Origin: Paludibacteraceae bacterium
Lineage (GTDB): Bacteria; Bacteroidota; Bacteroidia; Bacteroidales; Paludibacteraceae
Length of the DNA stretch: 64,000 nt
Assembly (NCBI GenBank): GCA_031292565.1
Contig: JARLGW010000012.1
Span: 1 to 64,000 of the forward strand
Direction: 5' to 3'
In this document: one piece after another, positions 1 to 64,000 of the stretch
Position numbering within the stretch: the first letter of the stretch is position 1
Layout of the letters: every line of letters begins with the position of its first letter
Made by a program: the position numbers and the translations under genes
The notes under the pieces: generated by a model
What the model saw: only the letters and a program-made list of their open reading frames with translations
Told to the model about the DNA's origin: nothing
Database searches by the model: none

Positions 1-694
1 AAGCCCCGTTACTGGCACTTCGGCTACTTCGGTCAGTGCTGCGCTTACAGGGTTAACACCGAATACTATTTACCACTTCCGGGTAAAAGCGGTGAACACG
101 GCCGGTACTACGTATGGAGCTGATTCTACATTTACTACTTCAAAAGTTGCTCCGGTTGTTACAACTCAAGCCGTAACAAACGTTTCATCAACCAAAGCCA
201 TCGGTAATGGAACTATTACCGTGTTGGGAAGCCCTGCTCCTATTGCTCATGGTGTATGTTGGAATACAACAGGAGCTCCAACAGTAGCCGATGCGAAAGT
301 TGATAGCGGAATAGTTTCAGCTACAGGTGCATTTACAGGTTCTATTACCGGGTTAACAGCAAATACTACTTATTATGTACGTGCTTATGCAATTAGTGTT
401 GCTGACACGGTTTATGGAAGCACGGTAAGTTTCACAACCAGTACTACCGGAATAAATACTGTAAAAGCAGAAAAGGTTACACTGTATCCTAACCCGGTAA
501 CAGATGCATTCCAAATTAGTGGGGTAAACGGTAAGGCTATAATAACAGTGCTGGATATAAATGGTAAAACGTTATTTACAAAAGAAGTAACGGACAATGA
601 ATATATTTCAGCAAGCATATTACCTCAAGGAGTATATCTTGTTAAAATCACAACTGATAAGGGTACTGTGGAACAAAAGATAGTGAAAAAATAA
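1..694 (+). CDS. T9SS cargo protein with fibronectin-III-like repeats, 3' end only
   Basis: The reading frame is open from the first bases of the window, so the start and signal peptide lie upstream. Two fibronectin type III-like units are visible, each ending in a 'GL(T)xNTxYxxRxxA' strand (GLTPNTIYHFRVKA and GLTANTTYYVRAYA). The last 70 or so residues form a type A C-terminal sorting domain: LYPNPV, then VLDINGK, LPQGVYLVKI and a terminal KIVKK. In Bacteroidota this domain directs export through the type IX secretion system and attachment to or release from the cell surface. The role of the cargo cannot be told from this fragment. A strong terminator follows. Confidence 0.85.
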   Translation, partial: SPVTGTSATSVSAALTGLTPNTIYHFRVKAVNTAGTTYGADSTFTTSKVAPVVTTQAVTNVSSTKAIGNGTITVLGSPAPIAHGVCWNTTGAPTVADAKVDSGIVSATGAFTGSITGLTANTTYYVRAYAISVADTVYGSTVSFTTSTTGINTVKAEKVTLYPNPVTDAFQISGVNGKAIITVLDINGKTLFTKEVTDNEYISASILPQGVYLVKITTDKGTVEQKIVKK

Positions 695-769
695 ATATTG
701 CTATTTTTTCATAAACAGAATAAATTCTTCAACCAAAGTATTTATTACAGAACTAATCAACGAAAGAGG

Positions 770-812
770 GTAAGCCGTGGAGAATAAATAAGCTCCACGG
801 CTTTACTTTTAT
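770..812 (+). terminator. Intrinsic terminator after the T9SS cargo gene
   Basis: An 11-bp perfect stem (AAGCCGTGGAG at 772-782 with CTCCACGGCTT at 793-803), a 10-base loop, then a T-rich run. Confidence 0.85.
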
Positions 813-859
813 TTAAGATACAATTCTCAATCGCGTTTTCTGTTTGTGTCAGAATTCAT

Positions 860-867
860 TACCTTTG
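860..867 (+). promoter_or_regulatory. -7 element TACCTTTG for the MalY/PatB operon
   Basis: Matches the Bacteroidota -7 consensus TAnnTTTG, 21 bases upstream of the ATG at 889. No TTTG at 19-20 bases upstream was found, so the -33 half is weak. Confidence 0.55.
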
Positions 868-888
868 CAAGAATGATTAAGCACCAAC

Positions 889-2076
889 ATGAAGCAATAT
901 AATTTTGACGAAATAATAGACCGGAAAGGCACTTCCGCCTACAAAACAGATTTGCTCAAATGGCGTTTTGGTACAGACGAATTATTACCTCTTTGGGTGG
1001 CCGATATGGATTTTCGCACACCTGATTTTGTAATGGATGCCATACGCAAACGCTGCGAACATGAGATATTAGGTTATACTATACGCGATAATGCTTTTTA
1101 TCAATCCATTATCCGTTGGATAAAATATAAACACGACTGGGAAATCGACAGTCGTTGGCTCGGCTTTGTACCCGGCATTGTTCCTGCAATGGCTGTAGCC
1201 GTGCTTGCTTTTTCCGAACCAGGAGATAAGGTCATTGTTCAATCGCCCGTGTATCCTCCCTTTTTCAGTGTGGTAGAGGACAACAAGCGTGAAGTAGCAC
1301 TAAATGAACTGCGAATGGTGGACGGGCAATACCGGATGAATATACCCGAACTAAAGAAACTGGCAGCCGACCCCCAAACAAAAATGATGTTGCTTTGCAG
1401 TCCACACAATCCAGGTGGACGCGTTTGGAGTAAAGAGGAACTGGACGAAGTGGCTCAAATTTGCGCAAAAAATAAGGTAATAGTAATTTCAGATGAAATT
1501 CACGCCGATTTGGTTCTATGCGGCTACAAACATATTCCGTTTGCCACCGTGAGCGAAGCTGCTAGGCAAAACAGTGTAGTACTAATGGCACCCAGCAAAA
1601 CATTCAACATTGCAGGGCTGGGAAGCTCCTCGTTTATCATCCCCAATCAAGATTTATTCGTTCGTTTCAGCAAGCAATTGCATGCCTTGGAATTCGGCAA
1701 CGGAAGCTTATTCGCTTTTACTGCCACACAGGCGGCTTACGAAAAGGGTGCCGAATGGTTGAAGCAACTGATTACATATATTGAAGGAAATGTTACCTTT
1801 GTTAAAAAATACATACAGGAAAACATCCCGCAAATAAAAATAATTATTCCACAAGCTTCTTTTTTAATTTGGCTTGATTTTTCTGAACTGGAGTTAACTG
1901 ATAAAGAAGTGGAAACGTTGCTGGTAAAAAAAGCAAAAATAGGGTTAAATCCCGGACATACTTTTGGTAAAGGTGGAGAAGGATATCACCGACTGAACAT
2001 TGGTTGCTCAAGATTGATTTTACAAGAAGCATTGCTACGACTAAGAATCGCTGTAACCGAACAATTAAATAAATAA
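889..2076 (+). CDS. MalY/PatB-family PLP-dependent C-S lyase / aminotransferase
   Basis: This is a fold-type I PLP enzyme of full family length (395 aa). The N-terminus (NFDEIIDRKGTSAYK, then LPLWVADMDF) is characteristic of the MalY/PatB subgroup, which cleaves the C-S bond of cystathionine or cysteine conjugates to give pyruvate and ammonia. Visible PLP motifs are SPHNPGGR, the SDEIHADL strand, and the Schiff-base lysine in PSKTFNIAGL (about K237). A C-terminal arginine in RLNIGCSR would bind the carboxylate. It is the first gene of a tight cluster: the next gene starts 7 bases after the stop. The co-location with a second sulfur-amino-acid enzyme supports a cystathionine or cysteine lyase role over a general aminotransferase, but substrate is inferred. 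Confidence 0.88.
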   Translation: MKQYNFDEIIDRKGTSAYKTDLLKWRFGTDELLPLWVADMDFRTPDFVMDAIRKRCEHEILGYTIRDNAFYQSIIRWIKYKHDWEIDSRWLGFVPGIVPAMAVAVLAFSEPGDKVIVQSPVYPPFFSVVEDNKREVALNELRMVDGQYRMNIPELKKLAADPQTKMMLLCSPHNPGGRVWSKEELDEVAQICAKNKVIVISDEIHADLVLCGYKHIPFATVSEAARQNSVVLMAPSKTFNIAGLGSSSFIIPNQDLFVRFSKQLHALEFGNGSLFAFTATQAAYEKGAEWLKQLITYIEGNVTFVKKYIQENIPQIKIIIPQASFLIWLDFSELELTDKEVETLLVKKAKIGLNPGHTFGKGGEGYHRLNIGCSRLILQEALLRLRIAVTEQLNK

Positions 2077-2083
2077 CATCGGG

Positions 2084-2749
2084 ATGGACGAATCAAATTA
2101 CATATTAGCTGACAATCAAGGCCTAACAAGGCAAGGCTTAGCTGAACTTATTAAGATGCAACAAAAAGATGCATCCATCGTTTCAGTATCCAATACAAAA
2201 GAACTTAAACTTGCTTTAAGCAAAACACCTGCGGCTACTATTATTCTGGATTTTGACTTGTTTGATTTTAATTTATTGGAAGACTTACAGTTCATACTAA
2301 ATACTTTCCCTCAAAGTTCATGTCTGCTCATATCGCAAGAAACACGCGAATCGTTTATACATGAAATGAGTCGATGCGTACCTCAAGCAAACTTTGTGCT
2401 TAAATCCGATTCTGTTGATAATATTTTGGCGGCTATTAGCTCCACTGAAACTCATAAAAGATTTTTTTCAAGTGACGCGTTAGAAATCATCCTTGGAAAT
2501 AAGCCTCGAAAAATAGAATCATCCAACCGACATAATTTTGCGCTTACAAGTACAGAAAAAGAAATAGTACAACTATTGGCCATGGGAAAAAGCACAAAAG
2601 AAATTGCTAATGAACGATGCTTAAGCTATCATACAGTGATTACCCACCGCAAAAACATTTTTCGTAAAATGGAAGTAAACACCGTACACGAACTTACCAA
2701 ACTTGCTTTGAAATACGGCTTGGTAGATATGACCGAATATTACATTTAA
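2084..2749 (+). CDS. LuxR/NarL-type response regulator with atypical receiver
   Basis: The 221-residue protein has an N-terminal receiver-like domain (about 1-120) and a C-terminal LuxR helix-turn-helix (about 150-215; TSTEKEIVQLLAMGKSTKEIA, then YHTVITHRKNIFRKM). In the receiver, the usual paired acidic residues after the first strand are reduced to one (ADN), but the acceptor aspartate (D56 in IILDFD), a switch serine (LLIS) and the lysine (FVLKSDS) are kept. No histidine kinase gene is adjacent. It lies 7 bases after the MalY/PatB gene and before the second PLP enzyme, so it is probably co-transcribed and may regulate them. Phosphorylation may be weak or absent; this is inference from the missing acid. 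Confidence 0.82.
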   Translation: MDESNYILADNQGLTRQGLAELIKMQQKDASIVSVSNTKELKLALSKTPAATIILDFDLFDFNLLEDLQFILNTFPQSSCLLISQETRESFIHEMSRCVPQANFVLKSDSVDNILAAISSTETHKRFFSSDALEIILGNKPRKIESSNRHNFALTSTEKEIVQLLAMGKSTKEIANERCLSYHTVITHRKNIFRKMEVNTVHELTKLALKYGLVDMTEYYI

Positions 2750-2789
2750 CGAATTGTTATTATCTGCCATACAATTGCAAAAAGAAAAA

Positions 2790-4019
2790 ATGAAGAAGAA
2801 TTTTGAAACCCGAGCTATTCACACACCCTTTCCTAAAAAAGACACGTACAACAGCTTGCAATTTCCTATTTACGAATGTAGTGCTTTCGAATTTGACAGT
2901 GCCGAAGCTATGTCCGATGCCTTTGTAGGGAAAACATCCGATCACACCTACTCCCGCATCACCAACCCCACCGTAAGTTACTTTGAAAAGCGAGTAATGG
3001 AACTCACAGAAGCCTTTAGCACAACTGCTCTTAATTCAGGCATGGCGGCCATCAGCAACGTGTTTTTTTCAATCGCATATACGGGAGCCAACATAGTAAC
3101 TTCACCCCATCTGTTTGGCAACACCTATTCTTTTTTTGCCTCTACGCTCAAAGCCTTCGGTGTTGAAACCCGCTTTTGCGATTTAACCAACTTAACCGAA
3201 GTAGAAAAAAACATTGATGAACATACGTGTGCCGTTTATTTGGAAATAATTACCAACCCACAGTTGGAAGTCGCCAATTTGAAAGCACTTTCAACCATCG
3301 CAAAGAACAAAAACACACCTCTGATAGCCGATTCAACTATCGTACCTTTTTGCGCCTTTAAAGCTAAAAATTTCGGGGTTAACATCGAAGTGGTATCAAG
3401 CACCAAATATATTTCAGGTGGAGCTACCAACTTGGGTGGATTAATTATAGATTATGCTAATTTTGATTGGAGCAAGAATCCACGTTTGGCGGACTTCTCA
3501 AAACAATTCGGAGATGCAGCTTTCACCACCAAATTGCGGAAGGAAATTCACCGTAACCTAGGGGCTTACATGACCCCACACGTGGCTCACGCGCAACTAA
3601 TGGGATTGGAAACCTTATCTCTCCGGTTCAATAAAGCCGCTGAAAATTGTTTATATCTAGCTCAGAAACTAACACAAGTCCCTCAAGTTGTTTCCGTCAA
3701 CTATCCGGGACTAGAAAACAATAACTTCCACCAGCTTAGCAACAGCCAGTTTGGAGAACTGCCCGGAGCTATGCTCACATTTGACTTGGCCTCAAAAGAA
3801 ACCTGTTTCTCGTTTTTAAACAAGCTGAAACTTATCAAAAGAGCCACCAATTTATTTGACAACAGATCGTTGATTCTTCATCCGGCAAGCACCATTTACG
3901 GTTCATTTCAAGAGGATGTAAGAAAACAAATGAACATTTCGGACAATACCATTCGCCTTTCGGTGGGGCTGGAAAATGTGGAAGATTTGTTACAAGACAT
4001 ACAACAAGCTATCTCATAA
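2790..4019 (+). CDS. Cys/Met-metabolism PLP enzyme (O-acylhomoserine sulfhydrylase / methionine gamma-lyase type)
   Basis: A gamma-family PLP enzyme of 409 aa. It has the SRITNPTV motif that contacts PLP from the partner subunit, the SGMAAISN loop, the ADSTIVPF strand and the Schiff-base lysine in SSTKYISGGATNLGG (about K206). The reading frame is open from a TTG at 2754, but the ATG at 2790 starts the conserved MKKNFETRAIH sequence and is preceded by an A-rich purine stretch, so it is preferred. Family members either make homocysteine or methionine precursors from acyl-homoserine plus sulfide, or degrade methionine to methanethiol; sequence alone does not separate these. It is the third gene of the 889-5164 cluster. 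Confidence 0.86.
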   Translation: MKKNFETRAIHTPFPKKDTYNSLQFPIYECSAFEFDSAEAMSDAFVGKTSDHTYSRITNPTVSYFEKRVMELTEAFSTTALNSGMAAISNVFFSIAYTGANIVTSPHLFGNTYSFFASTLKAFGVETRFCDLTNLTEVEKNIDEHTCAVYLEIITNPQLEVANLKALSTIAKNKNTPLIADSTIVPFCAFKAKNFGVNIEVVSSTKYISGGATNLGGLIIDYANFDWSKNPRLADFSKQFGDAAFTTKLRKEIHRNLGAYMTPHVAHAQLMGLETLSLRFNKAAENCLYLAQKLTQVPQVVSVNYPGLENNNFHQLSNSQFGELPGAMLTFDLASKETCFSFLNKLKLIKRATNLFDNRSLILHPASTIYGSFQEDVRKQMNISDNTIRLSVGLENVEDLLQDIQQAIS

Positions 4020-4024
4020 CTATC

Positions 4025-5164
4025 ATGATCCGTAGTTTATTAACCCAATTGCCATTTTTTGTTTGTCTATTTTGGGGAATATTTTTCTTCGTAAAAAAAG
4101 ACAAACAGAAATCAGAACATTTTTTAGGCTTATGTATGTTTATCGGTGTTGCCTTACACCTAAGCCTTATTGTATATTTTAATCAGAATCACTTGTTATA
4201 CTTGTATTTTGACTGGCTATTTTTACTTTCTTCACTATCAATAGTTCCCTCCTATTTTTTATACATTCAAAGCATAGCCAAACGAAAAGTAAGAGCTAAA
4301 GATCTTCTTCATTTTGCCCCGGCCGTTATTTTTATTACGGTTTACTTCTCTCTTTTTTTAACAACCACCTCAGAAGAAAAGCTCAACTACTTAAATAATT
4401 TTCTTTTATTGCGAGAAAAACATTTAGTTAATTTAAGCAATCCAAGTGGCAAGTTAGCTTTTCTATTTATTATAAACCGCATCATCTTTTTATCACAGAT
4501 AATTACATACAATTTTGTTTCGTTAAACATCTTCCGCAAGTTTAAAAAACGCCTGCAATACTACTACTCGGAAACAAAAGGAAGAGATTTAACTTGGATA
4601 GCTACTTTAACTATCAGCTTAACCATCATATCGGTTGCATCAACCATCTTCAACGTTATTGGCCGTAGCCTTTTTCAAGACAGCAACATCATCTTATCAA
4701 TTCCTTCAATAGTTTTTAGCAGTTTCTTTTTTATACTTGGCTTAACCTGCAACAGGAAATATTTTACTATTGATAATTTGAATGAAGAAGAAAGAAAAAC
4801 ATCCAAAATTGGCAAAAAAGCTATTTCGGAGTCTCCAAGTAAAATAAAACAGAAACTTGAACTTTTAATGGATGAAAAACATATATATCTAACCAAAGAT
4901 CTAAGGCTTTCTTCTGTTTGTAAAGAGCTTAACACGAACCGGACATACCTCTCTCAGGTATTAAATGATGAACTAAACGAAAATTTCAATTCCTATGTAA
5001 ACAAATATAGGGTTAATCATGCCATTTTATTACTACGCGACAAAGAATGGAAAAACTATTCTCTTGATAAATTCGCAGAGCTATCTGGCTTTGGTTCAAC
5101 TATTTCCATGATCCGAGCGTTTAAACAAACAACCGGTAAAACTCCAAGTGAATTCAGAGATTAA
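4025..5164 (+). CDS. Membrane-anchored AraC-family transcriptional regulator
   Basis: The first 240 or so residues contain about six to seven hydrophobic membrane spans (for example FFVCLFWGIFFFV, LFLLSSLSIVPSYFLYI and FSSFFFILGLTC). A charged linker leads to a C-terminal AraC-type double helix-turn-helix (about 280-379; LRLSSVCKELNTNRTYLSQ, then FAELSGFGSTISMIRAFKQ and TGKTPSEFRD). This arrangement is common in Bacteroidota and suggests a membrane sensor linked directly to a DNA-binding domain; the ligand is unknown. The ATG lies 5 bases after the preceding stop, so it is probably the last gene of the C-S lyase operon and could control it. Confidence 0.83.
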   Translation: MIRSLLTQLPFFVCLFWGIFFFVKKDKQKSEHFLGLCMFIGVALHLSLIVYFNQNHLLYLYFDWLFLLSSLSIVPSYFLYIQSIAKRKVRAKDLLHFAPAVIFITVYFSLFLTTTSEEKLNYLNNFLLLREKHLVNLSNPSGKLAFLFIINRIIFLSQIITYNFVSLNIFRKFKKRLQYYYSETKGRDLTWIATLTISLTIISVASTIFNVIGRSLFQDSNIILSIPSIVFSSFFFILGLTCNRKYFTIDNLNEEERKTSKIGKKAISESPSKIKQKLELLMDEKHIYLTKDLRLSSVCKELNTNRTYLSQVLNDELNENFNSYVNKYRVNHAILLLRDKEWKNYSLDKFAELSGFGSTISMIRAFKQTTGKTPSEFRD

Positions 5165-5216
5165 ATTTCTTGTTTTTTCTCTTGTTTTTCAGAAATTTAT
5201 GCTTTTCTTTGTGTTG

Positions 5217-5224
5217 TAAGTTTG
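5217..5224 (+). promoter_or_regulatory. -7 element TAAGTTTG for the RRM gene
   Basis: A TAnnTTTG match about 75 bases upstream of the ATG at 5300. It leaves a leader of roughly 70 bases, very AT-rich, which is plausible for a cold-shock-type transcript. No good -33 partner was seen. Confidence 0.4.
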
Positions 5225-5299
5225 TATGTCAAAAATGGCTTCATTTTTAACGCTCAAATTTGCAAAATATTTATATTCATTATTTTACTAATTTTTTTT

Positions 5300-5545
5300 A
5301 TGAACATTTACATTGGAAATTTAAGTTACAGACTTAAAGAAAAAGATCTGGCACAGGTTATGGAAGAGTATGGCGCAGTAACTTCAGTTAAAATTATTAC
5401 TGACAGAGAAAGTGGTCGCTCAAAAGGATTCGGATTTGTAGAAATGCAAAACGATGAAGAAGCTGAAAAAGCTATCAAAGAACTTAACGGAGCCGAACTA
5501 GACGGTCGTGCAATGGTATTGAAAGTAGCTATTCCTAAGAATTGA
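5300..5545 (+). CDS. Small RRM-type RNA-binding protein
   Basis: An 81-residue protein that is a single RNA recognition motif. RNP2 is NIYIGNLSY at the N-terminus and RNP1 is KGFGFVEM. The rest matches the beta-alpha-beta fold (LKEKDLAQVMEEYG, then AIKELNGAELDGR). Such stand-alone RRM proteins in bacteria bind single-stranded RNA and often respond to cold or growth phase. The open frame extends upstream to a TTG at 5222, which overlaps the -7 element; the ATG at 5300 directly begins the RRM and is the likely start. It is monocistronic, followed by a strong terminator. Confidence 0.92.
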   Translation: MNIYIGNLSYRLKEKDLAQVMEEYGAVTSVKIITDRESGRSKGFGFVEMQNDEEAEKAIKELNGAELDGRAMVLKVAIPKN

Positions 5546-5576
5546 TCGATTTTCAACACAACATTTAATTAAATGG

Positions 5577-5610
5577 AGCCGGTTTATCAAAATAAACCGG
5601 CTTCTTTACT
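5577..5610 (+). terminator. Intrinsic terminator after the RRM gene
   Basis: A perfect 10-bp stem (AGCCGGTTTA at 5577-5586, TAAACCGGCT at 5593-5602), a 6-base loop and a T-rich tail. Confidence 0.85.
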
Positions 5611-5715
5611 TTTATTCAGTTTAGGGCTTTTGCAGAAAAAGGAATTCTTACTTCCTTTATTTTTTTGTATTTTTGAACCCTGTTAACTACAATATCTATT
5701 CAAAATATATCAATT

Positions 5716-6138
5716 ATGAGAAAATTAATTTTGTCTTCAATCGTCATACTGTTATTAGGTATTTCAACAGCAAATGCACAACAAAACGCGTTAGGTATAC
5801 GCATTGGATATGGAGGTGAAATATCTTTCCAAACAAAATTTTCAGGCAATAGAGGTGAAGCTGACCTTGGTTGGTGGCAAGATGGATTTACTTTAACCGG
5901 CATTTATCAATGGGTTAAACCATTAGGTCAAGGCTTCGATTGGTATGCTGGTGTTGGAGCAACTCTTTCTTCATGGGACAAAGGTACTGGAATTGGAGCC
6001 GTGGGGAACTTAGGGCTTGAGTATAACTTACAGATTCCATTGCAACTGTCGCTCGACTGGCGTCCTGCATTTTATTTAACCCCCGAAACGGGTTTTTATG
6101 GAAATAGCGTTGGATTCAGTATTCGTTATAAATTTTAA
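5716..6138 (+). CDS. Small outer-membrane beta-barrel-like protein
   Basis: This 140-residue protein starts with a signal peptide (LILSSIVILLLGISTANAQ, cleavage after about residue 21). It continues with alternating aromatic/glycine strands typical of a small outer-membrane barrel: LGIRIGYGGEISFQTKF, GFTLTGIYQW, DWYAGVGATLSSW, VGNLGLEYNL and a terminal VGFSIRYKF ending in phenylalanine. The terminal aromatic residue fits insertion by the BAM complex. Function is unknown. It is monocistronic, with terminators on either side. Confidence 0.75.
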   Translation: MRKLILSSIVILLLGISTANAQQNALGIRIGYGGEISFQTKFSGNRGEADLGWWQDGFTLTGIYQWVKPLGQGFDWYAGVGATLSSWDKGTGIGAVGNLGLEYNLQIPLQLSLDWRPAFYLTPETGFYGNSVGFSIRYKF

Positions 6139-6160
6139 TTACTCTCATATAAAAACACAG

Positions 6161-6206
6161 AAAAGGATAAAGGTGCTATACATGGCACTTTCTATCCTTT
6201 TTTTAT
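6161..6206 (+). terminator. Intrinsic terminator after the small barrel gene
   Basis: An imperfect stem of about 14 bp (AAAGGATAAAGGTGC against GCACTTTCTATCCTTT) followed by a run of seven T. Confidence 0.7.
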
Positions 6207-6307
6207 TTATTGGTGTCCAAAAAATAAAAAAAGATATTCAAGTATAAATATTTTTATGGTAACGTTTTTTAATTAAAACATATTAACTTCGCCTGAAAAT
6301 ACTGAAA

Positions 6308-6592
6308 ATGAGTGCTTATTTATTATTAGAAAACCAAAAAGATTCTACCAAAAAGAGATTAATAGAAGAATTTGGTTCTCTCCATGCTCTATATGACATG
6401 CTGTATAAAATAGAAAGCCGAGAGGTGGAATACGCCTATCAAAAGGAAACGGAACGCTTATACCATAATAGATATGAACGATATAAAATTGAAAAAAGGT
6501 TGGATCAACTGGGGGTAGAAAATGCTCATGAAATTACTTGGGAGGTTGCTCGTGAATTCACTGAAAAATTACGGAGGGAATATCCTCTTTAA
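6308..6592 (+). CDS. Small charged helical protein of unknown function
   Basis: An open frame of 94 codons with an ATG start. The product is rich in charged and tyrosine residues and predicted almost wholly helical (LYDMLYKIESREVEYAYQKE, then YHNRYERYKIEKRLDQL). It has no signal peptide, no membrane span and no recognisable domain. The frame sits between a terminator-bounded gene and the convergent recQ gene. Coding-like codon use (GAA, AAA, TAT) and lack of a better overlapping frame support it as real, but I do not recognise the family. Confidence 0.6.
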   Translation: MSAYLLLENQKDSTKKRLIEEFGSLHALYDMLYKIESREVEYAYQKETERLYHNRYERYKIEKRLDQLGVENAHEITWEVAREFTEKLRREYPL

Positions 6593-6638
6593 AAATTCCC
6601 GCTAGAATTTAACAAGAATTTTTAAAGAAATTATTATT

Positions 6639-8819
6639 CTAATTAGCCATCTCGGATAAGAACTTGATACGTACCAAACGCACTTCTTCTTCCGAGAAGT
6701 CTTCCTCTCCAAGTTCTTTCAAAGCATCACCTATTTTATCGGTTTCTGCTTCGTTAAAATAGTCATAAATATCCTGAATATGGTCGTCGTCCATAATCTG
6801 ATTCAAGAAGTAGTCAATATTGATTTTAGTTCCTGAATACACAATAGCCTCTATCTCGTCCAACAGCTCTTTAATTTCCATTCCTTTGGACTCGGCTATA
6901 TCATCCAATGCAATTTTCCGATCGATGGCTTGAATTATGGATACCTTTAGTTTTGATTTGTTGGCTACGGAACGAACTCGCAAATCTTCGGGACGAATAA
7001 TCTCATTTTCTTCCACATGATTTTTAATCAGCTTCACAAAATCGTCGCCGTAACGTTTCGCTTTACCGGCTCCTACACCAGGTATGTTCTGCAACTCCTC
7101 ATTCGTAATTGGATACGTTGTAGCCATGGCCTCCAGAGAGGGATCCTGAAAAATAACAAAAGGTGGCACTTCCAGTTTCTTTGAAAGTTTCTTACGCAAG
7201 TCTTTCAACATGGAAAATAAGACCTCGTCGGCGGCACCACTACCACCACCACGCACGGGAGCGTCATCTTCCTCTTCCTCAAAATCATTATCTTTTGTAA
7301 TCATGAAAGAGGTTGGCTTTTCCAAATATTTTCTACCCGCCGGGGTTATTTTCAATAAGCCATAGTTCTCAATATCTTTATCTAAAAATCCGGCAATCAT
7401 TGCTTGACGGATTACAGCATGCAATAAGCGTTCGTCTTCTTCTTGAAATGAACCAAATAATTCCAACTCGTCATGTTCGTGCGATTTAATATCTGAGGTT
7501 TCTTTTCCTTTTAATAAATCAACAACATGTTCGGCCTTAAATCTTTCTTTCAATAAAACTACAGTTTCTAATACTGCACATACAAATTCTTTTCCTTCTA
7601 CTTGTTTTTTTGGACTCATACAATTATCGCAACTTCCACAATTTTCTTCGGTATATTCTTCCCCGAAATAATGTAACAATAATTTTCTTCTACACACTGA
7701 CGATTCAGCATAAGCTGCTGTCTCTAATAGCAATTGTTTTCCTATTTCCTGTTCGGCAATAGGTTTTCCTTGCATAAATTTTTCTAACTTTTGTAAATCC
7801 TTATTGGAATAAAAAGTTAAACAATGGCCTTCGCCGCCATCTCTACCGGCACGTCCGGTTTCCTGATAATATCCTTCCAGACTTTTAGGAATGTCGTAAT
7901 GTATTACATAGCGCACATCGGGCTTGTCAATACCCATTCCAAAAGCTATAGTGGCCACTATCACATCCACCTTTTCCATCAAAAATTTATCCTGATTTTC
8001 CGAGCGGGTAGGCCCGTCAATTCCGGCATGATAGGGCAAAGCAAGAATACCGTTTACCTTTAAGGTCTCGGCAAGTTCTTCTACCTTCTTCCGGCTTAAA
8101 CAATAAATAATGCCCGATTTTCCCTGGTTATTCTTGATGTATTTAATTATCTCTTTGTCTATGCTATTGGTTTTAGGCCGTACTTCATAGAACAAGTTTG
8201 CCCTGTTGAATGAGGATTTAAACACTTTTGCATTTTGCATCCCTAAGTTTTTCTGAATGTCATGCTGTACCTTCGGGGTAGCGGTAGCCGTGAGGGCTAT
8301 TAGCGGAGCTTTACCTATTTCATTTATAATGGGTCTGATACGTCTATATTCTGGGCGGAAATCATGCCCCCATTCTGAAATACAGTGAGCCTCATCTACA
8401 GCATAAAAGGAGATTTTGATTTGCTTCAAAAACTCAATATTTTCTTCCTTTGTCAAAGATTCAGGGGCTACATAAAGCAGCTTTGTTTTTCCTGAAACAA
8501 TGTCTTCTTTCACTTGATCGATTGCTTGACGCGAAAGAGATGAATTGATAAAATGAGCGATACCATCTTCTTCACTAAAGGTACGCATAGCATCCACCTG
8601 ATTTTTCATCAACGCAATAAGAGGAGATATTACAATGGCAGTACCTTCCATAATTAAGGATGGAAGCTGATAGCACAATGACTTTCCTCCGCCAGTTGGC
8701 ATGAGCACAAAAGTATCGTTTCCATCCAATACATTTTGTATCACATCTTCTTGGTTTCCTTTGAAGGTGTCAAAACCAAAATATTTTTTTAACGGGACTG
8801 CAAGGTCAACTTTTGCCAT
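6639..8819 (-). CDS. recQ: ATP-dependent DNA helicase RecQ
   Basis: A 726-residue superfamily 2 helicase that unwinds DNA 3'-5' in recombination and repair. Domains in order: ATP-binding lobe with Walker A (MPTGGGKSLCYQ, about 40-51) and DEAH box (VDEAHCISEWGHDFRP, about 140); C-terminal helicase lobe with QETGRAGRDG; RecQ zinc-binding cysteines (CRRKLLLHYFG, then CGSCDNC, about 375-400); winged-helix RQC; HRDC domain (about 540-610; NIPGVGAGKAKRYG). It is longer than E. coli RecQ (about 610 aa) because of an extra acidic helical C-terminus, usual in Bacteroidota. It is the last gene after clpX, 120 bases downstream, with its own candidate -7 (TAAATTTG on the minus strand at 8852-8859). Confidence 0.96.
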   Translation of the reverse strand: MAKVDLAVPLKKYFGFDTFKGNQEDVIQNVLDGNDTFVLMPTGGGKSLCYQLPSLIMEGTAIVISPLIALMKNQVDAMRTFSEEDGIAHFINSSLSRQAIDQVKEDIVSGKTKLLYVAPESLTKEENIEFLKQIKISFYAVDEAHCISEWGHDFRPEYRRIRPIINEIGKAPLIALTATATPKVQHDIQKNLGMQNAKVFKSSFNRANLFYEVRPKTNSIDKEIIKYIKNNQGKSGIIYCLSRKKVEELAETLKVNGILALPYHAGIDGPTRSENQDKFLMEKVDVIVATIAFGMGIDKPDVRYVIHYDIPKSLEGYYQETGRAGRDGGEGHCLTFYSNKDLQKLEKFMQGKPIAEQEIGKQLLLETAAYAESSVCRRKLLLHYFGEEYTEENCGSCDNCMSPKKQVEGKEFVCAVLETVVLLKERFKAEHVVDLLKGKETSDIKSHEHDELELFGSFQEEDERLLHAVIRQAMIAGFLDKDIENYGLLKITPAGRKYLEKPTSFMITKDNDFEEEEDDAPVRGGGSGAADEVLFSMLKDLRKKLSKKLEVPPFVIFQDPSLEAMATTYPITNEELQNIPGVGAGKAKRYGDDFVKLIKNHVEENEIIRPEDLRVRSVANKSKLKVSIIQAIDRKIALDDIAESKGMEIKELLDEIEAIVYSGTKINIDYFLNQIMDDDHIQDIYDYFNEAETDKIGDALKELGEEDFSEEEVRLVRIKFLSEMAN

Positions 8820-8939
8820 TTAAAAACAAATTGATATTTAATTCGTAAAAACAAATTTATAAACAACTTTATTAATTTCCCTCATATTTCGGAAGAAAAT
8901 TTCATTATACCTTTATTGCTGGTATTGCACAGGTATAAA

Positions 8940-10172
8940 TCAGGTAGTTGCAAAGAGAGAAAGATTTGCTTTTTCAAGCTTTATTTGAGCCATTTTTTTA
9001 GTAATGACTAGTTCTTTCACTTTCTTGGAGGGTATTTCGTACATTTCATCCATAATAATGGTCTCTACAATGGAGCGCAAACCTCGAGCTCCCAGTTTAA
9101 ACTCTATGGCTTTATCTACTATATACTCCAATACATCTTCTTCAAAACTCAATTTCACATCATCCATATCAAAGAGCTTGATATATTGTTTGATAATGGA
9201 ATTCTTAGGTTCGGTCAAGATTTTTCTTAAAGCGTCGCGGTCAAGTGGGTTCAAATAGGTTAAGATGGGCAACCGACCAATAATTTCAGGTATCAAGCCA
9301 AAAGATTTCAAATCCTGAGGAGCAATATATTGCAACAGGTTTTGCATATCTATCTGGTTTGCTTTTTTACTGGCCCCATAGCCCATAACCCGTGCATTTA
9401 ACCGGCCTGCGATTTTTTTGTCAATACCATCAAAAGCTCCACCGCAAATAAACAAAATATTTTGGGTGTTAACGGGAATCATTTTTTGATCGGGGTGCTT
9501 GCGCCCACCTTGTGGCGGAACATTTACAACAGCACCCTCCAGCAGCTTCAACAAGCCTTGTTGCACGCCTTCTCCGCTCACATCTCGTGTGATGGAAGGA
9601 TTATCTCCTTTGCGAGCTATTTTGTCTATCTCGTCGATAAAAACGATGCCACGCTCCGCTTCTTCCACATTATAATCCGCCACTTGCAATAACCGGGTAA
9701 GAATGCTTTCGATGTCCTCACCCACGTAACCGGCCTCGGTAAGTACCGTGGCATCTACAATGGTAAAAGGCACATGTAATCGCTTGGCAATAGTGCGAGC
9801 CAGCAGGGTTTTCCCTGTACCGGTGGTACCTACCAAAATGATGTTGGATTTTTCAATCTCCACTTCATCATTTTGCTTGTCCTGCATCAATCGTTTATAA
9901 TGGTTGTAAACGGCTACCGATAAATATTTCTTAGCCTCATCCTGCCCTATTACATATTGATCCAAATACGTCTTTATATCAACCGGGGTAGGCAAATCTT
10001 GCTTCTCAATATTAAACTTTCCACCTTTAGCGCTTTTGGAGTTTTCTTTTACAATATCGTTGGCTGCACGCACACAGGCATCACAGATATTAACTCCTTC
10101 GCCCGTAATCATCAAGCCTACTTCAGCCTTGGATCGTCCACAAAAGCTACATTTATCGTTTATTTTTGCCAT
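8940..10172 (-). CDS. clpX: ATP-dependent Clp protease ATP-binding subunit ClpX
   Basis: A 410-residue AAA+ unfoldase that recognises substrates and feeds them to ClpP. It has the N-terminal zinc-binding domain ([12 protein letters not shown], then CDACV), Walker A ([11 protein letters not shown]), Walker B ([10 protein letters not shown]), the pore loop GYVGED, and the ClpP-docking tripeptide region seen in ClpX (here near [18 protein letters not shown]). Length is normal. It lies 42 bases downstream of clpP in the tig-clpP-clpX order, which is conserved in many bacteria, so the two are probably co-transcribed. Confidence 0.97.
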
Positions 10173-10214
10173 AAAAAATTATTGGATTTCAAATCGTAAG
10201 GATTCAAATCGCGT

Positions 10215-10889
10215 TTATTTCTTTTCTCTAGTTAAAATTTCATCAATCATACCATATTCCTTCGCTTCCTGGGCTATCATCCAATAATCGCGATCGGAAT
10301 CTTTTTCCACTTGCTCGTAAGGTTTACCTGAATGGTCGGAAATGATTGTATAAAGTTCTTTTTTCAATTTTTGAATTTCGCGAGCTGTAATTTCAATATC
10401 AGAAGCCTGTCCTTGAGCTCCGCCCATAGGTTGGTGAATCATCACACGCGAATGTTTCAACGCCGAGCGTTTGCCCGTAGTTCCGGCTACTAAAAGCACC
10501 GCAGCCATAGACGCAGCCATGCCAGTACAAATAGTGGCCACGTTGCAACCAATGTATTGCATGGTGTCGTAAATACCCAGTCCGGCATAAACGGAACCTC
10601 CGGGGGAGTTAATGTAAATAGAAATGTCTTTGCCGGGATCGGAAGAATCCAAGAAAAGCAATTGTGCTTGAATTACATTAGCAGCATAATCGTCGATCTG
10701 CGAACCGAGAAAAATAATACGATCCATCATCAAACGGGAAAAAACATCCATTTGAGTTACATTCAACTGACGTTCTTCCAAGATGGATGGAGAAATATAA
10801 TCAGCTGAAATAGAAGTGTATTGATCCAACGCCAGCCCATTCATTCCTAGATGTTTGGTGGCAAATTTTCTAAATTCGTTGTTCATCAT
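10215..10889 (-). CDS. clpP: ATP-dependent Clp protease proteolytic subunit ClpP
   Basis: A 224-residue serine protease of family S14. The catalytic serine is in GMAASMAA (about S127), the histidine in MIHQPMGGAQGQASD, and the aspartate in the SDRDYWM region. It assembles into a tetradecamer with ClpX. The N-terminal 30 or so residues include the axial-loop region and a short extension. It lies between tig and clpX on the same strand. The 135-base gap to tig carries overlapping hairpins described separately, which may separate or attenuate expression. Confidence 0.97.
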   Translation of the reverse strand: MMNNEFRKFATKHLGMNGLALDQYTSISADYISPSILEERQLNVTQMDVFSRLMMDRIIFLGSQIDDYAANVIQAQLLFLDSSDPGKDISIYINSPGGSVYAGLGIYDTMQYIGCNVATICTGMAASMAAVLLVAGTTGKRSALKHSRVMIHQPMGGAQGQASDIEITAREIQKLKKELYTIISDHSGKPYEQVEKDSDRDYWMIAQEAKEYGMIDEILTREKK

Positions 10890-10919
10890 AATTATTTTTA
10901 GTTGTTATTTTATTAGACA

Positions 10920-11004
10920 GAAAAAGCTTTTGACCATTAGTAGCAAAAGCATAACAAATTTAAAGAAAATATTGTTTGCAATTACTAAAAGTCAAAAGCC
11001 TTTT
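10920..11004 (-). promoter_or_regulatory. Overlapping hairpins between tig and clpP (terminator / competing arm)
   Basis: Read on the minus strand, three segments can pair: A (GCTTTTGAC, near 10999-10991), B (GCTTTTG, 10950-10944) and C (GTCAAAAGC, near 10934-10926) followed by TTTTT. B:C forms a 7-bp hairpin with a T tail, which looks like an intrinsic terminator after tig. A:C gives a longer 9-bp pairing that would exclude B:C. This is the layout of an attenuator, but function is only inferred. Confidence 0.45.
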
Positions 11005-11024
11005 CAAAAAAACAGTTAAAAACA

Positions 11025-12383
11025 TTATTTCGTTTCCAACATTTTATTGAAGTCTTCTATACTGATTGCTGTTTCGTCCAGTTTTACAGAGGTTTTGATA
11101 ATGTCCATCACCTTTTCATCCAACGCTCCGTCCATCATGCTACGGATTGATTTTTCATCTTTAATCATGTCTTTTACATAATTAGCAAGGATATCTTCAG
11201 GAACATTAGGCATACCGTATTGAGCAAATTGTGCTTGAGCTACTTTCTTTGCAAAATTTTCGACATCCTCAAATTCCACTTTAATATCGTTTCCTTTGGC
11301 TATTTTGTCTTTCATCAAATGCCATTTAAGGTCTTCTATCATCTTAGGGTAGTCACTTTCCAACGCTTCAACAGTTAAATCCTTGTTTGCTTCCAATGCC
11401 CATCTTTTTAAGAATGCTTCGGGAAACACTACATCATCGGCTTTTTTAACAACGGCTTCGCGAGCATCAATGCTAAATTTGTAGTTCGCATCAGCATCCA
11501 GGTTTTGTTGAATGTTTTCTTTGATTTTGGTGCGGAACTCTTCTTCCGATTTCACCACACCTTCGCCAAATACTTTATCAAAAAGCTCCTGGTTGGTTTC
11601 CGATTCGTTATAACGGGTAATACCGGTAATGGTTAGTTGGAAATCGGAAGTAATATCGTTAGCTTCGTCTTTCGATATTTTCAACAATGAACTGATTTCC
11701 GATCCGTTTTCAAACGCTTTTTTAGGGTTGAATTTGATAACATCACCTATTTTAGCTCCAACGAAAGATTTCTTTTGTTTTTCGTCCTTGATATAAGCGG
11801 GACATAATACGCCTGCTTCTACCTTGATACCGTTTTCATTGATTTTCTTATCGGTACCGAATTCCAGCAAATCACCTTTTATCACATCTTTTTCTTCTAC
11901 TTCTTCCACTTGAACGTAAGAACCGAAACGACCGATGTATGATTTTACTTGGTTTTCCACCATTTCGTCAGTCAGACTGATTTGGTAATATTTTATTTTG
12001 TCTTTCTTGTCCAGTTTCACATCAAATTCAGGGGCTATACCCAAATCGAATTTGAATTCAAAATCTTCCTGTGTGTCAAAATCGATGTCGGCTTGTTCTG
12101 TTTCGTTAGGAAGAGGTTCACCCAGCACATTTATATTGTTTTCTTTGATATATCCGAAAAGGGCATCCGAAACGATCTTGTTCATTTCTTCAGCAAGTAC
12201 GGATTTGCCATACATCTTTTTCACTAAGCCAACAGGCACCATACCGGGACGAAACCCAGGGATATTCGCTTTTTTACGATAATCACGTAATGTTTTTTCT
12301 ACTTTTTCCGCGTAATCGCTCTTGGTTACTTGGATGGTCAGCATCGCATTTATTGCATCAATGTCTTTTTTTACGATATTCAT
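11025..12383 (-). CDS. tig: Trigger factor, ribosome-associated chaperone
   Basis: A 452-residue protein with the ribosome-binding N-terminus of trigger factor (about 1-120; the signature loop reads IPGFRPGMVPVGLVKKMYG). A central FKBP-like region (about 155-255) and a long helical C-terminal chaperone arm follow. The central domain is divergent from active peptidyl-prolyl isomerases, as usual in Bacteroidota. Trigger factor binds nascent chains at the ribosome exit site. It is the first gene of the tig-clpP-clpX group and diverges from queG across about 200 bases. Confidence 0.95.
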   Translation of the reverse strand: MNIVKKDIDAINAMLTIQVTKSDYAEKVEKTLRDYRKKANIPGFRPGMVPVGLVKKMYGKSVLAEEMNKIVSDALFGYIKENNINVLGEPLPNETEQADIDFDTQEDFEFKFDLGIAPEFDVKLDKKDKIKYYQISLTDEMVENQVKSYIGRFGSYVQVEEVEEKDVIKGDLLEFGTDKKINENGIKVEAGVLCPAYIKDEKQKKSFVGAKIGDVIKFNPKKAFENGSEISSLLKISKDEANDITSDFQLTITGITRYNESETNQELFDKVFGEGVVKSEEEFRTKIKENIQQNLDADANYKFSIDAREAVVKKADDVVFPEAFLKRWALEANKDLTVEALESDYPKMIEDLKWHLMKDKIAKGNDIKVEFEDVENFAKKVAQAQFAQYGMPNVPEDILANYVKDMIKDEKSIRSMMDGALDEKVMDIIKTSVKLDETAISIEDFNKMLETK

Positions 12384-12544
12384 TTCAACAGTTTTTATGT
12401 AATATTCTGATAACTTGGCTATTTATCAATGGGCTGCAAAAGTAATAATTTTTCAAACAACCGCAAACTTTGAAAAAATTTATAACACCTTATTATGGTT
12501 AAAGATTCATATTTTTCATGTTAAAAAGAAACATAATTTCTCCT

Positions 12545-12552
12545 TATCTTTG
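12545..12552 (+). promoter_or_regulatory. -7 element TATCTTTG for queG
   Basis: A consensus TAnnTTTG element 28 bases upstream of the ATG at 12580. It excludes the longer open frame that begins at 12415. Confidence 0.6.
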
Positions 12553-12579
12553 AATGTGATAAAACAACACGAAGCCCGT

Positions 12580-13503
12580 ATGTATAAACAAATAATCTCC
12601 AATGAAATAAAGGCCAAAGCTTTGCATTTGGCCTTTGATGCCTGTGGCATTGCTAAAGCCGATTTTTTGGAGGCGGATGCACACTACCTGCAAACATGGC
12701 TCGAAGGGGAAAATCAGGCAGGGATGAGTTACATGACCAATCACTTTGAAAAGCGTACCGACCCCCGCCTGCTGGTACTCAATGCCCGTTCAGTCATCGT
12801 GGTGCTGATGAACTATTATCCGCTACAACAGCAAGCCCCACACCTACCCCAAATTGCCAAATATGCCTACGGGAAAGATTATCATGAAGTGATAAAAGAC
12901 AAATTACGCTCCTTGCTGGAACAGATACAAGACCTAATACCGGGAAAAAAGATAAGTGGACGGGTATTTACTGACTCTGCCCCGGTGCTAGAACGCCGTT
13001 GGGCAGTAAATGCCGGGCTGGGTTGGATAGGGAAAAACACCAACCTGATACACCCCAAGCTAGGGTCATTCTGTTTTATAGGTGAATTAATAGTGGACAT
13101 GGAACTGGCTTACGACGAGCCTCTACCCAACCGTTGCGGAACCTGTACCCGCTGTATGGATACCTGTCCTACACAAGCATTGGAAGCTCCGGGCAAATTG
13201 AACGCCAACCGCTGCATATCTTACCTCACCATAGAAAGCAAGGAAGCAATCCCGGCAGAACTACGCCCACTAATAGGCAATAGGCTGTACGGGTGCGATA
13301 CCTGCCAAGATGCGTGCCCGTGGAACCGCTTTGCAAAAGGGACAAACGATCCTGACCTTGCCCCACTAAACGGTATATTGGATATGAATAAGCAGCAATG
13401 GATTATGCTTCAAGAAGAAACGTTTAAAGAAACCTTCAAGTTTTCACCTATAAAAAGAGTAGGACTAGAGAAAATACAACAAACCCTTACTGATTGCTTC
13501 TAA
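12580..13503 (+). CDS. queG: Epoxyqueuosine reductase QueG
   Basis: A 307-residue cobalamin-dependent iron-sulfur enzyme for the last step of queuosine synthesis, reducing epoxyqueuosine in tRNA. The two ferredoxin-type [4Fe-4S] cysteine clusters are intact: CGTCTRCMDTCPTQA and, further on, CDTCQDACPWNRF. The upstream motif ERRWAVNAGLGWIGKN is characteristic of the family. The open frame extends to 12415, but the -7 element at 12545-12552 places transcription start inside it, and the ATG at 12580 (MYKQIISNEIK) gives a normal family length. It converges on the DPP-IV-like gene, stops being one base apart. Confidence 0.94.
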   Translation: MYKQIISNEIKAKALHLAFDACGIAKADFLEADAHYLQTWLEGENQAGMSYMTNHFEKRTDPRLLVLNARSVIVVLMNYYPLQQQAPHLPQIAKYAYGKDYHEVIKDKLRSLLEQIQDLIPGKKISGRVFTDSAPVLERRWAVNAGLGWIGKNTNLIHPKLGSFCFIGELIVDMELAYDEPLPNRCGTCTRCMDTCPTQALEAPGKLNANRCISYLTIESKEAIPAELRPLIGNRLYGCDTCQDACPWNRFAKGTNDPDLAPLNGILDMNKQQWIMLQEETFKETFKFSPIKRVGLEKIQQTLTDCF

Positions 13504-13504
13504 C

Positions 13505-15646
13505 TTATTTACCTAGATTCTGAATAAAGAACGCCGAAACTTTTTCAAAAAGGCCTACCCTATCTTTCCCCAGCACATTATGCTCGTGCTTTTGGTAGCG
13601 CACAAACTCCACCTCCTTGCCTGCCGTTTTTGCCGCATTCAAGAATTGTTCGGTGTTAATAATGCGCACCACGGGGTCGAGCTCGCAATGAATCATCATA
13701 AACTTTCCTTGCAAGTTGCGAGCAACCGTTGTCAAGTCATTTTCGGCATACCCTTCGGGGTTAATTTGTGGTGTTTGCATATAACGTTCGCCATACATCA
13801 CTTCATAAAATCGCCAATCTATCACAGACCCTCCGGCTACTCCTGCCTTGAAAATATGGGGAGTCTTGCACATAAGCTGTGTACTCATAAAGCCACCAAA
13901 ACTCCACCCGTAAATGCCCACCCGGGTAGTATCAATAAACGGTAAGCTTTTCAAAAAAACAATGCCTCTTAATTGGTCGTCCATCGGAACCTTGCCTATG
14001 TTTTTGAAAACAGCCTGCTCAAAACCCTGCCCACGGTTGGCCGACCCTCGATTGTCGAGCGTGAACATAACAAAGCCTTGTTGCGCCATGTATAACTCCC
14101 AGCCTCGCGAACCACCCAGCCATGAATTTTGTACCAGTTGCACGTGAGTACCTCCATATACATGCACAACCACCGGATATTTTTTATTCGGGTCAAACGG
14201 CACAGGTAGCGTGAGCCTGTAATGCAAATCGGTAGTGTCATCAGCAGCTTTCAAGGTTCCGTAACGCACTTCGGGCATCGGGTAGCCCTCGTAAGGATTG
14301 GGCGCGGTTACCAGGCTTACCTCTGTTTTTCCGTTTACCTGTATAATATCTATCTTTCGAGGGACATTTACCGCGGAATAATTATCTACCACGAAACGCC
14401 CCGATTCGGAAACCAATCCTTGGTGTTGCCCGCCTACCGTTGTAAGTTTTTCCCGCTCACCCGTTTTTAGCGATAGCTTATATATATTCCGCTCCAACGG
14501 GGAGCCTCCAGTAGAACTGATAATTAGAAATCCCGAATCTTTTTCATATCCATTCAATTCCAACACATCCCAATCACCCCAGGTAAGAGGTCGCAATAAA
14601 ACGCCCTCATTATTATATAGGTATAGGTGATTGTGCCCGGTGCGTTCGCTTTGCCAAACAAAACGAGTGCTGTCAATAAAAAACGGTGGATTTTCAGGCT
14701 CCACGTAAGTAGCCGATGTCTCAGTAAAAAGGGAACGGATTTCCCCTGTTTTAATAGCATAGGCTTTCACGGTGCAAGAGTCCTGCAACCGATTCAGCTC
14801 GGCAATATACAATTCTTTCTCATCAGGGCTCCACGCTAAATTCGTGAAAAAACGATCAAAAGGCATTCCCGTGCGCAAATAAAAAATCTTTCCCGTTTTC
14901 ACGGAGTAAATGCCAATCGTAACCTGATGGCTGTTCTCTCCCGTTGCCGGGTATTTAATTGTTTTCGTTTCGGGCGGATTTTTGCTGTTATCGGTCAGCG
15001 TATAGTCAGCCACCATATTTTCGTCCATCCTGTAAAAAGCCAGGTAATTTCCCTTCGGGCTCCAAAACGTTCCCTTCTGTATGCCCCATTCATTTCGGTG
15101 TACGGCCTGGCCATACACTACATCTTTTTCCGATTCTTTATTAATCTTCTTTTTCTTATCGGGGGAGATTATGTATAAATCATCGTTCTCGGTAAAGGCA
15201 ACATACCCGTTCAGTAAACAGTAATCTTTATTTTTCCAATCCTTTTTCCACTTAATCTTTTCTACAATGCAACATTTAGTGGCATCGTAGAAAACAAGGT
15301 AGTTACTCAACTGAAACAGCACTAACGACATTTTCGAGGGCATAGAAAACAATGGCATCTTTCGTTGCAAAGGAAGTGCTTCTTTTCCCAACGTGTTATT
15401 TAGTCGTGCCAAGCTACAAAGTACACTTTCCTTTTGGGTGAATGGACGTAAGCGTATAATATCAGTATCACGAACAAACACCAAGGTGTCCGCCCACCAT
15501 TGCATCTGCTCTAAATTTTGGGGAACAAACCGGGTATATGAATTTCCACCAGGGGTAACATCCTCCAACGTGAATTTCTTTTGAGCTTTTATAGGCATAA
15601 TAAATAAAAGAAAAAGGATTAAAATATGGTAAAATTTTTTTATCAC
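13505..15646 (-). CDS. S9-family dipeptidyl peptidase IV-like protease, exported
   Basis: A 713-residue prolyl-oligopeptidase-family enzyme. It starts with a signal peptide (IKKFYHILILFLLFIMPIKAQ), continues as a beta-propeller (DPPIV_N, about 60-440) and ends in an alpha/beta hydrolase domain. The nucleophile is in YGWSFGGFMS (about S582), the aspartate in CELDPVVR and the histidine in KHEHNVLG. Such enzymes release X-Pro or X-Ala dipeptides in the periplasm for peptide nutrition. The start is chosen as the GTG at 15646: the open frame reaches a TTG at 15682, but that codon lies inside the -7 element, and the GTG begins a well-formed signal peptide. Confidence 0.9.
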   Translation of the reverse strand: MIKKFYHILILFLLFIMPIKAQKKFTLEDVTPGGNSYTRFVPQNLEQMQWWADTLVFVRDTDIIRLRPFTQKESVLCSLARLNNTLGKEALPLQRKMPLFSMPSKMSLVLFQLSNYLVFYDATKCCIVEKIKWKKDWKNKDYCLLNGYVAFTENDDLYIISPDKKKKINKESEKDVVYGQAVHRNEWGIQKGTFWSPKGNYLAFYRMDENMVADYTLTDNSKNPPETKTIKYPATGENSHQVTIGIYSVKTGKIFYLRTGMPFDRFFTNLAWSPDEKELYIAELNRLQDSCTVKAYAIKTGEIRSLFTETSATYVEPENPPFFIDSTRFVWQSERTGHNHLYLYNNEGVLLRPLTWGDWDVLELNGYEKDSGFLIISSTGGSPLERNIYKLSLKTGEREKLTTVGGQHQGLVSESGRFVVDNYSAVNVPRKIDIIQVNGKTEVSLVTAPNPYEGYPMPEVRYGTLKAADDTTDLHYRLTLPVPFDPNKKYPVVVHVYGGTHVQLVQNSWLGGSRGWELYMAQQGFVMFTLDNRGSANRGQGFEQAVFKNIGKVPMDDQLRGIVFLKSLPFIDTTRVGIYGWSFGGFMSTQLMCKTPHIFKAGVAGGSVIDWRFYEVMYGERYMQTPQINPEGYAENDLTTVARNLQGKFMMIHCELDPVVRIINTEQFLNAAKTAGKEVEFVRYQKHEHNVLGKDRVGLFEKVSAFFIQNLGK

Positions 15647-15679
15647 TCCAAATAATATTGGCTTTTTTCTAAACAAAAA

Positions 15680-15687
15680 CAAAGATA
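15680..15687 (-). promoter_or_regulatory. -7 element TATCTTTG for the DPP-IV-like gene
   Basis: Consensus element on the minus strand, 34 bases upstream of the GTG start at 15646. It overlaps the alternative TTG at 15682 and so decides the start. Confidence 0.6.
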
Positions 15688-15965
15688 GAGAAAAGCAATA
15701 ACATGTTAGCCGCTTTTTTTACTTTCTAATACAGTTCTATCTATTCTTAATAACACTATAAATTATTTACTATAGAACTCTATATAAAAGCATGTTACAA
15801 TTATAAATATCACAGATTGTGTTTAAAATTACAAATCTTTTGCAATACAGAAAAACGATTCTCGTAAAATAACTTATCATATTTATATTCAATGATTTAC
15901 AAAAGCAAACGGTATTTTATTTGAAAAAAAACCAAACGAAAATCATATTATTAAAAATAAATACA
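15688..15965. other. AT-rich intergenic region between divergent envelope genes
   Basis: No coding frame was found. The only structure seen is an 8-bp inverted repeat, AGTTCTAT at 15733-15740 and ATAGAACT at 15772-15779, with arms 31 bases apart, which could be an operator. Otherwise the stretch is strongly AT-rich without recognisable RNA genes. Confidence 0.4.
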
Positions 15966-15973
15966 TATTTTTG
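15966..15973 (+). promoter_or_regulatory. -7 element TATTTTTG for the outer-membrane barrel gene
   Basis: Matches TAnnTTTG and lies 105 bases upstream of the ATG at 16079, implying a leader of about 100 bases. The leader holds a small hairpin around 16059-16062 / 16067-16070 (CTTA-CGAG-TAAG). Confidence 0.5.
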
Positions 15974-16078
15974 TCCCGAAATTTTTTAGACGATTTACAT
16001 CTAAATAATACATATAATTCCGTGGTTAAAAAACGGGAGCGGTATGTCTGAAAAGCTTACGAGTAAGACAAAACTAAA

Positions 16079-16756
16079 ATGAAAAAAACAGTTATGAAAA
16101 AACTAGTAAAATTTTCTGCAATTGCAGCAATGTTTTTATTTTCTTCTTTAGCAGCTAATGCTCAAATTAAAGTGGGTATTAACGCTGGAGCTCAATTACC
16201 AATGGGTGACTTTAAAGATCTTTCAAAAACCGGTTTCGGTGGTGGTCTTAGCGGTAAATACATGCTGAATCCAAACATGGGCGTTGGTTTAAATCTTGGT
16301 TATTATGCTTTTGACGGAAAAGACCAAACAGCTGAACTAAGTACTGCGTCAGACACTAGCACTGCAAGTGCTGGAAAAACAAAAGTTACTATTATTCCTA
16401 TTACTGCCAATTTCACTTATTATTTTGGTGAAGGAGCATTAAAACCTTACGCTGGCATTGATTTAGGTGCTTCTATTATGAAAATGAAAAATGATGTTTT
16501 TGGTCTTGACTCAACTACAACAAAGTTTAGTTTTGCTCCAGTTATTGGTGTTCAATACAGCTTTAACGAAAGTTTAGCTTTAGATCTTAATGTAAAGTAT
16601 AACTGTATCGTAGGCGGTATAGAGAAAGAAACTGCAGACATTACTTATGATGCCATTACTGGTGAAATGACTGGCTATACTTCAACTACTAAAAAATCTA
16701 TGGCTACAAGTCTAGGTATTAACTTAGGTTTAGTATATTCTTTCGGAGGTAAATAA
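16079..16756 (+). CDS. Outer-membrane beta-barrel protein (porin/OmpW-like family)
   Basis: A 225-residue protein with a signal peptide (LVKFSAIAAMFLFSSLAANAQ) followed by glycine-rich amphipathic strands: VGINAGAQLPMGDF, GVGLNLGYYAF, TIIPITANFTYYFG, LKPYAGIDLGASI and SLGINLGLVYSFGGK. This is the pattern of eight-stranded outer-membrane barrels (OMP_b-brl). The codon choice (GGT, GCT, AAC) differs from neighbours and resembles highly expressed genes. The second methionine at 16094 (MKKLVKFS) is an alternative start giving a more compact signal peptide. A strong terminator follows, so it is monocistronic. Ligand or role is unknown. Confidence 0.85.
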   Translation: MKKTVMKKLVKFSAIAAMFLFSSLAANAQIKVGINAGAQLPMGDFKDLSKTGFGGGLSGKYMLNPNMGVGLNLGYYAFDGKDQTAELSTASDTSTASAGKTKVTIIPITANFTYYFGEGALKPYAGIDLGASIMKMKNDVFGLDSTTTKFSFAPVIGVQYSFNESLALDLNVKYNCIVGGIEKETADITYDAITGEMTGYTSTTKKSMATSLGINLGLVYSFGGK

Positions 16757-16782
16757 TCTTCTTTAAGATAGAATGATAAACA

Positions 16783-16814
16783 AAAAGGCTGACCAATTGG
16801 TCAGCCTTTTTTAA
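16783..16814 (+). terminator. Intrinsic terminator after the outer-membrane barrel gene
   Basis: A perfect 12-bp stem (AAAAGGCTGACC / GGTCAGCCTTTT) with a 4-base AATT loop and T tail. Confidence 0.9.
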
Positions 16815-16947
16815 TTTGCTCTTATCTATTTTAACCAGTAGAGAGATTCCGGACTAGAATTAGCCGTAATGCATTTAGAGATTTCAACTGATTATCTAAT
16901 CAAAAAACACCAAACACTTTCTCGGCAAATGCACCACGAGTGGAGTA

Positions 16948-17853
16948 TTATTCTTCTACTAAATAAACAAGTTCTACTTTATCATTACTAACCGACAATT
17001 TCACTTCGGCACCCAACAGCAGTGGGATGTTATTATCCACATGTCCTGCCGGATAATTAAAGCAAACAGGGTAATCATATTCCGATACCGCATCAGCAAT
17101 AATTTCATACACCGTTTTGCCCATTGAGGGGTCTTCTTCATATTCGGTAAACTGACCCACTATTAGCCCTTTCAAATTTTCGAGGACACCACCCATTTTA
17201 AGGTTTTGCATCATGCGGTCGATATAATATGGTTTTTCAGCTATATCTTCTATAAACAGAATCTTATCATACGTATCCAAATCAAAATGAGTTCCACGTA
17301 AACTGAATAAAACCGACAGGTTTCCGCCAAGCAATTTTCCTTCCACTTTTCCGTTTCTATCCAATGGTTGTCTGTCCCCAATGTAATTTGGCAATGCCTG
17401 TCCGAAAAGGATGTCATGTACCAACCGTGCTGGCTCGCTATGTGGAAATTCGGTAAGATGCTTTGCCATAACAGAATGTAACGAAACCACATGAATACCA
17501 CTGGTGGCATTATGCAACACGGTAATGTCACTAAAACCTATTATCCACTTAGGGTGAATGTCAAAAGCAGTGAAATCCAGGTTGTCAACTATTTGTATCA
17601 GTCCATACCCACCTCGGGAGCAAAAAATGGCTTTAATATTATCATCATCAATTGCTGTTTGTAAATCGGAAATCCGTTGCTCAACAGTTCCCGAAAAACG
17701 GCCTACCTGACCTCGTGCAAACTCACCCACAATAGGCTGCAAACGCCATTCGGTAAGACATTTTACAGCACCATCAATATACTTCACGTCAATGTTTCCC
17801 GAAGGAGAAACGATGGCAATTTTATCAAAAGGAGTTAAAAAAGGTGGTATCAT
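16948..17853 (-). CDS. LD-carboxypeptidase (peptidase family S66)
   Basis: A 301-residue protein with the S66 layout. The nucleophile serine is in FCSRGGYGLIQ near residue 114; the catalytic glutamate and histidine regions are LGGNLSVLFSLRGT and NYPAGHVDNNIPLLLGAEV. The enzyme removes the terminal D-alanine from tetrapeptide stems during cytoplasmic murein recycling. The start MIPPFLTPFDKIAIVSPSG is typical and no signal peptide is present. It diverges from the first MG2/plug gene. Confidence 0.92.
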   Translation of the reverse strand: MIPPFLTPFDKIAIVSPSGNIDVKYIDGAVKCLTEWRLQPIVGEFARGQVGRFSGTVEQRISDLQTAIDDDNIKAIFCSRGGYGLIQIVDNLDFTAFDIHPKWIIGFSDITVLHNATSGIHVVSLHSVMAKHLTEFPHSEPARLVHDILFGQALPNYIGDRQPLDRNGKVEGKLLGGNLSVLFSLRGTHFDLDTYDKILFIEDIAEKPYYIDRMMQNLKMGGVLENLKGLIVGQFTEYEEDPSMGKTVYEIIADAVSEYDYPVCFNYPAGHVDNNIPLLLGAEVKLSVSNDKVELVYLVEE

Positions 17854-17925
17854 AGTTTGTTTTATATTAAAATTTCATTCAAAGGTAAAAAATATAACTG
17901 CATACTAAAAGAATCAAAAATAAAT

Positions 17926-17956
17926 ATTGTTCATCAATCCGAATTTAATACTTTTG
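17926..17956 (+). promoter_or_regulatory. Promoter ATTG-N19-TACTTTTG for the first MG2/plug paralogue
   Basis: Both halves of the Bacteroidota promoter are present: TTG at 17927-17929 and TACTTTTG at 17949-17956, 19 bases apart. Start of transcription would be near 17963, leaving a leader of about 14 bases before the ATG at 17977. Confidence 0.7.
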
Positions 17957-17976
17957 TTTTTACGAATGTATGGTTT

Positions 17977-20721
17977 ATGATAAAACGCTACCTGCTCTTC
18001 CTCTCAGTTTTTCTCTTCTGCTTTATTTGGTGGAATCCGGTGGTTGCACAGTCAATTACCGTATCAGTCAACCCTTGGAATACACTACCGAAATTAAAAA
18101 CAGCGTATCAGCAAAAGCTCTATTTGCATTTTGATAAACCTTATTATGCTGCCGGCGAACGGATGTGGTTTAGAGCCTACTTGCTTAATGCAGGCACCAA
18201 TATGCAGGACACTACCTATACCCCCGTTTACGTGGAGCTTACCAATAGTCGGGACTCCATTATCTCAAGAAAAAAGCTACAATGCCTTGACGGATGCTAC
18301 AGCGGAAGCTTCGCGCTACATGAATTGCTTCCCGAAGGGATATATCAGGTAAGAGCCTACACTAACTGGATGCGCAATGCAGGAAACGGTTATTTTTATC
18401 ACCGCCAGTCTTTTATAGGCAACAGCATCTCCAGTCAAATAAAATCCACGATTCAATTCACCTTTCAAAGCTCGAAAAAAGCACAGGCAGAAATAAAGTT
18501 TGTTCAGAACAATGCCCCTTTTGCCCGAAAAAACGTGCGATATTATATTCAAACTGAAGAAAAAGAAAACCCAAAAAAGAAAAAGAAAAAAGAAATCAAA
18601 ATATTATCAGCCGAAACTACGCCCAACGGAACCATAAGTATTGAGTTCAACCCCAATAAGCTTAAAGACAAAAAGCCAAGCATGACGGTTTTTTATCGCG
18701 ACTCGGCAAACGATTACCAGCGGAGTTTTGCCATCCCCGGCAAGAATGATTTCGATGTTCAGATTTTTCCCGAAGGAGGTTCCATCATACAGGGCATGAC
18801 CAATTGCGTGGGCTTCAAAGCCATTGGATCAAACGGGTTGGGTATCGACGTGGATGGTACGCTGTTCGACAACGACGATAAAAAGATCAGCGATTTTAAG
18901 AGTACTCACTTAGGCATGGGCAAATTCTGCTATTACCCTGATGAGACGCATCGGTATTACGTGGTTTTCAAAACACAGAACGGAGAAGTAAAAAAAATAA
19001 ACATGCCCCGAACGGAGAAAGAAGGTTTCGCGCTGGCTGCCGTACAAAAATATGGCAAACTCTTGGTAAGCATCCGCTCACCCAAAGGCCGAATGGTAAA
19101 CGATTCGCTCACCCTGCTGGCTCACGTACGGGGTACAGTATTCTACCGTCAGCCTATTGCCGGGTTCACCCCCGCAGTGGTATTTGATATAAAGGAAATA
19201 GAACCGGGCATTGCTCACTTTGTATTGTTGAATAAAAAAGGAGAAGCCATTTCGGAGCGACTGGTGTTTATCAGGTCAACTCATGCACAGCCTAATTTCT
19301 CTGTCGATTTTTTCAACCCCGTTAATATCAAGCGTGATAAAGTAACCTGCGTGTTTCAAGTAAAAGATTTTGAGGGGAAACCGATAAATAACGGAACCTT
19401 TTCGGTTGCCATTACCGATGCTAACGTGGTGCAATCGGATAGCACAAACGAAAACATTTACTGCTCACTGCTGGTTAGTTCGGATTTAAAAGGCTTTATT
19501 GAAAAGTCCGGACTTTATTTCGACCCTAGATGTAAAAATGCGAACGAGGGATTAGATTTGCTTATGCTCACGCAAGGATGGCGGCGATTTGACATAAGCA
19601 AAGCGGCTAAAGGAGAAATTGACGTTCCTGAGTTTAACATGGAAAAAGTGTATGACGTGAGCGGACAGGTAAATGCGGGTAAACCCGAAAAGCCATTGAA
19701 AGGAATACAAGTACTGGCTTACGCTCCAAATATAGGTTATTTAAACAGCACGGAAACGGACACGGAAGGCTTTTTCTTCTTCAAAAATCTGGCATTCCCC
19801 GAAAACACACAATTTACCATTCAAGCCCGACGGAAGAAAGGTGTGAAAGAGGACGTGAATATATTGATTGACAGGCAGGAATTCCCTGAAACCGAAGGTA
19901 CTATTTTCCCAGCAGAGGCAGTAACCACGATAACGGACACCTACCTGCAAGCTGCCAACGAAAAATATTATTATGAAAATGGAACCCGCACCGTGTACTC
20001 AAAAACAAGAGAGCTATTAGCCTACACGCCCGAAAAACAGGTGGAGGAAACTTTCGACCCCGATTACTATTATAGCAATGAAGAATTTGCAATAGAAGGC
20101 ATTCCATTACAGAACATGAATTGCGAAGATGTTACTTCCCTGTTGAAAAAACTTCCAGGGCTTGAAAACTGGAATGAAAACACACAACCTAAAACAAGCA
20201 CAAACGGCAACCCTCACGAAGAGATAATTGTCGGCCCGAAATTCGCCATCGACGGAAATATTTATTCTTTCAATGAGGTTAAGAATATCAAGGTAAACGA
20301 TTTAGAATCGGTTCAAATTTCACATTCCAAGTTCAGTAAGGATAAAAAAGACCCGTTGAGCAATACGCTTGTAAAATTAAACTTTAAAGAAAACAACCCG
20401 CTTTCGGCAACTGCGGACAAACAAAAAGTGGCCACCACCATGCCTCTTGGGTATGCTTCAAACGTGTTGTTCTACGAACCGAAATATGAATTTTTCAGCG
20501 TGAAGGAAAGAGCAATGCCCGATTTACGCAGCACCATAAGTTGGATACCCAATATACACACGGGAACCACAGGCAAAGGAATATTTTCTTTCTACATGGC
20601 CGACAAAATATCCATTTACAATATTGTAATAGAAGGTATTTCAAAGTCAGGCGAGCCCTGCCGGTTTGAAGGGAAACGCATGCTATTCTACAAAGATAAG
20701 ATGCAAGTTGTAGGGCCATAA
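17977..20721 (+). CDS. Large MG2/plug-domain envelope protein, paralogue 1
   Basis: A 914-residue exported protein with a signal peptide (LLFLSVFLFCFIWWNPVVAQ). The N-terminal part resembles the MG2 domain of alpha-2-macroglobulin-type proteins (KLYLHFDKPYYAAGERMWFR, then VYVELTN and VRAYTNWMRN). Later come a carboxypeptidase-regulatory-like segment (about 580-640) and a plug-like stretch (FAIDGNIYSFNEVKNIKVND, about 760-790) as in TonB receptors, but no barrel follows. The C-terminus MPDLRSTISWIPN to FYMADKISIYNIVIEGI is shared with paralogue 2. No thioester CxEQ motif is present. A lysine run (KKKKKK) sits near residue 200. The frame is open from 17857, but the promoter and signal peptide fix the ATG at 17977. 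Function unknown; probably outer membrane or periplasm. Confidence 0.8.
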   Translation: MIKRYLLFLSVFLFCFIWWNPVVAQSITVSVNPWNTLPKLKTAYQQKLYLHFDKPYYAAGERMWFRAYLLNAGTNMQDTTYTPVYVELTNSRDSIISRKKLQCLDGCYSGSFALHELLPEGIYQVRAYTNWMRNAGNGYFYHRQSFIGNSISSQIKSTIQFTFQSSKKAQAEIKFVQNNAPFARKNVRYYIQTEEKENPKKKKKKEIKILSAETTPNGTISIEFNPNKLKDKKPSMTVFYRDSANDYQRSFAIPGKNDFDVQIFPEGGSIIQGMTNCVGFKAIGSNGLGIDVDGTLFDNDDKKISDFKSTHLGMGKFCYYPDETHRYYVVFKTQNGEVKKINMPRTEKEGFALAAVQKYGKLLVSIRSPKGRMVNDSLTLLAHVRGTVFYRQPIAGFTPAVVFDIKEIEPGIAHFVLLNKKGEAISERLVFIRSTHAQPNFSVDFFNPVNIKRDKVTCVFQVKDFEGKPINNGTFSVAITDANVVQSDSTNENIYCSLLVSSDLKGFIEKSGLYFDPRCKNANEGLDLLMLTQGWRRFDISKAAKGEIDVPEFNMEKVYDVSGQVNAGKPEKPLKGIQVLAYAPNIGYLNSTETDTEGFFFFKNLAFPENTQFTIQARRKKGVKEDVNILIDRQEFPETEGTIFPAEAVTTITDTYLQAANEKYYYENGTRTVYSKTRELLAYTPEKQVEETFDPDYYYSNEEFAIEGIPLQNMNCEDVTSLLKKLPGLENWNENTQPKTSTNGNPHEEIIVGPKFAIDGNIYSFNEVKNIKVNDLESVQISHSKFSKDKKDPLSNTLVKLNFKENNPLSATADKQKVATTMPLGYASNVLFYEPKYEFFSVKERAMPDLRSTISWIPNIHTGTTGKGIFSFYMADKISIYNIVIEGISKSGEPCRFEGKRMLFYKDKMQVVGP

Positions 20722-20735
20722 TATTTCAAGCCTTT

Positions 20736-20768
20736 CCTAAATTTCTCCAAAATCAATTTCTATTTTTG
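20736..20768 (+). promoter_or_regulatory. Shared regulatory element plus -7 upstream of the response regulator
   Basis: CCTAAATTTCT followed by CCAAAA, TCAATTTC and the -7 TATTTTTG (20761-20768). The element starts 25 bases before the -7. The same sequence, with identical spacing, occurs upstream of the TonB receptor gene at 22720-22752. AT-rich half-sites spaced about 10-11 bases would suit an OmpR-type dimer. The -7 lies only 12 bases before the ATG at 20780, so the leader is very short. Confidence 0.65.
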
Positions 20769-20779
20769 ACAAAAAAAAG

Positions 20780-21460
20780 ATGAAAATCTTACTGGTAGAA
20801 GACGAGAAAAACTTACGCGCAACCATTATCAGCTTTTTAAAGGAAGAAGGCTACTGCTGCGAACAAGCTGACACCATCGGCCTGGCTTTGGAAAAACTAA
20901 GCCTCTACGAATATGATTGCCTGTTGTTAGATATAGGCCTGCCGGATGGAAATGGCCTCGACCTGATACAAAAGCTAAAAACAGAACATCCCGAAACGGG
21001 TATCATTGTTATTTCAGCCAAAAACTCTCTTGAGGACAAAGTTACTGGACTGGATCTTGGGGCCGACGATTATATAGCCAAACCTTTTAACCTAACCGAA
21101 CTCAACTCGAGGATTAAATCTATTTTCCGTAGAATAAAATTTGGAGGAAAAAAAGAAATCGTAATAGACTGTTTGCACATTTTCCCTGAAAATAGGCAGG
21201 TTTTTGTATATGGACAATTAATTGTTCTTACGAAGAAAGAATTTGATTTGCTTATTTATTTTATTTCAAACCCACAACGGGTATTAACTAAAGAAGCTAT
21301 CGCGGAGCATCTTTGGGGAGATTTTGCCGACTCTGTCGATTCATTCGATTTTGTTTATTCACAAATTAAAAACCTCCGACACAAGTTACTCGAAAAAACG
21401 GGTATCGACTACATTCAAAACATATATGCTTCTGGCTATTCATTCAACCCAAATAAGTAA
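20780..21460 (+). CDS. OmpR-family response regulator
   Basis: A 226-residue regulator with a complete receiver domain (VEDEKNLRA acid pocket, acceptor D51 in LLLDIGLPDGNG, switch S79, K101 in DDYIAKPF). A winged-helix DNA-binding domain follows (about 130-224; LTKKEFDLLIYFISNPQRV, then AEHLWG and YIQNIYASGYSF). It is paired with the histidine kinase gene 4 bases downstream. By position and the shared upstream element it probably activates or represses its own operon and the TonB receptor gene. Confidence 0.93.
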   Translation: MKILLVEDEKNLRATIISFLKEEGYCCEQADTIGLALEKLSLYEYDCLLLDIGLPDGNGLDLIQKLKTEHPETGIIVISAKNSLEDKVTGLDLGADDYIAKPFNLTELNSRIKSIFRRIKFGGKKEIVIDCLHIFPENRQVFVYGQLIVLTKKEFDLLIYFISNPQRVLTKEAIAEHLWGDFADSVDSFDFVYSQIKNLRHKLLEKTGIDYIQNIYASGYSFNPNK

Positions 21461-21464
21461 ACGC

Positions 21465-22724
21465 ATGAAGCTTCAAATCAAAATAAATTATCGTTTTCTT
21501 ATCCTGTTGTTGGGAATATTTATTAGTGCCGGAGTTGCTTTATTTTTAGCATTAGGTTATGTTGTAAACGAAAATTTGGATGAAGTACTCAACCATCGGA
21601 AGAAAGATATACACAAAACATTGCAGCTACATCCTTCCATCGAATCTATTAGCGACTCGTTGGACAAAACAATAGAGATTGAGCCTACGCCAAAAGCATT
21701 CAAAAAAATAAAATCGGACACATTGATGTACGATTTGCACGAAAAAGAGAGGGTTAATTTCCGTAAACTAGTTTACGTGGAAAAAATAGGCAATGTATAT
21801 TACAGAATCAGCCTGATTAGCTCTAAGCTGGAAAGAGAAGACTTGGTCGAAATGATTTTTTATTTTATGCTTGGGCTGTTTACGCTGATTGTACTTGTAT
21901 TATTTTTTCTAAATCGGTGGCTTTCAAACTCTATATGGAAGCCTTTCTACAAAATCATTGCACTGCTAGAGTCGTTCAACATAGGTCAAAAAACAGAAAT
22001 TAAATTCCCTATCAGTGATATCTATGAATTCGAACAGCTCAGTAAATCCCTCAAAATAATGATGCAAAAAGCACAATCGGATTTCAATAATTTGAAAGAA
22101 TTTACCGAAAATGCCTCGCACGAAATTCAAACGCCGATGGCCGTGATACAATCTAAACTCGAATCGGTGTTGCAAGACAAAAATCTAACTACAAAGCAAT
22201 ACAAGCAGGTGCAAATTGCATACGAATCCGCTTTACACCTTTCAAAACTCAACGAAGCACTGTTACTGTTGGCTAAAATTGAAAACGGCCAATTTCCTGA
22301 AACAAAAGACATAAATCTATGCGAATTAATACAAGAACGACTGGAATTTATAGACGAATTGATTGCCTTCAAAAAAATAGACATTGTATTGGATATTAAG
22401 CAAGCTTACATTGTAAAATTAAACCCCTATTTAGCCGAAATACTCATTAACAACCTACTGGGCAATGCCATCAAACACAACGTGGACGGCGGACAAATTT
22501 ACATTAGCTCCAAGACACAGCAATTTATCATTTCAAACACCGGGAATGTGTTAACAATTGCTCCCGAAAAGCTTTTCCAACGATTTACCAAGCATCACAC
22601 GGACAGCGAATCTACCGGCTTGGGACTGGCTATTGCATTTGAAATTTGCAAAAAATCAGGGCTCGACCTACAATACAAGTACCAGAACGGACTTCATTGT
22701 CTAATAATTGGCTTTAATTCCTAA
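21465..22724 (+). CDS. Sensor histidine kinase
   Basis: A 419-residue inner-membrane kinase. A first membrane span (FLILLLGIFISAGVALFLALGYVV) and a second near residues 130-155 (FYFMLGLFTLIVLVLFFL) enclose a short periplasmic sensor region of about 95 residues. The H box is ENASHEIQTPMAVIQ (about H219), the N box NNLLGNAIKHN and the G box TGLGLAIAFEICKKSG. The open frame extends upstream within the regulator gene, but the ATG at 21465, 4 bases after the regulator stop, starts a proper membrane anchor. Its last bases overlap the regulatory element of the next gene. Confidence 0.93.
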   Translation: MKLQIKINYRFLILLLGIFISAGVALFLALGYVVNENLDEVLNHRKKDIHKTLQLHPSIESISDSLDKTIEIEPTPKAFKKIKSDTLMYDLHEKERVNFRKLVYVEKIGNVYYRISLISSKLEREDLVEMIFYFMLGLFTLIVLVLFFLNRWLSNSIWKPFYKIIALLESFNIGQKTEIKFPISDIYEFEQLSKSLKIMMQKAQSDFNNLKEFTENASHEIQTPMAVIQSKLESVLQDKNLTTKQYKQVQIAYESALHLSKLNEALLLLAKIENGQFPETKDINLCELIQERLEFIDELIAFKKIDIVLDIKQAYIVKLNPYLAEILINNLLGNAIKHNVDGGQIYISSKTQQFIISNTGNVLTIAPEKLFQRFTKHHTDSESTGLGLAIAFEICKKSGLDLQYKYQNGLHCLIIGFNS

Positions 22725-22752
22725 ATTTCTACCAAATTCAATTTTACTTTTG
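22720..22752 (+). promoter_or_regulatory. Shared regulatory element plus -7 upstream of the TonB receptor
   Basis: CCTAAATTTCT, ACCAAATTC, AATTT and the -7 TACTTTTG (22745-22752). It is nearly identical to the element at 20736-20768 and keeps the 25-base distance to the -7. The first five bases overlap the end of the kinase gene, including its stop codon. Confidence 0.65.
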
Positions 22753-22789
22753 GGCTTTCATCCATAAAAAACATTTTTTTTATTACATC

Positions 22790-25210
22790 ATGCAAAAATC
22801 AATCGCCATCGGTTTACTACTGATTTTCAGCAGTATTGCGGTCTTTTCCCAAAAACAAAATGCAGGAATTATCAAAGGCATAATCGTTGAAAAGTCCACC
22901 CGTAAACCACTTGAATTTGCCAACATTTCTCTGAAAAATGTAAAAGACAGCAGTTTTTTTCGGGGCACCGTAACCGATCAGGATGGAAAATTTCAAATCG
23001 AAAATCTGCCTTACGGTGAATACAAATTATGTTATAGCTTCATTGGCTTTAACAACACTGTTTGTGCTTCGATAATTTCCCTCAATGAAAAACAAAGCAT
23101 AAAAGACCTTGGAAAACTTTCTATATCCGAATCAACCAATACATTGAACCAAGTGGAAGTTGTCGGCCAAAAATCAACATTTGTCAATTCCATCGACCGA
23201 AAAACTTTTAATATCGGACAGGATTTGTTGAGCAAATCGTCATCTATCAGCGACTTAATGCAAAGCATCCCTTCCATGCAAGTGGATGTAGATGGCAATG
23301 TAAGTTTAAGAGGATCAGACAACGTTACGATATTAATAGATGGCAAACCGTCGTCCATGATGAAACTGAACAGTGCCGCAGCTCTTCAACAAATTCCAGC
23401 GGGTAACGTGGAAAAAATAGAAATAATTACGAACCCTTCGGCAAAGTACAAACCCGATGGCACAGCCGGAATTATAAATATTGTTTTGAAAAAAAACAAA
23501 GGGCTGGGATTGAATGGCAATATTACTGCCAACGTGGGAAACGATAGCCGATACAATATTAACGGGCTTGTAAATTACAACACCGGAAAAATAAACATCT
23601 TCGGCAGCTATGGTTTTAAAAAAGATTACCGTAACAGGAAAAACGAAATAACAACAAGGACTTACGACAACTTTGGTTTAAAGAACTATTCGGAAAACAA
23701 TGCGAAATCGAATACTGATGTGTATTATAATTTAGTAAACCTAGGTATAGATTATAAAATTAACGAAAACAATAAAGTGGGCATTTCCGGGAACGGTAAT
23801 TTCCGTTTCCAACGGCAAGAAAATTATTCAAATTATTTGCTGGAGGATAGCTTGCAAACTGTTACTTCCAACTACGATCGCAACCGCTACCTGCCGGAAT
23901 CAGAATCGGATTTAGACTTTTCAGGATACTATCAACATACATTCGACAAAGAAGGACAAGAATTAAATATTAATTTCAGCAGTTCGTTAACCACCGAAAA
24001 AGAAGATAACTATTATACCAATATTTATCAGGTTCCGGCAGGAGTAGTGTCCTACGACAACATGTTTTACCACCATACCAACGATGAAAATCAACTGTCG
24101 ATAGAATACACCAAACCATTTTCGAAAGATAAAAAACTAGAATGCGGTTATCAATTGGATAATTTCAACAACAATTTGAATTTACTCCGCGACACGCTAA
24201 ACATGGCAACTGACAATTGGGAAGAAGATCCTTTACGCACCAATCGTTTTATTCGCACAGAATATACCCATGTAATCTATGCCACATTTGAACAAGAATT
24301 TAAGAAATTCTCTTATTTGATAGGCTTGCGTGGTGAACAAACCTACACAAAAGCAAACTTGCAAAGCAAAGATTCGGTTATTCTTAGCCAATACACCCGC
24401 ATATACCCCACGCTGCATTTATCTTATAAATTGACGGACAAACATACGTTACAGTTAAACTATAGCCATAGAATACGCCGGCCGGAGGACGAAGAACTAA
24501 ATCCGTTTCCCGAATATCAGGACATGCAAAATATTCGTGTAGGGAATCCGACCCTGAAACCCGAAGATATTCATTCTGTAGAATTAGACTATCAATTCAA
24601 AAAGGCCGAAACTAATTTTTTGTCAACCTTGTATTATCGATACAACTACAACAGTATAACAAAAATTGTAACCAATACCGGCAATAATGTATTTGTAACT
24701 TCGCTTGAAAATATTTCCAAGAACGAATCGTCAGGACTTGAGCTGGTGTTTACTACAAGCATCAGAAAATGGGCAAATATAAGTATCTCCGAAAACACCT
24801 TTTACAATACCATTGATGCTTCGGAACTTGGTTTTAGCAACAGCAAATCGAACATTTCGTTATCGGCCAACGGCAGTGTCAGTTTTAACTTAACAAAAAG
24901 CACTACCTGGCAAATATCGGGCAATTACTCCGGCGAAAAATTAACGCCACAAGGAAAAAGTTTACCAATTTTTGTCTTAAATAGTGGAATAAAACAAGAA
25001 TTGCTTAAAAGAAAATTAACAATTACACTTTCCGCTTCTAACATTTTCAATTCGACCAATAACATATTACTGATAGACACACCCGAACTCTATCGTAAAG
25101 AATCGCGGAAGCGTTTGGATCAGGCATTATACATAGGCTTAAGTTACTCTTTCGGCAATTCATCTAAAAAACAAAAAGAAAACGGAATAAAATATGACAA
25201 TCAATTTTAA
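22790..25210 (+). CDS. TonB-dependent outer-membrane receptor (OMP_b-brl_3 type)
   Basis: An 806-residue outer-membrane protein. Order of parts: signal peptide (IAIGLLLIFSSIAVFSQ), carboxypeptidase-regulatory-like domain (about 25-105; GIIVEKSTRKPLEFANISLK), plug domain (about 130-225; MQSIPSMQVDVDGNVSLRGS, then ILIDGKPSSMM and NPSAKYKPDGTAGIINI) and a large barrel ending in GLSYSFGNS. The C-terminal motif NYSHRIRRPEDEELNPFPEY is typical of this subfamily, often found beside two-component systems in Bacteroidota. The substrate is not known. It has its own promoter and the regulator's putative site upstream, and is followed by an AT-rich hairpin. Confidence 0.92.
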   Translation: MQKSIAIGLLLIFSSIAVFSQKQNAGIIKGIIVEKSTRKPLEFANISLKNVKDSSFFRGTVTDQDGKFQIENLPYGEYKLCYSFIGFNNTVCASIISLNEKQSIKDLGKLSISESTNTLNQVEVVGQKSTFVNSIDRKTFNIGQDLLSKSSSISDLMQSIPSMQVDVDGNVSLRGSDNVTILIDGKPSSMMKLNSAAALQQIPAGNVEKIEIITNPSAKYKPDGTAGIINIVLKKNKGLGLNGNITANVGNDSRYNINGLVNYNTGKINIFGSYGFKKDYRNRKNEITTRTYDNFGLKNYSENNAKSNTDVYYNLVNLGIDYKINENNKVGISGNGNFRFQRQENYSNYLLEDSLQTVTSNYDRNRYLPESESDLDFSGYYQHTFDKEGQELNINFSSSLTTEKEDNYYTNIYQVPAGVVSYDNMFYHHTNDENQLSIEYTKPFSKDKKLECGYQLDNFNNNLNLLRDTLNMATDNWEEDPLRTNRFIRTEYTHVIYATFEQEFKKFSYLIGLRGEQTYTKANLQSKDSVILSQYTRIYPTLHLSYKLTDKHTLQLNYSHRIRRPEDEELNPFPEYQDMQNIRVGNPTLKPEDIHSVELDYQFKKAETNFLSTLYYRYNYNSITKIVTNTGNNVFVTSLENISKNESSGLELVFTTSIRKWANISISENTFYNTIDASELGFSNSKSNISLSANGSVSFNLTKSTTWQISGNYSGEKLTPQGKSLPIFVLNSGIKQELLKRKLTITLSASNIFNSTNNILLIDTPELYRKESRKRLDQALYIGLSYSFGNSSKKQKENGIKYDNQF

Positions 25211-25318
25211 AAACTCTTATATATATAAACAAACACTGTTTAAAAAAAAATTATATACATATCGTTAAACAATAACATCAGATTCTCTAATGTCTTTCTA
25301 ATCTCTCTTTAATATTAG

Positions 25319-25352
25319 TCTAATAATCTCATTATTAGAGTTTTAGTTTTTT
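25319..25352 (+). terminator. AT-rich hairpin, probable terminator after the TonB receptor
   Basis: A perfect 9-bp stem (TCTAATAAT / ATTATTAGA) around a CTC loop, followed by a T-rich run. Low GC makes it weaker than the other terminators; a regulatory site is an alternative. Confidence 0.45.
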
Positions 25353-25408
25353 AACAAAATCGACTGTTTTTTGTCCTTTTTTGGCAGGGATATTGTTTTG
25401 ATAATAAA

Positions 25409-25416
25409 TACATTTG
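25409..25416 (+). promoter_or_regulatory. -7 element TACATTTG for the second MG2/plug paralogue
   Basis: Matches TAnnTTTG, 27 bases upstream of the ATG at 25443. No spaced -33 was found. The shared regulatory element of the receptor gene is not present here. Confidence 0.5.
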
Positions 25417-25442
25417 TTACTCCTATAATTCTAAATACATCT

Positions 25443-28148
25443 ATGAATAAAGTTTACAGATTAATATTAAGCGTTGCAGCTTATTTATTATTAGGTGCAG
25501 GCTTATTTGCACAAAATCAGACAACACCGCAGGACATTTGGAACGGGATGCCTCGGTTTAAAACCTTACCGCAAGAAAAGCTCTACTTGCACTTTGATAA
25601 ACCATGTTACGTGGCAGGCGACCGCATGTGGTTCCGTGCCTACTTGGTTAATGCCAACACCCACCAGCCCGACACTGCCAGTTGTGCCGTGTACGTGGAA
25701 CTAACTAATAGTTGCGATTCTCTTGTCCGTCGTGTAAAAATTCCTTGCCAAAAAGGCGTGTATTCAGGTAGCATCCTGCTCAACGAAGAATCGCCCGAAG
25801 GTGTGTACACCGTAAGGGCTTATACCAATTGGATGCAAAATATTGGAAACGACTTTTTTTATCACAAACAAATATATATCGGCAACAGTATTTCGAGTAA
25901 AGTGAAATCGAGCATAAGCTATTCATTCGTGAATGAGAAAAAAATTGCCGCCGATATTTACTTCTCCCAACAAGGCTCCCCTCTGGCTTCTAAAAAAATG
26001 ACCTATTATTTGAATCTAAGCGGAAAAAACAAAAGCCCGAAAATTGTTACAACCAATGTGCAAGGGAAAATACACGTGGAATACAACCCTCAGCAAATAG
26101 ACATAAAGAAGCCTATTCTACATGTTACCTATCAGGAAAATATGAGCAAATACGATAGAAATTATATTCTTCCAGCCAAAAACAATTTCGATGTTCAATT
26201 CTTTCCCGAAGGGGGCGAACTAATTTCGGGAGCCAGTAACTGCATCGCGTTCAAAGCTATTCAATTCAACGGCTTTTCCACGGAAATAAAAGGTACGGTA
26301 TTCGACAACACAAATAACAAAATAAGCGAATTCAAAAGCTCCCACTTAGGCATGGGAAAATTCTATTTATTGCCCGAAAAAACGAAGAAATATTATGCCA
26401 TCGTGGAAAACATATCGGGTGGAGACAAAAAACGGATAGACCTACCTACTGTTAAACAACAGGGTACTGCCTTAGAAGCCAGTTTCCATAACAATAAAAT
26501 TCATATTGGTATAAAACACGATAACTCTCAAGATTCTCTCTTTTTACTTGCACACAGCAGAGGCTCTATTTTTTACAACAAAGCTATTACCGATTTAAAC
26601 GAGGCTGTTGTTTTCAACCCTCAGGAATTACGTCCCGGAATTATAAGCTTTTTGTTACTAAATAAAAACAATGAACCTATTTCTGAACGGCTTGTGTTTA
26701 TTAAGCCACAAAAAGCAGCTTCGTCAGCTTTACAATTTGATAAGCCCGACTATGAATCACGCGAAAAAGTGAACTGCGCAGTCCATGTAACGGATGCCCA
26801 AGGAAATCCCGCATCGGGAAGCTTCTCGGTAGCAACTACCGATGCCAGCGATGTTGAATTAGATTCGTTGGGTGAAAATATTACCAACACCTTATTACTT
26901 AGTTCCGATTTGAAAGGATATATTGAAAACCCAAATCAATATTTCGACCCGAATTTCAAACAGGGGGACGAAGCTTTGGATGTGTTGATGATGACTCAAG
27001 GTTGGAAACGATTTAACGTAAGCAGCCTACTAAAAGGAGACAAAGAAACTGCTACGGACTTTTTGGAAAAAGGTCAGGCCATATCGGGTTCAATTAAAGC
27101 CGGACTACTTAACAAACGCGAAAAAGGCACCACAATGACCATGCTGGCTCCAAGCATCAAATATTTCGGCATGCAAGAAACCGATGAAAATGGAAAATTT
27201 ATGTTCGGTGGATTTTCATTCCCCGATAGCACAAAATTCACCATTCAAGCAAAAAGGAAACGGGGTATAAAAGATGCTGTTGAAATAACACTGGATCAAG
27301 ATACATTCCCCGCAATACAGGAAGAAATTATTCGTCCTGAAAAAGCAGTAGCAGCGAATGATAACCAATTGGAAACGGCAAGCGAAAAATTCATCTACGA
27401 AAATGGAATGTTTAATTTCAATCTAAAAGCTGTTGAAGTTGTTGCAAGACGTGAAGTGGAAACAGAAACCATGATAACAGACCCGAATTATTTAATGAGT
27501 ACGGAACAGTATGAACTTTCGGGTAATAATCTTAACCGATTTAAAGACCAACCTTTCAGCATGCTGATAAAATCGTTACCAGGCTTGCAAAATTGGAACG
27601 AAGGAATTAACGCTAACTCCGATGCCCAAATCTATGGCGACAGCCAAACGGTGAACGACGACCCTGGACCTCACTTTGCTTGGGACGGAAATATCTACTC
27701 TTACACTGATGTGGAACGCATTGACGTGAACGACTTACTTTCGGTTCAGGTACTTCGCTCCAACATGGCTATCGTTTCGCGTAATCATAGTTCGATGGAC
27801 GATATTTTAATCGTGTTGAACTTCAAGAAAGACAGAAATATTTTCTCAAGCCGACCAAAGCCGGACAATATTGCTACTATTATGCCATTAGGTTATGCAA
27901 AGAGTGTAACTTTTTATCAACCTAAATATGACGTTGATTCTATAAGAAAGAAATCGACACCCGATTTAAGAAGCACTATTTGCTGGCTACCCGAACTGAA
28001 AACCGATGCTAACGGCAATGGATCTTTTTGGTTCTACACGGCAGACAGAGCATCAAAATATAATATTGTAGTGGAGGGCGTTTTACCTAACGGAGAAACC
28101 TGCCACACAGAGGTTAAGAAAATATTATTCAAAAACACTTCTAAGTAA
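25443..28148 (+). CDS. Large MG2/plug-domain envelope protein, paralogue 2
   Basis: A 901-residue exported protein, similar along its whole length to the 17977-20721 product. Shared landmarks are WNGMPRFKTLPQEKLYLHFD, VAGDRMWFRAYLVNA, YTNWMQNIGNDFFYHKQIYI, the plug-like FAWDGNIYSYTDVERIDVND and the C-terminal TPDLRSTICWLPEL. The signal peptide is YRLILSVAAYLLLGAGLFAQ. The upstream open frame to 25371 is discarded because the -7 element at 25409 lies inside it. The family is known in Bacteroidota but not characterised; no thioester motif and no barrel are visible. Together the two copies bracket the two-component system and receptor. Confidence 0.8.
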   Translation: MNKVYRLILSVAAYLLLGAGLFAQNQTTPQDIWNGMPRFKTLPQEKLYLHFDKPCYVAGDRMWFRAYLVNANTHQPDTASCAVYVELTNSCDSLVRRVKIPCQKGVYSGSILLNEESPEGVYTVRAYTNWMQNIGNDFFYHKQIYIGNSISSKVKSSISYSFVNEKKIAADIYFSQQGSPLASKKMTYYLNLSGKNKSPKIVTTNVQGKIHVEYNPQQIDIKKPILHVTYQENMSKYDRNYILPAKNNFDVQFFPEGGELISGASNCIAFKAIQFNGFSTEIKGTVFDNTNNKISEFKSSHLGMGKFYLLPEKTKKYYAIVENISGGDKKRIDLPTVKQQGTALEASFHNNKIHIGIKHDNSQDSLFLLAHSRGSIFYNKAITDLNEAVVFNPQELRPGIISFLLLNKNNEPISERLVFIKPQKAASSALQFDKPDYESREKVNCAVHVTDAQGNPASGSFSVATTDASDVELDSLGENITNTLLLSSDLKGYIENPNQYFDPNFKQGDEALDVLMMTQGWKRFNVSSLLKGDKETATDFLEKGQAISGSIKAGLLNKREKGTTMTMLAPSIKYFGMQETDENGKFMFGGFSFPDSTKFTIQAKRKRGIKDAVEITLDQDTFPAIQEEIIRPEKAVAANDNQLETASEKFIYENGMFNFNLKAVEVVARREVETETMITDPNYLMSTEQYELSGNNLNRFKDQPFSMLIKSLPGLQNWNEGINANSDAQIYGDSQTVNDDPGPHFAWDGNIYSYTDVERIDVNDLLSVQVLRSNMAIVSRNHSSMDDILIVLNFKKDRNIFSSRPKPDNIATIMPLGYAKSVTFYQPKYDVDSIRKKSTPDLRSTICWLPELKTDANGNGSFWFYTADRASKYNIVVEGVLPNGETCHTEVKKILFKNTSK

Positions 28149-28203
28149 AGTTATGATGATTTGACAGTAGTATTTCTAGCTATGGAATTAGGATCAAAAA
28201 TGA

Positions 28204-28234
28204 AAAAGCCGCTCTTTGTAGAGCGGCTTTTTTT
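28204..28234. terminator. Bidirectional intrinsic terminator between paralogue 2 and rnr
   Basis: A perfect 11-bp stem (AAAAGCCGCTC / GAGCGGCTTTT), 6-base loop, with A and T runs on either side so it can act on both strands. It overlaps the rnr stop codon. Confidence 0.88.
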
Positions 28235-30380
28235 ATACCAAAACAAAGTCTAATTGTTTCTTCTCCAAATTAGCTTTGGCTACCTTTACAGTTATTTCGT
28301 CGCCAAGCTGAAATTTTTTATGCTTTTGCCTGCCTATCAGGCAATAATTTTTGTCGTCAAACACGTAATAATCGTCATCCAAATCGCGAATAGGTATCAT
28401 ACCTTCACATTTGTTCTCGTTCAGTTCCACGTAAATACCCCATTCGGTAATACCTGAAATAACGCCATCGTAAATTATTCCCAATTTATCCGACATATAT
28501 TCTACTTGCTTGTACTTGATAGAAGCTCGTTCGGCACTGGCGGCCAGTTGCTCCATATTGGAACTGTGTTCGCATTTTTCTTCGTAAACATCGGCTCTTA
28601 CACTACTGCCATCGACCAAGTATTTTTCTAGCAAGCGATGCACCATCATGTCGGGGTATCGACGGATAGGTGAAGTAAAATGGGTGTAGAAATCGAATGC
28701 CAATCCATAATGGCCAATATTGGTCGTGCTATAAATTGCTTTTGCCATGGAGCGCACGGCAATGGTTTCTATCAGGTCTTGTTCCTTCTTACCTTGCACC
28801 TCATCCAGCAAGTGATTGATGGAGGCTGACACTTCAGTTTGCTTGCCCGTGGTTTTGAGTTTGTACCCGAATTTGCGGATGAAATCGGAAAAAACTTGTA
28901 ATTTATCCGGGTTCGGCACATCGTGAATACGGTACACGAATACTTTCGCTTTTTTGCCCTTACCGGGGTGGCCTATGTGGGTGGCCACAGTGCGGTTGGC
29001 AAGCAACATAAATTCTTCAATAAGCTTGTTACTATCTTTGGCTTCCTTGAAATATACGCTCAGGGGTTTTCCTTTGTCGTCAATCTCGAAGCGGACTTCG
29101 GTGCGTTCAAAAGCAATGGCTCCTTTGGCAAAGCGTTGCGCGCGAAATATTTTGGCTAATTTATCCAGTTCCAGTATTTCTTCTTTCAAATCGCCTTCAC
29201 CCGTTTCAATAATATTTTGAGCCTCTTCATACGTGAAACGCCTATCGGAACAGATCACGGTACGGCAAATTTCGTAATGTTTTACATCGGCAAAATCATC
29301 TATCTGAAAGATGGCCGAGAAGCAAAGCTTTTCTTCATTCGGGCGAAGTGAACAGAGCTGGTTACTTAATCGTTCGGGCAGCATGGGGATGGTACGATCG
29401 ACTAGATAAACTGATGTGGCTCGTTTTTCAGCTTCCTCTTCTATAATACTGTCCTGTTTCACATAGTGGGTTACATCGGCTATGTGCACACCTACCTCCC
29501 ACAAGCCGTCGGGCAGCTTCCGCATGGAAAGAGCATCGTCAAAATCCTTGGCATCACGCGGGTCGATAGTAAAGGTAGGCACACCACGCATATCCACCCG
29601 CCGTGCTATTTCTTCAGCAGTAATATCATCGGAAATTTGATCTGCTGCATCCTCTACTTCTTTCGGGTAGCGGTAAGGCAATCCGAACTCGGCAAGGATG
29701 GCATGCATCTCGGTATTATTATTGCCCACATCGCCCAGCACATCAACTATTTCTCCTATCGGGTTGCGGTCTTCCGGACGCCATTCTATTATTTTCACAA
29801 TAGCTTTTTGTCCATCCTTACCGCCTTTAAGCTTATCTAGAGGAATAAATATATCGTTAGTAAGAATTCTATTATCTACACGAAGGAAAGCATAGTTGCG
29901 CGACACTTGCAGCACACCCACGAATGTTTCCCGCTCCCGTTTGATAATCTCCACCACTTCACCCTCAGGCCCAGCCCCAGGGCGTACGGCATAGAGAAAT
30001 ACCTTTACCTTATCTCTGTTCATAGCCTGACGCAAACGGCGGTCGGCAATGAACACAGGCTCACCCCCATCGTCGGGCAATAAGAAACTTTTCCCGTTTG
30101 ATTGGCGGTCTATCACACCCTCCACGTATCCGCCACGCATGTTGAGTTTATACTTGCCGGGCTCCACTTCCTGTATCATTTCCTGAAAATGCAAATCGTC
30201 AAGCACTTGCACCAACATTTGTCTTTCGGGTGGGGTTTGTAACCCTATCTGTGCCGATAATTGTTTATAATTATAGGTTTTGTGGGGTGCTGTACGCATG
30301 GCCTCCAGCACCATATTTACCAATGCTCCTTTTTTCAAGCGTTGAGGTTTTCGTTGTTTGTTACGTTTATCTTTTGGCAT
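28233..30380 (-). CDS. rnr: Ribonuclease R
   Basis: A 715-residue RNase II-family 3'-5' exoribonuclease. It has an N-terminal winged helix (about 15-75), cold-shock domains, the RNB catalytic domain with the aspartate cluster (TFTIDPRDAKDFDDALS, about 265-282) and a C-terminal S1 domain (about 630-715; GVISGITEWGIYVELNENKC). It is shorter than the E. coli enzyme (813 aa) because the lysine-rich tail is missing, as usual in this phylum. It degrades structured RNA. A -7 element TATATTTG lies upstream on the minus strand at 30421-30428. Confidence 0.95.
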   Translation of the reverse strand: MPKDKRNKQRKPQRLKKGALVNMVLEAMRTAPHKTYNYKQLSAQIGLQTPPERQMLVQVLDDLHFQEMIQEVEPGKYKLNMRGGYVEGVIDRQSNGKSFLLPDDGGEPVFIADRRLRQAMNRDKVKVFLYAVRPGAGPEGEVVEIIKRERETFVGVLQVSRNYAFLRVDNRILTNDIFIPLDKLKGGKDGQKAIVKIIEWRPEDRNPIGEIVDVLGDVGNNNTEMHAILAEFGLPYRYPKEVEDAADQISDDITAEEIARRVDMRGVPTFTIDPRDAKDFDDALSMRKLPDGLWEVGVHIADVTHYVKQDSIIEEEAEKRATSVYLVDRTIPMLPERLSNQLCSLRPNEEKLCFSAIFQIDDFADVKHYEICRTVICSDRRFTYEEAQNIIETGEGDLKEEILELDKLAKIFRAQRFAKGAIAFERTEVRFEIDDKGKPLSVYFKEAKDSNKLIEEFMLLANRTVATHIGHPGKGKKAKVFVYRIHDVPNPDKLQVFSDFIRKFGYKLKTTGKQTEVSASINHLLDEVQGKKEQDLIETIAVRSMAKAIYSTTNIGHYGLAFDFYTHFTSPIRRYPDMMVHRLLEKYLVDGSSVRADVYEEKCEHSSNMEQLAASAERASIKYKQVEYMSDKLGIIYDGVISGITEWGIYVELNENKCEGMIPIRDLDDDYYVFDDKNYCLIGRQKHKKFQLGDEITVKVAKANLEKKQLDFVLV

Positions 30381-30420
30381 ATTTTTTTTATTTATTCCAC
30401 CTTATTAAATTAGGTTTATA

Positions 30421-30428
30421 CAAATATA
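30421..30428 (-). promoter_or_regulatory. -7 element TATATTTG for rnr
   Basis: Minus-strand consensus element 41 bases upstream of the rnr ATG; no clear -33. Confidence 0.5.
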
Positions 30429-30495
30429 AGAAAAATAAAAGGGCTTGGAATTGCTTTGCGTTGAAATATTTTTCGGAGGGTGATATCGATTGGGT

Positions 30496-30538
30496 AATTG
30501 AAAAACACCATCCAAGTTTTTGAAACTTGGATGGTGTT
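30496..30538 (-). terminator. Intrinsic terminator after the HsdR-N protein gene
   Basis: A perfect 16-bp stem (30504-30519 with 30523-30538) and a 3-base loop. On the minus strand it is followed by TTTTTCAATT, so it ends transcription of the gene at 30562-31641. Confidence 0.85.
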
Positions 30539-30561
30539 AGCCTATATTATTTCGGTGTTAT

Positions 30562-31641
30562 TTATTCTTTGTTTTCCACTTCGTAAAAACCTAAAGTATC
30601 TATTAACTGAGTGGAATAATTGTATATATCATCCAAAGAAAAGATTTCATGTTTAGTTTCTTTTTTATTGGCATCAAAAATGCCTAAATATTTCTTTGTC
30701 TGTCCATTGAGCCATAAACGGCATAATGGTTTTCTATTATTATCATCCAATATAATACTAAAATAACTTAGCGAATCTCTGTAAACTATTCTATCGGCAG
30801 CAATATTCTTTCTTAAAATACTTTTTACGATATAAAAGCCATTTAGTTCTTCTTCTGTTGTTACAATTTTATTTTCGTCACTCTCTGGAATAACCACATT
30901 TTCAGATTCCGATTCTTTTGCTTGTTGTTTTGTTTGATTAATTGCATTCATTAATCTATCACTAACAATATCGTTAAACGTTTGCTCAATAGTTCGTTTT
31001 ACAAGTTCCGTAAACTGTGTCATAACTTTTTCAGTTGCCCTTCCCTCGTAAACACGTTTAACAAAAAAATTCACAAATTCTGGTGTTGGATTCGTTATTT
31101 CTGAGGTTAAAACACTTTTAATTGCATTTGTATATTTCAATTCACTAGCAGAAGTAAGGATTGTGTCAATATCAAAACCACTTTTATGAAATTTCGCCAA
31201 TTCTTTAATTTGTTGATCTTTAATTTTAGTTATATCCAAACTTAAAAACGGTTTTTCATCCAACTTATTGGAAGCTTCAATATCCGCATAAAAATTATAC
31301 TCAACTCCATTCGTAAGAAGTGCAAATCTCGTATTTGTCAAATGGAAATATTTATGAACTTGAGTGTAATGATTCTCCAAATTTTCAGTATGTTTTTTGC
31401 ATTCAATAATCAAAACAGGTTTATCATCTTTTAAAATAGCATAATCAACTTTTTCAACATTTTTTGCTCCAAAATCAGTAACAAATTCAGGAACGACTTC
31501 CACTGGATTAAAAATATCATAACCCAAAATTTGAATAAATGGTAGAACTAAAGCACTCTTTGTTGCTTCTTCTGTCTTGATTTGATCTCTAAGTTTAACA
31601 ACTCTTTCGCCTAGTTGTTTTATTTGTTCTTTAAATTCCAT
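30562..31641 (-). CDS. Orphan HsdR N-terminal nuclease-domain protein
   Basis: A 359-residue protein whose first 150 residues match the N-terminal domain of type I restriction R subunits. It has helices at 1-30, then the PD-(D/E)XK core: an acid in VEKVDYAIL (about 68-76), IIECKKH (E-x-K at about 84-90) and a following helix (YTQVHKYFH). There is no helicase motor, and no modification or specificity gene lies nearby. The remaining 200 residues are a helical region with a C-terminal domain of unknown role (LWLNGQTKKYLGIFD). It stands alone between rnr and a DUF2723 gene, with its own -7 and terminator. It could be a solitary nuclease or a nucleic-acid-binding regulator. Confidence 0.75.
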   Translation of the reverse strand: MEFKEQIKQLGERVVKLRDQIKTEEATKSALVLPFIQILGYDIFNPVEVVPEFVTDFGAKNVEKVDYAILKDDKPVLIIECKKHTENLENHYTQVHKYFHLTNTRFALLTNGVEYNFYADIEASNKLDEKPFLSLDITKIKDQQIKELAKFHKSGFDIDTILTSASELKYTNAIKSVLTSEITNPTPEFVNFFVKRVYEGRATEKVMTQFTELVKRTIEQTFNDIVSDRLMNAINQTKQQAKESESENVVIPESDENKIVTTEEELNGFYIVKSILRKNIAADRIVYRDSLSYFSIILDDNNRKPLCRLWLNGQTKKYLGIFDANKKETKHEIFSLDDIYNYSTQLIDTLGFYEVENKE

Positions 31642-31838
31642 AACTAAGATTTTATATATTTATTAATATTAATGAAGTTTTTTAATTCTTAATCGCAACA
31701 AATGTATTAAACAATTTCATCATATTATAAATATAACAAGAAAAAAATCAACACATTAAATATATATATTAAGACAAAGGATGCAAAACGAAGTTATGTT
31801 AAAAACCAGACATAAAAAAATAACTATTTTTGTATTTG

Positions 31839-31914
31839 CGTTTTTATCGGTCAGAAATCAGATATTATAACGCCAGATGAGTGTTTAGCAAAACCTTGGA
31901 AGGTTTTTTGTTTT
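31839..31914 (+). ncRNA. Candidate small RNA, about 75 nt
   Basis: A -7 match TATTTTTG at 31825-31832 is followed about 60 bases later by a hairpin (AAAACCT-TGGA-AGGTTTT, 31890-31907) and a T-rich tail. No open frame links the two. No known RNA family is recognised and there is no good -33, so this is only a candidate. Confidence 0.25.
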
Positions 31915-31992
31915 ACAATACGGTTTACATACAAGATTTTAATCTGTGTACATATTACTTTGTCAAAAGCATTTCTTTTCAACAAAAATATA

Positions 31993-32000
31993 TATCTTTG
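31993..32000 (+). promoter_or_regulatory. -7 element TATCTTTG for the DUF2723 gene
   Basis: Consensus element 46 bases upstream of the ATG at 32047. Confidence 0.55.
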
Positions 32001-32046
32001 AACGCTTTTTTGCAAAAAAAATACGGATAAAAATTCTTCAAAGAAA

Positions 32047-35000
32047 ATGAAACAGTACAAATTATGGAATAACATCTTCGGATGGGTAGCCTTTGCCGTT
32101 GCAGCATTTACTTACCTCTCTACAATGGAGCCTACGGCTAGTTTTTGGGATTGTCCCGAATTTATCGCCTGCGGTTATAAAATGGAAATTGGCCATCCAC
32201 CCGGTGCCCCATTCTTTATGCTCATACAACGTTTTTTTTCCCTTTTTGCTAAAGACCCCACACATGTAGCCATCTGCGTAAACACATGGTCCGCTTTGGC
32301 AAGTGCTTTAACCATTATGTTCCTTTTTTGGACTATCACACAACTGGCAAAAAAAATAGTTAAGCCTGAAAATGGCACCTATAAAGCTAGTCAAATTATT
32401 GCTATAATTGGTTCCGGTTTAGTCGGTTCATTACTTTATGCTTTTACCGATTCATTTTGGTTCTCAGCAGTAGAGGCGGAAGTATATGCCTCATCCGCAC
32501 TTTTCACCGCTGTAGTTTTTTGGGCCATATTCAAGTGGGAAGAAGCCGCTGATAAACCTTACGGTGATAGATGGTTGATCCTTATTGCCTATTTAATGGG
32601 ACTTTCCATCGGAGTTCACTTACTGAACTTGCTTACTATTCCGGCTATGGTTCTTGTATATTACTTCAAGAAATTTAAAGTTACGCCTATAGGTGCTATT
32701 ATTGCAATAGCTGCTTCCTTCTTGATTTTAGCCTTTATAGAATTCTCATTAGTACCCGGAGCTTTAACCGTAGCCTCATGGTTTGAATTGCTTTTTATAA
32801 ATCAATTTGGCATGAGTTTCAACACGGGCTTTATATTCTATGCTATTTTGTTAATGATAGTATTAGTTTGGGGTATCTACGAAACGCGAACTAACAAAAA
32901 CCCAATCCGTACAAAATTTGCATTCCTTTTAGGGATTGTTCTATCCGGCATTCCTTTTCTTGGAGATAGTGTTTTGTTTGGAGTCATTATTATTGCGGGC
33001 TTAATTGCACTTTTCTATTTTGTCAAACACATCGACACCAAAATACTTAACACAATATTATTAGCATTGACCGTGTTAATGATTGGTTATTCTTCATACG
33101 CCGTGGTGGTAATACGCTCTACGGCTAATACTCCGTTAGACGAAAATGCCCCAGGCAATGTATTTGCCTTAAAAAGCTATTTAAGTCGTGAACAATACGG
33201 CGAAAGCCCTCTTTTCTACGGCCAATATTACAATGGTGAAGTAAAACGTTACATAGAAGGAGACAATTGTATTCCTGTAATTAAAAATCAAGGGAATATT
33301 TGGAGTCAACAAGAAAAAGTAAGCTCAATTGATAAAGATAAATATGTTGTTTCAGGTCAAAAACAAGAGTATGTATATGACGATGCCTTCTGTACTATCT
33401 TCCCTCGTATGTACAGCAACCAGCCAAGCCATATCAGTGCCTATAAAGACTGGGCAAACATTGTAGGGCATGAGGTGACTTATAATGCCTGCGGACGGGA
33501 TGAAACCATTACCGTTCCTACATTTGGCGAAAACATGAAGTTCTTCTTCGACTATCAAGTAATATACATGTACGGACGTTATTTCATGTGGAATTTCTCC
33601 GGTCGCCAAAACGACATGCAAGGATATGGCGAAGTGGATAAAGGATCCATCCTAACAGGATTTAAAGCTATCGACAGCCAGATTGCCGGCGATCAAACCA
33701 ATTTACCTCCCGAACAATTAGACAACAAAGGACGTAACGTATATTACCTGTTGCCACTAATTTTGGGTATTCTTGGAATGGTATATCAACTAAAAAGAGG
33801 CAAAGAAGGAAAAGAAGTGTTCTTAATAACAGGGCTTCTGTTCTTCATGACGGGGCTAGCCATCGTGCTTTACCTGAACCAAACGCCATATCAGCCACGT
33901 GAACGTGACTATGCTTATGCCGGTTCGTTCTACGCGTTTGCCATTTGGATAGGTATGGGTGTACTTGGTGTAGCAGCCTTATTACAAAAAATAACTAAAA
34001 ACAAATTGATTACAGCCACATTGGCTACCATTATTTGTTTGATAGTTCCAGCACAAATGGCCTCTGAAAACTGGGACGACCACGACCGATCAGGAAGATA
34101 TACCTGTCGCGATTTTGCATACGATTACCTTATATCGTGTGCTCCAAACGCCATTATATTTACCAATGGCGACAATGATACATTCCCATTATGGTATTTA
34201 CAAGAAGTGGAAGGCATACGTCGCGATGTAAGAGTATGTAACCTAAGTTACTTGCAAACGGATTGGTATATTGACCAAATGCGCCGTCAGGCATACGAAT
34301 CGCAACCACTTCCTATTTCTTGGAAACGTTCGCAATACGTACAAGGAACGCGTGATATGGCTTATGTATATGACCTTAAGCAATTCCCTTCGATGGATGC
34401 AAAAACTGCCATACAAGATTACGTGCTGAACCCACAACTGTTGCGCGACGGGGTGGCTGCATTCCCAACCCGAAACCTAACGGTTCCTGTAAACAAGGAT
34501 GAAATTGTGAAAATGGGTATTGTGAAACCCGAACTGAAAGACAGCATCCTGCCTCAATTAAACATTACATTGAAAGACCATGTAATGAAACAAGAGCTTA
34601 TGATACTGGAAATGCTTTCGCAAAGCAACTGGAAGCGTCCTATATATTTCTCTGTAACCGTGGGCGACGATTATTACATGGGTATGAGCGATCATTTCCA
34701 ATTGGAAGGATTGGCTTATAGAATTGTACCTATGGGGCAAAAAGGATCAGGTGGCATTGTAAACACTGATGTAATGTTTGACAACATGATGCACAAATTC
34801 CGTTGGGGAGGCGTCAATAATCCAAAAGTATATTTGGATGAAAACAATTTACGCATGTGCCGGACGTTCCGCATGATGTTCTACAAGCTTGTTGACGCGT
34901 TGATTAAAGAGAATAAAAAAGACAAAGCTTTACAAGCATTAGATTATTGTATGAAAGTAATTCCTACAAAAACAGTAAGACATGATTACACCTCCTCTTT

Positions 35001-35271
35001 CCTAGGTGCACAATATTACCAACTGGGACAAACACAAAAAGGAGATGAAATTATGAACAACATAGCCGACAATTGTGCGAAAAACATAGCTTGGTATGCT
35101 TCGCTTACAAATCCAAATATGATAGCTTCTTCCAAACAAGATATGGGACAAAATTTAGCTGTTTTGGAAAACGTATTAGCACAATGTAAAGTTGCAGGCA
35201 GAAAAGCAATTATAGCCAAATATGTGCCTATATACAACAGATATGCAGGTGTAGGAAATAACGCTAATTAG
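32047..35271 (+). CDS. DUF2723 membrane protein, glycosyltransferase-like
   Basis: A 1074-residue inner-membrane protein. The N-terminus (FGWVAFAVAAFTYLSTMEPT, then SFWDCPEFIA and GHPPGAPFF) is the DUF2723 signature, related to dolichyl-phosphate-mannose protein mannosyltransferases (GT-C fold). About a dozen membrane spans lie in residues 10-350 and 570-680, followed by a soluble C-terminal domain with a TPR-like region near residues 960-1060 (ALQALDYCMKV, then GAQYYQLGQTQKG). Such proteins are taken to be envelope glycosyltransferases acting on lipid-linked sugar. The polysaccharide deacetylase gene begins 5 bases after its stop and is probably co-transcribed. Confidence 0.88.
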   Translation: MKQYKLWNNIFGWVAFAVAAFTYLSTMEPTASFWDCPEFIACGYKMEIGHPPGAPFFMLIQRFFSLFAKDPTHVAICVNTWSALASALTIMFLFWTITQLAKKIVKPENGTYKASQIIAIIGSGLVGSLLYAFTDSFWFSAVEAEVYASSALFTAVVFWAIFKWEEAADKPYGDRWLILIAYLMGLSIGVHLLNLLTIPAMVLVYYFKKFKVTPIGAIIAIAASFLILAFIEFSLVPGALTVASWFELLFINQFGMSFNTGFIFYAILLMIVLVWGIYETRTNKNPIRTKFAFLLGIVLSGIPFLGDSVLFGVIIIAGLIALFYFVKHIDTKILNTILLALTVLMIGYSSYAVVVIRSTANTPLDENAPGNVFALKSYLSREQYGESPLFYGQYYNGEVKRYIEGDNCIPVIKNQGNIWSQQEKVSSIDKDKYVVSGQKQEYVYDDAFCTIFPRMYSNQPSHISAYKDWANIVGHEVTYNACGRDETITVPTFGENMKFFFDYQVIYMYGRYFMWNFSGRQNDMQGYGEVDKGSILTGFKAIDSQIAGDQTNLPPEQLDNKGRNVYYLLPLILGILGMVYQLKRGKEGKEVFLITGLLFFMTGLAIVLYLNQTPYQPRERDYAYAGSFYAFAIWIGMGVLGVAALLQKITKNKLITATLATIICLIVPAQMASENWDDHDRSGRYTCRDFAYDYLISCAPNAIIFTNGDNDTFPLWYLQEVEGIRRDVRVCNLSYLQTDWYIDQMRRQAYESQPLPISWKRSQYVQGTRDMAYVYDLKQFPSMDAKTAIQDYVLNPQLLRDGVAAFPTRNLTVPVNKDEIVKMGIVKPELKDSILPQLNITLKDHVMKQELMILEMLSQSNWKRPIYFSVTVGDDYYMGMSDHFQLEGLAYRIVPMGQKGSGGIVNTDVMFDNMMHKFRWGGVNNPKVYLDENNLRMCRTFRMMFYKLVDALIKENKKDKALQALDYCMKVIPTKTVRHDYTSSFLGAQYYQLGQTQKGDEIMNNIADNCAKNIAWYASLTNPNMIASSKQDMGQNLAVLENVLAQCKVAGRKAIIAKYVPIYNRYAGVGNNAN

Positions 35272-35276
35272 GAAGA

Positions 35277-35885
35277 ATGTTTGTAGAAAGACCCCTTAAT
35301 TCGCTAAGGTTATTTTATAGAGGTGCAGTTTGGCGAATTAATAAAGATGAAAAAGTAATATATCTGACATTCGACGACGGCCCGATACCGGAAGTAACCC
35401 CGGCACTGTTGGATATACTTGATAAATACAAGATAAAAGCCACTTTCTTTTGTGTTGGCGAGAATGTAACCAAACATCCTGACATATATGCCGATATTCT
35501 TCGGCGAGGTCACCATGTAGGAAACCATACGCACAACCACTTGAAAGGGTTTGAACATAGTTCGGAAAATTATTTGAATAATGTAGAGGAAGCCTCCAAA
35601 GTAATTGATTCAACCCTTTTCAGGCCTCCCTACGGGCGAATTACCCCAAAACAGCTTAGGTTGCTTTGCAAAGAATATAAAGTTGTTCTTTGGGATTTGA
35701 TTACCAGAGATTATAATCAAAACCTTTCGCCCGATTACATTATGAAAATTGTAAAACGGCTAAGTAGAAACGGTTCGGTTGTAGTGTTCCACGATTCAAT
35801 AAAGGCGCAAAAGAATATGTTTGTCGTGCTACCCAAGGCGATTGAATTTTGGCAACAGGAAGGCTACCAATTTAAACCATTATAA
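35277..35885 (+). CDS. Polysaccharide deacetylase (NodB homology, CE4)
   Basis: A 202-residue CE4 deacetylase. The metal and catalytic motifs are all visible: TFDDGPIPEV (catalytic and metal-binding aspartates), HHVGNHTHNH (metal histidines), RPPYGR and the LWDLITRDY region, with a final VVFHDS. It has no signal peptide, so it may be cytoplasmic or use the preceding membrane protein as partner. Its ATG is preceded by GGAAG, a rare clear ribosome-binding site here. The tight coupling to the DUF2723 gene suggests work on the same envelope glycan; this is inference. Confidence 0.92.
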   Translation: MFVERPLNSLRLFYRGAVWRINKDEKVIYLTFDDGPIPEVTPALLDILDKYKIKATFFCVGENVTKHPDIYADILRRGHHVGNHTHNHLKGFEHSSENYLNNVEEASKVIDSTLFRPPYGRITPKQLRLLCKEYKVVLWDLITRDYNQNLSPDYIMKIVKRLSRNGSVVVFHDSIKAQKNMFVVLPKAIEFWQQEGYQFKPL

Positions 35886-35893
35886 ATTTTACA

Positions 35894-35925
35894 CAAACGG
35901 CTAATTCCCTTAGCCGTTTGTTGTA
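35894..35925 (+). terminator. Intrinsic terminator after the deacetylase gene
   Basis: A perfect 11-bp stem (CAAACGGCTAA / TTAGCCGTTTG) with a TTCCC loop and a short T-rich tail. Confidence 0.75.
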
Positions 35926-35940
35926 TAATAACGGCTCGGC

Positions 35941-37221
35941 ATGAACGAAAAATTTTTACATTACATTTGGCAAAACAAGCTTTTTGAAGCCCATTCGTTG
36001 CAAACAATCGACGGGAAAAAGGTGGATGTAATTGATGTGGGAAGATTAAATACAGATGCCGGCCCCGACTTCTTCAATGCAAAACTAAAAATAGACGATA
36101 CCCTTTGGGCGGGTAATGTGGAAATACACAGAAATGCATCCGACTGGATTAAACATAAACATCATACGGATAAGGTGTACGATTCGGTCATCCTCCATGT
36201 GGTTCAGCACGATGATGCCCCTATTTATCGATTAAATGGAGAATTAATTCCACAAATAATGCTGCACTATCCGACAGAGATAGAACAACGTTACGAATCA
36301 TTACTCGCCAATCAAAAATGGATAGCTTGCGAAGAAAAACTAAAGCAGGTGGACAGCCTGTTTATCGATTCATGGTTAACCGCATGCCTTACCGAAAGGC
36401 TTAGCCAAAAAACAGAAGTCATCTTTAACCTTTTAGTCCAAAATAAGAATAACTGGGAAGAAGCTTTTTACATTACACTTGCCCGCAATTTCGGGTTCGG
36501 CACCAATAGCGATACTTTTGAACGACTGGCAAAATTATTGCCCCTATCCTACTTGGGAAAGCATAAGGACAATCTCTTTCAGATAGAAGCTTTATTGTTC
36601 GGGCAATCTGGACTCCTCTTTTCATCGAAGAAAGAGCCTGACGAATATCAACTTTCGTTGGAAAAGGAATACCGATTTTTACAGGCTAAATTTGAACTAA
36701 AACCCATCGATGGCTCTTTATGGAAAATGTTGCGCTTAAGACCTACTAATTTTCCACACGTGCGTTTGGCTCAATTTGCTTCGTTAATACACAATTCATC
36801 CAAATTATTTTCTAAAATAATAGAGAACCCGGAATTTGAACTAATTGAACCTTTGTTTGAATGTAATCCTTCCGAATATTGGACTACTCATTATTTGTTT
36901 GGAGAAGAAAGCACCCCACGAGGCAAGAAACTAGGAAAATCGGCCATCCACGTGATTTTAATCAACACCGTGGTACCTTTTATATTTTGCTACGGGAAAA
37001 GCAAGCAAAACGAAGAACTACAAGAAACAGCCCTTAATTTACTGGAAAAAATTCCGGCTGAACGCAACTCCGTCATAGCCGGATGGCAAGTAGCCGGCAT
37101 AACAGCATCATCAGCCTTCGACTCCCAAAGCTTGTTACAACTAAAGAAATGTTACTGCGATGAAAAGAAATGCCTGCAATGCAGAATTGGGCACAAAGTA
37201 TTAAGCAGGAAAAATCAATAG
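35941..37221 (+). CDS. DUF2851 family protein
   Basis: A 426-residue protein matching the Bacteroidota family DUF2851 over its full length. Landmarks are [11 protein letters not shown] at the N-terminus, [27 protein letters not shown] and HVVQHDD, and a C-terminal cysteine cluster ([14 protein letters not shown]) that could bind a metal ion. No signal peptide or membrane span. The function is unknown; the core resembles a nuclease-like fold only weakly. Its 3' end overlaps the convergent folE gene by 7 bases. Confidence 0.85.
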
Positions 37222-37808
37222 CCTCTTTTTATCAAATTGATAAATTCTTCTCTAGTTTTTTCACGGTCGAAAGCCCCGGTAAAATCGGAAGTTGTTGTAA
37301 TAGAATTTTGCTTTTCCACCCCACGCATTTGCATACACATGTGTTGTGCTTCAATTACAACCATAACACCTAACGGATTAAGCGTATCTTGAATGCAATC
37401 TTTTATTTGGGTAGTAAGTCGTTCCTGCACCTGCAAGCGGCGGGCAAATAACTCCACGATACGAACAATTTTACTCAACCCAGTAATGTGTCCATTAGGG
37501 ATATAGGCTACATGCGCTTTGCCATAGAATGGCAACAAATGATGCTCACACAAAGAATAGAAATCAATTTCTTTTACGATTACCATTTGGCGGTAATCTT
37601 CTTTAAACATGGCTCCCTGTATGATGGATTTCGGATCTATATCATACCCTTGGGTAAAAAATTCCATAGCCTTAGCCACCCGAATAGGTGTTTTTAGTAA
37701 TCCTTCACGGTTAGAGTCTTCGCCTAGTAGTTCAATAATTTTTTTATAATGAAAAGCTATTTCTTCCGTGTGTTCGCCCAATTCATCGGACGATTTAATG
37801 TTTGTCAT
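37215..37808 (-). CDS. folE: GTP cyclohydrolase I
   Basis: A 197-residue FolE enzyme that converts GTP to 7,8-dihydroneopterin triphosphate for folate or preQ0 synthesis. The zinc and active-site motifs are present: [20 protein letters not shown], the following [15 protein letters not shown], and the second zinc cysteine in [11 protein letters not shown]. Length and order match the family. It is 13 bases downstream of the SPOR protein gene and likely shares its transcript. Confidence 0.96.
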
Positions 37809-37821
37809 AACGCTGCTGAGT

Positions 37822-38319
37822 TTATTCTTCCGGTACTAAAACCTGATCTTTTACAATATATATTTCCTGTTGAAGCTCAGGAAATTCTTTTTTAATTTGA
37901 TCCCGTAACCCCTGTGCTTCGGCATTGGAAAGGCAATCGCCTACACGCACTTTCCAAAAAGGGGATAAATAGGATACGTAAACAGTCATTTCGGGAAATC
38001 TTTCTTTTATTTTTTCTTCCGTTTTATAGGCATTCGCTTTCCCAGTGTGCGACTCGTTGCTAGAAAAAACCTGAACCCTAAAGCCGGCAGCCGTGGCAAA
38101 AGTTTTGCTCTTTGCATCACTTTCTTTTTTTCGATACACCAACTCCTTTATTTTTTCATCCTGATGGAGGGTAACAACCCCTTTTGACAAATCGGAATTG
38201 TCAGTAAGCGTCTCAAAAATGGTTGGTCTTGCAGATTCCGATTGTTGCTCTTCAGCAAAACAAACAGAACCCTGCATAAAAAAGAAACCCACGCAAATAA
38301 GTGTAAAATTTTTCATCAT
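37822..38319 (-). CDS. SPOR-domain protein, exported
   Basis: A 165-residue protein with a signal peptide ([19 protein letters not shown]) and a C-terminal SPOR domain (about 85-160; [12 protein letters not shown], then [12 protein letters not shown] and [13 protein letters not shown]). SPOR domains bind denuded glycan strands at division sites. The open frame reaches a TTG at 38340, but the -7 element at 38345-38352 and the sequence GTTGGAAAA before the double ATG favour 38319. It precedes folE. Confidence 0.85.
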
Positions 38320-38344
38320 TTTTCCAACATGTTTTTTCAAACCA

Positions 38345-38352
38345 CAAAGGTA
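38345..38352 (-). promoter_or_regulatory. -7 element TACCTTTG for the SPOR-folE pair
   Basis: Minus-strand consensus element about 26 bases upstream of the chosen ATG at 38319; it rules out the TTG at 38340. Confidence 0.55.
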
Positions 38353-38436
38353 TTAAAATGTTATGTTCTAACAGGAATAATCCGTATTTTTTTACGCATG
38401 CCCCACTTTCTAAACAAAGAATTGCAATATTAAATT

Positions 38437-38444
38437 TATCTTTG
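38437..38444 (+). promoter_or_regulatory. -7 element TATCTTTG for ispD
   Basis: Consensus element 27 bases upstream of the GTG start at 38471. Confidence 0.55.
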
Positions 38445-38470
38445 TTCTTTAAACACTATGTTCTTCTACC

Positions 38471-39136
38471 GTGAAAAAATATGTAATTATAGTTGCCGGG
38501 GGTAAAGGTGAGCGTATGAATGCCGGTTTGCCCAAACAATTTTTGCCTATTGGCAACAAGCCCATATTGATGCGCACCTTAGCTGCATTTTACAGGTACG
38601 ACCCTCAGGCTACCATTATACTGGTGCTGCCGGGCAGTCAGTTTTCGTTTTGGAAACAACTCTGTGAAGAACATCATTTTACTATACCATACCTACTCAC
38701 AAAGGGTGGAGAAACCCGCTTTCATTCGGTGAAAAACGGGCTTTCGCTTGTAACGGAACATTCCTTGGTAGCTGTTCACGACGGGGTGCGGCCATTTGTA
38801 AGCCAGGCAACCATCCATCGTTGTTTTGAGGCTGCCGAGCTCAACGGGTCGGGTATCCCAGCAACAGAACTTGTTGACAGCATCCGCTACGTCGATGAAA
38901 AGGGAAATAAAGCCGTAAACAGGAGTAATTACCGCTTGGTGCAAACCCCTCAGGTATTTCAATCGGCACTACTAAAAGAAGCTTATCAGCAAGAATATAC
39001 ACCCGGTTTTACTGACGATGCCAGCGTGATAGAAGCCTTGGGCAAAGAAGTACAACTGGTAGAGGGAAACAAAGAAAATATAAAAATTACCACCCCTTTT
39101 GATTTAGAAATAGCAACAATATTAATTGAAAAATAA
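38471..39136 (+). CDS. ispD: 2-C-methyl-D-erythritol 4-phosphate cytidylyltransferase
   Basis: A 221-residue nucleotidyltransferase of the MEP isoprenoid pathway, joining CTP to methylerythritol phosphate. It has the CTP-binding loop IIVAGGKGERMNAGLPKQF, the VAVHDGVRPFVS motif, and LVQTPQVFQ and FTDDASVIEALG near the C-terminus. The start codon is GTG; no ATG gives the complete N-terminal strand. It leads a run that continues with an acyltransferase gene and recG. Confidence 0.95.
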   Translation: MKKYVIIVAGGKGERMNAGLPKQFLPIGNKPILMRTLAAFYRYDPQATIILVLPGSQFSFWKQLCEEHHFTIPYLLTKGGETRFHSVKNGLSLVTEHSLVAVHDGVRPFVSQATIHRCFEAAELNGSGIPATELVDSIRYVDEKGNKAVNRSNYRLVQTPQVFQSALLKEAYQQEYTPGFTDDASVIEALGKEVQLVEGNKENIKITTPFDLEIATILIEK

Positions 39137-39172
39137 AAGCCAACAACACGACTATTGAAAACGACACACGAA

Positions 39173-40216
39173 ATGGAATGGATGAACAACCTGCGAGCCA
39201 TTGCTACGCTAGGTGTCATTCTTATACATGTTTCATCACCCGTGGTAAGCATGGCCTATGGCTATCAAATGAATTACTGGTGGGTAGGCAATATTATCGA
39301 CAGTGTGGTGCGTTTTGCGGTGCCTGCTTTCCTGATGCTAAGCGGGGCTTCTTTGCTAAACAAGGATTATGAGCTGAAAGATTTTTATGTAAAAAGGATA
39401 AAACGAGTACTGATTCCATTTCTGTTTTGGATGTTAGCCTACTGGGTTTTCTTTTGGTTTACAGATCATCCCGAAAAACATCCTCAAAACGATTTAGGCT
39501 CCATATTCAATTGGGCCATAGGGGTATTTACCGAAAGAGGTATTTCCAAACACTTTTGGTTTGTTTACATGCTCTTGTTTTTATACGCGGTTACCCCTTT
39601 CTTAGGCCGATGGATACGTAAACAAAAAACAAAAACAATCTCCTACATCTTGCTTGGGTGGATATTTTATAACTTGATGCAAACGGCTGGTGTAATAGAC
39701 ACAAAACACCTGCCACTATTAGTAAACAAAGTTTACGGGTATATTCTATATTCGGGATATATGGTGTTAGGATATTACTTGTGTAAATTCGACATTTCAT
39801 CCAGGAAATTCAGCACACTAAGTTACATTGTACTCATTGCCACTATTCTATTTACGGCTATTGGCACCTACTATATAAGCAAACACGCCAAAGACCTTAC
39901 CCTGAAATTTTATGGCAACCTAGGTCTTAACACCATAGCCCAATCCATCGCCATTTTCATATTAATGAAAAAATCAACAGTTAAAAATAAAATACTAGTA
40001 TGGATTAGAAACATTGTAAGCCAATACAGCTTTGGTATTTATTTGGTACACATAATGGTTATCGGGGTATTTTACTTGAACGATTTCTTTTGGACAATAG
40101 CTCATCCGGCATTGTCAGTGCCGGTGGTCGCGATGGCAACCTTAGTGGTTTCCATCTTGATTATTTATATTTTACGAAAAATTCCAGTAGTAAAATACGT
40201 ATCGGGATACAAATAA
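39173..40216 (+). CDS. Acyltransferase 3 family membrane protein
   Basis: A 347-residue integral membrane acyltransferase with about ten spans. The N-terminal motif NNLRAIATLGVILIHVSSP contains the conserved arginine and histidine of the family; SRFAVPAFLMLSGA-like sequence follows (VRFAVPAFLMLSGASLL). Such enzymes O-acetylate sugars of the cell surface. A TTG at 39155 would add six residues; the ATG at 39173 (MEWMNNLRAIA) is preferred because the family starts there. It follows ispD and precedes recG by 25 bases. Confidence 0.85.
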   Translation: MEWMNNLRAIATLGVILIHVSSPVVSMAYGYQMNYWWVGNIIDSVVRFAVPAFLMLSGASLLNKDYELKDFYVKRIKRVLIPFLFWMLAYWVFFWFTDHPEKHPQNDLGSIFNWAIGVFTERGISKHFWFVYMLLFLYAVTPFLGRWIRKQKTKTISYILLGWIFYNLMQTAGVIDTKHLPLLVNKVYGYILYSGYMVLGYYLCKFDISSRKFSTLSYIVLIATILFTAIGTYYISKHAKDLTLKFYGNLGLNTIAQSIAIFILMKKSTVKNKILVWIRNIVSQYSFGIYLVHIMVIGVFYLNDFFWTIAHPALSVPVVAMATLVVSILIIYILRKIPVVKYVSGYK

Positions 40217-40241
40217 TAAAATTAGCCTATTAATCGGATAA

Positions 40242-42335
40242 ATGGATTTATCTACTGACATACAATTCTTACCTGGTGTAGGCCCCAAACGGGCTGAAAT
40301 ACTGAGATTGGAACTGGATATTCATTCGGTAGAGGATTTACTCACGTATTATCCCTACAAGTATGTGGATCGAAGTAGAATCTATTATGTACAGGAAATA
40401 GATGCCAATCTGCCCTACATCCAACTAAAGGGAAAAATCCGCAACATTCAAAAAACAGGTACGGGTCACGCGCAACGATTGACGGCTACTTTTTACGATA
40501 AAACGGGAACTCTTGAACTAATTTGGTTTAAAGGCATTCGCTATGTAGAAGATAAGTTAAAACCGGAGGCTACCTATATTGTATTTGGCAAACCAGCCCT
40601 TTTCAACGGAAAATTCAACATTGCCCACCCTGAAATTGAAGTTGCTACCACGGAAAACCAAAAGCAGGCTTTAGGCTGGCAAGCTCATTACAATACTTCG
40701 GAGAAGATGAAAAAACATTTTCTCAACTCGGCGGCCATCCGCAAAATAATGTATGTAGCACTACAAAACATCAATGGTAAACTACCTGAAACCCTACCGG
40801 CTGCCTTGATTAAGCAATACAACTTAATGGATTTGCACCAATCCATCGTAAATATTCACTTTCCACAGCAAACCGAAGTGCTGAAAAAAGCGCAACATCG
40901 CTTAAAATTTGAAGAACTTTTTTATATCCAACTAGACATTTTACGGCAATCGAAATATCGAGAAATGAAGTACAAAGGCTTCATTTTCTCCAAAATAGAT
41001 TATTTCTTCAATACCTTTTATAATACATATTTACCCTTTGAGCTTACAGGAGCCCAAAAGCGGGTATTGCGCGAAATAAGGCAGGATGTGGGTTCGGGCA
41101 GGCAAATGAACCGCCTCCTACAGGGAGATGTAGGTAGCGGAAAAACCTTGGTTGCACTACTGTCTATGCTCATGGCGGTAGATAATGGGTTTCAAGCCTG
41201 CCTGATGGCTCCTACAGAGATTTTAGCCACCCAACATTTCCAAACAATAACCGAAATACTGGGTGAAATCGGCTTATCCGTTGCACTACTTACAGGGTCG
41301 ACCAAGAAAAAAGAACGAGAACGGCTTCACGCGGAATTAGAGTCCGGCAAGCTTAATTTTTTAATCGGTACACACGCTTTAATCGAGGATAACGTGGTAT
41401 TCAATAACCTAGGGTTGGTAATAATTGACGAGCAACACCGATTTGGAGTAGCCCAACGTGCGAAGCTTTGGAATAAGAACGACCAACCACCGCATATACT
41501 GGTAATGACGGCAACGCCTATACCTCGCACATTGGCCATGACGGTATATGGCGACCTTGAAATATCGGTGATTGACGAACTGCCTCCGGGACGAAAACCT
41601 ATTCAAACCTATCATTATTATGACAACAAGCGGGAAGCAATGCTTGGATTTTTGAGAAAACAAATTGATCTAGGCAGGCAGGTTTACGTGGTGTATCCAT
41701 TAATACAGGAATCGGAGAAAATTGATTTACGCAATTTGGAGGAAGGTTACGAGTTTTTCAAAACGCACCTACCTCAATATCGTATAAGCATGGTGCACGG
41801 GAAAATGAAACCGAAAGAAAAAGACGATGAAATGCGGAAATTTGTTTCAGGCGAAACTCAAATTATGGTTGCAACAACGGTAATAGAAGTAGGCGTAAAT
41901 GTGCCAAACGCCTCGGTGATGGTAATTGAAAGTGCCGAACGATTCGGGCTTTCGCAATTGCATCAGCTTCGAGGGCGTGTAGGTCGTGGTGCCGATCAAT
42001 CCTTTTGTATTCTGCTTTCATCGTACAAAATCACCTCGGAAACGCGCAAACGACTGGAAATTATGGTTCGCACCAACGACGGTTTTGAAATTGCCGAAGC
42101 CGATCTTCAAATGCGAGGCCCCGGCGATTTGGATGGAACCTTACAAAGCGGAATACCTTTTGAATTAAAAATAGCCAATCTATCACAAGACTCGCACCTA
42201 TTATCTTTAGGGAGAAAAGTAGCACAGGAAATTTTAGAGAAAGATCCATCGTTGGAAACCCAAGAAAACTCAATTTTACGGTATCAACTGAAAAAAAAGA
42301 ACAAGAATTCCATAAATTGGAGTCAAATCAGTTAA
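40242..42335 (+). CDS. recG: ATP-dependent DNA helicase RecG
   Basis: A 697-residue helicase that remodels stalled forks and Holliday junctions. It has the N-terminal wedge/OB domain (about 1-190; IQFLPGVGPKRAEIL), Walker A LLQGDVGSGKTLVAL, the DEQH box (VIIDEQHRFGV), motif MTATPIPRTLAM and the C-terminal QLRGRVGRG. Length is normal for the family. Confidence 0.97.
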   Translation: MDLSTDIQFLPGVGPKRAEILRLELDIHSVEDLLTYYPYKYVDRSRIYYVQEIDANLPYIQLKGKIRNIQKTGTGHAQRLTATFYDKTGTLELIWFKGIRYVEDKLKPEATYIVFGKPALFNGKFNIAHPEIEVATTENQKQALGWQAHYNTSEKMKKHFLNSAAIRKIMYVALQNINGKLPETLPAALIKQYNLMDLHQSIVNIHFPQQTEVLKKAQHRLKFEELFYIQLDILRQSKYREMKYKGFIFSKIDYFFNTFYNTYLPFELTGAQKRVLREIRQDVGSGRQMNRLLQGDVGSGKTLVALLSMLMAVDNGFQACLMAPTEILATQHFQTITEILGEIGLSVALLTGSTKKKERERLHAELESGKLNFLIGTHALIEDNVVFNNLGLVIIDEQHRFGVAQRAKLWNKNDQPPHILVMTATPIPRTLAMTVYGDLEISVIDELPPGRKPIQTYHYYDNKREAMLGFLRKQIDLGRQVYVVYPLIQESEKIDLRNLEEGYEFFKTHLPQYRISMVHGKMKPKEKDDEMRKFVSGETQIMVATTVIEVGVNVPNASVMVIESAERFGLSQLHQLRGRVGRGADQSFCILLSSYKITSETRKRLEIMVRTNDGFEIAEADLQMRGPGDLDGTLQSGIPFELKIANLSQDSHLLSLGRKVAQEILEKDPSLETQENSILRYQLKKKNKNSINWSQIS

Positions 42336-42426
42336 AAAAAGTAAATATTCCTTGGATTTATCAACAATAAATCCTTTCTTTGAAAATGAAAGGTCGATTT
42401 AATCGATTTTACCTCAAAATTTCTTT

Positions 42427-42888
42427 ATGGAAAGAACGCTGGTGATTATCAAACCAAGTGCAGTTCACAGGCAACTAATCGGAGAAATAATTTCCCGGTT
42501 CGAGCGCAAAGGGTTACGCCTTGCGGCGCTTAAAATGATGCAGCTTTCCGATGAAATTTTAAAAGAGCATTATGCTCATCTAGCTGAAAAGCCTTTTTAT
42601 AATAGGATAAAAACATCCATGCAATCTGCACCTGTTGTGGTATGCTGTTGGGAAGGGTTGGATTGTGTTAGAGTTGTCAGAGAAATGACCGGCGTTACAA
42701 ACGGGCGATTAGCTGATACAGGCACTATTCGTGGAGATTTCAGCATGAGCATTCAGGAAAACATAGTTCACTCTTCCGATTCTCCTGAGAACGCCGTTAT
42801 TGAGCTGAAACGCTTTTTTAAAACGGAAGAATTTTTCGATTATATACGCCCGGTTGATTCGGCGATATATGCAAGTGATGAAGTGTAG
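42427..42888 (+). CDS. ndk: Nucleoside diphosphate kinase
   Basis: A 153-residue NDP kinase that balances nucleoside triphosphate pools. The first strand ERTLVIIKPSAVHR, the RGDFSM loop and the phosphorylated histidine (about H115 in NIVHSSDSPENA) are present. The usual HGSDS reads HSSDS here, a mild change next to the active histidine. Confidence 0.95.
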   Translation: MERTLVIIKPSAVHRQLIGEIISRFERKGLRLAALKMMQLSDEILKEHYAHLAEKPFYNRIKTSMQSAPVVVCCWEGLDCVRVVREMTGVTNGRLADTGTIRGDFSMSIQENIVHSSDSPENAVIELKRFFKTEEFFDYIRPVDSAIYASDEV

Positions 42889-42910
42889 ATAAAACAAAAA
42901 TATTTAAAGT

Positions 42911-43912
42911 ATGAAACAAAGACTAACTCTATTAGCAGCAGTAGGCGTGATAGGATTTTTCTCAACAGCAGCTTTGGCGCAATCAACGCCACGAGTGGAA
43001 AAAAAGAGAAAATCTCTTATCGCGAATAATGTTTCTTTCAGTAAGCAAACACATTTATTAGATTCCGTAATTGCCAAACACATGTCTGAAGATCAAGACG
43101 ACGATTATTTACCGGAAGGTGATAATCCCGCAGACGAATTGTATGACGGCGCATGGAGCTCAAGAGGTGTAAATGCTAACAGAATAGAGTTGTCTAGAGT
43201 ACCGGATTCAGTTTATATCGACTGTTCGGGATATATTCCCCCTGTAACGGGAGCTATAACTTCAGAATTTGGTGCACGTAAAAAAAGATACCATTATGGT
43301 ATGGATCTTCGATTAAGTATAGGAGACCCTGTTGGTTCGGCTTTCGACGGCAAAGTGCGCGTTACAAAATACGACCGTGGAGGATATGGTTCGTACGTTG
43401 TAATCAGACATAATAATGGTCTGGAAACAGTATATGGTCACTTATCGGAAGTTAAAGTATTTGAAGGACAAAATGTACGCGCCGGACAATGTATTGGATT
43501 AGGTGGAAGTACCGGAAGAAGTACCGGACCGCACTTACACTTTGAAACCCGATTCTTGGGCAACCCTATCAACCCAAACAAATTCTTTGATTTTGAAAAA
43601 GGAACCGCTTTAGCAAACAAATACCTTTTAGTAAAAGAAGTAGCTTTCGATTATAAACACTTCAAAAAAGGTAAAAGCAAAGGCGAACATGAAGAAACAA
43701 CAGCAGAAGAAACTGTATCAACAGGAAGACATGGCAAACATGGCAAAGACAAATCAGTTTCTGCAAGAGCTCAATTCCACAAAGTGAAAAACGGCGAAAC
43801 ACTTTCGCACATTGCCGACAGATATAATGTCTCTATTGATAAATTATGCAAGATGAATAAAATATCAAGAACTACATTATTAAAACCTGGTAAGAAAATA
43901 AAATACAGTTAG
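42911..43912 (+). CDS. M23 metallopeptidase with C-terminal LysM domain
   Basis: A 333-residue exported protein: signal peptide (LTLLAAVGVIGFFSTAALAQ), an acidic linker, a peptidase M23 domain (about 110-220) and a LysM domain (about 285-331; HKVKNGETLSHIADRYNV). The zinc ligands are visible in HYGMDLRL and in GPHLHFETRF. It cleaves peptidoglycan cross-links or serves as an activator, with LysM holding it to the glycan. The region between the domains is histidine/lysine-rich (GRHGKHGKDK). It follows ndk by 22 bases and is followed by a bidirectional terminator. Confidence 0.93.
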   Translation: MKQRLTLLAAVGVIGFFSTAALAQSTPRVEKKRKSLIANNVSFSKQTHLLDSVIAKHMSEDQDDDYLPEGDNPADELYDGAWSSRGVNANRIELSRVPDSVYIDCSGYIPPVTGAITSEFGARKKRYHYGMDLRLSIGDPVGSAFDGKVRVTKYDRGGYGSYVVIRHNNGLETVYGHLSEVKVFEGQNVRAGQCIGLGGSTGRSTGPHLHFETRFLGNPINPNKFFDFEKGTALANKYLLVKEVAFDYKHFKKGKSKGEHEETTAEETVSTGRHGKHGKDKSVSARAQFHKVKNGETLSHIADRYNVSIDKLCKMNKISRTTLLKPGKKIKYS

Positions 43913-43929
43913 CATATAGTTTTCTGCAA

Positions 43930-43967
43930 AAAAAAATCCTTCATTAGAATTAATGAAGGATTTTTTT
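43930..43967. terminator. Bidirectional intrinsic terminator
   Basis: A 17-bp perfect stem (43930-43946 / 43951-43967) with a GAAT loop and A/T runs within the stem, between the convergent M23 and SIS genes. Confidence 0.92.
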
Positions 43968-43984
43968 GATATATCTTTAAGAGG

Positions 43985-44587
43985 CTAAACCAATGATCGT
44001 GATTTTTCACCTAAATAACCCCCGTGATGGCGCTTGGCATAATCGGCATTAGTAAATCCTATCTTCTTCATCGTTCCTACCACTAAAATATCCCCTATAA
44101 CAGTCATCATCGTGGTAGATGTTGTAGGTGTCATGCCCAACGGACAAACTTCAGGAGGATTTCCGGTAAACAAGTTGGCTGAAGCATGTTTAGCTAATAC
44201 ACTATCGGTATTCGCGGTAATGAGTATAAACTTAATGTTAGGACAAAGCCGACGGGCTAAATCAATCAGCTCAATTATTTCCCTGGTTTTTCCTGAATTG
44301 GAAACCAGCAACAACAAATCATTTTCCTGCAAGATGCCTAAATCACCATGTTGAGCCTCACTAGCGTGAAGAAACACCGACGGTGTGCCGGTGGAACTAA
44401 ACGTGGTAGCAATATTCATGGCTATTTGTCCGGCTTTACCCATTCCGCTGGTCACAAGTTTTCCTTTCTTCTTATGTACCTGCTCTATTATTAAATCAAT
44501 CGCTTTATCAAATTCGTCGGTGTTCGGGATGTTTAATACAGCCTCGGCCTCCTGCTTCAATAAAATAGATATTTCTTCCTTTGTCAT
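43985..44587 (-). CDS. SIS-domain sugar-phosphate isomerase-like protein (KdsD-type, no CBS)
   Basis: A 200-residue SIS protein resembling arabinose-5-phosphate isomerase: SGMGKAGQIAMNIA, LHASEAQHGDLG and VSNSGKTREI are all present, as is the DYAKRHHGGYLG end. Unlike E. coli KdsD it stops before the paired CBS domains. It probably makes D-arabinose 5-phosphate for KDO synthesis. The open frame begins at a TTG (44605), but the ATG at 44587 is preceded by AGGGGGAAAG, a clear ribosome-binding site, and is taken as start. Confidence 0.85.
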   Translation of the reverse strand: MTKEEISILLKQEAEAVLNIPNTDEFDKAIDLIIEQVHKKKGKLVTSGMGKAGQIAMNIATTFSSTGTPSVFLHASEAQHGDLGILQENDLLLLVSNSGKTREIIELIDLARRLCPNIKFILITANTDSVLAKHASANLFTGNPPEVCPLGMTPTTSTTMMTVIGDILVVGTMKKIGFTNADYAKRHHGGYLGEKSRSLV

Positions 44588-44610
44588 TTTTTCTTTCCCC
44601 CTCAATTAAT

Positions 44611-44646
44611 AAAAAAAGAGAGCTACTTTGCAGTAGCTCTTTTTTA
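44611..44646 (-). terminator. Intrinsic terminator after the GH16-fold gene
   Basis: A 9-bp stem (AGAGCTACT at 44619-44627, AGTAGCTCT at 44632-44640) flanked by A and T runs; on the minus strand a T run follows. Confidence 0.75.
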
Positions 44647-44648
44647 TA

Positions 44649-45983
44649 CTATTTTTTTGTATAAACTTTAATCCAATCTACTTCCAACGTTCCTGAGCCT
44701 CCTTTTTGTTTTTCACTAATGAAAGAATTGAATACTGGGAACATGGATTGTTGCGGTATGGATTTGCTTACACGATAAACTTCTACATTATTTATCTTCC
44801 AAACCAATTCGGTTGGAGTCCATTCCAATGAGTAAATATAAAAATCGGTAGAACTGATGCCTTTTACTGTTTCTTTAGAAATGGAAACGCTTGTTCCATC
44901 TTTAGCATAGTTGTTTACAGAGATGGTTTTTCCATCAAAGTAAAATACATTAATATGTGGTAACTTTCCATCCGTACCTAACCAAAAGGCATGACTAACA
45001 TCAGCCGAACCTTTAGTTCTCAATTTGGCTTTAATCAAACCATTTTTTTGTTGGAAAGCTTCTCCGGTGTTTACAATGCCGGAAGTGAAATCAAACGATT
45101 TCTTAACGAATCCGTTCTCAACATCCCAAGCTAAAGATTCTTTCTTCTCAGGCAAGGTGTTGATAACTAAATGGCTTGAGGCTACCGTAATATTTTTACC
45201 ATCGGTATTTGCCTGCTTTTCATTGGAAAAAGAATAGATTTTTTTAAGAGCTTCGGCTCTATGGTAATATCCGTTTTTCCATTTAGCATCCAGTGAACTA
45301 CCTGTAAAATCATCTTGAAAAGTTAAAGACCATTCATCAAGTACCTTGAATTTTTTAGGATCGGTTGCTTCGTAAAAAGCAATATCAGGTGTTTTTTGAA
45401 GTTCGTAATAACGTTGCTCTATTTTGTATTCCTCTGTTTTTAACCAACGGTTATTATCTTCCCAATATGCTTTCGATTTGATAAATTCGGGTTTAGCAAC
45501 TAGTTCCTTCAATTTTTCGTATTCGGAAATAACAAAGGATTTGTGGAACCGAATATAGTTTTTATAAGGTTTAGATTTTTCGTAAGCCTTAAATTTTTGC
45601 AGTGTTGCGTCTGTTTTTACCTCTTTCGGATGTCCAAGCTTTTCATAGTCCTTTGTTTCCTTAAAGGTTAAAAACTCTTTCAACTGGGACGAGTCCAACA
45701 CTTGATAATAGAGCTTTATATTGGCACTATTGTGTAGTTTTTCATACTTTCTAAAATCGCGGTACTCTTCGGTATCCTTAAATTTGCGATTTTGTAATGT
45801 CTTCTTTTTTTCTTTGAAGTCGGCAGCTTTTACAAGGTGGAACAAGCGGGTGTACTCTGCTAATTGTTCTGATGTTTCAATGTCGCAGTACCGTTTGTAA
45901 GCCAGCAATAAAGCCTCTTCTTCTTTTTCTAGTTTTTCGGTAGAAGTCAATCCGCCAAAAACCTTTTTCCAGAATAGATTCAT
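44649..45983 (-). CDS. GH16-fold protein with degenerate catalytic site and helical repeats
   Basis: A 444-residue protein in two parts. The N-terminal 215 residues are helical, with repeats rich in Y, F, K and E; the units IKLYYQVLDSSQLKEFLTF and IAFYEATDPKKFKVLDEW align. The C-terminal 225 residues have the GH16 lectin-like jelly roll (LTFQDDFTGSSLDAKW, then KNGLIKAKLRTKG, AFWLGTDGKLPHINVFYF and the final VDWIKVYTKK). The GH16 catalytic signature ExDxxE is replaced by HINVFY, so hydrolysis by the usual mechanism is not expected; binding is more likely. No signal peptide is evident. It stands between terminators, alone on its transcript. Confidence 0.72.
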   Translation of the reverse strand: MNLFWKKVFGGLTSTEKLEKEEEALLLAYKRYCDIETSEQLAEYTRLFHLVKAADFKEKKKTLQNRKFKDTEEYRDFRKYEKLHNSANIKLYYQVLDSSQLKEFLTFKETKDYEKLGHPKEVKTDATLQKFKAYEKSKPYKNYIRFHKSFVISEYEKLKELVAKPEFIKSKAYWEDNNRWLKTEEYKIEQRYYELQKTPDIAFYEATDPKKFKVLDEWSLTFQDDFTGSSLDAKWKNGYYHRAEALKKIYSFSNEKQANTDGKNITVASSHLVINTLPEKKESLAWDVENGFVKKSFDFTSGIVNTGEAFQQKNGLIKAKLRTKGSADVSHAFWLGTDGKLPHINVFYFDGKTISVNNYAKDGTSVSISKETVKGISSTDFYIYSLEWTPTELVWKINNVEVYRVSKSIPQQSMFPVFNSFISEKQKGGSGTLEVDWIKVYTKK

Positions 45984-46069
45984 GTGTTCTTAAATTAGAT
46001 ATTATCTAAAAATTAAATAAAGAATTTTCATTTTCAAAAAAACCAGTGCCAAAAATAAGGAAATTATCC

Positions 46070-46612
46070 TCACAATGCATTATCCGTCAAGTATTTTATG
46101 CACTCAGTTGCATTATTAACTACAACATAGCTGTTTTTATTGGATGCACCATTAAAATTCCGTTCGGTAATAACCTTAAATTGCTCCAATAAAGCATCAT
46201 AAAAATGGTCGATATTCACTATCAATAATTTTTTATCATGCACTCCTATTTGAACTTCAGCAAGCACATCAAATATCTCGTCCAAGGTGCCGAAACCTCC
46301 AGGCAAAGCAATGAATACGTCGGCATATTCCTTCATCATTTCTTTCCGTTCGGCAAGAGATTCTACCATCAAAACTTCATCCACAAACGCAGAAGAATGT
46401 GCTCTCAGATCCTGAGGCAGAATACCTATAATATAAGCTCCATGCTGATGAGCTTCTTTGGCAAGGCTTTCCATCAAACCGTTTTTAGAGCCTCCATACA
46501 CCAACGTATGCTGTTGCTGGCCTATAAAAGCTCCTAGCTTCTGCGCCTCTTCGTGATAAACGGACAATAAATCATTGCTGGACGAACAAAAAACACCAAT
46601 ATTCATTGACAT
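46070..46612 (-). CDS. LOG-family nucleotide-processing protein
   Basis: A 180-residue Rossmann-fold protein of the LOG family (cytokinin riboside 5'-monophosphate phosphoribohydrolase type). The motif PGGFGTLDEIFD and the upstream AERKEMM are diagnostic, and the N-terminus NIGVFCSSS is typical. These enzymes split nucleoside 5'-monophosphates at the N-glycosidic bond. It starts three bases after the gyrB stop and is likely read from the gyrB transcript. A second ATG at 46606 could also serve. Confidence 0.9.
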   Translation of the reverse strand: MSMNIGVFCSSSNDLLSVYHEEAQKLGAFIGQQQHTLVYGGSKNGLMESLAKEAHQHGAYIIGILPQDLRAHSSAFVDEVLMVESLAERKEMMKEYADVFIALPGGFGTLDEIFDVLAEVQIGVHDKKLLIVNIDHFYDALLEQFKVITERNFNGASNKNSYVVVNNATECIKYLTDNAL

Positions 46613-46615
46613 ATA

Positions 46616-48583
<1,968 letters not shown>

Positions 48584-48620
48584 TTAAAAACTATTTCTTG
48601 TTCCAATTTTTTTAAGCAAG

Positions 48621-48652
48621 CAAATATACGAGAATATAATCACCCTGCCAAA
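48621..48652 (-). promoter_or_regulatory. Promoter TTTG-N20-TATATTTG for gyrB
   Basis: On the minus strand, TTTG (48652-48649) and TATATTTG (48628-48621) lie 20 bases apart. The leader to the ATG at 48571 is about 40 bases. Confidence 0.75.
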
Positions 48653-48704
48653 ATTTTCGTTTCAAAAAAGGCACTCAATTAAGGCCTACGAATCAAAAAA
48701 ATCT

Positions 48705-48712
48705 TATCTTTG
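48705..48712 (+). promoter_or_regulatory. -7 element TATCTTTG for the Rieske-like lipoprotein
   Basis: Consensus element overlapping the TTG at 48710, so the start must lie downstream (ATG at 48725 or 48737). Confidence 0.6.
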
Positions 48713-48736
48713 GATGCAAGATTAATGAACATATTT

Positions 48737-49210
48737 ATGAAGGCTATAATCAACAAAAAGAGCATACTTGCACTCACCTTCCTAATGCTGCTTGGAGCCT
48801 GTAAAGATTCCAATACCAGCTCTTCAGTTCCAAGTTCTGCGGTTTATATCTATCAGGACATTAATCTGTATTCGATGGTTTTACGTGCCATTGGAGGATA
48901 CAAAACCTATACTGCTGTAAATACAAGTCAAGGAGTGAATGCCATCGGCTATGGCGGCGTGTTGATTTTTTACGGCTACGACGAAAATTATTATGCTTTT
49001 GACATGTCATGCCCACACGAAGCAAGCCGAACAATCCGGGTTATGCCTAACGACCAGGGGCAAGCAGTATGTAGCACCTGCGGTTCGGTATTCAACATTG
49101 GCTATGGAAGCGGAAACGTAGTATCGGGGCCTGCTACCGAAGGATTGAGAAAATTTAAAGTTACCGCCACTTCCACCACCACCGGGTTATACATATACGT
49201 GGTTAATTAA
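48737..49210 (+). CDS. Rieske-like lipoprotein with unusual CxH...CxxC ligands
   Basis: A 157-residue lipoprotein: the signal peptide ends in the lipobox LLGAC, giving a lipidated cysteine near residue 23. The C-terminal half has the Rieske-type layout CPHE, a 17-residue loop, then CSTCGSVFN. In classical Rieske proteins the second motif is CxxH; here the histidine is a cysteine, so the site would have three cysteines and one histidine and may hold iron-sulfur or zinc. The ATG at 48737 is preferred (18-base leader from the -7); 48725 is an alternative. Its partner and role are unknown. Confidence 0.72.
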   Translation: MKAIINKKSILALTFLMLLGACKDSNTSSSVPSSAVYIYQDINLYSMVLRAIGGYKTYTAVNTSQGVNAIGYGGVLIFYGYDENYYAFDMSCPHEASRTIRVMPNDQGQAVCSTCGSVFNIGYGSGNVVSGPATEGLRKFKVTATSTTTGLYIYVVN

Positions 49211-49214
49211 AATA

Positions 49215-50309
49215 TTATCTTCCTTTCCACGAAAAGACACCCAATAATCCGCCAACAGCGGAAAAAAACACATAGAAGGGATAAATAAAGGATAGTATCG
49301 GGATATATTTCAACACCGATTTTGTATCGAAGAAATCGGCAGTTTTAATAAGCAGCCAACTATCTGCTACTGTTTTGATAAACCATGTAAGAATCATGAC
49401 CTTCCACCAATGAAAATTGGAGAAACCACCTATACCACACCCCACTATAACAACACAAAGGAGTAGTACTAGCAACCCTACGCCCAACACCTGCCAATCT
49501 GTATAGGATTTTGATTTGGAAGCCCAACGTTTGCGCTGGTTGAAAAATTCGGAAAACGTGGCACAAGGAGTTGTTTCTACCACGGCATCTTTCGATTTCA
49601 CGAAACGGATTTTTCCACGCCGTTTTTTCACGCTCATCAGCAAAAACATATCATCACCCGAAGCCTCATCTTCGTTTAAATCGGCAATGCTTTCGTTCCA
49701 CGCGTTGGGTGTAAAAGCCATGTTCGCCCCGTTGCACATAATGGGCATCCCCACAGCGGCAGCTCCTGCACCCGAAGCTATCAAGCTTGCAAATTCTAGG
49801 GCTTGCAGTTTACTAAAAAACGTTTCCCCGTGTAGCATCCGTACCGGACAGATCAGCATATCACAGGCCTCTTTGCTTTGATATTGGGCAATGGCTTGCA
49901 GCCAGTTTTGGGTAGGCACACAATCGGCATCCGTGCAAACAATCAAAGCTCCTTTGGCTTGCGCAATACCTTCTTTCAAGGCATTCTTTTTTCCAAAACC
50001 AACAGCATGTAGCAGTTGCATGTTAGAGATGGTATTGCGGAAGGATTCAACGGCCTGCAAAGAATAATCCGAGGAATGGTCGTTCACCAAGATCAGTTCA
50101 AAACGGGTATGCGTTTGTCGGGCAATTCTATCCAGTAAAAAAGGAAGATTTTCGCATTCATCGCGGAACGGAATTATAACGGAAATAAATAAATCACAAG
50201 CCCCCTCTCCCATTTTTTCTTCAGGTAGTTTATTCCATCCCCACACAAAACAGGTTATGAGGATAAAATAAATAAATACGATGAAAAGGAGAAAAAAGGT
50301 GATGAACAT
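49215..50309 (-). CDS. Family 2 glycosyltransferase, membrane-bound
   Basis: A 364-residue GT2 enzyme. A membrane span at the N-terminus (FITFFLLFIVFIYFILITCF) is followed by the GT-A domain: ISVIIPFRDECENL, the nucleotide-binding VNDHSSD, the metal-binding TDADC, the acidic ASGDDMF motif and the processive-type QRKRW signature. Two or three further spans close the protein (VLGVGLLVLLLCVVIVGCGIGG and others). Such enzymes add sugars to a lipid or polymer on the cytoplasmic face; the substrate is unknown. It is followed 5' (in transcription, upstream) by a multi-hairpin repeat and murF. Confidence 0.88.
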   Translation of the reverse strand: MFITFFLLFIVFIYFILITCFVWGWNKLPEEKMGEGACDLFISVIIPFRDECENLPFLLDRIARQTHTRFELILVNDHSSDYSLQAVESFRNTISNMQLLHAVGFGKKNALKEGIAQAKGALIVCTDADCVPTQNWLQAIAQYQSKEACDMLICPVRMLHGETFFSKLQALEFASLIASGAGAAAVGMPIMCNGANMAFTPNAWNESIADLNEDEASGDDMFLLMSVKKRRGKIRFVKSKDAVVETTPCATFSEFFNQRKRWASKSKSYTDWQVLGVGLLVLLLCVVIVGCGIGGFSNFHWWKVMILTWFIKTVADSWLLIKTADFFDTKSVLKYIPILSFIYPFYVFFSAVGGLLGVFSWKGR

Positions 50310-50335
50310 AGGTTGTGAATATTTTTCGGTTATTA

Positions 50336-50541
50336 TTGAACTCCTTTAGGGTTCTAACCTTTGTTTGATGTCTTATTCCACGGGTTTTGCCCGTGGCTAT
50401 TTACGTTCAATCACCTTGGTGATTGTGGAATGAGGGGGCTTTTTGATGAAAATTTATAACTATGAAATGGTTAAACGTAAATACTCCCATGCAATGTGGG
50501 GTAACAAAAAGGCTGAAATTCTGAACCCTAAAGGGGTTCAA
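50336..50541. repeat. MITE-like multi-hairpin element with 19-bp terminal inverted repeats
   Basis: The ends are TTGAACTCCTTTAGGGTTC (50336-50354) and its inverted copy (50523-50541), 18 of 19 bases matching; each end is also a hairpin by itself. Inside are a hairpin CCACGGG-TTTTG-CCCGTGG (50378-50396), a hairpin CAATCACC-TT-GGTGATTG (50408-50425) and an inner inverted repeat TATTTACGTT (50398-50407) / AACGTAAATA (50474-50483). No transposase frame is present. It fills the space between the GT2 and murF genes and looks like a short mobile repeat or REP-type cluster. Confidence 0.65.
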
Positions 50542-50621
50542 CATCTATCTCAAAAGCAAAAAGACAAAAACCATTTCAAAGACAGACTTTCCCTCTAATA
50601 ATGTCGATATGCTCTTTCTCA

Positions 50622-51914
50622 TTACAAATACTCTACCACCCCAACTAACTTTATCCCGTTCGAGCCTTTTATCAGTACCGTGGCATTACTGATGGGGTAC
50701 TGCTTTAGATATTCAACAAAGGCTGGGGTATCGGGATATTTTGGGTAAGTCGTTTTGGTTTTACCGAAACATTCGCCAACCAGGAATACCTGCTCAAACT
50801 TGTTTTCGGCTAATAAATCCACAATGCGTTGGTGTTCTGTTTCGCTGTCCGCACCCAACTCGCGCATATCGCCAAGGATAAGGGTTTTGCCGGGCATTTG
50901 CATTTGAGCAAAATTACGGATGGCAGCCTGCATACTAGTGGGGTTAGCGTTGTAGGCATCAATCACCAATTTATTCGTGGCTGTTTCGGTAAGCTGTGAG
51001 CGATTGTTTTGAGGAATGTAATTGTTTATAGCGTCGCAAATCGATTTAGGATCAATGTTGAAATACCGACCGATGCAAACAGAGGCCAACACGTTTTCGG
51101 CATTATACGTCCCGATCAAATGGGTTTTCAGTTGATATACGGCGTTATCTCCAGCCGTTTGCCAGCTCATTTCAAGAAACGGGGAGTTTCCGGTAATTTC
51201 ACCACACACGATGCCGCTCTTATCATTCAGGCCGTAGCCGGTGTGCTCAATGCCTGCCGATTTTTCCATCAAAATAGCATTATCCAGGTTCACAAAAACA
51301 TGGCCTCCAGTTTCACGCAGGAAGTCGTACATCTCGCTTTTGGTTTTTATCACACCTTCAAACGAGCCGAATCCTTCCAAATGGGCTTTGCCCACATTGG
51401 TAATGATTCCGGCATTAGGAGCGGCAATATTCACCAAGGTTTTAATTTCACCCGGATGGTTGGCTCCCATTTCCACCACAGCCAGTTGATGTTCCTTTGT
51501 AAGGCTCAACAAGGTTAATGGCACGCCGATATGATTATTAAAGTTTCCCTGCGTATAGAGTGTGTTGAATTTTTGTTTCAGCACCGATGAAATCAATTCT
51601 TTGGTAGTGGTTTTGCCATTGGTACCGGTAATGCCAATCACAAGCAAACCTAATAAAATTCGATGGTGATGTGCCAACTGCTGAAGCGTGGTCAACACAT
51701 CTTCTACTAGAATAATCTTCTCGTTCGTGGCAAATTCTTTTTCGTCCACCACGGCATAGGCACAGCCTTTATCAATAGATGCTTGCGCGTAAGCATTGCC
51801 ATTAAAATTTTCACCTTTTAGGGCACAAAAAATGGAACCTTGAGGACAGTTACGGCTGTCGGTAGTTACTTGTGGATGCTGGAGATAGATTTCGTAGAGT
51901 TGTTCGGTAGTCAT
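50622..51914 (-). CDS. murF: UDP-N-acetylmuramoyl-tripeptide--D-alanyl-D-alanine ligase
   Basis: A 430-residue Mur ligase for the last cytoplasmic step of peptidoglycan precursor synthesis. Motifs: TDSRNCPQGSIFCALKG in the N-terminal domain, the ATP loop GITGTNGKTTTKE, EMGANHPGEI, NNRSQL and DAYNANPTSM, characteristic of MurF. The open frame extends to a TTG at 51938, but the -7 element at 51949-51942 places the transcription start downstream of it, so the ATG at 51914 (MTTEQLYEIY) is chosen. Confidence 0.95.
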   Translation of the reverse strand: MTTEQLYEIYLQHPQVTTDSRNCPQGSIFCALKGENFNGNAYAQASIDKGCAYAVVDEKEFATNEKIILVEDVLTTLQQLAHHHRILLGLLVIGITGTNGKTTTKELISSVLKQKFNTLYTQGNFNNHIGVPLTLLSLTKEHQLAVVEMGANHPGEIKTLVNIAAPNAGIITNVGKAHLEGFGSFEGVIKTKSEMYDFLRETGGHVFVNLDNAILMEKSAGIEHTGYGLNDKSGIVCGEITGNSPFLEMSWQTAGDNAVYQLKTHLIGTYNAENVLASVCIGRYFNIDPKSICDAINNYIPQNNRSQLTETATNKLVIDAYNANPTSMQAAIRNFAQMQMPGKTLILGDMRELGADSETEHQRIVDLLAENKFEQVFLVGECFGKTKTTYPKYPDTPAFVEYLKQYPISNATVLIKGSNGIKLVGVVEYL

Positions 51915-51941
51915 TATGCGTAAATTTTGTAATTCCAATCA

Positions 51942-51949
51942 CAAAAGTA
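51942..51949 (-). promoter_or_regulatory. -7 element TACTTTTG for murF
   Basis: Minus-strand consensus element 28 bases upstream of the ATG at 51914; no clear -33. Confidence 0.5.
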
Positions 51950-51956
51950 AAAATTT

Positions 51957-52031
51957 TAAACGCTAAGATGCTAAGACGGGAAAGAAATTTTCCGAATAGC
52001 TATTCTTCGCGGCTTCGTGCCTTCACGTTTA
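51957..52031. repeat. Imperfect inverted repeat of AACGC-AAG type between murF and aroA
   Basis: The arm from 51957 (TAAACGCTAAGATGCTAAGA and on) pairs imperfectly with the arm ending at 52031 (reverse complement TAAACGTGAAGGCACGAAGC and on), matching about 19 of 27 positions, with a loop near 51988-52003. The left arm also holds a short direct repeat GCTAAGA. It resembles non-coding AACGCnAAG repeats scattered in Bacteroidota genomes. Confidence 0.45.
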
Positions 52032-52038
52032 GTTAATC

Positions 52039-52070
52039 TTTGGTGCGTTAGCCGTTTATACTTATCTTTG
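52039..52070 (+). promoter_or_regulatory. Promoter TTTG-N20-TATCTTTG for aroA
   Basis: TTTG at 52039-52042 and TATCTTTG at 52063-52070, 20 bases apart; both match consensus. The leader to the ATG at 52089 is about 12 bases. Confidence 0.78.
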
Positions 52071-52088
52071 CATTTGAAAAATCGTAAC

Positions 52089-53309
52089 ATGAAATATATC
52101 CTAACTCCGCCTGCAAAACTCGAAGGCAATATCAAGTTGCCATCGTCAAAAAGCATCAGCAATCGTGCACTGATTTTGAACGCGTTAGCGTATAGCGACC
52201 TGCCTATCGACAATCTTTCAGATTGCGACGATACGTCAGTACTTGTTAAAGCATTGTATTCAGATAGCAACACGTTCGACGTGGGTGCGGCGGGCACTTC
52301 TATGCGTTTCCTCACGGCTTTTTTATCCAAAATAGTGGGCGAGTGGACTATCACGGGTAGCGAACGAATGAAGCAACGGCCTATCAAATTGCTGGTGGAC
52401 GCGTTAAATTCACTGGGGGCTAAAATAGAGTACGTGGAGAAGGAGGGCTTTCCACCGCTTCGTATTTTCGGCAGTGCACTGAAAGGTGGTGCCATTGAAC
52501 TGGACGGTGGGGTGAGCAGCCAGTATATTTCGGCATTGATGATGATTGCCCCTACCATGCAGGAGGGGCTGAAACTTACACTAACGGGAAATATTATTTC
52601 CATGCCTTATATCAACCTTACGTTGCAAATGATGGAAGAGTTTGGTGTTAAGGCTTATTGGAAGGAGAACACGATTACCATTCCGGCGCAAACATACCAA
52701 GCTGCTCCTTATTCGGTAGAAGGCGACTGGTCTGGAGCCTCCTACTGGTACGAAATGTTGGCTCTATGTGGGAAAGGGGAAGTTTTTCTGCAAGACTTGC
52801 GTAAAAACAGCTATCAGGGTGATGCCAAAATTACCGAGTTATTCAAACAGTTGGGCATAAAAACCACATACGAGAAAAAGGGTGTACGGCTAACCGTGAA
52901 TGGACAGCTTCCACCTAGGATGCAATATAATTTTGTGGATCAGCCGGATATGGCTCAAACATTCGTGGTAACATGCTGTTTGCTCAATGTTCCTTTCCGT
53001 TTTTCGGGCTTGCAAAGTTTGAAGATTAAAGAAACCGACCGCATCGCGGCTCTTATCAACGAAATGAAAAAAGTGGGTTTTGTACTGGAAGAAACTGGAA
53101 CAGGGCTGCTTGAATGGAAAGGCGAACGTTGCACTCCGGCAAAAGATAGCACCATAGACACGTATGAAGATCATCGGATGGCGATGGCTTTTGCACCTAT
53201 TGCCTTTAAACTCCCAATAAGCATTAATAACCCGCAAGTGGTAAGTAAATCATATCCTTCGTTTTGGGAGGATTTGAAAGCGGTAGGGTTTACCATCAAG
53301 GAAAAATAA
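52089..53309 (+). CDS. aroA: 3-phosphoshikimate 1-carboxyvinyltransferase (EPSP synthase)
   Basis: A 406-residue enzyme of the shikimate pathway, transferring enolpyruvyl from PEP to shikimate 3-phosphate. The N-terminal IKLPSSKSISNRALI, the GAAGTSMRFLTAFL motif, and the C-terminal KETDRIAAL and EDHRMAMAFAP are intact. It is slightly shorter than E. coli AroA (427 aa). The open frame begins at 52017, inside the promoter; the ATG at 52089 follows a full promoter and starts at the conserved first strand. Confidence 0.96.
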   Translation: MKYILTPPAKLEGNIKLPSSKSISNRALILNALAYSDLPIDNLSDCDDTSVLVKALYSDSNTFDVGAAGTSMRFLTAFLSKIVGEWTITGSERMKQRPIKLLVDALNSLGAKIEYVEKEGFPPLRIFGSALKGGAIELDGGVSSQYISALMMIAPTMQEGLKLTLTGNIISMPYINLTLQMMEEFGVKAYWKENTITIPAQTYQAAPYSVEGDWSGASYWYEMLALCGKGEVFLQDLRKNSYQGDAKITELFKQLGIKTTYEKKGVRLTVNGQLPPRMQYNFVDQPDMAQTFVVTCCLLNVPFRFSGLQSLKIKETDRIAALINEMKKVGFVLEETGTGLLEWKGERCTPAKDSTIDTYEDHRMAMAFAPIAFKLPISINNPQVVSKSYPSFWEDLKAVGFTIKEK

Positions 53310-53334
53310 GGGTTCGTCGTTCACCCATAAAATA

Positions 53335-53382
53335 AATCCCTCGCACGATGCAGAAAGCATGATGCAAGGGATTATTATTTTT
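53335..53382. terminator. Bidirectional terminator between aroA and the convergent gene
   Basis: The arms AATCCCT and AGGGATT enclose an inner GATGC/GCATG pairing; T-rich sequence follows on each strand. Confidence 0.65.
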
Positions 53383-53407
53383 ATCGAAGCAAGAGCGAAA
53401 CTCCCGC

Positions 53408-53998
53408 TTACTTGGTACGACGGATAAAGCCGTTTGAAATAGTGAGCTTTATAATCCAATCGTTATTATTCTTATCGGGGTTAACTTCCAGTTCTTTTAA
53501 AGTTCCACCACAACGTACGGTTGATCCGGCATAAAAAGCTGGATCTACTGGTTTTGCCAAGGCTATATCTTCCAACAAAATAATTTTAAGGGTTCTATTG
53601 GTTATAATGGTGAAGCCATTGCTTTTGCCATCGGTAGTTGAAAGAAAAGTTTTGTTCAAGGTGTTTTTACCATCCTTAGAGGCTAAATGACCGGCCATAA
53701 ATATAGGCTGGCCTTTATATTTTCCTACAACTTCATTCAATTTTTTGCGGCTCATATTGTTTTCAGAAGTCATTCCGGCAGCAGCATAAATATTAAAATA
53801 AGCTACCATCGTTTTATATTCGGAAGTGTCGGCACTAGCTTTTTCCAATAATTTCGACGACATTTTATAGGCTGACTTCCAATCTTCTGCCTGCAAAAAT
53901 GGGATAATACTTTTGTAATCTTCCTGAGTTATTTTTTGTGCTTGTGAAATTTGAAACGTAGCGAAGCAAAGTAAAAAAATAAGGATTGATTTTTTCAT
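53408..53998 (-). CDS. Exported protein of unknown function
   Basis: A 196-residue protein with a signal peptide (SILIFLLCFATFQISQAQ). The mature part has a helical region (about 20-100; ITQEDYKSIIPFLQAEDWKS) and a beta-rich C-terminus with a single cysteine in STVRCGGTLKELEV. No domain is recognised. The open frame goes to 54049, but the ATG at 53998 directly begins the signal peptide and a -7 (TATATTTG, minus strand 54029-54022) lies within the longer frame. Confidence 0.7.
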   Translation of the reverse strand: MKKSILIFLLCFATFQISQAQKITQEDYKSIIPFLQAEDWKSAYKMSSKLLEKASADTSEYKTMVAYFNIYAAAGMTSENNMSRKKLNEVVGKYKGQPIFMAGHLASKDGKNTLNKTFLSTTDGKSNGFTIITNRTLKIILLEDIALAKPVDPAFYAGSTVRCGGTLKELEVNPDKNNNDWIIKLTISNGFIRRTK

Positions 53999-54021
53999 AG
54001 TCTGATAATTTTTTCTTTGGA

Positions 54022-54029
54022 CAAATATA
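54022..54029 (-). promoter_or_regulatory. -7 element TATATTTG for the exported hypothetical gene
   Basis: Consensus -7 on the minus strand; a TTTG lies 17 bases upstream, a little short of the usual 19-20. Confidence 0.5.
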
Positions 54030-54084
54030 TTAATTATTTTTGAATACAAATTAGAATTTTATTAACCTGAATTGTTGTGCGAAT

Positions 54085-54891
54085 TTATTGATTTTCATCG
54101 TAAATGCTCTGAATAATAAGCCCGGCGACGGTAAACCCGAAAATGGCGGTAATATGGCTCACGGTTCCGTTTATTTTTGCTTTCAGGCTACACCATTCAT
54201 GGTTTACCAGTTCGGCCTCGCCGGGACCTATCTCGGCTTTGGGACAAAGACATTTTTCGCTGCCACACGAGGCGTTTTGCCCTTTGTTTTCGAGCAACTC
54301 ATCACTATACACGCACATAAACTTTTTGGCAGGCAAATCGCCTTTCTTAATCCGACGGCGAATGGCGGCGGCCAAGGGGCAGCCATTCACTTTCCAAAAT
54401 TCGGCAACCTTTACTCGCGTAGGGTCTATTTTCAAGGCAGCACCCATGGATGAAAAGAATACGGCATTAGTTTGGGTTGCCATGCGTATGAGATGCGTCT
54501 TACTTCCCAGGCTGTCAATGGCATCCACGATAAAATCATACGAGTCCAGTTGGAAAAAGTCGTGCGTATCTTCGTTATATATTTTTTGGATGGCATTAAT
54601 TTCTGCATTGGGGTTAATTTCCAGCAGACGTGTTTTTAACGCGTCCACTTTCACTTCCCCAACGGTTTTGATGGTAGCATGAAGCTGCCGATTAACATTG
54701 GTAACACAAATACGATCGGAATCCACAATGGTGAGGTGGCGAATACCTGTACGAACCAGGCTTTCGGCACACCAACTTCCTACCCCGCCAATACCAAAAA
54801 TAATGACTTTCTTGGAAGCCATGCAATCCATAATATCCTTGCCCAGAAGCAATTCCGACCGCTGAAAGATGCCCTTTTCTATATTTTTCAT
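54085..54891 (-). CDS. tcdA: tRNA threonylcarbamoyladenosine dehydratase
   Basis: A 268-residue ThiF/E1-like enzyme. It shows the adenylate-binding GIGGVGSWCAESLVRTG, the VDSDRICVTNVNRQ strand, DAIDSLGSKTHLI and the RVKVAEFWKVNGCPLAAAIR and NASCGSEKCLCPKAE segments characteristic of TcdA (YgdL/CsdL). It cyclises t6A37 in ANN-decoding tRNAs, using ATP. A cysteine-desulfurase partner was not seen nearby. A -7-like TATTTTTG lies at 54917-54910 on the minus strand. Confidence 0.92.
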   Translation of the reverse strand: MKNIEKGIFQRSELLLGKDIMDCMASKKVIIFGIGGVGSWCAESLVRTGIRHLTIVDSDRICVTNVNRQLHATIKTVGEVKVDALKTRLLEINPNAEINAIQKIYNEDTHDFFQLDSYDFIVDAIDSLGSKTHLIRMATQTNAVFFSSMGAALKIDPTRVKVAEFWKVNGCPLAAAIRRRIKKGDLPAKKFMCVYSDELLENKGQNASCGSEKCLCPKAEIGPGEAELVNHEWCSLKAKINGTVSHITAIFGFTVAGLIIQSIYDENQ

Positions 54892-54919
54892 GAACTATTT
54901 TTCTGCGTGCAAAAATAAG

Positions 54920-54946
54920 AAATCCCCGCCATATTGACGAGGATTT
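54920..54946 (-). terminator. Hairpin terminator after the MaoC-like gene
   Basis: AAATCC / GGATTT arms with a partly paired CCG/CGA extension; on the minus strand followed by a TTATTTTT tail. Confidence 0.55.
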
Positions 54947-54970
54947 GACCTTATTTAGAATACATCATTT

Positions 54971-55435
54971 TTAGTTGAAATGATAGAGGAATACTACTTC
55001 GCCTTCATAGGCAGGTTTTTTATTCCCGTCTATTTCAAGTTTTACACCGATATTTGCACGTGTTATGCCACGAAGGTTTACGGCACTAACTAATTTGGCA
55101 ACTAAACGCACTTTGCTATTAACCAATACGGGTTGATTAAATTTGAACTTTTCTATACCATAATTTACTTGTAGTTTCAAATTTTGCACTTCAATAATTT
55201 GAGTCCACAAGTAGGGCAGTATAGATAATGTGAGGTACCCGTGGGCAATAGTATTGCCAAAAGGCGATTCTTTTTTTGCCTTTTCTACATCTGTATGAAT
55301 CCATTGATGATCCAATGTTGCATCTGCAAATTTGTTAATTTGCTCCTGAGTAAATTCATGATAATCGGAAACGCCTAATTCTTTTCCTATAAGAGCTTCA
55401 AGATCTTCAAAATTACGAATAATAAGCTTACTCAT
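54971..55435 (-). CDS. MaoC-family (R)-hydratase
   Basis: A 154-residue hot-dog-fold protein. The N-terminal SDYHEFTQEQINKFADATLD and the hydratase motif DHQWIHTD, followed by GNTIAHGYLTLSI, match (R)-specific enoyl hydratases, with the catalytic aspartate and histidine visible. The substrate is unknown; likely a short acyl-CoA. It has its own promoter and terminator. Confidence 0.9.
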   Translation of the reverse strand: MSKLIIRNFEDLEALIGKELGVSDYHEFTQEQINKFADATLDHQWIHTDVEKAKKESPFGNTIAHGYLTLSILPYLWTQIIEVQNLKLQVNYGIEKFKFNQPVLVNSKVRLVAKLVSAVNLRGITRANIGVKLEIDGNKKPAYEGEVVFLYHFN

Positions 55436-55463
55436 TTTTATTCCTTTAAATTGTTTTGCCCTG

Positions 55464-55494
55464 CAAATATATGATTCTCTTTGCTAAAAAACAA
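55464..55494 (-). promoter_or_regulatory. Promoter ATTG-N20-TATATTTG for the MaoC-like gene
   Basis: On the minus strand TTG (55494-55492) and TATATTTG (55471-55464) are 20 bases apart; the leader is about 30 bases. Confidence 0.65.
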
Positions 55495-55572
55495 TTTAGT
55501 TCCTTACAACAAATGGTGCTTTTAGTTATATTTAATACTGATTCTTTTAAATTTGAATTATTATCAAGTCGT

Positions 55573-55610
55573 TATAAAAAAATCCTCGTCAACTAAATTG
55601 GCGAGGATCA
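55573..55610 (-). terminator. Hairpin terminator after the glycine-zipper protein gene
   Basis: ATCCTCG / CGAGGAT stem (55582-55588 / 55602-55608) with a 13-base loop; the minus strand continues into a run of seven T. Confidence 0.7.
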
Positions 55611-55658
55611 AAGCTTAGAGTTAATAATCTCTTCATGCATATTCCTTCTTTAAAATAT

Positions 55659-56195
55659 TTATGCCATAGAAAGGGATAAATTTGATTTGTTCTCTTCTCT
55701 ACAATCCTTGCAAACAAATTTATGATTGTGTAACCCATTGGTGTGTAAAATTTGTTCCGCTTTTTCAACTTCATCCAACGAACCGTTAACAACAACTAAG
55801 TATTGATCTTCCACCATGCGTTTATTCGATTTCATAAATCTGTCTTTCTTTACCAAGATAGCTACTACAAGCATAATTAATGCTCCGATAGCTAAACCGA
55901 CATCAAAACCGACAAACCCTCCTACTACTGAACCTGATTCGGCCAAGGAACCCAAAAACGGAATTGAGATTTTGCCTATCCCGGCAAAAGCACCTACTAT
56001 TGTTCCGACAGCCATAAAAAAGAACATTGGGGCGAATTTTATCGATACAAGAGATTTTACCTTAAAGTTATCATTTATAATGTCCGCCTTCCCGATTAGA
56101 GAAACATGTTCCATCGGGAACTTCTTCTCACTTAACATGCTAATAGCAGCAATGGCGTCCTCGTGAGTACTGTAAATTGCAACATGTGATTTCAT
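55659..56195 (-). CDS. Membrane protein with glycine-zipper core, general-stress-like
   Basis: A 178-residue protein. The N-terminus (HVAIYSTHEDAIAAISMLSE) and the middle SLIGKAD resemble general stress protein 17M-type domains. Two membrane spans rich in glycine follow (about 60-85 and 105-130; VGTIVGAFAGIG and GGFVGFDVGLAIGALIML). A soluble tail has a paired cysteine motif (CKDCREE). The upstream frame to 56234 is not used; the ATG at 56195 starts the conserved part, and a -7 TATATTTG lies at 56244-56237. Function unknown. Confidence 0.7.
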   Translation of the reverse strand: MKSHVAIYSTHEDAIAAISMLSEKKFPMEHVSLIGKADIINDNFKVKSLVSIKFAPMFFFMAVGTIVGAFAGIGKISIPFLGSLAESGSVVGGFVGFDVGLAIGALIMLVVAILVKKDRFMKSNKRMVEDQYLVVVNGSLDEVEKAEQILHTNGLHNHKFVCKDCREENKSNLSLSMA

Positions 56196-56365
56196 GATTT
56201 TTTGAATTATTAAATTCGTACCCATTTTACTCAATACAAATATACAACTATTAAAGTAATTAATTACTTTTTATACGTTAATAATTAGGGATGGATATGT
56301 AAAATATGTTATAGAACATTTTTTTGGCTGAAAAAAGGTGTTCTGCCAGGGTTTAATATCTGCTT

Positions 56366-57079
56366 TTAAAACAATAGTTTTTCGGCAAAAGGAATTAGCA
56401 ACGCCGTCATAATACCCATAAGGCCAATAGCCAATCCACTGATGGCACCTTCCAACGCACCCATCTCCATGGCACGGGCGGTACCCAAGGCATGTGCTGA
56501 CGAACCCATGGCCAAGCCCTTGGCAATTTTGCTTTTTACCCCTATTTTTCTTAAAATGATAGGGCCTACCAATCCGCCGAACATACCGCATACCACCACA
56601 AATATGGCCGTGAGGGAGGATACGCCTCCATGTTTTTCGGCTAAATTCATAGCAATGGGGGTAGTTACCGATTTTGGAGCAAGGGATGCTACCAAGCTAT
56701 GGTTTGCGCCCAACAATTCGGCAACTATTACCACGGTGCCAATGCCCACGATGCCTCCTACCAAAACGGCGGTAAGTATTGAAAACAAGTTCCCCTTCAA
56801 ATGGCCTACCTGATCGTAAAGTACATAACCAAGAGCTACCACACTGGGGCCAAGCATGAAATTTAGGATGCGCGTGTTTTCGTAAAAAGTTTTGTATTCA
56901 ATCCCCGTGATTTTGAGAAAGGGGATAATAATTACCATCGTGATTAAAAGCGGTTGTAGCAGGCTGATATTTGTTTTTTTGTAAATGAGTACACCTAGCA
57001 AAAAGCTTCCGAGACAGAGCATCAATAAAAACACTTCGCTACTAAGTATGGGTCTTAGGTTATTTATCCATTCATTCAT
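56366..57079 (-). CDS. lrgB: LrgB/CidB-family membrane protein
   Basis: A 237-residue integral membrane protein with about seven spans. Landmarks of the family are LGPSVVALGYVLYDQ, the LAPKSVTTPIAMNLAEKHGG motif and GSSAHALGTARAMEMG. LrgB works with LrgA in what is described as a holin-like or metabolite-export system. The gene overlaps the upstream lrgA-like gene by 8 bases, so the two are translated from one message. Confidence 0.93.
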   Translation of the reverse strand: MNEWINNLRPILSSEVFLLMLCLGSFLLGVLIYKKTNISLLQPLLITMVIIIPFLKITGIEYKTFYENTRILNFMLGPSVVALGYVLYDQVGHLKGNLFSILTAVLVGGIVGIGTVVIVAELLGANHSLVASLAPKSVTTPIAMNLAEKHGGVSSLTAIFVVVCGMFGGLVGPIILRKIGVKSKIAKGLAMGSSAHALGTARAMEMGALEGAISGLAIGLMGIMTALLIPFAEKLLF

Positions 57080-57434
57080 CTGTTTTTTCTCCTTTCATTC
57101 TTCGTTTTTCAAATCGTTCCTGCACCAGAGCTACAGCAATAATGGTGAGTATGGTACTTATAGAAATAGCAGCTACAATGGCCACAAGATTTTTGGACAG
57201 AATATCGTAATAAGCCATCAAACCCACCCCGGCAGGGACAAAAAACACGGCCATATTTTTTGTTATCACCGTGGCGGCATCTTTTACATACTCGGGTTTT
57301 AGCAGCTTGAAAAAAAGGCTCAAGAACAACAATATCATGCCCAACACGCTACCGGGCATAAACCCACCGATAAGCAAACTCAACATCTCACCTAAAAAAT
57401 AAAAAAGCAAGATAAAAAATAAACCTTTAATCAT
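57072..57434 (-). CDS. lrgA: LrgA/CidA-family holin-like protein
   Basis: A 120-residue protein with four predicted membrane spans (LFFILLFYFLGEMLSLLIGG, then GSVLGMILLFLSLFF) and the family motif MAVFFVPAGVGLM. The open frame begins with a TTG at 57440; the ATG at 57434, 21 bases after the -7 at 57462-57455, is preferred. With lrgB it forms a two-gene operon, divergent from the T9SS repeat protein. Confidence 0.92.
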   Translation of the reverse strand: MIKGLFFILLFYFLGEMLSLLIGGFMPGSVLGMILLFLSLFFKLLKPEYVKDAATVITKNMAVFFVPAGVGLMAYYDILSKNLVAIVAAISISTILTIIAVALVQERFEKRRMKGEKTDE

Positions 57435-57454
57435 ATTCAATTGGTTTTGAACTG

Positions 57455-57462
57455 CAAAGGTA
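57455..57462 (-). promoter_or_regulatory. -7 element TACCTTTG for lrgAB
   Basis: Consensus on the minus strand, 21 bases upstream of the ATG at 57434; no clear -33. Confidence 0.55.
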
Positions 57463-57516
57463 TAAATTATAGAATGAGCATCTTTTTAAATGAATAAAAT
57501 TTAACAGATTAAAAAG

Positions 57517-57551
57517 ACTGCAAATATCAAAAGATTTTTATATTTGTAGTC
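57517..57551 (+). promoter_or_regulatory. -7 element inside an inverted repeat upstream of the T9SS repeat protein
   Basis: TATATTTG at 57539-57546 lies in the right arm of an inverted repeat: GACTGCAAATAT (57517-57528) and ATATTTGTAGTC (57540-57551), 11 of 12 matching. This could be an operator covering the promoter. The ATG is 18 bases after the repeat. Confidence 0.5.
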
Positions 57552-57569
57552 TAATATAAATACATCAAT

Positions 57570-59864
57570 ATGAAATTTAATTTACAACTTTTACTAACAA
57601 GCTTATTACTAGGATTAGTAAGCTTTATTCAGGCACAAACTATTACGCTTAAGTATGGAACAACTGCTGTAACAACTTATGAGACTGTAAGTATTTATCA
57701 AACTGGGAAAGAAATCACATCTTCTTCTACCGGTTCTACCGGAGTTGCAACTTTTTCCTTGGCTGCCGGTTCTTATACTTACGTAACCAGCACCAATCAA
57801 ACTGGTACTATTACCAACACTAGTTCGGTAACTTTAAGCCATAATAAACTTGTAGTAAAATATGTAAATGCAAGTAGTGTGGCTTTATCAGGATACACTG
57901 TTTATATTTATGAAAACGGCAATCAGGTTGCAAGTGAAACTACAGCATCTGATGGAACTGCAACTTTTTATTTGAAACCTAGTGCAAATTATGCTTATGC
58001 TGTAGAAGGAAATACAGGTGCTGTAAACTTAACCAGCGATGCTTCAATTACCGTTACGGCTTCTGCTACCGTGGCCTTGTATGCTTATGCTCATTATGGA
58101 GATATACCTGTTGAGGATAATTTCTATTTATACAACTATGGTAATCTTGATAATTACATTAGCTCTACTTATACGTACAGCACTAATGGAGAAGCAAAAT
58201 TTATTGTCAGCCCGGGTAAATACTGGATTAAAAACAAGTTCGATATTTTTACATCAGTAGATGTACCTTCGACAGGAAAAGCTATTTATTTAGATTATAA
58301 AAAAGTGAGATTTAACACTACAAATGGCTCAACAGCTAATATTGTAAAAGATATAACTGTAAACAGGGCTTCTTCATACAACTCTATTAAAAAAGAAACC
58401 GATGGAAAAGGATATGCAGATTTTTATCTTCTTCCCGGAGATTATAAATATACTCATTTGGGAAATACTACATCTTTTAAGGTAGCAAACGACACTTCTA
58501 TTAATATTTCTACAAATGCAGTAATTGTTTCACTTAAAAATAAAGCTACTCAAGCTATTTATGCGTATCAAGCTTTTGAAATAGGTACTACCGACGGAAA
58601 CTATCAAACCTATAAAACGGATGCTTCTGGTAATTGTACTATCTCGTTGCCTTCTGGAAGTTATCGGTTCACTATGGATGAAACAGGATTTTATGATTTT
58701 ACTGTTAGTTCTAGTGCAACTAGCATTGCGCCCTCTCTTTATGAATTTCAGCTTAACACTACAGGAGGATCATCTCAATTGACAGCAAAATCAAACATCT
58801 CTATCCTGTCCTCGAACAAATCTAATTCATCTAATTACTATATAGGTAAAAAAACAATTATGCTTGAAGGAGACTATAATTATTACCTTACATCCAATTA
58901 TTATGGCAGATATGTTCCCTTTACCTTGAATTCGAATCTTTCTTTAACCATTGGGTTGTACGATATTAATGTTACAGTTGCTGATAACTCCGGTAATCCG
59001 GTTTCAGGAGAGAGCATTTCCTTAAAACAAAACGAAAGTGTAATCTGCTCAGGAACAACAGATTCAAATGGAAAATTAAGTTTGCAACTTCTTGAACCGG
59101 GCACCTATTCGGTAATAGAGAGTTCCAGTTATCTAGCGAATGCCTGTACCATTAGCAACAACAACGTTTCTACAAATTTCAAGGTACCTAATTTCATTAC
59201 TCTAAATGTAACAAAAAACGGTAAAACATTTAGTGGTTCAATAACACTTACAAAAGATTTTACAGATTATCAATCATGCAGTATTACTAATGGGGTTGGA
59301 AAAGCTCGTTTTACAGCAGGAAACCAATATTATGCTGCAATGAATACATATTGCAGTTTTACAGCAGCAGATAATATGAATCTAGACTTTGTTCAGGTTA
59401 AAACTAAAGCTAGTGGCAAAGGATTAGCATTTCCATACGATAATGGCATAAGCCCTAATTATTACTTAAAAGGTAATGCTATCAACCTAGCAGGAGTGCC
59501 AATGAAAGGATATGAATGCACTAAATGGGTTATCAACGGACAAGAAGTTGCCAGCGACATGGTTGATTACACGGTTTCAGACACAACAACTGCTATTGCA
59601 GTATTTTCAGCCACTAACTCATCTTTGAAAAGTGCAACTGCAGCTAATGAAATAACAATCTTCCCAAATCCGGCTACCGATCAAATTACGCTTTCAGAAG
59701 AAGTTAATGGAACTGTTAGTATCTACGATACAACCGGAAAGCTAGTTCGATCATCCTACCTTTTGGGAAATAAGCTCAACGTGAGTGCTCTTCAATCAGG
59801 ACAGTATGTTCTATACATTGAATCCAAAGGAGAATCTTATCAAGGTATATTTATCAAAAAATAG
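57570..59864 (+). CDS. T9SS cargo protein of about eight Ig-like repeats
   Basis: A 764-residue secreted protein. After a signal peptide (LLLTSLLLGLVSFIQAQ) come about eight units of 70-75 residues, each ending in a 'G.ATF.L..G.Y.Y' strand (for example GVATFSLAAGSYTY, GTATFYLKPSANYAY, GKLSLQLLEPGTYSV, GKARFTAGNQYYA); they resemble carboxypeptidase-regulatory or SpaA-like beta folds. Then follows an InlB-like domain (MKGYECTKWVINGQEV) and a type A sorting domain (IFPNPATDQITL, then YDTTGKLV and LQSGQYVLYI, ending FIKK). It is probably a surface stalk or adhesin. Asparagine, serine and threonine content is high. Confidence 0.85.
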   Translation: MKFNLQLLLTSLLLGLVSFIQAQTITLKYGTTAVTTYETVSIYQTGKEITSSSTGSTGVATFSLAAGSYTYVTSTNQTGTITNTSSVTLSHNKLVVKYVNASSVALSGYTVYIYENGNQVASETTASDGTATFYLKPSANYAYAVEGNTGAVNLTSDASITVTASATVALYAYAHYGDIPVEDNFYLYNYGNLDNYISSTYTYSTNGEAKFIVSPGKYWIKNKFDIFTSVDVPSTGKAIYLDYKKVRFNTTNGSTANIVKDITVNRASSYNSIKKETDGKGYADFYLLPGDYKYTHLGNTTSFKVANDTSINISTNAVIVSLKNKATQAIYAYQAFEIGTTDGNYQTYKTDASGNCTISLPSGSYRFTMDETGFYDFTVSSSATSIAPSLYEFQLNTTGGSSQLTAKSNISILSSNKSNSSNYYIGKKTIMLEGDYNYYLTSNYYGRYVPFTLNSNLSLTIGLYDINVTVADNSGNPVSGESISLKQNESVICSGTTDSNGKLSLQLLEPGTYSVIESSSYLANACTISNNNVSTNFKVPNFITLNVTKNGKTFSGSITLTKDFTDYQSCSITNGVGKARFTAGNQYYAAMNTYCSFTAADNMNLDFVQVKTKASGKGLAFPYDNGISPNYYLKGNAINLAGVPMKGYECTKWVINGQEVASDMVDYTVSDTTTAIAVFSATNSSLKSATAANEITIFPNPATDQITLSEEVNGTVSIYDTTGKLVRSSYLLGNKLNVSALQSGQYVLYIESKGESYQGIFIKK

Positions 59865-59869
59865 AAAAT

Positions 59870-59906
59870 AAAATCCGGTAGCATTTCTGTTACCGGATTT
59901 TTTTAT
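59870..59906 (+). terminator. Intrinsic terminator after the T9SS repeat protein
   Basis: A perfect 10-bp stem (AAATCCGGTA / TACCGGATTT) with a 10-base loop and a T run. Confidence 0.88.
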
Positions 59907-59991
59907 TGAAACAAATCTATTGTATATCTTCCAATTTATGTGCAATTTTGTAAAAGGTAAAACACTACCGAATTAAAAACAAAATTTAGCT

Positions 59992-60612
59992 ATGTGGCAA
60001 ATATTTATAGGCAGTTTCGTGTTGAGTATCATACATGCCCTGATACCAAACCATTGGTTACCGCTTATAGCTATTTCAAAAGCTGAAAAATGGACGATGC
60101 GCGAATCGCTTTTTGCAACGTTTATCAGTGGTGGTGCACACATGATTAGCACTATCCTGCTAGGCATCCTAATAGGGTTCGTGGGCATAAAGTTGTCCGA
60201 AAATCACAACTACATCATACAAATTGTAGCTCCCTCTATTTTGGTGCTGATAGGAGTCGTTTATTTAGTAATTGATCTTATTGCAAAGCATAAACACGAA
60301 CACCATTTCGACATCGAAAACAAAAAATCGAAAAGAGCCATTATTGGTTCGCTTAGCATTGCTATGTTTTTCACCCCCTGCGTAGAAGTAGAAGCCTATT
60401 ATTTTCAGGCAGTGCGTTTTGGCAATATTGGCATTGGTGTGGTTTCGCTCGTGTATTTTTTAATCACGCTCACCACCATTGTGGGCTTGGTATATCTAGG
60501 CTTGAAAGGGATTAACCGCTTCAATTCCCGATTTATGGAGTATCATGCCAAACGCATTTCCGGCATCGTGCTTATTTTGCTTGGCTTGCTTGGCTATTTT
60601 GTGGAAATATAA
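59992..60612 (+). CDS. Membrane protein related to NicO/TauE-type transporters
   Basis: A 206-residue protein with about six membrane spans. The first span holds HALIPNHWLP, like the HALxPxH motif of nickel/cobalt exporters. The central loop is histidine-rich (KHKHEHHFDIE) and a later span has FFTPCVEVEAYYF. These fit a metal or small-anion transporter of the LysE/NicO/TauE superfamily, but the substrate is not shown. The SDR gene starts 39 bases downstream and may be co-transcribed. Confidence 0.62.
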   Translation: MWQIFIGSFVLSIIHALIPNHWLPLIAISKAEKWTMRESLFATFISGGAHMISTILLGILIGFVGIKLSENHNYIIQIVAPSILVLIGVVYLVIDLIAKHKHEHHFDIENKKSKRAIIGSLSIAMFFTPCVEVEAYYFQAVRFGNIGIGVVSLVYFLITLTTIVGLVYLGLKGINRFNSRFMEYHAKRISGIVLILLGLLGYFVEI

Positions 60613-60651
60613 GCCTTGAGCTTAACTGAATTTGATTGCAAAAACAAAATA

Positions 60652-61344
60652 ATGAAACATGTATTGATTACCGGTGGAAACAAAGGCATTGGCCTTGAAA
60701 CCACTAAAATGATGCTCCAGTTGGGGTATAAAGTTACCGTTGTTGCTCGCAATGGTTCGACCGTGAGAGAATTAAAAAACTGCGATTTCATCGAATACGA
60801 TTTACGCAATATTGGTGGCATTGCAGCACTTGTAGATTCATTAGATCGGATTGATGTGCTGATAAACAATTCCGGTATTATGAATACCTGCCCTTACAAT
60901 GATTATCCCGATGAAGACAAAGACAACTTACTAAAAACCAACCTTGAGGCTCCTGTAGAACTGATGACAGCAGTGTCAAAGCAAATGGTGCAGCACAAAG
61001 CAGGCCGTATTGTGAACAATGCTTCCATTGCCGGACAAATAGGGCATCCTGATATTTGGTACGGCATTAGTAAAGCTGGACTGATAAATGCTACAAAAAG
61101 TTTTGCCAAACTACTTGGTTCACAAGGAATTCAGGTAAACGCAGTTGCTCCCGGCCCAGTGGAAACCGATATGCTGGGGACTATTCCCGACTTTCGCAAA
61201 GAAGCCGTGCTACGCAGTGTATATACCGCCCGTTTTGCTCATGCCGACGAAGTGGCTAAAGCTATGGTTTGGCTTGCCACCGATTGCCCTACATACATTA
61301 ATGGCATTTGCATTGATATAAACAACGGGGCTTTCCCTCGATGA
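60652..61344 (+). CDS. Short-chain dehydrogenase/reductase
   Basis: A 230-residue classical SDR. It has the cofactor loop TGGNKGIGLE, the NNSGIM strand, the catalytic serine in NNASIAG and the YxxxK pair in YGISKAG, followed by VAPGPVETDM. The fold matches FabG-like NAD(P)H-dependent enzymes; substrate unknown. The frame is open from a TTG at 60616, but the ATG at 60652 directly starts the first beta strand. Confidence 0.92.
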   Translation: MKHVLITGGNKGIGLETTKMMLQLGYKVTVVARNGSTVRELKNCDFIEYDLRNIGGIAALVDSLDRIDVLINNSGIMNTCPYNDYPDEDKDNLLKTNLEAPVELMTAVSKQMVQHKAGRIVNNASIAGQIGHPDIWYGISKAGLINATKSFAKLLGSQGIQVNAVAPGPVETDMLGTIPDFRKEAVLRSVYTARFAHADEVAKAMVWLATDCPTYINGICIDINNGAFPR

Positions 61345-61385
61345 GAATTTTTTTTTGATAATAGTTAGTTTTTGCATTAAAGAAA

Positions 61386-61393
61386 TATCTTTG
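61386..61393 (+). promoter_or_regulatory. -7 element TATCTTTG for the GtrA-led gene group
   Basis: Consensus element 21 bases upstream of the ATG at 61414; no well-spaced -33. Confidence 0.55.
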
Positions 61394-61413
61394 CAAACAA
61401 TTTAAATGTTTGC

Positions 61414-61851
61414 ATGGGAGTGAATTTAAAAAAATATTATCAAGACATAGTTAAAGAAAAAACGGATAGCACTTTAGTTCAATTAATTAGGTACACTTTT
61501 GTAGGTGGCTTCTCTTTTTTGGTTGATGTTGGTGTTTTGGTGTTTTTTACCGAAGTTATACACCTGCATTATTTACTTTCAGCGGGAATATCATTTTTGT
61601 TTGGTCTTTTGGTTAATTACTTATTAAGTGTAAAATGGGTGTTTAATGCCCGCATGGTTGAAAATAAGTATTTGGAATTTTTATTGTTTCTAGCTATAGG
61701 ATTGATAGGCTTGGGTTTGAATGAGCTTTTCCTGTGGATGCTTACCGATTTAGCACATGTATATTACCTCATATCAAAGATATTAACTGCTGTAGTTGTT
61801 TACCTTTGGAACTTTTTTGCAAGGAAAATATTGCTTTTTAATAGAAAATAA
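61414..61851 (+). CDS. GtrA-family membrane protein
   Basis: A 145-residue protein with four membrane spans ([21 protein letters not shown], then [23 protein letters not shown] and two more), the GtrA layout. GtrA proteins are linked to translocation of lipid-linked sugars for surface-polysaccharide modification. The FAD oxidoreductase gene starts 8 bases after its stop. Confidence 0.92.
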
Positions 61852-61859
61852 ATAAACGA

Positions 61860-63443
61860 ATGAGTAAAACCGCCATTATTATTGGAGCCGGTCCTGCCGG
61901 ATTGACTGCTGCCTATGAGCTAGTAACAAAAACGGATATTCAACCTATAATTTTAGAAAAGTCGAATCAAATAGGAGGCATCTCCAAGACGGTAGAATAT
62001 AATGGTAATAGAATAGACATCGGAGGCCATCGTTTCTTTTCAAAATCAGATGTGGTAATGCAATGGTGGCAGGAAATTATGCCTATACAAGGTTCGCCCG
62101 CAAAAGATGAAATCCTGCTAGAAAAACAATATAATAAAAAAGCCGACAAAACATTCTCTGTTAATGGTCCCAACCCCGAAACGGTTGACAAGGTAATGCT
62201 TATTCGTAGTCGCTTGTCGCGCATATTTTTCCTTCGTCGCTTTTTTGATTACCCTATCTCATTGGATGTAAAAACAATACGTAATTTAGGCTTTAGCCGA
62301 ATAGTAAAAATAGGTTGGACTTATATAATGGTAAAGCTATTCCCGGTAAAAAATATAAATTCGTTGGAGGACTTTTTTATTAGCCGGTTTGGAAAAGAGC
62401 TGTACGAAACCTTCTTCAAAGATTATACTGAAAAAGTGTGGGGTGTAGCTTGCTCCAATATTGCTGCCGATTGGGGTGCTCAACGGGTGAAAGAACTCTC
62501 CATATCCAGAGCCATTTTGCATGCTATAAAAAGCTTGTTTGTAAAAGAAAAATCCATAGAGCAGAAAAATACCGATACCAGTTTAATTGAACAATTCATG
62601 TACCCTAAATTCGGCCCCGGACAAATGTGGGAAACCGTGGCAAAATTGGTACAGGAGAAAGGCGCAACTATCATTATGAATGCCGAAGCTATTCAACTAA
62701 CCGTAGGTGAAAATCAAATTACGGAATTAAAATACGTGGATCATAACACGGGGGCAACTACCACGTTGAAAGGCGATTATTTTTTCTCCACGATGCCTGT
62801 GAGAGAACTAATTACAAGCTTGGGAGTCCAAGTGCCCGAAGAGGTGAAAAAAGTAAGTGACGGCTTACAATACCGGGACTTTATCACAGTAGGGCTGTTG
62901 CTGAATAAACTGAAAATACAAAATGAAACAAAAATACCTACCATCGATAATTTGGTGCCCGACAATTGGATATATATTCAAGAACGAGATGTAAAAGTAG
63001 GCCGTTTGCAAATTTTCAACAATTGGTCGCCTTATATGGTTTCGGATATAAATAAAGCGTGGATCGGATTGGAATATTTTTGCAATGAAGGCGATGAATT
63101 GTGGAATAAAAAAGATGATGACTTTATCAAATTCGCTATTGATGAGCTTGATAGTATTGATATTATAAAGAAAGAAGATGTAATAGACAGTACCATTATC
63201 AGGGTGGAAAAAACGTATCCTGCTTATTTTGGAACGTATTCGCAATTTGATAAAGTGCAGACATATACCGATACACTAGAAAACCTATTTCTAGTAGGAC
63301 GAAACGGTATGCATAAATACAACAATCAAGATCATTCGATGCTGACTGCCATTTGCGCGGTAAAAAATATAATAGCCGGAGAAAAATCCAAGAGTAATAT
63401 TTGGAATATTAACACGGAAGAAGAATACCATGAGTCTAAATAG
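61860..63443 (+). CDS. FAD-dependent oxidoreductase, amine-oxidase/UDP-galactopyranose-mutase-like
   Basis: A 527-residue flavoprotein with the dinucleotide-binding motif [16 protein letters not shown] and the second motif [10 protein letters not shown] near residue 55. A helical insert (about 100-200) carries [12 protein letters not shown]. The C-terminus has [19 protein letters not shown], a conserved FAD contact. Family members often lie in polysaccharide clusters. Its place between GtrA and a DUF2142 protein supports a role in surface-glycan assembly, by inference. The next gene overlaps its end by 14 bases. Confidence 0.88.
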
Positions 63444-64000
63444 TAGACGAATAAAGCCAGAAAGGTTTTTTCTTATCTTAGCTTTTCTTTTTGGTTTCTT
63501 GTTTGTTTTTGTTACGCCTCCATTTCAGGTGCCAGATGAACCTGCACATTTTTATAAAGCATATCAAGTTTCGAAATTTTCATTTCTTGGTGAAAAACAA
63601 GCAGACTGTGCCAGCACCTACAATCCAATTTCTATTGTAACAGTAATTGGTAAAAAAAAAGGTAATTGTTCCGGCGACTATATTCCAATTTCCATTGTAA
63701 CAATGGCTAATGATTTAATTGGAAATATCCCTTCTCATCCAGAAAATAAGGTTCCTATTGAAAAGGTTCTTCGTCATTTAAATGAAAAAGCAGATCTAGA
63801 TGTAAAAGATTTTTGTGGTTTCCCCAATACAGTTATTTATTCTCCAATTGTATATATGCCTCAAAGTGTTGGAATTGGAATTGCTAGAATATTCAATTGT
63901 TCTCCACTAGTGATGTTTTATGCCGGGCGTTTATTTAATTTATTGGCATTTATTCTTATTGTTTATTTTTCAATCAAAATTATTCCTTTTTTTAAGTGGG
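63430..64000 (+). CDS. DUF2142 membrane protein, 5' part only
   Basis: The frame is open from the ATG at 63430 to the window edge (190 codons). A first membrane span ([16 protein letters not shown]) is followed by the DUF2142 signature [19 protein letters not shown], a periplasmic loop and a second span ([18 protein letters not shown]). DUF2142 proteins are large GT-C-like membrane proteins of envelope glycan pathways. The loop holds a 20-residue tandem duplication described in the findings. The start overlaps the preceding gene by 14 bases, so translation is probably coupled. Confidence 0.85.

Follow-up and report, generated by a model that had tools for sequence, protein, structure and literature searches.

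Two short, closely matching DNA elements in a 64,000-nucleotide window from a Paludibacteraceae bacterium (the window being the whole stretch of DNA analysed) are very probably docking sites for the OmpR/PhoB-family response regulator (RR) encoded beside them, positioned to control the regulator's own genes and the gene for an outer-membrane receptor. Judging from sequence comparisons, we put the probability that this regulator binds both operators, and thereby activates both the RR-kinase operon and the receptor gene, at roughly 0.78. The narrower proposition that the elements are binding sites of this regulator, whatever the mechanism of control, appears safer, and we would be surprised if it proved wrong.

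The elements belong to a cassette (Table 1) in which the RR gene starts 685 bp ahead of the kinase gene. The regulator carries a receiver domain (PF00072, 95.8 bits) and a C-terminal winged helix (PF00486, 58.5 bits), both above cut-off, and it is one of six OmpR-type regulators encoded by the window genome. It falls below the cut-off of the RprY model NF051850 (110.3 bits; cut-off 370), and is thus not a member of that group, and likewise below that of the Bacteroides-type PhoB model NF053854 (140.3 bits; cut-off 270). When the RR alignment is compared with solved structures, BasR/PmrA chains take second and third place. The order RR-kinase-receptor is also found at locus L035, where the receptor is 48% identical to that of the window. 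On either side of the cassette lies an MG2-domain gene (17974-20718 and 25443-28145), and the two paralogues share 44% identity. MG2 neighbours are missing, by reading of the open reading frame lists, at L035 and at L036 (identical in location with L007). This hints that the cassette lies between two copies of a gene that has undergone duplication.

Table 1. Genes and putative regulatory features of the RR-kinase-receptor cassette (positions in the window).
Feature	Position	Strand	Details
OmpR/PhoB-family response regulator (RR) gene; receiver + Trans_reg_C	20780..21460	+	226 aa
Sensor histidine kinase gene; HisKA/HATPase	21465..22724	+	419 aa; NCBIfam NF052314
TonB-type outer membrane receptor gene; CarboxypepD_reg, Plug, OMP_b-brl_3	22790..25210	+	806 aa; proposed target of site 2
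Site 1, 36-column motif; putative operator and promoter before RR gene	20734..20769	+	rank 1 in window, rank 1 in genome
Site 1 half-sites	20735-20742; 20746-20753	+	TCCTAAAT; TCCAAAAT
Site 1 -7 box	20761-20768	+	TATTTTTG
Site 2, 36-column motif; putative operator and promoter before receptor gene	22718..22753	+	rank 2 in window, rank 2 in genome
Site 2 half-sites	22719-22726; 22730-22737	+	TCCTAAAT; TACCAAAT
Site 2 -7 box	22745-22752	+	TACTTTTG

An initial annotation of this DNA placed the two copies at 20736-20768 and 22720-22752, each upstream of a TAnTTTTG-type -7 box and with the same 25 bases between the start of the element and the start of the box, and both the positions and the spacing are correct. 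Aligned without gaps, the copies match at 26 of 33 positions, compared with 21 of 33 for the next best non-overlapping 33-mer of the window and a maximum of 23 of 33 when the window was simulated 30 times with a first-order Markov model (one strand). The four 30-bp blocks that flank the copies match at 5, 10, 11 and 5 of 30 positions. Copy 2 overlaps the stop codon of the kinase gene (22722-22724), as had been claimed, and because this stop codon lies inside the copy, nearly the whole of it is non-coding. Just five of its bases, stop included, are coding, and constraint on the protein can be rejected as the cause of the match.

Ungapped alignment also makes visible what the earlier gapped consensus conceals, namely that each copy consists of a direct repeat with an 11-bp period, TCCTAAAT-N3-TCCAAAAT on the RR side and TCCTAAAT-N3-TACCAAAT on the receptor side, with the poorer fit in the second half-site of copy 2. 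The downstream half-site ends 7 bp upstream of the TAnnTTTG -7 box. Housekeeping promoters of Bacteroidota combine a -7 element, TAnnTTTG, with a -33 element, TTTG or TTG, located approximately 19-20 bp upstream of it. Both TATTTTTG and TACTTTTG fit this -7 consensus; a -33 TTTG or TTG at that distance is present in neither copy. By reading, TAAA or CTAA stands there instead, and the expected -33 place is occupied by the first half-site in both copies.

The same arrangement is found across Bacteroidota. A search for the kinase in 200 genomes of the family gave 38 matches at 1e-20, window genome included, and none in the three other genomes of the same genus. An alignment of 14 kinases (A1) was scanned against the contigs of named genomes, and the best 80 of 589 loci were kept, nearly all from Bacteroidota and one from Chlorobiota. 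The locus set comprised 110 loci with that of the window, seven of them lacking a usable RR start, in several of these seven cases because a contig end cuts the locus. After removal of redundancy, 89 of 103 RR-upstream and 98 of 108 kinase-downstream regions were left; the RR-upstream input was free of gene bases, and five RR starts were re-chosen by means of an N-terminal pattern.

De novo motif discovery, performed independently on the two sets, yielded the same 36-column motif, approximately TTCAGAATTTCTNCAGAATT followed by 6 bp and TAnnTTTG, with a fitted share of regions carrying it of 0.75 upstream of the RR gene and 0.48 downstream of the kinase gene; shuffled regions produced nothing comparable. 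The half-site consensus of the family is approximately TTCAGAAT, for which the window has TCCTAAAT, TCCAAAAT and TACCAAAT, and tandem half-sites about 11 bp apart, as is typical of OmpR/PhoB regulators, are found both in the de novo motifs and in an ungapped alignment of 65 sites. Each model also recognizes the other set at a threshold of >10 bits, with control windows taken from the same loci. The RR-upstream model matches 42 of 98 kinase-downstream regions (controls: 16 of 1500 windows, 8 of 980 shuffles, 0 of 98 reverse complements), and the kinase-downstream model matches 62 of 89 RR-upstream regions (8 of 1500 windows, 2 of 890 shuffles, 7 of 89 reverse complements). Among the 86 non-redundant loci in which both regions are readable, 22 have both sites, 40 the RR site alone, 14 the downstream site alone and 10 neither.

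These models find the window copies even when trained without the window locus and its closest relatives (L004-L007 and L034-L037). The held-out RR-upstream model gives the copies the two top ranks in the window (28.0 and 25.8 bits; third, 13.1 bits), and the held-out kinase-downstream model gives them 23.7 and 20.2 bits, with 14.8 bits for the third match. At L035 the downstream element keeps its first half alone, though the gene order equals that of the window. Lack of conservation at related loci, which had been named as a result that would count against the proposal, was thus not encountered, and the presence of conserved sites before the RR gene as well as after the kinase gene lends support to the original suggestion of autoregulation combined with receptor control.

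If the regulator is indeed the protein that binds, a simple sequence of events can be proposed. The kinase would phosphorylate the RR, a dimer of which would occupy both half-sites in head-to-tail orientation on a single face of the helix. The bound dimer would then recruit RNA polymerase by class II activation in the manner of PhoB and PmrA, with the direct repeat replacing the -33 element. From site 1 this would switch on the RR-kinase operon, resulting in positive autoregulation, and from site 2, at the end of the kinase gene, it would switch on the TonB-type receptor. That the sites serve activation rather than repression is deduced from their position. Specifically, the 65 aligned sites vary very little in the distance between operator and -7 box, and this spacing, together with the 11-bp direct repeat and the lack of a -33 element, fits class II activation by an OmpR-type dimer.

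The most serious competing possibility is that the RR binds and represses, its operator covering the -33 region so that RNA polymerase is blocked until a signal releases the protein. The position of the sites is by itself compatible with either direction, and HaeR of Porphyromonas gingivalis has been described as an activator or a repressor depending on the target (PMC5706477). Nevertheless, we consider repression unlikely. With no -33 TTTG or TTG seen by reading at the usual distance in either copy, these promoters look too weak to need repression, and near-constant spacing over 65 sites is what would be expected if the bound protein contacts polymerase.

Activation by the neighbouring RR presupposes that the sites are specific to it, and both the distribution and the sequence of the sites bear on this point. 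The pattern TAAATTTCTN{0,1}CCAAAN{0,2}TCAATTT matches the window genome (2,776,687 bases) exactly twice, at the two copies, and the reversed-pattern control gives no match. A profile built from the ungapped alignment of 65 sites, hand-picked from 96 listed and including the two window copies, ranks these copies first and second in the whole genome, with 25.4 and 22.6 bits. Strong unrelated copies, the outcome feared when the element was first described, do not occur. The next match scores 17.9 bits and is weak; it lies at C11:260190 (L116), 24 bases before a gene for an LptF/LptG lipopolysaccharide export permease. We do not claim it as a further member of the regulon, as it has no counterpart among the matches of three relatives.

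The site also keeps company with the kinase. Genomes G033, G092 and G120, whose kinases match best, each have just two matches at E<=0.1, the two sites of the locus, and in the three same-genus genomes without the kinase the best profile match has E=0.034. Among 61 further genomes of the family, a site is found at E<=0.01 in 25 of 31 kinase-positive and 0 of 30 kinase-negative genomes; the remaining six kinase-positive genomes have none at this level among the candidates scored. At E<=0.02 the corresponding counts are 26 of 31 and 6 of 30, the latter being weak matches. Kinase-positive genomes that contributed no site to the profile behave similarly, with a match at E<=0.01 in 15 of 19. The number of first-look candidates scored in these genome-wide searches was limited to 113-150 per genome, and weak sites could therefore have escaped notice.

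Furthermore, the sequence of the site varies together with its locus and with the DNA-binding domain of the regulator. Over the operator, site pairs from the same locus are 74% identical and pairs from different loci 62%, a difference reached in 0 of 20000 permutations (24 loci, the near-duplicates L006, L007 and L036 being left out). The difference is smaller for the -7 box (66% versus 58%; 33 of 20000 permutations), and there is no clear difference for the spacer between operator and -7 box (31% versus 26%; 1563 of 20000). When receiver distance is removed, operator distance remains correlated with the distance between DNA-binding domains, both for 63 RR sites (partial r 0.15) and for 38 downstream sites (partial r 0.30), with 0 of 2000 permutations reaching either value. 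Particular recognition regions likewise accompany particular half-sites: DNHDFVYAH (L014, L072, L103) occurs with TTCTAAAT or TTCAAAAT, and THLNNIR (L012, L018, L024) with TTTAGAAT or TTTAGATT. These permutation and correlation tests support the assignment but do not decide it, because they keep the tree only in part and shared ancestry remains. Taken with the co-occurrence of site and kinase, however, they point to the adjacent regulator, and the suggestion made at the outset that the element is this regulator's binding site is strengthened accordingly.

Could another transcription factor, such as a paralogous OmpR-type regulator, bind both sites instead? The shape of the repeat is common for the OmpR type, and the genome offers six regulators of this kind. 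We regard this as improbable, since no matching site is found in the 200 bp before the genes of the other five (best score 0.2 bits), and since sites at E<=0.01 are missing from the 30 genomes without the kinase gene. Slightly less probable still is that the element is a general or alternative promoter, either an extended -33/-7 type or one specific to a single sigma factor, rather than an operator for this RR. A TAnnTTTG-like box does accompany the element, but a promoter of this kind should hardly be confined as this one is: the genome has no third copy of similar strength, the kinase-negative relatives lack it at E<=0.01, and operator sequences vary in step with the DNA-binding domain of the regulator next to them. 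A scan with the sigma-70 consensus was uninformative (21 sites versus 16.3 in shuffles). Finally, a recent local duplication that left a functionless copy of the RR promoter where the kinase gene ends would explain two similar copies 2 kb apart, but is barely credible given that the flanks share no similarity and that a kinase-downstream site is present at 46 of 110 loci (near-duplicates included), distant relatives among them.

Under the favoured reading, in which the RR activates from both operators, the genes that follow the sites should hint at what the system controls. Pfam domains were assigned to 37 of the 43 proteins encoded after kinase-downstream sites (all except those at L005, L006, L007, L022, L023 and L062), and of these, 19 are PepSY_like (PF11396), seven have a TonB plug domain and two are outer membrane efflux proteins. 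Ten proteins, hand-picked from the 28 that follow profile matches in genomes of the family, were also scanned. Nine of them are encoded on a different contig from the kinase or at least 10 kb away, and comprise eight PepSY_like proteins and one with CarboxypepD_reg/DUF5686; the tenth is an OMP_b-brl_3 receptor whose gene adjoins the RR gene and diverges from it. Sites far from the kinase in relatives therefore mostly precede the same classes of protein as the sites at the locus. The sites at L170 and L180 precede what seem, by reading, to be other membrane transporters. At L170 (1500-1968; G139) a strong site stands before a small gene of transporter-like type, itself located upstream of the RR gene; this might account for the lack of a separate site in the RR-upstream region of L013, which comes from the same genome. 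A search for PepSY-like genes gave no matches in the window genome, and none in the control genomes either, so the negative result does not establish that this genome lacks them. Overall, the element resembles a local switch for the RR-kinase pair and one or a few envelope genes, with a receptor as the target here and most often a PepSY-like protein elsewhere.

Autoregulated OmpR-type systems with direct-repeat operators are already known as a kind. PhoB and PmrA exert class II activation as OmpR-type dimers bound to such operators. The window regulator resembles PhoB and PmrA (BasR) in being a winged-helix RR with two half-sites 11 bp apart beside a core promoter, and appears to differ, with respect to the Pho and PmrA boxes, in its TTCAGAAT-like half-site and in a core promoter of the TAnnTTTG type. 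A parallel in regulatory logic comes from the P. gingivalis system HaeSR (PG0719-PG0720), which is linked to hemin; there the promoters shifted by HaeR include its own and that of ragA, so that regulation of the system's own genes is again joined to TonB-dependent receptors (PMC3764172). We view this as a precedent and not as evidence of homology, and there is no P. gingivalis locus in the comparison because the published HaeR primer, used as a pattern, matched 0 of 393 genomes of the order. RprY of Bacteroides and P. gingivalis is likewise an OmpR-family regulator that bound its own promoter (PMC5706477), whereas the window RR, as noted, is below the RprY cut-off.

In the open literature, where large result sets were covered in part and subscription papers lay outside the search, we found no report of this operator or of such a regulon for PorY-family kinases. 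The element provides a specific, probable operator sequence, conserved across Bacteroidota, for a regulator family for which we found no published motif in that literature, and this should make targets predictable from sequence.

The identity of the kinase adds a second point of significance. It scores 443.3 bits against NF052314, 'PorY family sensor histidine kinase' (cut-off 350), with residues 2-417 of 419 aligned to positions 1-418 of 418 in the model, and all 14 kinases of alignment A1 match the same model at E<=1e-40. The window kinase is the genome's only match at E<=1e-20 (nine of 12 first-look candidates scored). It is not an orphan, a state that lies outside the definition of NF052314, since its gene directly follows that of an OmpR-type RR. 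An RR gene starts 400-1100 bp upstream of the kinase gene at 103 of the 110 loci, window included, a share biased upward because the kinase query was built from linked loci. In the loci examined, the usual neighbour of a PorY-family kinase is therefore a putative DNA-binding regulator with its own conserved operator.

Published accounts depict P. gingivalis PorY differently, as an orphan kinase (PGN_2001) assigned to the unlinked PorX (PGN_1019), whose PglZ domain has no typical DNA-binding motif (PMC4800418, PMC5005315); DNA binding by PorX is disputed (PMC4800418, PMC5005315, PMC8050853, PMC10951265). The window kinase resembles that type IX secretion-linked pair in exceeding the PorY-family cut-off, but it adjoins an OmpR-type RR, and the PorX-like gene is separate. 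This PorX-like gene (L193, contig C3 near 425843) encodes 514 aa with a PglZ domain and, by reading, a receiver-like N-terminus, and it lies on the same contig approximately 400 kb from the window kinase. The SprA gene of the type IX system is also present (L194, contig C2 near 112374). Both are found in this genome though its only close PorY-family kinase adjoins an OmpR-type regulator.

That PorY-scoring kinases have a linked, putatively DNA-binding partner in the examined loci bears on the disputed action of PorY and PorX on transcription. We speculate, with a good deal of doubt, that PorY-family kinases were ancestrally partners of this OmpR-type RR, which had its own conserved operator and governed envelope genes for PepSY-like proteins and TonB-type receptors, and that the orphan PorY of P. 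gingivalis is a remnant of that pair, rewired to, or shared with, PorX. In genomes like that of the window, one PorY-family kinase might serve the OmpR-type RR as well as PorX. If so, a shared PorY-family kinase would couple type IX secretion to the expression of envelope genes.

Three smaller observations concern the sites themselves. First, the operator at locus L043 (4276-4296), from Chryseolinea serpens, is identical to window site 1 over 21 bases, the two kinases being just 36% identical. Second, upstream of the RR genes of L014, L018, L020, L024 and L093, about 4 bases separate the end of the 36-column motif from the RR start codon, and the RR transcript would therefore be leaderless or nearly so. 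Third, the element had been described as absent upstream of the flanking MG2 genes, which holds for the full element (best nearby match 13.1 bits at 25341, a background level) but not for repeat-type units, which do precede the second MG2 gene. There, at 25286-25324, four units of the YTTAAT/TCTAAT type follow one another in exact 11-bp steps (starts 25286, 25297, 25308 and 25319), in what looks like an OmpR-type multi-repeat array with a different half-site.
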